IMG/VR virus record: IMGVR_UViG_3300042881_001505
Location: 1-29,107 of that record
From: a virus
Direction: 5' to 3' (one strand)
Length of the DNA: 29,107 nucleotides
A program made the position numbers and the translations under genes. Under the pieces are notes generated by a model that made no database searches, was not told where the DNA came from, and worked only from the letters and a program-made list of their open reading frames with translations. Below, piece after piece: positions 1 through 29,107 of the stretch; within the stretch, counting starts at the first letter, position 1, and the number at the start of each line of letters is the position of its first letter.

Positions 1-1
1 G

Positions 2-367
2 GACATTGATCCTAAACTGGTCACAGACTACCTTAGCCGTCGCGAGGTAAAGCAGTATATTGACCACGTGTTTATGGACACCGGCTACAACAACCGATTC
101 TTAATGCGCAAAGCCATGGACGCACTTATCCGCCAAAAGTTTCAGGAGCTGGAAGAGTCTGGGGTAGGTAGTAGCAAAGACATTGCTGACCTGTTGGCAC
201 TATCACACAAAATGAGCATGGACTTGCTGGACCGTGAAATACAGCTGGCCAAAGCACAGCAAGCCACCGGGCCGCAAAAGCAGGTTAACGTGCAAATCAA
301 TGAGGGCTTGGACGGCACCAAGTATTCCAAACTAATACAGCAGCTGATTAGCGGCGAGGGTGTTTAA
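2..367 (+). CDS. terS: Terminase small subunit, 5'-truncated by the window edge
   Basis: The frame is open from base 2, so the true start lies outside the window. The visible part is 121 codons, and the ATG at 68 is probably internal because coding continues upstream of it (DIDPKLVTDYLSRREVKQYI). Small terminases recognise the packaging site and load the large terminase. Identification rests mainly on position, because the stop overlaps the start of the large terminase (TAATG at 364-368). It also fits the composition: a charged helical region, then a basic/amphipathic tail ending near YSKLIQQLISGEGV. The DNA-binding N-terminal domain is missing here, so the family cannot be confirmed from the sequence. 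Confidence 0.72.
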   Translation, partial: DIDPKLVTDYLSRREVKQYIDHVFMDTGYNNRFLMRKAMDALIRQKFQELEESGVGSSKDIADLLALSHKMSMDLLDREIQLAKAQQATGPQKQVNVQINEGLDGTKYSKLIQQLISGEGV

Positions 368-1668
368 TGTTAACTATTAGCCGACCAGACATAGACTGCG
401 ACCACATTGTGGAGTTTGAGCCGCAGCACAGGTTTATTAAACTGCCCATTACCAACTACCTTAAACTGTTGAATTTATGGGACACTATCAACCGTCCACA
501 AATTGCCCTAATCAACGCCATTAACGATCCTAAATATCGTTTCGTTTGTGCAGCACTCGCCCGTCGATTGGGCAAAACCTATATCGCCAATATAATCGGC
601 CAGCTGGTTACCTTAGTGCCCAACTCCAACGTCTTAATCATCTCGCCCAACTACAACTTAAGCAGCATCTCGTTTGAGCTGCAACGCCGGTTAATCAAGC
701 ACTTTGACTTGGAAGTTACACGCGACAACTTAAAGGACAAGATAATTGAACTTAGTAATGGCAGCACTATACGCATGGGCTCGCTCAGTACCGTGGACAG
801 TACAGTTGGACGCAGCTATGATCTCATCATATTCGACGAGGCCGCTCTTGGAGACGGAGGCGAGGCTGCTTTTAACGTCGCACTGCGACCAACCCTAGAC
901 AAGCCTACTGCAAAAGCCCTGTTTATCAGCACACCGCGCGGCAAGCAAAACTGGTTTTCGAAATTTTGGGAGCGTGGGTTTTTAGCGGAATATCCAGAGT
1001 GGGTTTCACTACAAGCTGACTACAGTGAAAATGTACGCATGGCTGAGTCAGACGTGGAAGAAGCTCGCCGCAGCATGAGCAAGGCTGAATTTGAGCAAGA
1101 GTACATGGCCAGCTTTACCACGTTTGAAGGCCAAATTTACAATTTAGTAGACGACAATGTCATCGACGAACTGCCGGAGGACGTACTCAACCTGCACCGC
1201 TGTGAGGTAATTGCAGGCTGCGACCCTGGATATCGCGACGAAACTGCGTTTGTGGTGATTGTATACAGTTTTGACCGCGATTGTTTCTATATAGTAGCCG
1301 AGTACTTGCAAGCTGAGCGGACTACGGCTGAACACGCGGAAGTGTTTCAGCAGCTGTGTCAACGTTGGCAGGTGTCGAACGTGTTTATTGACTCGGCAGC
1401 AGCACAATTTGCCAGCGACCTTGCCTACTTATACGATATTGCAAGCACCAAAGCCAAAAAGGACGTGCTGCCAGGCATTGCGTACGTGCAAACACTAATC
1501 CAACAAGGCAGATTAAAGGTCTTACGTGAGTGCGAACATGTATTAGGCATGTTCCAGCAGTACCGTTGGGATAACCGCGAAGGTTTGACGAAAGAACGAC
1601 CACTGCACGACAAGTTCTCGCACATGGGCGACGCGGTCCGCTATCCGCTGTATACTTACACAATCTAA
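367..1668 (+). CDS. terL: Terminase large subunit (ATPase and nuclease)
   Basis: This is the 433-residue motor and nuclease that translocates DNA into the prohead and cuts it. The ATPase half has a Walker A-like ARRLGKT at residues 65-71, a Walker B strand DLIIFDE at 152-158 with catalytic Glu158, and a coupling motif STPRG at 188-192. The RNase H-like nuclease half has the expected three acidic positions: Asp286 in AGCDPGYRDET, Asp342 in VFIDSAAA, and Asp422 in FSHMGDAVRY near the C-terminus. All key residues are present, so the protein looks intact and active. The ATG overlaps the stop of the small terminase by one base, implying translational coupling. Length is on the short side for this family, consistent with a compact nuclease domain. 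Confidence 0.96.
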   Translation: MLTISRPDIDCDHIVEFEPQHRFIKLPITNYLKLLNLWDTINRPQIALINAINDPKYRFVCAALARRLGKTYIANIIGQLVTLVPNSNVLIISPNYNLSSISFELQRRLIKHFDLEVTRDNLKDKIIELSNGSTIRMGSLSTVDSTVGRSYDLIIFDEAALGDGGEAAFNVALRPTLDKPTAKALFISTPRGKQNWFSKFWERGFLAEYPEWVSLQADYSENVRMAESDVEEARRSMSKAEFEQEYMASFTTFEGQIYNLVDDNVIDELPEDVLNLHRCEVIAGCDPGYRDETAFVVIVYSFDRDCFYIVAEYLQAERTTAEHAEVFQQLCQRWQVSNVFIDSAAAQFASDLAYLYDIASTKAKKDVLPGIAYVQTLIQQGRLKVLRECEHVLGMFQQYRWDNREGLTKERPLHDKFSHMGDAVRYPLYTYTI

Positions 1669-1688
1669 GGGCAGGATAAATTTTTACG

Positions 1689-1717
1689 TTGACAAACACT
1701 TACCTTTGGTGTATAAT
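1689..1717 (+). promoter_or_regulatory. Consensus sigma70-type promoter P1, upstream of the HNH gene
   Basis: TTGACA at 1689-1694 and TATAAT at 1712-1717 are separated by exactly 17 bases, a perfect match to the housekeeping sigma consensus. Transcription should begin near 1724, giving a leader of about 24 nucleotides before the ATG at 1748. The -10 box lies between two inverted-repeat arms described separately. No terminator is visible just upstream, so read-through from the terminase genes is expected as well. Confidence 0.88.
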
Positions 1718-1737
1718 ACTCTTATCTCCAAAGGTGG
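1700..1737 (+). promoter_or_regulatory. Inverted repeat spanning promoter P1 that can hide the HNH ribosome binding site
   Basis: Bases 1700-1709 (TTACCTTTGG) can pair with 1728-1737 (CCAAAGGTGG): eight Watson-Crick pairs plus two G-U pairs, with an 18-nucleotide loop containing the -10 box. The 3' arm is the Shine-Dalgarno sequence AAGGTGG at 1731-1737. RNA read through from terL would carry both arms and hide the site, whereas RNA started at P1 (about 1724) lacks the 5' arm and leaves it free. An operator role in DNA is an alternative. Confidence 0.6.
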
Positions 1738-1747
1738 TTTTTTACTT

Positions 1748-2176
1748 ATGGCCAAAAACACAAACAAACGAATTCCGGTAAAGTGGGTTCGTGACAGGGC
1801 AAAAGCCGCATACGAGAAACAAGATTGCTGTTATATATGTAGCACCAAAGTCGATTTGGAACTGCATCACTTACACAGCGTAACACTATTGTTGGAGCAG
1901 TGGGCTCAGCGCAAGCAGTACGATATCAGTACCGACGAAGGCATTTTAGCTGTAAGAGACGAGTTTATTGCAGAACACCATAGTGAACTATATGACCAGG
2001 TTTACACCCTATGTAACCGACACCATGTAGCGCTACACGGAGTCTATGGTAAAACTCCAAGACCAGGGTCAGAGCCTAAACAGGCTCGCTGGATAGAACT
2101 ACAGCGTGAAAAGTTTTTGGGTGGTGATGTTATACCTAAGCAATCGCAAGGCAGCTGGTTCAGCCAATTTTGCTAG
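1748..2176 (+). CDS. HNH endonuclease, probably free-standing/mobile
   Basis: This 142-residue protein has an HNH/zinc-ribbon layout: CYIC (Cys28, Cys31), the first catalytic His pair in LELHHLHSVT (His40-His41), and LCNRHH (Cys89, His92, His93). It should cut or nick DNA. The start at 1748 is preferred over an in-frame ATG at 1706, because 1706 precedes the -10 box of P1, whereas 1748 has AAGGTGG ten bases upstream. It sits between terL and portal with its own promoter, as intron-less homing endonucleases often do. However, HNH proteins next to terminase can also aid packaging (as HK97 gp74 does), and sequence alone does not separate the two roles. Confidence 0.85.
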   Translation: MAKNTNKRIPVKWVRDRAKAAYEKQDCCYICSTKVDLELHHLHSVTLLLEQWAQRKQYDISTDEGILAVRDEFIAEHHSELYDQVYTLCNRHHVALHGVYGKTPRPGSEPKQARWIELQREKFLGGDVIPKQSQGSWFSQFC

Positions 2177-2185
2177 GGTCAAAAC

Positions 2186-3364
2186 ATGGGTTATATAACT
2201 AATTTGCGCCACTATTTAGTGGAAAAGCTAAATCCAGCGCAGTACAGAATTGCAGACGCCGAGGGCACACAGATTGGTACGGATGCCAAACCGCTTACCT
2301 ACTCTCAGGCGTTTAAAAAGTTGGAGTCTGTTAATCGCAGTGTAGGCATGCTGGTAGCAGCCTGCAGCTCGCTAGACTACGACATAAAAGATAAAGTACA
2401 CGACGGTGTACAAGGCGGTGTGCGTCAAAAGACGCTAAACACACTGTTGAACTTTCGACCAAACCCTTACCAGAGTGCACTGGAGTTTCGTCAGTGTATA
2501 TTCACTGACTTGTTGCTGGAAGGCAATGCATTTGTGCACTTTGATGGTACATTTTTATACCACTTGCCCAGTGCAAACGTCGAAATCTTAACAGACCAAA
2601 AAACATTTATTAAAGGCTACAGATACAACGGTGCTGTTGACTTTAAGGAGTCGGAAGTATTTTACTTTCGTGATGTAAGTAGTGAGAGTATTTATCGTGG
2701 TGCATCGCGACTGGAAGCAGCCGAACGTAGTATCAAGATCTTGTACTCAATGCAACAATTCCAAGAGCAGTTTTTTGATAACGGTGCTGTTTTTGGACTA
2801 GTATTAACATCGGACAACACTTTATCGCAAGTTGCTAAAGAAAAAACAATTAGTTACTGGTTACAAAAATACAGCTCAAAAAATGGCGGCAAGCGTCCAA
2901 TCATCTTGGATTCGGGCTTAAAGCCACACAACATTAGTGACACAAGTTTTAAAGAAATGGACTTTGACCAGTCTATTAAAACACACAGTGAAAAAATTAT
3001 GACTGCGGTTGGTGTACCCCCAATTTTATTAATGGGAGGTAACAATGCTAACATTTCCCCTAATTTACGCCTATTTTACCTGGAAACAGTGTTACCAATG
3101 GTGCGCAGATACGTGTCTAGTATCGAGAGATACTTCGGATATGACGTGGAACCAATTACAAGCAATGTTAACGCACTTCAGCCTGAGCTTAAAGACATAG
3201 CTCAATATCATGTAAGTTTGGTTAATGGTGGAGTTATCACTCCTAACGAAGCCAGAACAGAATTGCGTTATGCCAAACTGGAAGGGCATGACGAGTTAAG
3301 AATACCGGCTAATATCGCCGGTAGTGCTGCTGATCCATCGCAAGGTGGTAGACCTCAGCAATAA
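2186..3364 (+). CDS. Portal protein (HK97 family)
   Basis: A 392-residue portal, the dodecameric ring at one capsid vertex through which DNA enters and to which the neck attaches. Length and pattern fit the HK97 portal family: an early SVNRSVGMLVAACSSLDY helix, LLLEGNAFVHF, FYFRDVS followed by YRGASRLEAAE (about 165-180), a central KIMTAVGVPPILLMGG segment, then ETVLPMVRRYVSSIERYF and the tail GGVITPNEARTELRY. The C-terminus is polar and Gln/Gly/Pro-rich. The start at 2186 lies nine bases after the HNH stop with only a weak AGGG upstream, so translation may depend on coupling. It is followed by the capsid polyprotein gene with a strong AAAGGAG site. Confidence 0.95.
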   Translation: MGYITNLRHYLVEKLNPAQYRIADAEGTQIGTDAKPLTYSQAFKKLESVNRSVGMLVAACSSLDYDIKDKVHDGVQGGVRQKTLNTLLNFRPNPYQSALEFRQCIFTDLLLEGNAFVHFDGTFLYHLPSANVEILTDQKTFIKGYRYNGAVDFKESEVFYFRDVSSESIYRGASRLEAAERSIKILYSMQQFQEQFFDNGAVFGLVLTSDNTLSQVAKEKTISYWLQKYSSKNGGKRPIILDSGLKPHNISDTSFKEMDFDQSIKTHSEKIMTAVGVPPILLMGGNNANISPNLRLFYLETVLPMVRRYVSSIERYFGYDVEPITSNVNALQPELKDIAQYHVSLVNGGVITPNEARTELRYAKLEGHDELRIPANIAGSAADPSQGGRPQQ

Positions 3365-3373
3365 AGGAGTATT

Positions 3374-5299
3374 ATGGTAGATAAAGATAAAATACTTTAC
3401 TTTAATAGTAAGTTTACTGCGAAGGCACTACCAAAAGACGATGACGAAGATCAGAGCATTATGATTGAGGGTTACGCGTCTACCAACGACAAGGATCGCC
3501 ACGGCGACGTGGTGCCCGCAGGTGTTTGGGAAAAGGGAATGCAGGAGTATGTAAAGAATCCTATCATTCTTGCTTATCACAATCACACAATGCCCGTTGG
3601 CAAAATGGTAGAACACAAAGTTGACGACAGGGGATTGTGGATTAAAGCCAAAATCTCTGATGCGGCCGGCGATGTGTATAAGTTGATTAAGAAAGGCATT
3701 CTGAGTGCTTTTAGTATTGGATTCCGTATCAAAGATGCAGAGTACAATACAGCAGCAGAAGTTTTCTTAGTTAAAGATTTGGAACTACATGAAATTTCAG
3801 TAGTGTCAGTACCAGCTAATCAAAATACATTATTTAATCTTTCCAAGTCATTTGACAATGACGAAGAATATAGTTTATTTAAACAGCAATTTGCACCCAG
3901 CAGCGAGTCAGCTAAAGGGCTAGAATCCTCAACGGAAGCAAATGGCGACATTACAAAGGAATGGAACATGGATCCAAAACAATTAGAGCAAATGTTAGCA
4001 GATGCCGCTGCTAAGGCTGCTGAGCAGACAGCTAAGGCCCTAGTACAGGCCCAAGAAAAGGCTGCCGCTGAGAAGGCTGCCCAAGAAAAGGCAGAAGCAG
4101 AGCTACAAGCTCGTATCAAGGCTGCCGTTGCAGCAGTAACACCAACAGAAACTGGTGCTGAGAAGCTACTAGCTGAAGTTGAAAAGCGTTTCGAAAACGA
4201 GCGCGCTGAGCAGAAGAAAGCCCTAGAAGGTCTAGAAGCTGCACTAAAAGAGAAGGCTTCCGAACTAGAAGCTATTCAAAAGAGCCGTATGCAGTTCACC
4301 GACGCTAAGCAAGGTGAAATGAGCTATCAGGACAAGGAAAAGGCTGTTCTGCTGGCTAAGATGGCTGGTAAGAGCCTAGAGAGCACCAAGTTTGGTGGTC
4401 AAATGGTTCAAAAGTATGGTGCACACGTACCAAGCGCTACATGGGAACTTGAAGTTAGCCTAAACATGGAAAACGAAGTTCGCCGTCGTCTAGTGATTGC
4501 TCCTACTCTGCGTGCTATCGCTATGCAGACCAATGTTATGACTATCCCTGTAAATCCAGAGGCTGGCATGGCAACATGGGTACAGAACGCTCAGTTCGGT
4601 ACAAGCAATAGCGCAGGTGGCAATGCTACTCACGCTCTAAAAGAAATCACCTTGAATGCATACAAGGTTGCTACAAACGAGTACGTTGCTTTCGAAGAGG
4701 AAGAAGACGCTCTACTAGCAATCATGCCAGTTGTACGTGATGCCATGGTTCGCCGTGTTGCTCGTGCAGTTGACAAAGCATTCAGTCTGGGTGCTGGTGC
4801 AGGCGCTGATCCTGTTAAGGGTCTGGCCGCTTATGACGCAGCAAGTGCAGTTACACTAGATATCAGCAATGCTGACAAGCTAACTGTTGCTAAACTGCGC
4901 GATGCACGTCGTGATCTAGGTGCTTGGGGTCTAGACCCATCCGAAATGATCTATGTTGTTAGCACAGAAGGTTACTTTGACCTACTAGATGATGCTAACT
5001 TCCAGACAATGGATAAAGTTGGTACACAAGCTACCTTCCTAACAGGTCAGATCGGTACTGTTGCAAATACTCCAGTACTAGTAAGTGCTGAGTTCAACAG
5101 CAAGGCCGCTGGTGAAGTTGCTGCTATTGCATACGCACCAATGAACTTCGTAGTTGGTAATCAGCGTGGTCTACGTGTTGACACAGACGACCTGGTTGAA
5201 ACACAGCGTCGTGTAATGGTTGCTAGCCTGCGTACAGGTCTAACACAAATTACAACAAACAACGGTGCTGGCGTAAGCGCTATCCGTTACGTAGCTTAA
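3374..5299 (+). CDS. Fused prohead protease, scaffold and HK97-fold major capsid protein
   Basis: This 641-residue ORF joins functions encoded by separate genes in HK97. Residues 1 to about 160 are a U35-type prohead protease: RHGDVV, the His in ILAYHNH (His69), the Ser in LSAFSIGF (Ser114), and LELHEISVVSVPAN. Residues about 199-315 are Ala/Glu/Lys-rich and predicted coiled coil, matching the cleaved delta/scaffold domain. Residues about 320-641 are the capsid fold, with RRRLVIAPTLRAIAM, EYVAFEEEEDALLAI and a typical GLRVDTDDLVETQRRVM end. Codon use becomes strongly biased from about 3960 (Leu CTA, Lys AAG, Arg CGT), as expected for an abundant shell protein. AAAGGAG precedes the start. A separate internal start at 3968 could supply extra shell protein. 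Confidence 0.95.
   Translation: MVDKDKILYFNSKFTAKALPKDDDEDQSIMIEGYASTNDKDRHGDVVPAGVWEKGMQEYVKNPIILAYHNHTMPVGKMVEHKVDDRGLWIKAKISDAAGDVYKLIKKGILSAFSIGFRIKDAEYNTAAEVFLVKDLELHEISVVSVPANQNTLFNLSKSFDNDEEYSLFKQQFAPSSESAKGLESSTEANGDITKEWNMDPKQLEQMLADAAAKAAEQTAKALVQAQEKAAAEKAAQEKAEAELQARIKAAVAAVTPTETGAEKLLAEVEKRFENERAEQKKALEGLEAALKEKASELEAIQKSRMQFTDAKQGEMSYQDKEKAVLLAKMAGKSLESTKFGGQMVQKYGAHVPSATWELEVSLNMENEVRRRLVIAPTLRAIAMQTNVMTIPVNPEAGMATWVQNAQFGTSNSAGGNATHALKEITLNAYKVATNEYVAFEEEEDALLAIMPVVRDAMVRRVARAVDKAFSLGAGAGADPVKGLAAYDAASAVTLDISNADKLTVAKLRDARRDLGAWGLDPSEMIYVVSTEGYFDLLDDANFQTMDKVGTQATFLTGQIGTVANTPVLVSAEFNSKAAGEVAAIAYAPMNFVVGNQRGLRVDTDDLVETQRRVMVASLRTGLTQITTNNGAGVSAIRYVA
3968..5299 (+). CDS. Possible internally initiated scaffold-capsid protein (443 residues)
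   Basis: An in-frame ATG at 3968 (codon 199 of the fusion) begins MDPKQLEQML, exactly where the protease and linker end and the coiled-coil scaffold begins. AAAGGA at 3955-3960 stands seven bases before it, an ordinary Shine-Dalgarno spacing. Initiation here would make protease-free capsid subunits in excess of the protease fusion, as lambda does by starting Nu3 inside gene C. The codon-bias change also begins close to this point. This is inference from sequence; a single polyprotein is the alternative. Confidence 0.6.
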   Translation: MDPKQLEQMLADAAAKAAEQTAKALVQAQEKAAAEKAAQEKAEAELQARIKAAVAAVTPTETGAEKLLAEVEKRFENERAEQKKALEGLEAALKEKASELEAIQKSRMQFTDAKQGEMSYQDKEKAVLLAKMAGKSLESTKFGGQMVQKYGAHVPSATWELEVSLNMENEVRRRLVIAPTLRAIAMQTNVMTIPVNPEAGMATWVQNAQFGTSNSAGGNATHALKEITLNAYKVATNEYVAFEEEEDALLAIMPVVRDAMVRRVARAVDKAFSLGAGAGADPVKGLAAYDAASAVTLDISNADKLTVAKLRDARRDLGAWGLDPSEMIYVVSTEGYFDLLDDANFQTMDKVGTQATFLTGQIGTVANTPVLVSAEFNSKAAGEVAAIAYAPMNFVVGNQRGLRVDTDDLVETQRRVMVASLRTGLTQITTNNGAGVSAIRYVA

Positions 5300-5309
5300 T
5301 TTTAAGCAG

Positions 5310-5340
5310 GACAGGGATTGAAAAATCCCTGTCTTTTAAT
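5310..5340 (+). terminator. Hairpin H1 after the capsid gene, terminator-like
   Basis: GACAGGGATT at 5310-5319 pairs perfectly with AATCCCTGTC at 5324-5333 around a GAAA tetraloop, followed by TTTTAATT. The T-run is short and interrupted, so termination may be partial. It begins 11 bases after the capsid stop codon, where it would also protect the abundant capsid message from 3' decay. Its 3' arm is shared with hairpin H2. Confidence 0.7.
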
Positions 5341-5371
5341 TGGATTTTACAGAGTCCAATTAAAAGACAGG
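5328..5371 (+). promoter_or_regulatory. Hairpin H2, alternative to H1, covering part of the connector ribosome binding site
   Basis: CCTGTCTTTTAATTGGA (5328-5344) is perfectly complementary to TCCAATTAAAAGACAGG (5355-5371): 17 base pairs with a ten-base loop. The lower six pairs reuse the 3' arm of H1, so full H1 and full H2 exclude each other. The 3' end of H2 covers AGG of the AGGAGG Shine-Dalgarno (5369-5374) for the gene starting at 5382. H2 should therefore lower its translation, and H1 should relieve that. Confidence 0.65.
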
Positions 5372-5381
5372 AGGACAGTTG

Positions 5382-5948
5382 ATGGCAGATTTAATTACAA
5401 GACAAGAGTATAAAACATATGCTGGCATCAACAGTACCAACCACGATGCCGAAATAGATTTCTTAGTACCAAAAGTCAGTGACTTGGTAAAAACATATTG
5501 TCGCAGAGGTTTTGTTGACTTCTATGACGAAGCTAAGGTAGAAATATTTCACGGCGATGTGGACAAGCTAATCTTAAAAGAAACGCCGGTCGTGCAAGTA
5601 ATTAGTGTAGAGCGTAGCATAGACTACGGCAAAACTTACACAAGACTCGCAAAGTTTACAGACTGGATTCAGGACGGCGACTATATTTTATCATTAGCGC
5701 CAAATAACTTTTTTGGTAAACTATTAAATGGCTACAAAGTAAGCTACTTTGCAGGATTTGAAGTGGTACCTGCAGACTTAAAGCTTGCAGTACTAGACTT
5801 AGTTACCTACTATCGCAAAAACGACGGCGCTATTCACAGTACAAAAGCGCCAGGCACTAATAGTGTGCAGATCGAATACGTAAGCACTGCAAGCTTACCA
5901 GCACATATTAGACGTGTACTAGATATGTACGTTGCGGATTATACATAA
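5382..5948 (+). CDS. Head-tail connector/adaptor protein (gp6-like)
   Basis: A 188-residue protein with the hallmarks of HK97 gp6-type adaptors, which form a ring under the portal. It has an N-terminal helical segment (ITRQEYKTYAG..., then FLVPKVSDLVKTYCRRGF), a central beta region (ILKETPVVQVISVER), and the late helix LKLAVLDLVTYYRKND. An upstream in-frame TTG at 5379 is less likely than ATG 5382, which has AGGAGG seven bases before it. The ribosome site is partly inside hairpin H2. The stop overlaps the next start (TAATG). Position directly after the capsid gene and before neck genes supports the role. Confidence 0.82.
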   Translation: MADLITRQEYKTYAGINSTNHDAEIDFLVPKVSDLVKTYCRRGFVDFYDEAKVEIFHGDVDKLILKETPVVQVISVERSIDYGKTYTRLAKFTDWIQDGDYILSLAPNNFFGKLLNGYKVSYFAGFEVVPADLKLAVLDLVTYYRKNDGAIHSTKAPGTNSVQIEYVSTASLPAHIRRVLDMYVADYT

Positions 5949-7537
5949 TGGCAAAGATACAAGAGTTTGTCAGCACAGCTTTAGTACAAAATTTAGCAAA
6001 AGAATTATTAAACGCTATAGGTGATGACGTAAAAACAGCAAATACAGCACTGTTTGAACGAAAAACTCTTAATTTTAGAGATATAATTGATAATAGTTTT
6101 CCAACTATGCTTATTGTTGACTATGACAATATTGAAAAAGAGTTAAAACTTTATCAAGATATAGATACTTCTCTAAAACAATATATAAGTGAAACTTATA
6201 AGCCTACAGCAAAAGATTATAATGTAGCCAAGTTTTCTGATGCAGAAATAAAAATGCTACTGCGAGCCATTAGGCTCGGCATTCAAAAATTTAGTGCAAA
6301 ACGTATTTCTTATAGTGCCCTACAGCAGTCATTAAAAACTATTGTAGATCAAGATATTGGAACTAGTACAACTATTGTAAAGGTACGAAACTTATTTTCA
6401 GTACCATATAAGCTTAGCGATACAATAGGAAATGCAGAAGTAATCATATTTCCTAGTTTTGCACGAATAGGCGATCTATTACGGGCTCCGCTAGAAATCG
6501 GTTTATCTATTGCACAAGAAGAAGCCGATAAAGATCTAGGTATTGACAGTATAGGTAATATACTCGCTTATGGTCACAGTGCCGCAGGATATGTAGATCA
6601 AGAAACTGGTACTACAGTCCTAAATTTTAATAGTCCAAAGCTATTAGGTATTATGTTTGATGTTTTACAAACAGCAAGCGATACCTCTACAAAAGCACCA
6701 GCAGGTAAAGCGTTAGAAGCAGCTACCTTTTTTACTGAAGACACTAGACAAACAGAAATCTTTTTACAAATAGACAAAGATTTTTCTGAAAACTTCGTAA
6801 AGTTGTTTATAACTGTAGGTGGAAATATTGTAAGATTTGAAAATAGTCTTATAAATTCTAGACGCGGTAGTGTTTTGGAAAAAACCGAAAAGCGTGGCGT
6901 AAACAAAGCAGTACTAGAGAAGCTTGCAAGAGCTTTTACAAGTGCTCAGACCGTTATTGGATCTAGGCTATCAAGATATATACTAAATAAAAAGAGTTCA
7001 CCAAACTTATTAGAATATATAAATCACGTAATTACTTCTGGCATTAAAGGTACTAAACCATCTTCGCACAAAAGTAGTAAAACAGATAGTTCCAGAGACG
7101 TAGTAAAGGTTAAAAAAGAAGTTGTTTCCGGCATTGCAAAAGGTAAAGCAAAACTACCCAAAGCACAAAAACCGCAGACAAGAATACCTGCAAGAGCCGC
7201 TAAAAAAGGCATAAGCTTAGCCAGATTACAAATCATATTAGACAGTTTACTAGTAGATCAAGTTAAACGTAATATGGGTAGCGGGGAAAGACGAGATGTT
7301 TTAAACTTACGAACTGGACGATTTGCGGAAAGTGTAAGAATAGAACGACTAAGTGAAAGTCGCGAGGGTATGATTACGGCATTTTATACCTACATGAAAA
7401 ATCCTTATGCAACTTTTAGTACTGGTGGCAGGCAGCAACTACCTCGTAGCAGAGATCCAAAACTGTTGATAAGTAAATCAATACGAGAAATAGTACAGCA
7501 ACAAGTAGCTAATAGACTAAGGGCTGTTAATATATGA
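5948..7537 (+). CDS. Large neck/tail-completion-like protein of 529 residues with unrecognised N-terminal region
   Basis: The position between connector and tail terminator is that of a head-closure or tail-completion protein. The C-terminal part (about 440-529) fits the HK97 gp10-like pattern, with LRTGRFAESVRIERL, then a beta segment MITAFYTYMKNPYATF and a terminal helix. The first 370 residues are unusual: I recognise no domain, only mixed alpha/beta sequence with helical stretches. Residues about 375-430 are a Lys/Ser/Pro-rich linker that is probably disordered and basic. Usual members of this slot are 100-200 residues, so this is either a fusion or a strongly expanded neck protein. The gene looks more AT-rich than its neighbours. 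ATGA overlap links it to the following gene. Confidence 0.55.
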   Translation: MAKIQEFVSTALVQNLAKELLNAIGDDVKTANTALFERKTLNFRDIIDNSFPTMLIVDYDNIEKELKLYQDIDTSLKQYISETYKPTAKDYNVAKFSDAEIKMLLRAIRLGIQKFSAKRISYSALQQSLKTIVDQDIGTSTTIVKVRNLFSVPYKLSDTIGNAEVIIFPSFARIGDLLRAPLEIGLSIAQEEADKDLGIDSIGNILAYGHSAAGYVDQETGTTVLNFNSPKLLGIMFDVLQTASDTSTKAPAGKALEAATFFTEDTRQTEIFLQIDKDFSENFVKLFITVGGNIVRFENSLINSRRGSVLEKTEKRGVNKAVLEKLARAFTSAQTVIGSRLSRYILNKKSSPNLLEYINHVITSGIKGTKPSSHKSSKTDSSRDVVKVKKEVVSGIAKGKAKLPKAQKPQTRIPARAAKKGISLARLQIILDSLLVDQVKRNMGSGERRDVLNLRTGRFAESVRIERLSESREGMITAFYTYMKNPYATFSTGGRQQLPRSRDPKLLISKSIREIVQQQVANRLRAVNI

Positions 7538-7977
7538 GCAGAAGAACAAGTATAGTAAAGGCCCTAGCAGAAAAATTTAAAGAAATAGATGGTACAGGGC
7601 CGTATAAAACCAATCTGTTTCAAAATAGTTTTCCAAAACTAAGATTTTGGGATGAAGTACAAGACTTTCCGTGCGTATATATGCACCCTGGTAGCGAAAC
7701 GCGCGACTATTTACCTGCTAACTTTACGTGGGGCATGTTAATGGTGTGCGTAAAAGTTTACGTGCGCAGTGAAGACGACGCACAAGAGCAGCTAGAAAGC
7801 TTGATCGAAGATTTGGAACGGTGCATAGATGCAAATCGTGTACTACAATATGATGTAGATAATAATTTGGAAACAACGGAAATCCTAATTCAAAGTATTA
7901 CTACAGACGAAGGTTTACTGGCTCCTTATGGCGTTGGTGAAATAAATTTAGAAGTGCGCTATGCACTAGATAACTAA
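7534..7977 (+). CDS. Tail terminator protein (gpU-like)
   Basis: A 147-residue protein in the slot of the tail terminator, which caps the growing tail tube and joins it to the neck. Sequence features fit the family: an N-terminal helix (SIVKALAEKFKEI), a beta strand FPCVYMHPGSETRDY, the central strand WGMLMVCVKVYVRSED, a helix of acidic character (QEQLESLIEDLERCID), and a final strand GVGEINLEVRYAL. Its ATGA start overlaps the neck gene stop by four bases. The family is assigned by pattern and position and not by a unique motif. Confidence 0.8.
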   Translation: MSRRTSIVKALAEKFKEIDGTGPYKTNLFQNSFPKLRFWDEVQDFPCVYMHPGSETRDYLPANFTWGMLMVCVKVYVRSEDDAQEQLESLIEDLERCIDANRVLQYDVDNNLETTEILIQSITTDEGLLAPYGVGEINLEVRYALDN

Positions 7978-7978
7978 A

Positions 7979-8021
7979 GGCACAAATACAGATAAATGTC
8001 TAGTAACTGTGCCAACAGTTA
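7979..8021 (+). promoter_or_regulatory. Alternative hairpins in the leader of the major tail gene
   Basis: TAACTGT (8004-8010) and ACAGTTA (8015-8021) form a seven-pair hairpin with a GCCA loop. TGTGCC (8008-8013) could instead pair with GGCACA (7979-7984). The two pairings exclude each other. No T-run follows, so this is not a terminator. It may stabilise or adjust the abundant tail-tube message. Confidence 0.35.
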
Positions 8022-8042
8022 GCAACTAAAAAAGGAATAACT

Positions 8043-9206
8043 ATGGCAGTTAATTTAATTCGTAATAGTAGAGTTTTCTTTACTACAAACGTAGATAGCC
8101 AAGGTCGTGTTCGCGCAGGCGCTTATAAGGATTCAGCAAATCCTTTTACTACTAGCAACACCTTTGAGTTTCAGGTTTTGGAAGGCATGACTTTTAGTCA
8201 AAATACTACAACTGATACAGTTACACTAAATGAAGCTGGTGGTACACCTGCTCGTGGTCAGCGCAGTTTTAACACTGCTCTTGAGCCACTAGACTTTAGT
8301 TTCTCAACTTATTTACGCCCGTTTAATAACGGTACCACAATAACTTGTGAAGAAAGTCTACTGTGGAATGCTTTTGCCGGTAGCATAGCTATTGGTCAAA
8401 CAAATGCCGCCTGGGCCAATGGTGCTAGCAAAGGTGAGTTAGTAATGACTAACAGTAACAAACACCAACTGCAGGCTTTTGGCTTAATCGTTGTATTCGA
8501 CGACCTGGCCTATGTGTTAGACAACTGTGCTCTAGACACAGCAACCATTGACTTTGGAATTGATGCAATTGCAAATATTCAGTGGGCAGGTAAGGGTAGC
8601 TTGATTCGTCAATTAAACATCACAGCAGACCAACCAAGTGCCGGTAGCGTTACATTAGACGGAACAGATTTAAGCGCTACAGCAGACGCTGCTAAAGCCA
8701 AGAATACTGATGCTAAGTACATTACTAACAAGCTAACAGTACTACAAGTTAATAATACTATTAACGATTTTACGGGTAGTGACTTTACAGTACCTATCAC
8801 AGGTGGCAGTATTACACTGGCCAACAACTTAACGTACCTAACACCAGCTAACCTCGGTGTAGTTAACCTGCCTATCACCTATTTTACAGGTACACGCAGT
8901 GTTACAGGCACACTAACAGCTTACCTACGTAGTGGTGCAACAGAAACTGGTGGCCTGCTAAGCGGATTACTAGCTAATGCAGCTAATGAGATCGACCCAG
9001 ATTATGCAATCAATATTCAAATGGGCGGAGCTAGCGGTACGCACGTTGACTTAAAGATCCCTGCAGCTATGTTACAGATTCCAACTGTAAACACAGAACA
9101 GGTTATCTCAACAACCATTACGTTTAATGCACAAGGCTACACAGGAACTGACTTCAATATTGACCAGGCTAACGAAATCAGTATTGAATATTACGCAACT
9201 GTTTAA
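8043..9206 (+). CDS. Major tail (tube) protein
   Basis: This 387-residue protein forms the stacked rings of the tail tube. The first part is tube-like: LIRNSRVFFTTNVDSQG, then a beta-rich series (FEFQVLEGMTFSQNT, PLDFSFSTYLRPF) and a loop ending EESLLWNAF. The second half (about 195-387) is a further beta-rich domain that may face outward, like the Ig-like decoration of lambda gpV. A strong GGAAT ribosome site precedes the ATG. A clear terminator follows, as expected after a product needed in hundreds of copies. Size and position between tail terminator and assembly chaperones support the call; the outer domain family is not identified. Confidence 0.85.
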   Translation: MAVNLIRNSRVFFTTNVDSQGRVRAGAYKDSANPFTTSNTFEFQVLEGMTFSQNTTTDTVTLNEAGGTPARGQRSFNTALEPLDFSFSTYLRPFNNGTTITCEESLLWNAFAGSIAIGQTNAAWANGASKGELVMTNSNKHQLQAFGLIVVFDDLAYVLDNCALDTATIDFGIDAIANIQWAGKGSLIRQLNITADQPSAGSVTLDGTDLSATADAAKAKNTDAKYITNKLTVLQVNNTINDFTGSDFTVPITGGSITLANNLTYLTPANLGVVNLPITYFTGTRSVTGTLTAYLRSGATETGGLLSGLLANAANEIDPDYAINIQMGGASGTHVDLKIPAAMLQIPTVNTEQVISTTITFNAQGYTGTDFNIDQANEISIEYYATV

Positions 9207-9224
9207 GCTGTTAAATTTACAGCA

Positions 9225-9255
9225 GGTGCCGGCTTGATCACCGGCACCAATTTTT
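9225..9255 (+). terminator. Intrinsic terminator after the major tail gene
   Basis: GGTGCCGG (9225-9232) pairs with CCGGCACC (9241-9248), eight GC-rich pairs with an eight-base loop, followed by AATTTTT. No promoter is seen before the next gene, so downstream chaperone expression must come from read-through. That lets the tube protein exceed the chaperones. Confidence 0.85.
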
Positions 9256-9284
9256 AGATTCTAGAAAATAAAACAAGGAAACAC

Positions 9285-9698
9285 ATGGCACAGGAAATTA
9301 GCCTAAAGTCTCTATTAGTTCCAAGTAAAACTGTTGAAGTGGAATACCCAGGGTTTCCAGGATTCAGTATTGAACTTAACTACTTAAGCAGAGACGGCTT
9401 AATTAATTTACGCAAAAAGTCAACCAAAACTATTTTTAAAGGTAGACAGACTACTGATGAGTTTAATGAAGACTTGTTCTTAGAACTTTATGTTGATGCA
9501 GCTATCAAAGGCTGGAAGGGCTTAAAGTTTAAATACATTAATCTTCTAGTACCAGTAGACGTATCCGAATTCGACTCAGAAGATGAATTAGCTTATAGCA
9601 AAGAAAACGCACTAATGCTGATGAAGAATTCTAGCGACTTTGATAGTTTTGTTAGCGAACGGGTAAACGACCTGGGAAACTTCTCCAAGAGCAGTTAA
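9285..9698 (+). CDS. Tail assembly chaperone, gpG-like
   Basis: This 137-residue protein occupies the lambda G position, between major tail protein and tape measure. It has a short beta-rich start (SLLVPSKTVEVEYPGFPGF) and a helical, acidic remainder. In lambda, gpG binds the tape measure and prevents premature aggregation during tail assembly. The last codons lie on a slippery heptamer, and most ribosomes should end at TAA 9696-9698. ACAAGGAAACAC provides the ribosome site. It is the N-terminal part of the longer frameshift product GT. Confidence 0.88.
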   Translation: MAQEISLKSLLVPSKTVEVEYPGFPGFSIELNYLSRDGLINLRKKSTKTIFKGRQTTDEFNEDLFLELYVDAAIKGWKGLKFKYINLLVPVDVSEFDSEDELAYSKENALMLMKNSSDFDSFVSERVNDLGNFSKSS

Positions 9699-10066
9699 TA
9701 CTGCTTAGAGAGTGGCTTGTAAATTATATGCAAAATACCGCTGTTGGAATGACCAAGGAGCGATATTTTGATATGTGTGAACAATTGGGCACACAACCTA
9801 TTGATAGTGAAACTCCTGTAGAGTTTGACGATTTTCCTGCCGAAGCACAGTTAGCATTAAGCATATATAAACTACTACGAGACGAGTGGGAATATATGGC
9901 CGGAAATTATTTAGGTAAAAACTTAAATGGTATATTTGAAGTTTTTGATGCATATGAAATAGAGGCCTGCGATAAACGGTTTTATTTAGAATTAGTCCAC
10001 ATGATTGATTCAGTTAGAATCGAAGAAATTAGAAAACAACAACCAAAAGAAAAACCCGCTAATTAA
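9285..10066 (+). CDS. Tail assembly chaperone GT, -1 frameshift product (join 9285..9680 and 9680..10066)
   Basis: A minor share of ribosomes should shift -1 at GGGAAAC (9674-9680), adding 128 residues to the first 132 to give a 260-residue protein. The T frame is open from 9656 and reads LLQEQLILLREW and VNYMQNT across the G stop, then KERYFDMCEQLG and a helical, acidic domain. The ATG at 9728 is the first in the T frame but lacks a convincing ribosome site, so an independent T protein is unlikely. In lambda the T part recruits the tube protein to the tape measure-chaperone complex. The stop lies inside the following terminator. Confidence 0.85.
9674..9705 (+). promoter_or_regulatory. Programmed -1 frameshift signal: slippery heptamer plus hairpin
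   Basis: The heptamer G GGA AAC at 9674-9680 is in the correct X XXY YYZ register for gene G, one base different from lambda's GGGAAAG. Nine bases downstream, AGCAGT (9690-9695) pairs with ACTGCT (9700-9705) around a TAAT loop holding the zero-frame stop codon. The -1 frame stays open across the site and enters the T domain. Confidence 0.88.
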
Positions 10067-10083
10067 AACCTAGCGGGTTTTTT
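10051..10083 (+). terminator. Intrinsic terminator at the end of the T reading frame
   Basis: AAAACCCGCTA (10051-10061) pairs with TAGCGGGTTTT (10071-10081) around a nine-base loop, running into a six-T tract at 10078-10083. The stop codon of the T frame (10064-10066) is in the loop. A promoter follows 20 bases later, so this separates two transcripts. Confidence 0.92.
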
Positions 10084-10103
10084 ATTGCTAAAAATATTTT
10101 GGT

Positions 10104-10132
10104 TTGACAATTGGCTACTATAATGCTATAAT
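10104..10132 (+). promoter_or_regulatory. Consensus sigma70-type promoter P2, upstream of the tape measure gene
   Basis: TTGACA at 10104-10109 and TATAAT at 10127-10132 are 17 bases apart, and TGC just before the -10 box makes it an extended -10 as well. The expected start is near 10139. A second TATAAT at 10119-10124 is too close to the -35 box. ATTGG...TAC (10110-10118) and GTACCAAT (10134-10141) are near-complementary arms around the -10 box, a possible operator. Confidence 0.88.
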
Positions 10133-10178
10133 GGTACCAATTAATAATCTACCTATACAGGTTGGCCAAGGAGCATCT

Positions 10179-13100
10179 ATGGCAGGAAATCCAATTAACA
10201 TTAATCTTAATGTTACTGATAATGGTGATACATTAAAGAAGCGCAATCAAGAAGCCAAAGAACTTGGGCAACATTTAACTCGCGCCGCACAATTATCAGA
10301 AAAAGCACTTAGACCAGCTGCACAAAAACAGCCAGGAGAGGGCACAGAATACGGTCGCGCTCGTGGTAGCATGGGCACTACCGGAGCAAGCGCACGAGAT
10401 TTTGCAAACCAAGCACAGGGTCTTGGTGGTTTAGTTCGTTTATACGCTACAGTTGCTGCTAATTTATTTGCGGTAGGGGCAGCTTTTAATGCTCTGCGCG
10501 AAGCAATGAATACAAGCAACATGATAGAGGGCTTAAATCAGCTTGGTGCACAAAGCGGTCAGAGTCTTGGCATTTTGGCAAAAAACTTAGCAGCAGCTAG
10601 CGGTGGCGCCATTAGTTTACGTGAAGCCATGGAAGCAACTGTAAAAGCTACAAGTAGTGGCATGAGCAGTAAACAACTAATGGAACTCGGCAAAGTTGCT
10701 AGAAATGCATCACAGGCCTTAGGCTTAACCATGAGTGATGCTATAAGCAGATTAACTCGCGGTATTACAAAACTAGAACCAGAACTATTAGACGAATTAG
10801 GCTTATTTACTAAGCTAGACATGGCCACACAACAGTATGCGCTAAGTGTAGGCAAAAGTACTGCAGCTTTAACAGATCTTGAGCGTCGCCAGGCATTTGC
10901 CAATGCTGTACTAAAAGAAGGTATAGATAAGTTTGGTGGAATTGATATACCCACTAATCCATACGACAAATTATTATCTAGTTTAAAGAATCTAGCACAA
11001 AACGGCCTAGAAGCAGTAAATAAATATTTAGGTCCGCTAATAAATGCATTGAGCCAGTCACCTTCAGCACTAACTGCAGCTATTGCAGCAGTGGGCGTCA
11101 CTTTAGTAAAACAGGCACTTCCAGCTATTGGTGAATATAGGGAGGGGCTAAAGTCTTCTGCAGATGCTGCTGCTGAATTGGCAGGCCGTAAAGCCGCTGC
11201 CGCACTACAGGCACAGGCGGCTGTAGCAGAAAAAGTTCGTTTAGCTGCAGAAGCTAATGCAGAGGCAGAAGTAGCTGCTGTTGATAAGGCTGCCAAAAGA
11301 ATTGAACAGATTCGTGGCACTAGCTTTGGAAAGCAAAGTAGGGGGTATGCTATACTTCAAAAAGCTACCCAAGATGTTACCAAAGAAGAGCTTGAATATC
11401 TACAAAAAGTAGGTGACAGATATAAAAAATCTGGTAAACAAGAAATAGCCGATAGATACTATGCAGCTAAAGCTGCCATTGAGTCAAGTAAGCAGGCAGA
11501 AGAAGCCTATGGAAAAGTAGTAGAAGAAAATACCAAGAAACTAAAAGAACAATCCAATATATTTACAGCTAGAGGGCAGGCTGAAGCCCTAGCAAAACGT
11601 ACGGCCGCTATAGCGGCTAGTAAAGGTATTGTAAGTCAGGCAACTCAGGATACTGGTACATTGGGTGCATTTGGTGCATTCAAAGAAATGATGGATAGTA
11701 TCACAAAGTCTGACAAAATGGGCCCAATAAGAAAAGGTTTCACAGCTATAGCAGGCTCTATATCTATAGCTACAACTGCTATTACTGGTTTTGTTGGTGC
11801 TATACAAGGATTTCTATTTGCAGGTGCAGCAGTATTGGCACTTTTAAAAGGATTAGATGCCTGGATGACTTCTTCTGAAGAACAAACAGTCGCATTCAAT
11901 GGTGCTTTAGACGCCTCCAACGAGTCTATAAAAACATACGAACGTACACTAGCACTACTACTAAAAACTGATCCGGAAAATATATTTCAATCAAAAGTAG
12001 TAATGGCTCAGGCCAATGCATTCAAAGGATTAGTTGAAAACTTAACAGAAGTTCGTGAAAAGTTCGAAGAGCTTACAAAAGCACAAAATGGTTGGGATAG
12101 ATTTGTAGACAGATTGTTGAGTGTAGTAAACAAGGACCAGCTATCAAAGTTTGCAGAAGGCACAGTTAAGCAAATTGCAGCTAGTTTAGCGGCAATAGAT
12201 AGTGATGCAGAAAGACAAGCTGCCCAAAGCCAGATATCTAACTTGTTAGGTGCTAAAGGTACTGGACAAATAGAATGGTTACAGGCCATAAAAGAACAAG
12301 GTCCTGAAGCTGCAAAGTCTATAAAGGCCGTAGAAGGCGTATTTGCCGGAATTAGTAAACAACAACAACTAGCAGCAGCTCGTAGTGAAGAGTATGACGA
12401 AAGCTTAAATAAACTAAATAAAACTTATAAAGAATTTGTTCGTAGTACTTTAGACACTTCACCAGCGACAAAGCTGGGCGAAGACATGGTGAATGCTAGT
12501 GTTAAATTAGCTGGAGCTTTACAAGATCCTATAAATAGTATAGGAAACATGAAGAGACTGCTGCAAGAATCAGCAATTACTGGTTTATTTAGCCCAGCTA
12601 CAGTACAGCAAATAAATAGACTAAAGCCAGAGATTGAGTCTCTAAATAAACTGCACGGTGCAACCACAATTGAACTGAAAAAAGCACGACAAGAAGTAGC
12701 AGCACTAACCCTAGACTATGAAAAAGTTCAAAAGTCTTATGAGGGAACAACAACAGGTGTAAATGCAGAGTTTGGTGGGGACATGGTGCCTTCACAAGTT
12801 GCTAACTTAGAGCAGGTTGGTGAAAAACTAAACAAAGCCCAAGCACGATTGCTAGAACTAGCCAAAAAAGATACTGAAGAACGCAAAAAGATTGCAAGCC
12901 TAATGGCCGAACCAGTATTTAGAGAGTTAGTTGTTGAAGGTTTTGAAAAGGGCTCTAATTTAGTAAAGCGTGATTTAGACGCAGCTTTTGAAAAAGCACG
13001 TATTGGATTAGCCCGTGGCATTATTGGTCTAATAGGGGAAGTACCTGGTGTAGCACAGCTAGAGTCTAAACTAAATCAAGCAGATTTTAAACTGCGTGAA

Positions 13101-14972
13101 ACGCAAATACAAGTTATGCGTGAACTTGTGCAGGCACAGAATCTTGCAACCGCAGCAACCATTGGCTTAACAGCAGCTACTAATTTAAGTACTGCTCAGG
13201 AAAATGTTAAAGGTGCTTACCGTACCCCAGGAATGCAGGAGCAAGCACAGACAGCATTGGCCGATGCAGAGGTAATGAAAACTTTAACTGATCAATTCCA
13301 GGCAGTTATAGCTACTGGAAAGGGTTCCAAAACTTTCTTAGATAATTTAAGTGCTGGATTAAGACAGTTAAAGGTACAGTCTCCGGAAGCTCTTACATTA
13401 CTTGCTCAAATGCGATCAGCAGTTAGTGCTGATCTTAAGCTTGGTGCTGATAAGGCAGCAATAGATAGAGAAAAAGAGCTGGATAGCTTAAAAACTGAAA
13501 ACAAGGTCAGAAATGAAGCCGCTAAACTAAGAGCTGAAGCAATAAAACTACAAAGCTTTGCAACGCAAGAAGAGCTGCGTAGTATAGATATACTGCAGCA
13601 GCGTAATGGCCAATTAAATATAGAACAGATAGCAAGACGAGAAGTACTACAAAATCAACAGGCACAAAATGCTTTTGATACTACAGCCGCTAGCCTATTA
13701 GCGGAAAAAGCAAACTTTGAGTCAAATATCAACGTTCTTAAAAAGCAATATAAAGATCTAAATACTAAAGAACTAGAGGATGCTTTCAAATTAGTTCAGC
13801 AAAATAAAGAAAAGGCCAATGAACAACAATTAGCTAATTCTAAGCAACAAAACGCTTTAGCCAAAGATCTTGAAATACTGAAAACAATTACTCTAGAAGA
13901 AACTAGAAGAATTCAGCGTATTCAAACACAAACAGAGATACGCGCTATTTCTAATAGCGCTAATTTAGAAGTTGCTCAACTAGAGCTAGACTTACAAATT
14001 AAGCGCGAAAGTTTAACCGAACAGCAGATAGCCGACGCAAAAAGATCTATTGAATATAGACAACTAGAACTAGATACTACAGCTAAATTAGCTGCCGCGG
14101 AAATTAATTGGTTAACTACTGTTAATAGACTTCGCGAGGAGTACTTAAAAGCTGATCCAGGTGAGGCTGGTGAAGCTACGCGTGAAAGAATTAGACAGGA
14201 TATGGCACTTGCTGGTCAAAGATTTCAAACAGAAATTGATGCTACTAATAAGCTAAAAGGGGCCAAAAAATCGCTGATTGATGAGGAAGCTAGATATAGC
14301 GAGCGACAAAAAGCATACGGTGAAGTATTTAAAAATACCTTTAATGGTATGGCTGATGCTATAGCAGAGTTTGCTAAAACCGGTAAACTAAACTTCAAGG
14401 GCTTAATTAATAGCATGCTTGAAGATTTGTTACGCTATGAGCTACGCCTACAAGCTATGCAAATGTACGCAGCATTTAGACCTGGTTTGATGAATCTGGT
14501 TGGTAGTATATTTAATCCAGCTGGAGGTTTTGGAAGTGGTTATGGGTACGGCCAACAAGATTTAGGATTATTCCTTGCCAAGGGCGGCGCTTTTGATGGC
14601 GGAGTTCAAAAATTTGGCAAAGGTGGAATGTTTACTAATAAAATAGTAACTGAACCCACCTTATTCAAGTTTGCACAAGGTGCTGGATTAATGGGCGAAG
14701 CTGGACCCGAAGCCATTATGCCCCTAAAGCGTGACGGTCAAGGTAACCTTGGTGTTCGCACCACACAGCAACAACCTAAAGTTGATGTAGTTGTAAATAA
14801 TTTCAGCGGTGAAAAGGCTGAAACTATGGAAACAGTAGACAGTAAGGGCAATCGCAAGATTGAGGTAGTAATTGGTGAAATGGTTGCAAGTGAAGTGGGT
14901 CGTAAAAATAGCCCTATGCAGCAGTCAATTAGTGCAAACTTTATGACTAGACCTGCAATGACAAGGAGATAA
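10179..14972 (+). CDS. Tail tape measure protein
   Basis: This 1597-residue protein sets tail length and is ejected ahead of the DNA at infection. It is mostly helical, coiled-coil and rich in Ala, Gln, Lys and Glu. There are hydrophobic segments near the N-terminus (LVRLYATVAANLFAVGAAF) and around residues 525-560. The C-terminal part shows the lambda-type pattern, with FAKTGKLNFKGLINSMLEDL (about 1400) and GEAGPEAIMP at 1506-1515. The start at 10179 is chosen because AAGGAG precedes it by five bases and it follows the P2 start site; a reading from TTG 10104 would begin inside the -35 box. At about 0.15 nm per residue the tail would be near 240 nm. Confidence 0.95.
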   Translation: MAGNPININLNVTDNGDTLKKRNQEAKELGQHLTRAAQLSEKALRPAAQKQPGEGTEYGRARGSMGTTGASARDFANQAQGLGGLVRLYATVAANLFAVGAAFNALREAMNTSNMIEGLNQLGAQSGQSLGILAKNLAAASGGAISLREAMEATVKATSSGMSSKQLMELGKVARNASQALGLTMSDAISRLTRGITKLEPELLDELGLFTKLDMATQQYALSVGKSTAALTDLERRQAFANAVLKEGIDKFGGIDIPTNPYDKLLSSLKNLAQNGLEAVNKYLGPLINALSQSPSALTAAIAAVGVTLVKQALPAIGEYREGLKSSADAAAELAGRKAAAALQAQAAVAEKVRLAAEANAEAEVAAVDKAAKRIEQIRGTSFGKQSRGYAILQKATQDVTKEELEYLQKVGDRYKKSGKQEIADRYYAAKAAIESSKQAEEAYGKVVEENTKKLKEQSNIFTARGQAEALAKRTAAIAASKGIVSQATQDTGTLGAFGAFKEMMDSITKSDKMGPIRKGFTAIAGSISIATTAITGFVGAIQGFLFAGAAVLALLKGLDAWMTSSEEQTVAFNGALDASNESIKTYERTLALLLKTDPENIFQSKVVMAQANAFKGLVENLTEVREKFEELTKAQNGWDRFVDRLLSVVNKDQLSKFAEGTVKQIAASLAAIDSDAERQAAQSQISNLLGAKGTGQIEWLQAIKEQGPEAAKSIKAVEGVFAGISKQQQLAAARSEEYDESLNKLNKTYKEFVRSTLDTSPATKLGEDMVNASVKLAGALQDPINSIGNMKRLLQESAITGLFSPATVQQINRLKPEIESLNKLHGATTIELKKARQEVAALTLDYEKVQKSYEGTTTGVNAEFGGDMVPSQVANLEQVGEKLNKAQARLLELAKKDTEERKKIASLMAEPVFRELVVEGFEKGSNLVKRDLDAAFEKARIGLARGIIGLIGEVPGVAQLESKLNQADFKLRETQIQVMRELVQAQNLATAATIGLTAATNLSTAQENVKGAYRTPGMQEQAQTALADAEVMKTLTDQFQAVIATGKGSKTFLDNLSAGLRQLKVQSPEALTLLAQMRSAVSADLKLGADKAAIDREKELDSLKTENKVRNEAAKLRAEAIKLQSFATQEELRSIDILQQRNGQLNIEQIARREVLQNQQAQNAFDTTAASLLAEKANFESNINVLKKQYKDLNTKELEDAFKLVQQNKEKANEQQLANSKQQNALAKDLEILKTITLEETRRIQRIQTQTEIRAISNSANLEVAQLELDLQIKRESLTEQQIADAKRSIEYRQLELDTTAKLAAAEINWLTTVNRLREEYLKADPGEAGEATRERIRQDMALAGQRFQTEIDATNKLKGAKKSLIDEEARYSERQKAYGEVFKNTFNGMADAIAEFAKTGKLNFKGLINSMLEDLLRYELRLQAMQMYAAFRPGLMNLVGSIFNPAGGFGSGYGYGQQDLGLFLAKGGAFDGGVQKFGKGGMFTNKIVTEPTLFKFAQGAGLMGEAGPEAIMPLKRDGQGNLGVRTTQQQPKVDVVVNNFSGEKAETMETVDSKGNRKIEVVIGEMVASEVGRKNSPMQQSISANFMTRPAMTRR

Positions 14973-14974
14973 TT

Positions 14975-15346
14975 ATGGCTACAATAAGCTGGCCAACAGC
15001 CAATAACTTTCCACAAGTACCACAAAAAGGATTTACTGAGTCAGTTGGGATCAATATTATAAGATCCCAAACTGACGCAGGTCCTGCAAAGCAGCGTGTT
15101 CGCAGCAAGCGTCCTACGACAATGCAGCTTAGTTTTATTATGACTACTGCACAAACGGAGACACTGCAGACATTTGTGCAAGATACGCTGCTGGGTACCA
15201 AGCGATTTAACTTCCCACATCCTAGGCTGCTAGGTACAGTGGTGGAGGCTCGTATAATCCCGCAGCAAGACGGTGAATTTTACCGCTTACAATACCTAGC
15301 TCCAGGCTACTGGCAAACAAGTTTAAATTTTGAAATATTACCATGA
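14975..15346 (+). CDS. Minor tail protein, gpM-like
   Basis: A 123-residue tail-tip protein placed as lambda M is, directly after the tape measure. It starts ISWPTANNFPQVPQKGF, carries the strand TMQLSFIMTTAQTETLQTFV, and ends in GYWQTSLNFEIL, a late aromatic strand typical of the phage minor tail family. The ribosome site AAGGAG lies in the end of the tape-measure gene. The stop overlaps the next start by four bases (ATGA). I infer a ring protein bridging tape measure and tip; the family match is by pattern. Confidence 0.65.
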   Translation: MATISWPTANNFPQVPQKGFTESVGINIIRSQTDAGPAKQRVRSKRPTTMQLSFIMTTAQTETLQTFVQDTLLGTKRFNFPHPRLLGTVVEARIIPQQDGEFYRLQYLAPGYWQTSLNFEILP

Positions 15347-15870
15347 GTAGATTATCCAGTTTAAGTCCGCAAGCTATTAAAGCTATGTTCTCGTCAGAAA
15401 CAGACGAGCAATTAATAACATTGTTAACTATACAAGATCCAGCCCAGCCAACTGTACCAGTTAGGCTGGCGGATAGCTTTACTCAGCGGATAACTGGTTT
15501 AACCACAGACGACGAAGTTATCTATGGTGTAGTAAGTCGCGGGCAAAACTACCTATTCTTGCCCATGGAGATTACGCTACCAAGCGAAGAAGACGCAGGG
15601 GTTGGCCGCTGCAGTGTAGTATTCAACTTTGTTACGCCTGATGCCATTAAACTTATTCGCGAAAACTTATTAAATCCTACTAGAATAACACTGGAGTTAG
15701 TGCTGGCCAGTAGTCCTGATACTATTGAAGCCGTATTCTCAGGATTTTATATTGTTAGTGCAAACTATAATGCACAAAGTATTACACTAAACTTAGACAT
15801 GATTGATTATAGCCGTGAACCGTTTCCGTGCTATAATTTTACACCAAACTATTTTCCAGGACTATTCTAA
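15343..15870 (+). CDS. Minor tail protein, DUF1833 family (gpL position)
   Basis: This 175-residue protein has the DUF1833 layout: a strand with an aromatic/hydrophobic run (NYLFLPMEITLPSEED), then RCSVVFNFVTPDAIKLIREN, the core ITLELVLASSPDTIEAVFSGF, and the closing EPFPCYNFTPNYFPGLF, whose FPGLF end is characteristic. It lies in the position of lambda gpL, at the tail tip, just before the NlpC/P60 tip enzyme. Its stop overlaps the next start by one base (TAATG). No zinc or iron-sulfur cysteine cluster like that of lambda gpL is visible, so only position suggests equivalence. Confidence 0.82.
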   Translation: MSRLSSLSPQAIKAMFSSETDEQLITLLTIQDPAQPTVPVRLADSFTQRITGLTTDDEVIYGVVSRGQNYLFLPMEITLPSEEDAGVGRCSVVFNFVTPDAIKLIRENLLNPTRITLELVLASSPDTIEAVFSGFYIVSANYNAQSITLNLDMIDYSREPFPCYNFTPNYFPGLF

Positions 15871-18800
15871 TGAATTTTGATAAGTACATTGGTTTACCAT
15901 ACCAGGAAAATGGTAGAACACAGTCAGGTGTAGACTGTTGGGGTCTTGCCCGATTAATTTACAAACACGAGCTAGGCATTGAGTTACCAGACTACAGCGA
16001 CTTGTATACTGGTAGTTGGGACGAGCAAGTTACCAAGCTAATAAACTATCACAAGGATAGTTGGCATCAAGTGGAAAAGCCTGTTGTTGGCGACTTGTGT
16101 TTATTTAACATTTACGGCGAGCCTGCACACATTGGTGTGTATTGTGGTGGTAATAGATTTATACATAGCCGTGATGGTAAAGATACTGTTGTAGAATCTC
16201 TAAGCAGTATTGCTTGGAAAAAGCGTTTCCAAGGATACTTTAGATACAGTGCCAGTAGCGTTCAGCTAACTGGTGCACCACATCCACTACGCATAAGTAA
16301 TGTTACAGAGTGGACTGTATCCGGAACCACTATTGCAAACTTAGTTAAGTTTTTAACTGAAAAATACAGCATAGGCAAGTACTTAAGCAGCCGTATTGTT
16401 ATTATGGTAGACGGCGTACCTGTGCCTAAAGATCAGTGGGATACCACTGTGCTGCGGGAAGGACAACAAGTAAGCTACAGAACTGTTGCACAAGGACGCA
16501 ATGCCTTGCGTATGGTTCTATTTATTGCTGTAATGGTTGTAGCAAACGTTTATGGTGCTAAATTAGGTGCAACACTATTTGGTGAGATAGCCAGCGCAAA
16601 AGTAGCTGCAGCACTAGGTACAGCCATAATCTCAACTGCAGGTTTTGCCTTGGTAAACGCTATCGCGCCTGTACGCATGCCGGATATGGGCAAAGATCCT
16701 GGCCAGCCAAATCAAATGGGCTTATTTAACGGCTCGTCAAACCAGGCAAACCGTCTGGGAGCTATTCCAGTTGTACTAGGTCGTGTAAGATTTAGTGGCA
16801 TACTGGGTGCAACTCCGTATATCGAAACACAAACTAACACTAACACCCTAAACTTACTTATTATTTGGGGATTTGGTCCACTGGATGTACAAAATATCTG
16901 TGTTGGTGCAAACGACTTAAAGGCGTATTATTTTGCTGATCTAGGTGAGGATGCAGACAAGCAAGTAGTAACATTGCCTGGAAGTTTAACGGAAACAGCT
17001 CAGCATGCTGTACCTTTTAATAACTTGTATCCAACAGATGTAGAGCAAATATTCTCGCAACAAGGTGAGCTGGTAAACAATACCACAGACGGCAATCCTT
17101 GGCGTGAGATTACATTTGAGCAGCAGGGTACGGGTGTAGATATTGCTTTTAATTTTCCAGAAGGCTTACGAAGAATTAAGGCAAAAGGAAATGACGCAGG
17201 CACTATAAGCGAGGCAACCGCTACTTTTGAGATACAAGTAGCAAAGGTCAGTGATCCGTTTCAACAAACTGCTCCGTGGAACCCTGGGGGTACAGGCACA
17301 ACACCTAATACTAACGCGGTAGCTTTTATACGCGACTTGACTGCGCCAAGTGCAGTGGGCGATGAATTCGTTAGTTTTGGCTCGCTGTATAGATGGCATG
17401 TTATTTGCATAGGCCCTGGCAGCGTAATAACAGAATTTTCGGGAGCGGTTACTGATAATTTAAATAGTGAGCCAAGTCAGTCTTTGAGAGACTATTATCA
17501 AAGCACAGGACTAGGAAGCTTACTTGGTATCGATAATACTGCAACAAGAATACCACAAATCCCTCCAGGATATACAAAGCTTTACACTATTTGTTTACAA
17601 AGCGGAGTGGGATTTGTAAATCAACCAGACAGAATTATTAACCACTTAAGTGGATTGGCTGGTGGTTATACTGGACTAAACTTTACTTTTGAAAATAAAG
17701 GATTACCCGACTATGAGGGTGGTCAAATATTTGCCGGCATTGTTACTGTACAAGTAAGTGGCGGATTACTGTATCAAAATGCTCCAACTACATCAGGGCT
17801 AAGCAATACCAGTATATTTAAAACTAGTTTAGCAACAGTAGCTGGGTCTACTAAGCCAGGTGATTATAGTCGCTGGGACCAATTCCTAAAAGATAATTAT
17901 GTTTGGGTTGGTACTGGTACTACAATGGACACTACTGTAACAGTAAACTTACCAAAGTCAGGCATATATACATTTACAGCAAGTGTAGACGATACTGCCA
18001 CTATTAAATTAGGCACTACAACAGTACTCAATTTGCCAAAAGATAGTTGGGGTAGCACAACAACAACTTATGAATATTTTGAAGCGGGCAGCTATCCGCT
18101 TAATATTAAGGCAACAGATACTGGTGGTAACAAAGGAGTAGCCTTAGAAATAACTTACAGCGAAAGCGAAAACGTTGCACTAGGCCCACAAACTATTGTT
18201 ACATTAGGTAATAGATTATTTGTAAAGCGTAAAGATCCTTTTAACTGGGTTTACAGAGTACGCGGTCTAGACTTAGCAAGGTATAAGCTACGTGTTCGCA
18301 GAGTAGACGTTCAACCAGACGAAGCGGAAGACAGTGAGTACAGAACTTACAATAGAGTTACACTAACTTCTGCAACTAGTTTTAATAGTTTCGAACCTCC
18401 GCTGAAGAAGTTGCCTAGAGGTAATTTAGCCAGAACAGCTATTAAAGTGCAGAGTACAAGTAAAGCTAATGGCCAGGTAGACGGCGTAAATGCGCTTGTA
18501 ACTACAATGTTCTTAGACTGGAATAAAACGTCACAAGACTGGGTATATGGACAAACTAATAATCCTGCAAGTTTATTCTTATACATACTAACACATCCTG
18601 CTAACGTATACAGAGTAGCTACGTGGGGCACTGCAACCTTTGCCCAAGACGTGCAGGCAAATATAGATTTAGCAAAAATACAAGAATGGCACGAGTTTTG
18701 CAATCCAAATACACCAACAGCCAATAATCCTAAATTAACCTATAATGCCGTTATTACTAGCACGCAAAGTATAATGGATACTTTGCGCGATATATGTGCA

Positions 18801-20360
18801 GCCGGAAAGGCCAGCCCAATTTATATAGACGGCAAATGGAGCGTGATTATTGATAAACCAAGAACTCACGTTGTACAGCATTTTACTCCACACAATAGCT
18901 GGGGATTTGAGGCTACTAAGAATTTGCCAAGAATTCCGCACGCTTTCAGAGTAACCATACAAGACGAAGAAAATGCATATCAGCCAAAAGAGTTATATGC
19001 ATACAACTATGGATATAGCCAATACGGTACAGAGTCTGGTAAACAGGCAGCAGAAATTTTTGAAGAACTACAACTACCTGGTGTAACTAACGCTACTCAG
19101 GCTTTACATCTTGCACGCTGGCACCTAGCACAACTAAAGCTTCGCCCTGAAACTTATACAATAAATACTGACTTTGAGTATTTAGTTTGTAATCGTGGAG
19201 ACTTGGTAAGAGTTAGTCACGATGTTCCATCGTGGGGAACTGCCAGTGGCAGGATTAAAAGCGTAAATTATACAACTAAAACTATTCAGTTAACTGAAAG
19301 AGTACCTCTACAAGCTGGAAAAACTTACAGAATACTTGTACGAAATAATAATATTACTACAAGTCCTGGTAGTGGCAGCGTATATAAAACACTAGCAGCT
19401 GTAACTAATACTGGTTACTTTGATACAATTACTGTACAAGAAAGTATTACTAGTGCGGAACTACAAGTAGATAACTTGTTTATGTTGGGCGAGATAAATA
19501 AAGAAACGCAAGAATTAATTGTTTTGTCCATTGAACCAACTACAAATACTTCTGCACGCATAACATTAACCGATTACAGTCCACAAATATATACAGCAAA
19601 TTTAGCAAATGATTTACTTGTATATAATCCTAATATTACATTACCATCTATGGGTATTGTAGATACAACAATTGTTGGATATCCTACAATTGTTAGTGTA
19701 GTAAGCACTCGTGAAACTAGTGAACAAATTTCTGTAGGAACTTATCAAACAGCTGCATTGCTAACCTTCACTAACACGGCGAATGATAGTAGAAATGCAG
19801 AGTTAGTTCAGTTCGAGATGATTCCAGGAGATCAGCAGTTTAATAGCAATGCGCCAACAAACTTGTATACTGTAGAGAAACAGCAAGGTAATATAACTTT
19901 TACAGCTCTAATAACTGGAAAAACTTATAAAGTTCGCGGCAGATACACCAACAGAACCGGCAGTGTATTTGGTAACTGGAGTCCTATGCTTGTATTTGTT
20001 GCTGGAACGGCTGGACTAAGTCCAACAGTGCCTACGGTCGAATTAGATCTAGATACAAACTATATTGTTGCAAAAGTACCACAAACTATCACTAAAAATG
20101 CAGACTTTAGAGCCTACGAGTATAGGTTATATAAAGATACGGGAGTGGAAGATTTCTGGGATATAGTTCCAAATACCACTAATAATATAAAAATTGTAGA
20201 GAGCCCAAGTGAAGCCAGATTTAACTTATTGGAGCTGCCGCCCCCAAGAATTTCTCAAGCAGGAATTACGTATAGGGTAGCTTGCAGAACTATAAGCAGA
20301 AGCGGCGAATATAGCTCAGAAAGCGCGCTTGGTACAATAGTTGTAACAACTATTACATAA
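15870..20360 (+). CDS. Fused tail-tip protein: NlpC/P60 peptidase (K) + assembly protein (I) + central fibre J
   Basis: This 1496-residue protein appears to merge three lambda genes. Residues 1-128 form an NlpC/P60 cysteine peptidase: Cys23 in DCWGLAR, His87 in AHIGVY, and His99 in RFIHS are the likely catalytic residues, for local peptidoglycan opening. Residues about 133-210 resemble the ubiquitin-like gpI region, followed by a hydrophobic stretch (about 212-268). From about 285 the gpJ pattern starts (AIPVVLGRVRFSGILGATP). Residues about 660-765 look like an inserted PA14-like beta sandwich. After more gpJ core, the end (about 1250-1496) is fibronectin-III-like. It should form the tip hub that contacts the cell and assembles the fibres. 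No internal stop or frameshift is seen. Confidence 0.88.
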   Translation: MNFDKYIGLPYQENGRTQSGVDCWGLARLIYKHELGIELPDYSDLYTGSWDEQVTKLINYHKDSWHQVEKPVVGDLCLFNIYGEPAHIGVYCGGNRFIHSRDGKDTVVESLSSIAWKKRFQGYFRYSASSVQLTGAPHPLRISNVTEWTVSGTTIANLVKFLTEKYSIGKYLSSRIVIMVDGVPVPKDQWDTTVLREGQQVSYRTVAQGRNALRMVLFIAVMVVANVYGAKLGATLFGEIASAKVAAALGTAIISTAGFALVNAIAPVRMPDMGKDPGQPNQMGLFNGSSNQANRLGAIPVVLGRVRFSGILGATPYIETQTNTNTLNLLIIWGFGPLDVQNICVGANDLKAYYFADLGEDADKQVVTLPGSLTETAQHAVPFNNLYPTDVEQIFSQQGELVNNTTDGNPWREITFEQQGTGVDIAFNFPEGLRRIKAKGNDAGTISEATATFEIQVAKVSDPFQQTAPWNPGGTGTTPNTNAVAFIRDLTAPSAVGDEFVSFGSLYRWHVICIGPGSVITEFSGAVTDNLNSEPSQSLRDYYQSTGLGSLLGIDNTATRIPQIPPGYTKLYTICLQSGVGFVNQPDRIINHLSGLAGGYTGLNFTFENKGLPDYEGGQIFAGIVTVQVSGGLLYQNAPTTSGLSNTSIFKTSLATVAGSTKPGDYSRWDQFLKDNYVWVGTGTTMDTTVTVNLPKSGIYTFTASVDDTATIKLGTTTVLNLPKDSWGSTTTTYEYFEAGSYPLNIKATDTGGNKGVALEITYSESENVALGPQTIVTLGNRLFVKRKDPFNWVYRVRGLDLARYKLRVRRVDVQPDEAEDSEYRTYNRVTLTSATSFNSFEPPLKKLPRGNLARTAIKVQSTSKANGQVDGVNALVTTMFLDWNKTSQDWVYGQTNNPASLFLYILTHPANVYRVATWGTATFAQDVQANIDLAKIQEWHEFCNPNTPTANNPKLTYNAVITSTQSIMDTLRDICAAGKASPIYIDGKWSVIIDKPRTHVVQHFTPHNSWGFEATKNLPRIPHAFRVTIQDEENAYQPKELYAYNYGYSQYGTESGKQAAEIFEELQLPGVTNATQALHLARWHLAQLKLRPETYTINTDFEYLVCNRGDLVRVSHDVPSWGTASGRIKSVNYTTKTIQLTERVPLQAGKTYRILVRNNNITTSPGSGSVYKTLAAVTNTGYFDTITVQESITSAELQVDNLFMLGEINKETQELIVLSIEPTTNTSARITLTDYSPQIYTANLANDLLVYNPNITLPSMGIVDTTIVGYPTIVSVVSTRETSEQISVGTYQTAALLTFTNTANDSRNAELVQFEMIPGDQQFNSNAPTNLYTVEKQQGNITFTALITGKTYKVRGRYTNRTGSVFGNWSPMLVFVAGTAGLSPTVPTVELDLDTNYIVAKVPQTITKNADFRAYEYRLYKDTGVEDFWDIVPNTTNNIKIVESPSEARFNLLELPPPRISQAGITYRVACRTISRSGEYSSESALGTIVVTTIT

Positions 20361-20370
20361 AAGGATAACT

Positions 20371-23300
20371 ATGTCAGTAAGTTTATTTCCAGGTATAAGA
20401 CGCCTACACTTACTTTATAGCACTAGATATGATGCAATTCGTACCACGGATGTGCGTGATGATTTAGTTGGTATTAAGGTATGGTTAAGCACAACTCAAG
20501 GATTTAATCCGCAAAATATTACTCCAATTGAGTATGGAGTAGGCTCGTCTGTAACTATTGATAACTTACAAACAAATACACTGTATTATGTTCGTTATGC
20601 TTTTATTAGTAAAATAGATCCTAGTGTTTACACTATTTCTAACGAGTTGTCTGCTAAAACATATGACGAGTTAACAAGAGTTTATGGCGAATTAACTAAC
20701 GATCCACACTATTTGCTGCGTAGTCAAAATGCTAACACTCCTGACTGGAGCTATGCAACAGGCACTTTTAGAGTGTGGAACTACAGTACTGAGGTAACAG
20801 CAGGAGGTGCAAATACTCCTGCTGACCCTAAAGGTCCGGTGTACAGTGTGGTCGCAAACAGTGCTACAAATGGACTCATAGCAAGTATCAATAGTACTAC
20901 TGGTGTATTTACTGCGACCGGCTGGACAGGCACTGCAAGAACTGCAAAGGTTACTTTTAAGGCTATATATGACGGCGTAGAGGTTTTACGGGACTGGGAA
21001 ATTGTAGACGGCATTGGTCAAGATGCGCCACAATTAAAACTTACGTCAGTGCCCAATAACTTTGTATACGATGACGTTAACGCTACTTTGAGTAAAATTC
21101 CTCAAATAGTGTACACGGCCACACTTACAAACTTAACTGGCACGCCCAACTTTACAGTTGTTGGCTACAAGGCAGATAATACAGTTATAGGCAACGTTGC
21201 TTTTACACAAAGCAACAATGTAATCACTATTACAAATGCACAATTTCATATTAGCAATGACATTGCGTATGCTTTAGTAACTGCTACACTTGGTTCTGTA
21301 AGTGACAGTGATACGGTATGGCGATTAAATAATGGCAGCGACGCTATTGTAGTAGACATATCAAATCCAGTAGTTCAACTGCAAGCAGATTCAGCAGGTG
21401 CTATAGACCCTACAGAGTATGTTGACACTGGTACTGGCATTGAAGTATACGAAGGCTCAGCAAAGCTGCCAGTAGATAACAGCAGTCCATACTCCGCAGG
21501 CAGCTGGACTATTACTAATATTAATAGTACCGGTATAACTCCGGACACTACTCCAACTATAAATCCGTATAGTATTGTGTATGATCAACACAATAATATG
21601 ACGCAAGATACTGCTACTATAGAGTATACTATTAGTTACAAGACTAAAGCAGGTATTGCTGGTACGCGAGTAGTTACACAAAGTTTTAGCAAAAGTAAGC
21701 AAGGTGTTCAAGGAGTTCCCGGGTCTAATGCACCAGTTGTAAACTTAACTGCTGACAAAGCTGCGTTTATAAAGCAGAAAAATACCGGAACCATAACGCC
21801 AGCAACTATTACTATTACAGCCAATGTAATAAATGTTCCTAGTGCAACTTATGCGTGGTATGTAGACAATACACTGCAGTCCGGCCAAACAAACTCTACT
21901 TTTGTAGTATCTCAATTTAGTCCAACTGCATCTAAGCTAATAAAGTGTGTAGTAACTGGAACAGGCGGTGTTACCACCTATGATGAACTGAGTGTATACA
22001 GCATAGCCGAAGGCGATGACAGCTATATTGGTGGTTTGACCAACGAAAATCAGACTATACAAGCACAGTCCGACGGTACTATTTACAGTGGACAGCTGCC
22101 AATATCAAGTCAATTTTTGGTAGTTCGTGGAACAGAAATACTAACCAGTGGAGTTGCGTACAGCAAGGTTAGCGAAACTGGAATGACCAGTAGTATAAAT
22201 GCAACTACTGGAGCAATAAGTGTTACCGCTGTTAGTTCGACTACTGCAACCGCAACATATCGTGCAACCGTAACAGGCACCAGTATAGTGCTAGACAAAG
22301 TCTTGACTGTAAATGTAAGCAAAGATGGTCAAAACAGTATAAGTTACTGGATGATTGCTAGCAGCAGTTCTGTTAGAAAATCTACAGCAGGTGCGTTTAC
22401 GCCTAGTACAGTAACTTTTAGCTTAAAGTCTAAACAAGGCGATGCCGCGCCGCAGGATTATAGTGGCAGAATAATAATTGCTACTAGTACCGACGGTAGT
22501 ACTTATACTAATCAGTATACATCTGCTAACAATGAAACTGCGTATACATATACTATACCTGCAAACACTAGAACTATTCGTGCCAGAATGTACCTGGCAG
22601 GCGGAACAACCACACTAGTAGATGAAGAAATTGTTGCAGTAGTAGATGATGGTGCCACAGGCAGTGCTGCTAAAACTGTAGATATTGGTAATATTACTAA
22701 CTTTAAGGTAAATGCTGCTGATATATTTTCACCAACAACTGCAACATTGAATGCGGTTACGCAAAATATAAGCTCTCCAAGCTATAGCTGGTCTATTACA
22801 AACGCCACGCCCAGCACTAGTAGCGCGTCTAGTGTTACACTTACACCAAGTGGTTCGGGCATTAATTTTATTACTGTAAATCTTACAGTAACTGATCAGA
22901 GTACTGGGCAAACATTCAGTAAGTCAGCTACTCTAAGCGTAGCTTATGATGGGGCAGTAGGCCAAACAGGTGCCGCTGGTATAATGTCGGCTTTTCCAAC
23001 CATCTATAGATGGTCTACTTCGCAACCAAGTCGTTCCAATTTAGCGGCCACGTCATATACTTGGAGCGACGGTAGTTATACAGCTCCCAGTGGTTGGTTT
23101 ACCTATGTACCTACCGATACTACACCAGGTAACGTTCTGTGGGGTATAACAATACCACTAACAGTTACAGGTAGTACAACTACTAGTCCGCTAAATTGGA
23201 ACGACACAAGCTATCAGCTAACAGCTAGAGCGTATAATGGTACTAATGGGGCTAACGGTATTAATGGAACCAATGGAACCAATGGAACCAATGGTACCAA

Positions 23301-24504
23301 TGGTGTTGACGGTGCTCCTGGTGCAGCAACCTTTGTGGTTACTAGAACTAGTGGAACTGGCTCACCAAGTAATGCAGAAGTAGTTGCAGTAATAAATAGA
23401 AACCCAGTTGCGGGCGATATAGTAACTGTTACAGCTACTAGTACTGCTACCTCACAAGTATATAGGTATACTGGGTTTAACTGGGCCGCCCAAACTACGT
23501 ATATTACTGGTTCACTAATTGTAGAAAACAGTATTAGTGGTAATAGAATTATTGCTAATAGTTTAAGTGTAGCATCCATTCAATCAGGAACCCAATCTAC
23601 TGCACCTGGAACAGGTTACTTTGGCTTTGGACTGGGTACGCAAACCAGAGGATATTCTACTGTAGGTACTTTTATTGGTAATACTGGAGCATTTGGTTTA
23701 ATTGTAGCAGATGAATTTACTGGTGTTACTGGTGCTGGAGCTATTGCCGGCGTTGCGCTGGGCACATCAAACTGGGGTGGACAATTCCACAACTTTAGTG
23801 GCAGCGCTGGCGGAGTCTATAGTGGCGATTTCATGCGCACCACTGCCGCTTTGGCGACCGGCGGTAATGCTGCTATTATTAAAATGAATAGGGTAGGAGC
23901 TGGCCAAGGATTAAGTGCCGCACCAGTAAGTCAGGCAGATTTAGGTAATTCAACTACTGCAGGAGCTTTTACTAAGTGGTCTAATGACTATACTGGAGAT
24001 CCTGGTACTTTAAAAGCTAATGTACATATTGCTACTGATGTTAATGCTATTAAGGTATGGGCTGGTGTAACTGATTTACAGGCTACAGTTATAACCACCC
24101 TTGGAGTTGGTACAGCTGCTTTCGGCGGTACAGGAGAAATTCGTGCAACTGGAAACATTACTGCATACTATTCAGATGATAGATTAAAAACTAAACTAGG
24201 CACAATAACTAATGCACTAGATAAGTTGTGTACGTTAAGCGGTTTTTATTACAAACCAAACGAAACTGCTAAACAACTAGGCTATCAAGATAAAGGTATA
24301 GAAGTAGGAGTAAGTGCCCAAGGTGTACAAAAAGTATTACCAGAAATAGTAGTCGCCGCACCAATCAGTAACGAGTATCTTACAGTTAGATACGAAAGAT
24401 TAGCTCCACTATTTATTGAAGCAATAAAAGAACTACGACTAGAACTAAATCAGTTAAAGGAATTAGTAAATGCCAACACCCAGTGGACAGATAGGCTTAA
24501 GTGA
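20371..24504 (+). CDS. Tail fibre with Ig-like repeats, collagen-like tract and S74 autoprocessing chaperone domain
   Basis: This 1377-residue fibre starts with a fibronectin-III-like region (1-105). A long series of Ser/Thr-rich beta-sandwich domains reaches about residue 900, followed by a Gly-X-Asn collagen-like tract (about 956-985), a segment SLIVENSISGNRIIANSLS, and a repetitive Gly-rich region. The last 115 residues are a peptidase S74 intramolecular chaperone: YYSDDRLK with Ser1268 and Lys1273, then FYYKPNE, GVSAQGVQKVLPEIV and RYERLAPLFIEAIKEL. Such domains trimerise the fibre and cut themselves off before the Ser. AAAAGGA is the ribosome site. The end contains the start of the next gene, 35 bases in overlap. 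Confidence 0.9.
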   Translation: MSVSLFPGIRRLHLLYSTRYDAIRTTDVRDDLVGIKVWLSTTQGFNPQNITPIEYGVGSSVTIDNLQTNTLYYVRYAFISKIDPSVYTISNELSAKTYDELTRVYGELTNDPHYLLRSQNANTPDWSYATGTFRVWNYSTEVTAGGANTPADPKGPVYSVVANSATNGLIASINSTTGVFTATGWTGTARTAKVTFKAIYDGVEVLRDWEIVDGIGQDAPQLKLTSVPNNFVYDDVNATLSKIPQIVYTATLTNLTGTPNFTVVGYKADNTVIGNVAFTQSNNVITITNAQFHISNDIAYALVTATLGSVSDSDTVWRLNNGSDAIVVDISNPVVQLQADSAGAIDPTEYVDTGTGIEVYEGSAKLPVDNSSPYSAGSWTITNINSTGITPDTTPTINPYSIVYDQHNNMTQDTATIEYTISYKTKAGIAGTRVVTQSFSKSKQGVQGVPGSNAPVVNLTADKAAFIKQKNTGTITPATITITANVINVPSATYAWYVDNTLQSGQTNSTFVVSQFSPTASKLIKCVVTGTGGVTTYDELSVYSIAEGDDSYIGGLTNENQTIQAQSDGTIYSGQLPISSQFLVVRGTEILTSGVAYSKVSETGMTSSINATTGAISVTAVSSTTATATYRATVTGTSIVLDKVLTVNVSKDGQNSISYWMIASSSSVRKSTAGAFTPSTVTFSLKSKQGDAAPQDYSGRIIIATSTDGSTYTNQYTSANNETAYTYTIPANTRTIRARMYLAGGTTTLVDEEIVAVVDDGATGSAAKTVDIGNITNFKVNAADIFSPTTATLNAVTQNISSPSYSWSITNATPSTSSASSVTLTPSGSGINFITVNLTVTDQSTGQTFSKSATLSVAYDGAVGQTGAAGIMSAFPTIYRWSTSQPSRSNLAATSYTWSDGSYTAPSGWFTYVPTDTTPGNVLWGITIPLTVTGSTTTSPLNWNDTSYQLTARAYNGTNGANGINGTNGTNGTNGTNGVDGAPGAATFVVTRTSGTGSPSNAEVVAVINRNPVAGDIVTVTATSTATSQVYRYTGFNWAAQTTYITGSLIVENSISGNRIIANSLSVASIQSGTQSTAPGTGYFGFGLGTQTRGYSTVGTFIGNTGAFGLIVADEFTGVTGAGAIAGVALGTSNWGGQFHNFSGSAGGVYSGDFMRTTAALATGGNAAIIKMNRVGAGQGLSAAPVSQADLGNSTTAGAFTKWSNDYTGDPGTLKANVHIATDVNAIKVWAGVTDLQATVITTLGVGTAAFGGTGEIRATGNITAYYSDDRLKTKLGTITNALDKLCTLSGFYYKPNETAKQLGYQDKGIEVGVSAQGVQKVLPEIVVAAPISNEYLTVRYERLAPLFIEAIKELRLELNQLKELVNANTQWTDRLK
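23236..23316 (+). repeat. Nine-base tandem repeat encoding Asn-Gly-Thr (collagen-like) units
   Basis: About nine units of the type AATGGNACN run in tandem. Three are identical (AATGGAACC, 23263-23289), with variants before and after, and the coding frame is kept. They encode N-G-T, N-G-A, N-G-I and D-G-A units, i.e. Gly at every third residue. Exact units are prone to slippage that changes length in steps of three residues. Confidence 0.9.
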
Positions 24505-26668
24505 TGTTAACGTAGAGCTATCAAAGTCGGCAACGGCTTTGATAGCCATGAACGATACCGATGTTCGTAACCTGGCACAAAAGCCGGGCAGTGGCACTAT
24601 TATTAGCATGAATGATTTGCGTGGTAAGTCAGCCACATTTACTGCTGTCGTAACTAGTAATGTTTCTGTATTGGCTGGCGGTCAAACAGCTACTATAACT
24701 TTTGTAACAAGCGACATAACTTACGACTTTGGTAATGGATCTGTGTCTGTTAGTGCAGGTAGCTTAAGTGCGCTGTCTACCAGCAACTACAAAACCTTTA
24801 CTGGTACATACACACCGCCTACAAATAGTAATGGTACTGTAAACATCTTTGTACCAGCTAATACTTTTACAAATGCAAATACTGGTGCGAATAATACTGT
24901 TTCCAATACTGTGCAAATTAGTTATGATACCTTACAGCCTACAATGAGCATTACAGCAGGCAGTACAAATTTAGGTATTGGCCAAACTACTGTAATTACG
25001 TTTACTAGTAGTGAGTCTACCAGTAACTTTACGCTTGCCGACGTTACAGTTAGTAGCGGTTCATTAACAAGTTTTAGTGGTAGTGGTACAACTTATACCG
25101 CGACCTATACTCCACCAGCTAATAGTAGCGCTTCAGCAACCATATCTGTAGCATCCGGAACTTTTAGTGATAGTTTTGGAAACATAAACCCAGCCAGCAA
25201 TACGCTTACTATCAACTACAATACACTACCGGCGCCCACATACAGTTTAACTAGAAATGTGGCAAACGTTAACGAAACTACTAGTCCTACCGTTACGTAC
25301 ACAGTTACAACTACTAATTTTGGTACTGGTACTCTATACTGGTCACACGTTACAGGTGCCGGATTTGCTGATAGTAACGACATGACTGATTTTCTTGACA
25401 TAGGCTCTGTTAGTGTAAACAATAATAGTGGAAGCTTTACACGAACGCTACGCAGTGACGCGTTTACTGAAGGTACCGAGACTTTACGAGTACAATTACG
25501 TACAGGCAGTACTAGTGGCACAGTAGTAGCTACTGCACTGGATGTTAGCATTGGTGATACTAGCACCACGCCGGCCACATCTATTAGTCCTACAAGTATA
25601 GCTAATGGCACAGTGGGTACCTATTATTTTGAAGCTTTCGAAATCTTAGTAAATGGTTCCCCAACACCTGCAACATTTAGTTATACTGGCACACTTCCGC
25701 CTGGAATGAGTTTTGGCGGTAACGAGCTAGCATTTGGCCCATTCTTTTATGACGCAGCATTAAGTGGCGTACCAAATACTAGTGGAACATATAGTTTTAC
25801 TGTATACGCCACAACTAATACCAGTTTTAGTGCTAACAGAACATATACTGTAACAATATTTTCCCCACCAACTGTTACTATTAGCACTAACAATGCTAAT
25901 TTAGGCATAGGCCAAACTGCACAGTTAACATTTCAGATGAACACTAATGCGTTTGGATTTACGCAAAGCGACATCAGTGTTAGTGCAGGTAGTATCTCTA
26001 ACTTTAGTGGTGGAGATGGTAGTACCAGTTTTACAGCTACCTACACTCCGCCAGCTAACAGCAGTGGCACAGCTACCATTAGCGTACCGGCAGGAGCTTT
26101 CCTAAACAACTTAGGTGGCAGCAGTGTAGCTTCCAATAACCTACAAATTAGTTATACTACTGTAGTACCTACTGTGTATAATCCACTGGCTATACATGCT
26201 GATCAGATTAGCGGTGCTGATTATAATGCAACTGATATGTTTGTAGGAGTAATATTCTACAAAGACGGTAGATATGCTACGTATGCTAATGGGCTTTTAA
26301 ATACCTATGACTGGATAACTCCTAGAAGTAGTACTAGTGGTGTAGGAAAGTACGTTAGGTTTATATTTAATCCATCACAGTCATCTATTAGTCCTACAGG
26401 TGGCTATGGTTCGTCGCCTAGTAACTTAGCTACTAATGGCGGCACTAGTGGTTGGATGGAAATTTTAGGAGACGGTCCTCCCGGTACAACTACTAATGCA
26501 CCATTTGTATATGTGGTTGAAACTGGTAATAACTACTATCTTACACAAAGTTATATAAATGTAACTATACAAATATCTACCTCGCCTACTGGTTCACCAA
26601 TAGTATCGCAAAGTACTGTAGTATTTTTAGCAGAATCTTGGATTTATTTTGACCAGGGCGGAGACTAA
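24470..26668 (+). CDS. Virion-attached protein with tandem Ig-like domains, probable adhesion or decoration fibre
   Basis: This 732-residue protein starts with a short motif, SGQIGLSDVNVELSKSA then ISMNDLRGKS, which recurs at the N-terminus of phage structural proteins and probably anchors it to the virion. Three related Ig-like repeats follow at about 55-155, 158-248 and 466-565, each with a TYTPP(A/T)NS core and a closing strand near ISY. Between them lie a Calx-beta-like domain (about 250-365, EGTETLRVQL) and a putative Ig domain (about 370-465, GTLPPGMSF). The last 160 residues are a different, aromatic-rich domain that may bind the receptor. ATG 24470 has AAAGGA eight bases upstream, inside the end of the preceding gene. 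Confidence 0.8.
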   Translation: MPTPSGQIGLSDVNVELSKSATALIAMNDTDVRNLAQKPGSGTIISMNDLRGKSATFTAVVTSNVSVLAGGQTATITFVTSDITYDFGNGSVSVSAGSLSALSTSNYKTFTGTYTPPTNSNGTVNIFVPANTFTNANTGANNTVSNTVQISYDTLQPTMSITAGSTNLGIGQTTVITFTSSESTSNFTLADVTVSSGSLTSFSGSGTTYTATYTPPANSSASATISVASGTFSDSFGNINPASNTLTINYNTLPAPTYSLTRNVANVNETTSPTVTYTVTTTNFGTGTLYWSHVTGAGFADSNDMTDFLDIGSVSVNNNSGSFTRTLRSDAFTEGTETLRVQLRTGSTSGTVVATALDVSIGDTSTTPATSISPTSIANGTVGTYYFEAFEILVNGSPTPATFSYTGTLPPGMSFGGNELAFGPFFYDAALSGVPNTSGTYSFTVYATTNTSFSANRTYTVTIFSPPTVTISTNNANLGIGQTAQLTFQMNTNAFGFTQSDISVSAGSISNFSGGDGSTSFTATYTPPANSSGTATISVPAGAFLNNLGGSSVASNNLQISYTTVVPTVYNPLAIHADQISGADYNATDMFVGVIFYKDGRYATYANGLLNTYDWITPRSSTSGVGKYVRFIFNPSQSSISPTGGYGSSPSNLATNGGTSGWMEILGDGPPGTTTNAPFVYVVETGNNYYLTQSYINVTIQISTSPTGSPIVSQSTVVFLAESWIYFDQGGD

Positions 26669-26688
26669 TTAATAATAAAGGAAATTAA

Positions 26689-27048
26689 ATGGCAGAGTAT
26701 CAAGAACAAAAAGGCCAAGGTCAGCTGTGGCAGCGTTGCTATAGCATAATGGTGGATAATCCCCTTGGTGGTCAAGCAACTATTACTTTTAATGAAGAAA
26801 AAGTAATGGTAATGGGTACGGAAGTTATTAAAACTCCATTTACTATGTGCAGAAAGCGGTTTAATCCACAGGCTATTTTTCCACTACGTAATCCACAAAC
26901 AGGTGAGTTAACTGGTGAAACTACGACACACTTAGAGCTGTACAATATACTGTATTCGCTCTATATGCATACAGCACAGCAACGAGATGGCACAGTACCT
27001 TCTGACGAGACCCAGGCAATGGAGCCTGGTATGAATATGTTTTACTAA
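26689..27048 (+). CDS. Hypothetical phage protein of 119 residues
   Basis: I do not recognise this protein. It is mixed alpha/beta, without a signal peptide or membrane segment. It begins MAEYQEQKGQGQLWQRCYSI, has a beta segment around ATITFNEEKVMVMG, FRN-type aromatic and Pro residues near RKRFNPQAIFPLRN, and a late helix LELYNILYSLYMHTAQQRDG. Two Cys are not in a metal-binding pattern. AAAGGAAAT precedes the start, 20 bases after the Ig-like gene stop. The gene is the last before a strong terminator, so it belongs to the tail-fibre transcript; a structural or fibre-assembly role is likely but unproven. Confidence 0.75.
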   Translation: MAEYQEQKGQGQLWQRCYSIMVDNPLGGQATITFNEEKVMVMGTEVIKTPFTMCRKRFNPQAIFPLRNPQTGELTGETTTHLELYNILYSLYMHTAQQRDGTVPSDETQAMEPGMNMFY

Positions 27049-27062
27049 ACAAAGTGCTCCAT

Positions 27063-27100
27063 AAATACCCTGCTCAAATCATTGGGCAGGGTATTTTTTT
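27063..27100 (+). terminator. Strong intrinsic terminator closing the tail-fibre transcript
   Basis: AAATACCCTGCTCAA (27063-27077) pairs with TTGGGCAGGGTATTT (27082-27096), 15 pairs with one G-U and a four-base loop (ATCA), ending in a run of T to 27100. A promoter follows four bases later. Confidence 0.93.
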
Positions 27101-27103
27101 GCA

Positions 27104-27132
27104 TTGACAACACTCTGCCCTTGTGGTATAAT
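27104..27132 (+). promoter_or_regulatory. Consensus sigma70-type promoter P3
   Basis: TTGACA at 27104-27109 and TATAAT at 27127-27132 with a 17-base spacer. The expected start is near 27139. CTGCCC in the spacer (27115-27120) is complementary to GGGCAG in the terminator just upstream (27084-27089), extendable to nine pairs with one G-U. Confidence 0.9.
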
Positions 27133-27138
27133 ATATCA

Positions 27139-27273
27139 AATTGCTGTAGTAGTCAGCAAAAATTCTTAACAATACTGGAAGCCAGTAGAAATGTATAAAG
27201 CCTAATATAGTTCGCAGAAATATCTATATTACTGCTAACAAGGAAAATATGAATTATAGGAGCAGGTGGTAAT
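27139..27273 (+). ncRNA. Structured 5' leader of the P3 transcript (about 135 nt)
   Basis: Three simple hairpins are predicted by eye. TTGCTG/CAGCAA (27141-27159) has a seven-base loop. TACTGG/CCAGTA (27173-27187) has a three-base loop. AATATAG/CTATATT (27204-27230) has a 13-base loop. No known riboswitch class is recognised. The leader is long for a phage structural gene, and its end contains a seven-codon reading frame. Confidence 0.4.
27249..27272 (+). CDS. Possible seven-codon leader peptide (MNYRSRW)
   Basis: ATG at 27249 has AAGGA (27240-27244) just upstream, at a slightly short spacing. The frame ends with TAA at 27270-27272, one base before the ATG of the next gene at 27274. Such a layout could couple translation of the two. 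It may be chance, since seven codons carry little signal. Confidence 0.25.
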   Translation: MNYRSRW

Positions 27274-27615
27274 ATGGCAATAGAAACTATTTCTATGATT
27301 GCATTAGCAGTAATTGCGCTAGCTTTTGGTATTAAAAAACTCGTAAAAGATTGGCGTTTATCAGACACTAGTGATAGCGTCATGGAGTTAATGCATAAAG
27401 AACTAGAACGCATGAGCGCTCAGAATACTGTGCTGAGCACAGAACTTAACAAATTGCAGCAAGAAATTATTCAATTAAATGCTCAACTTCGTCAGCTATG
27501 TATAGAAAATGACAAGCTGCAAACCGAAGTTATAGCACTAACTAATGAGTTAAATGCATTTAAGCGAGTAGCTGCTGTAAGAAAGATAAAGGTGTCTAGC
27601 AATGCAACCAGCTAA
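27274..27615 (+). CDS. Small single-pass membrane protein with a long coiled coil
   Basis: This 113-residue protein has one predicted membrane helix (about 4-22, TISMIALAVIALAFGI) followed by basic residues KKLVKDWR and then a long heptad region (about 38-98, with LxxEL and LxxQL repeats) ending in a basic tail. The positive charge after the helix favours a cytoplasmic C-terminus, which argues against an inner-membrane spanin, where the coil would be periplasmic. Function is unknown; it might act in lysis timing, superinfection exclusion or fibre assembly. It is the first gene after P3. Its start has a weak AGGTGG, about seven bases upstream. It overlaps the next gene by 14 bases. Confidence 0.7.
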   Translation: MAIETISMIALAVIALAFGIKKLVKDWRLSDTSDSVMELMHKELERMSAQNTVLSTELNKLQQEIIQLNAQLRQLCIENDKLQTEVIALTNELNAFKRVAAVRKIKVSSNATS

Positions 27616-28192
27616 AATTAATTATAAGATTTATCAAGGCAGCACCTTTCAGGAAACTTATCGTTGGGAATCACAAACAAAAGTTTATGTACCAATTCAA
27701 AGTATTACAAAAGCTGCGCCTTGCGTGATCACCACTAGTCAAGATCACAATCTGCCAAATAATTGGCGGTTTAAAGTGGTAGGTGCTGGCGGTATGAAAG
27801 AAATCAACAATATTGGTGATACTTACCACATAGCAACCAATACAACGAATAATACGATTACTGTAAATCAAGTAAATAGTTTACAGTACACACAGTTTAC
27901 CAGTGGTGGCGTTATAGAATTTAACGAACCAGTACCGATTACCACGTATAGTGCTAGAATGCAAATACGCGAAACAGTAGACAGCCCTACAATTATTTAT
28001 GAAGCAACTTCTCAAGCAGGGCAAATAGTACTGGACAATACATTTAAAACAATTACAATTACATTACTAGCCAATGTGACTAGCGGTTTTAATTTTACTA
28101 CCGCGGTGTATAGCTTAGAGTTATACAATGGCAATAACGTAGTACCGTTCCTAGTAGGCAACTTAACACTAGTACCGGAGGTTACAAGATGA
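27602..28192 (+). CDS. Tail-fibre-associated structural protein of 196 residues
   Basis: A beta-rich protein of 196 residues. It starts INYKIYQGSTFQETYRWES, continues with an APCVITTSQDHNLPNNWRFK segment, GGMKEINN, and a second domain from about 118 with YSARMQIRETVDSPTIIYEA, then ITITLLANVTSGFNF, and ends YSLELYNGNNVVPFLVGNLTLVPEVTR. The pattern fits small proteins that stand before fibre genes in many environmental tailed phages, with an Ig-like fold suggested. AAAGGTG lies within the preceding gene end, six bases before the start. Its stop overlaps the next start by four bases (ATGA). Exact role is not known. Confidence 0.65.
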   Translation: MQPAKINYKIYQGSTFQETYRWESQTKVYVPIQSITKAAPCVITTSQDHNLPNNWRFKVVGAGGMKEINNIGDTYHIATNTTNNTITVNQVNSLQYTQFTSGGVIEFNEPVPITTYSARMQIRETVDSPTIIYEATSQAGQIVLDNTFKTITITLLANVTSGFNFTTAVYSLELYNGNNVVPFLVGNLTLVPEVTR

Positions 28193-28455
28193 CCGATGTA
28201 GTTGTAACAGAATCAAATAATAGTACAGTTGTACAAAGGCAGCAAGTACAAAACGTAGTTGTTGACGATAAAAAGGCAACTATTGTTGTAACTGGTATGA
28301 TGCCTCCGCCAAGTGTTAGTAGTATAACAAACAGTGTGGACATTGACTTATCACAACTACAAGATGGCGGGTTGCTGGTGTATAACGCCACAACACAAAA
28401 ATGGACAGCAACTAACAAGCTAGAAAAACAAATTTTCGAAGCTGGTCAGTTTTAA
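28189..28455 (+). CDS. Small fibre-associated protein of 88 residues
   Basis: An 88-residue protein with a polar N-terminus rich in Val, Asn and Gln (STVVQRQQVQNVVV) and a C-terminal pattern DIDLSQLQDGGLLVYNATTQ followed by KWTATNKLEKQIFEAGQF. A segment of this kind, LLVYNxxTQKWxAT, is common in phage fibre or tail proteins, often as a coiling or trimerising start. It sits between the 196-residue protein and the fibre and overlaps the former by four bases, so the three are probably co-translated parts of one tail appendage. No enzymatic motif is seen. Confidence 0.65.
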   Translation: MTDVVVTESNNSTVVQRQQVQNVVVDDKKATIVVTGMMPPPSVSSITNSVDIDLSQLQDGGLLVYNATTQKWTATNKLEKQIFEAGQF

Positions 28456-28464
28456 GGAGACACT

Positions 28465-29107
28465 ATGGCTTCTCTATTAAGAATTAAACGCAGTGAGTTA
28501 AGCGGCAACCCAGCAGTACTAGCTGCAGGTGAGTTAGCCTACAGTGCTCTTGCAGATAATGGTAGTAATGGTGGTGACAGACTTTACATTGGTATGGGTC
28601 TTGAAACCAACGGTAACGCAGTAAATCACGTGATCATTGGTGGTAAGCGTTACACCGATATGGTTGACGCAGCCACACACTTAAACACAGCGGGCACACT
28701 AGTCAAGCGCGACAGTAATGGTGATTTTACGGCACGTAATGTTACTGCTGCACTGATTGGTAATGCCGACACTGCAACTAAGTGGCTAAATGCTCGTACA
28801 CTACAGTTAACAGGTGATGCAACTGCTAGCTTAACTGGTGTAGACGGCAGTGCAAACGTAAGTGCTGCACTTACACTGGCAAATACTGGTGTAACAGCCG
28901 GCAGCTACGGTAGTGCAACAGACATTCCTACTTTTACTGTAGATGCAAAAGGTAGATTAACAGCAGCAGGAACAGTCAGCGTAGCTACTACACTAAACAT
29001 CAGTGGTAATACCGGAACAGACGGTGTTAGCCTGTTAAGTGACACACTAAGTGTTGTTGGCGGAACTGGCGTAACCACTGCAGTTACAAATAACACAATC
29101 ACAATTA
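28465..29107 (+). CDS. Tail fibre protein, 3'-truncated by the window edge
   Basis: The frame opens at ATG 28465, with AAGGAG five bases upstream (28454-28459), and stays open to the end of the window (214 codons). It begins [20 protein letters not shown] then [20 protein letters not shown], a head typical of phage fibre proteins. Repetitive beta segments follow: [36 protein letters not shown], and [13 protein letters not shown]. These repeats suggest a trimeric beta-structured shaft. The C-terminal receptor-binding part is outside the window, so host range cannot be inferred. It forms a translational group with the two small genes before it. Confidence 0.85.

Follow-up and report, generated by a model that had tools for sequence, protein, structure and literature searches.

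A conserved sigma-70-type promoter coincides with a lineage-specific hairpin ahead of a predicted T5-type nickase gene

Introduction

In phage T4, the ribosome sites of e, soc and I-TevI, like that of mobE in phage Aeh1, are masked on early RNA and freed on RNA that starts at an internal late promoter (PMC3014915, PMC2988022), and the hairpin structure of T4 gene e is kept in related phages (PMC3014915). Phage T5 uses host sigma-70 for all gene classes, early and late, with strong sigma-70 promoters at the late genes (PMC7472727).

Here we analyse the window, a stretch of 29,107 nucleotides of viral DNA (IMG/VR record IMGVR_UViG_3300042881_001505, positions 1 to 29,107), in which a first-pass annotation had described a T4-like arrangement ahead of an endonuclease gene (Table 1). 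The locus resembles T4 e, I-TevI and Aeh1 mobE in having an internal promoter between the hairpin arms, a right arm over the ribosome site and a long RNA that is masked according to folding predictions. It differs from them in that the hairpin is unconserved in relatives, the gene is not mobile, there is no late sigma factor, a T6 run follows the stem and the short RNA is partly masked. We do not class the hairpin as a member of this group; it would work like the T4 system at most in one lineage.

The promoter, on the other hand, resembles the sigma-70 promoters of T5 and its relatives in its near-consensus hexamers, 17-base spacing and A/T-rich upstream tract, and also in the conserved bases 3' of the -10 box and the same place in the gene order. 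The hexamers are TTGACW/TATAAT in the freshwater group versus TTTACA/TATACT in the isolates, and the TGCY of the spacer is an extra feature of the freshwater group.

Table 1 Features of the terL-portal region, in window coordinates.
Feature	Position	Strand	Source
terL, terminase large subunit, gene 5' of P1	367..1668	+	Pfam Terminase_6N/6C; phrog_2
A/T-rich tract 5' of the -35 box, family consensus AAAWWTTT, UP-element-like	1678..1688	+	logo of 38 nonredundant relatives
Promoter P1: TTGACA, 17-base spacer, TATAAT; predicted start ~1724	1689..1717	+	
Left hairpin arm TTACCTTTGG, coinciding with the conserved spacer element TGCYTTnGG (here TACCTTTGG, 1701-1709)	1700..1709	+	
Right hairpin arm CCAAAGGTGG, holding the AGGTG ribosome-site-like stretch	1728..1737	+	
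T6 run adjoining the 3' end of the stem, terminator-like with the 18-base loop	1738..1743	+	
'HNH gene', 142-aa ortholog of T5.153 (nicking endonuclease of T5)	1748..2176	+	phmmer to PDB 9qgv
Portal protein gene, following the nickase gene in the presumed P1 operon	2186..3364	+	Pfam Phage_portal

Results

The gene order of the window is terS, terL, the 142-aa gene, portal and a protease-capsid fusion. In T5 the order is terL (T5.155), T5.154, T5.153 and portal, and the T5-like isolates share with the window the order terL, small gene, portal. A search of isolate phages with the window at the DNA level gave no match, and protein searches group the phage near T5-like phages. The product of the 142-aa gene matches PDB 9qgv, 'Nicking endonuclease', with an E of 1.6e-24 (phmmer), and the 9qgv chain is itself a full-length match to T5.153. 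A Pfam search with the same product returned no HNH family, even at E 10. The closest described protein is the T5 nicking endonuclease (T5.153, UniProt Q6QGD4, PDB 9qgv/9qgx), with which it shares 40% identity over 124 residues and the position between terL and portal; T5 differs in that T5.154 lies between terL and the nickase, and nicking by the window protein is a prediction. By homology and gene order, the gene at 1748 is an ortholog of the T5-type nicking endonuclease.

The first-pass annotation had called it an HNH gene. A mobile homing endonuclease is ruled out, since the gene is resident: freshwater relatives and isolates alike keep it in the fixed order terL-nickase-portal, and it is not sporadic. 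The nickase was also sought in bacterial genomes as a lead to the host, and none was found there. Many relatives (for example L020, L024, L031, L039 and L100) have a ferritin/Dps-like gene (PF00210) after the P1-type promoter and ahead of the nickase, at the place of T5.154 in T5. Further downstream, at 3374-5299 of the window, the head maturation protease and the major capsid protein form a single fused ORF; they are separate genes in the T5-like isolates examined.

The perfect promoter noticed in the first pass, TTGACA-17-TATAAT with its -10 box in the hairpin loop, was confirmed (hexamers at 1689-1694 and 1712-1717). The window contains three such perfect promoters, all on the + strand (P1 at 1689, P2 at 10104 and P3 at 27104), as against none in 100 shuffles. 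In relatives, a promoter with at least 10 of 12 matches is present in 96 of 105 distinct gaps downstream of terL, with a spacing of 17 in nearly all and the -35 box usually 17-20 bases 3' of the terL stop; the T5-like isolates also carry a promoter in this gap.

Conservation extends beyond the hexamers. The logo of 38 nonredundant relatives from the freshwater group, each of which has TTGAC and TA(T/C)AAT, reveals the spacer element TGCYTTnGG, the A/T tract before the -35 box and ACTAG after the -10 box; spacer positions 12-15 are T in 95%, G in 95%, C in 92% and Y in 100% of these relatives. The A/T tract may act as an UP element. The extended motif TTGACW-N6-TGCY-N7-TATAATACTAG has at least 120 matches in viral contigs and stands directly after terL in 112 of the 115 matches examined. 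In about 85,000 bacterial genomes it has 3 matches, which is roughly the number expected by chance according to our own estimate. The motif (1689-1722 in the window; L169-L239 among the relatives) is phage-specific. At the same offset of the spacer, P3 has TGCC and P2 the near-match TACT.

The hexamers, the 17-base spacing and the conservation in relatives make it well supported that P1 is a genuine sigma-70-type promoter, its activity being predicted. In the literature searched, we found no transcript start mapped to the terL-nickase gap. Because of the gene order, and since no terminator-like hairpin occurs before 5309, P1 probably drives genes beyond the nickase, namely the head genes.

The hairpin itself was likewise confirmed, with the coordinates given in the first pass: ten base pairs join the arms at 1700-1709 and 1728-1737, eight of them Watson-Crick (ACCTTTGG/CCAAAGGT) and two U-G, the latter at the base of the stem (1700-1737 and 1701-1736). 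The stem closes a loop of 18 bases with a dG of about -12.9 kcal/mol, and its stability ranks 10th among the window stems of at least ten pairs. In the left arm, TACCTTTGG is the spacer element TGCYTTnGG with A replacing G. That the downstream arm is the ribosome site also proved correct: the right arm contains an AGGTG-type site 11 bases from the ATG, and AGGTG is all that the gene at 1748 has as a ribosome site.

We then consider how far such a structure is expected by chance. The 72-base stretch 1689-1760 adopts the hairpin at -14.5 kcal/mol, a value reached by 7 of 200 shuffles. With the promoter and the ATG held fixed, about 2% of shuffles have a stem of at least ten pairs spanning the start point. 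When 9 pairs, a loop of at most 20 and five T of eight are required, 0.5% of shuffles have a stem with a T-rich tail; under criteria fitted to the observed hairpin the figure is 0.025%. Both of these frequencies are post hoc. Part of the coincidence is built in, because the CYTT of the spacer element TGCYTTnGG complements the AAGG of a ribosome site. The stem with its T6 tail is improbable by pure chance in any given gap, and may therefore have a function in the window lineage.

The hairpin is not kept in related phages, unlike that of T4 gene e. A search for the hairpin pattern gave hits only in near-identical contigs (99.7% DNA identity) and at one unrelated chance site; the latter, in L279, was rejected as a second carrier, as it lies inside an ORF on the other strand. 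In L087 and L088, which are the next closest phages at 80-81% DNA identity, the promoter and the AGGTG are intact, and both arms are altered without compensation. Masking of the start, measured on the long RNA against upstream-shuffled versions, has a mean z of -0.09 +/- 0.17 over 50 nonredundant gaps, and the 49 gaps excluding the window show no family-wide masking (mean z -0.13 +/- 0.16). The window is the third of the 50 gaps when compared with its own shuffles (z 2.1). Two relatives with masking above their shuffles (L039 and L031) were not counted as support: their stems are different and lie at the ferritin-like ORF instead of the nickase, and the choice of start codon for L039 is open to doubt. 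The results show a hairpin confined to one near-identical lineage, in which the proposed RNA switch is possible, without evolutionary backing.

Finally, we compared the predicted folding of the long and short transcripts. In read-through RNA (from 1600 or 1400), positions 1731-1737 are predicted to be unpaired 3-4% of the time with an opening cost of 9.8-9.9 kcal/mol, as compared to 23% and 5.0 kcal/mol in RNA from 1724. A helix over the ribosome site is thus predicted for the long transcripts (site unpaired 3%, 9.9 kcal/mol), and the corresponding differences in opening cost between long and short RNA are smaller at P2 and P3 (1.3 and 2.1 kcal/mol). The short RNA pairs its ribosome site and AUG as well (CCA.AGGUGG....UUACUU.UGG, -5.3 kcal/mol), so the difference in masking is not all-or-none. 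The expected contrast between RNA 1600-1800 and RNA 1724-1800 therefore holds in part: masking of the site is predicted to be stronger in the long RNA, and the short RNA is partly masked too. The 201-base region 1600-1800 folds no better than its shuffles (z -0.33).

Discussion

We favour, with a probability of roughly 60%, a reading in which a conserved promoter is overlapped by a lineage-specific hairpin and no switch is maintained. P1 would be a strong sigma-70-type promoter from which this T5-like phage transcribes nickase, portal and capsid; host RNA polymerase would start near 1724, and the RNA would be translated from 1748. The hairpin would be an overlap peculiar to this lineage, in which the left arm is P1's own spacer element and the right arm, around the ribosome site, is complementary to it by coincidence. 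Any effect on terL read-through RNA would be secondary. The claim that the endonuclease is silenced on terminase read-through RNA is not supported, given that the stem is absent outside the lineage, the left arm is promoter spacer and the short RNA is partly masked.

Masking of the type described for T4 e, soc and I-TevI would have the terL read-through RNA hide the ribosome site, and the P1 RNA, which lacks the left arm, be translated. The geometry is an exact fit, and the predicted opening costs and the rank of the window among the 50 gaps point in the same direction. We still regard this mechanism as unlikely, since the stem is kept in no relative outside the lineage, even at 80% DNA identity, and the P1 RNA would be partly masked too. 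A search for P1-like sites in a near-identical contig (L085) found no early promoter in the 4.6 kb upstream of the window start. In addition, a late sigma factor is absent from T5-type phages (PMC7472727). T5 uses sigma-70 both early and late (PMC7472727), so that no counterpart of the T4 rationale, early read-through versus a late sigma factor, is shown here.

Alternatively, the hairpin and T6 run could form a weak intrinsic terminator within the promoter, so that read-through would stop at about 1743 and P1 RNA, without the left arm, would pass. The hairpin would then stand in for the terminator between terL and the promoter in T5-like isolates, of which STG2 and Slocum carry a separate one. 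The T6 run directly adjoins the stem, and the standard d-score at P1 is 12.7; two clearer terminators in the window score 20.0 and 21.5, and the structure before P2 scores -4.7 (an 18-base loop is outside the usual range of the formula). With a stem of at least 9 pairs, a loop of at most 20 and a T-rich tail as criteria, the + strand of the window has four terminator-like structures (one each ahead of P2 and P3, one after the capsid gene and the one at P1), three of them at the three promoters, where 0.35 are expected in shuffles. Of the features of an intrinsic terminator, the P1 structure has the U6, but its loop is 18 bases long and its stem base is weak: next to the T run it consists of two G-U pairs and one A-U pair, and the d-score drops to -33.9 without the G-U pairs. 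In freshwater relatives the gap lacks such a structure; of 50 gaps overall, 3 have one, two of these being from distant isolates. We consider such a terminator doubtful, and about as likely as ribosome-site masking because of the T6 and d-score features and the separate terminators of STG2 and Slocum. Either of the two, if acting, would shield the nickase operon against read-through from terL, and the lineage-specific hairpin would then be a compact insulator.

A further reading gives the conserved promoter spacer element a second role, as 5' arm of the hairpin, so that a 38-base stretch would serve the window lineage as promoter, terminator and translational mask at once. If this were true, the combined element would replace the separate terminator of T5-like isolates; we find it improbable. 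A DNA operator for a dimeric regulator astride the P1 -10 box is very improbable: a perfect 8-base dyad does flank the -10 box and the start, but neither arm has a further copy in the window, P2 and P3 included, the arm centres are 26 bases (about 2.5 helical turns) apart and the repeat is not conserved.

The preferred reading, of a conserved promoter with a lineage-specific hairpin, suggests that a layout like that of a textbook phage switch can arise through chance complementarity between a promoter element and the ribosome site that follows. In place of a speculative switch, it puts a well-supported, conserved and phage-specific promoter for the nickase, and probably for the head genes, in a large group of uncultured T5-related phages.

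Other sites of the window combine similar elements. At 27063-27132 a terminator is followed at once by the perfect promoter P3, which is kept with its TGCC spacer element in relatives (L284-L287). A terminator and the perfect promoter P2 lie at 10051-10179, ahead of the tape-measure gene; its start is probably the ATG at 10179, with AAGGAG upstream, because the earlier in-frame TTG at 10104 and ATG at 10131 overlap P2. After the capsid gene, at 5308-5371, two strong overlapping inverted repeats (-18 and -26.8 kcal/mol) share AAGACAGG; the first is terminator-like and the second has no T run, and T5 has a putative terminator at the same post-capsid position.
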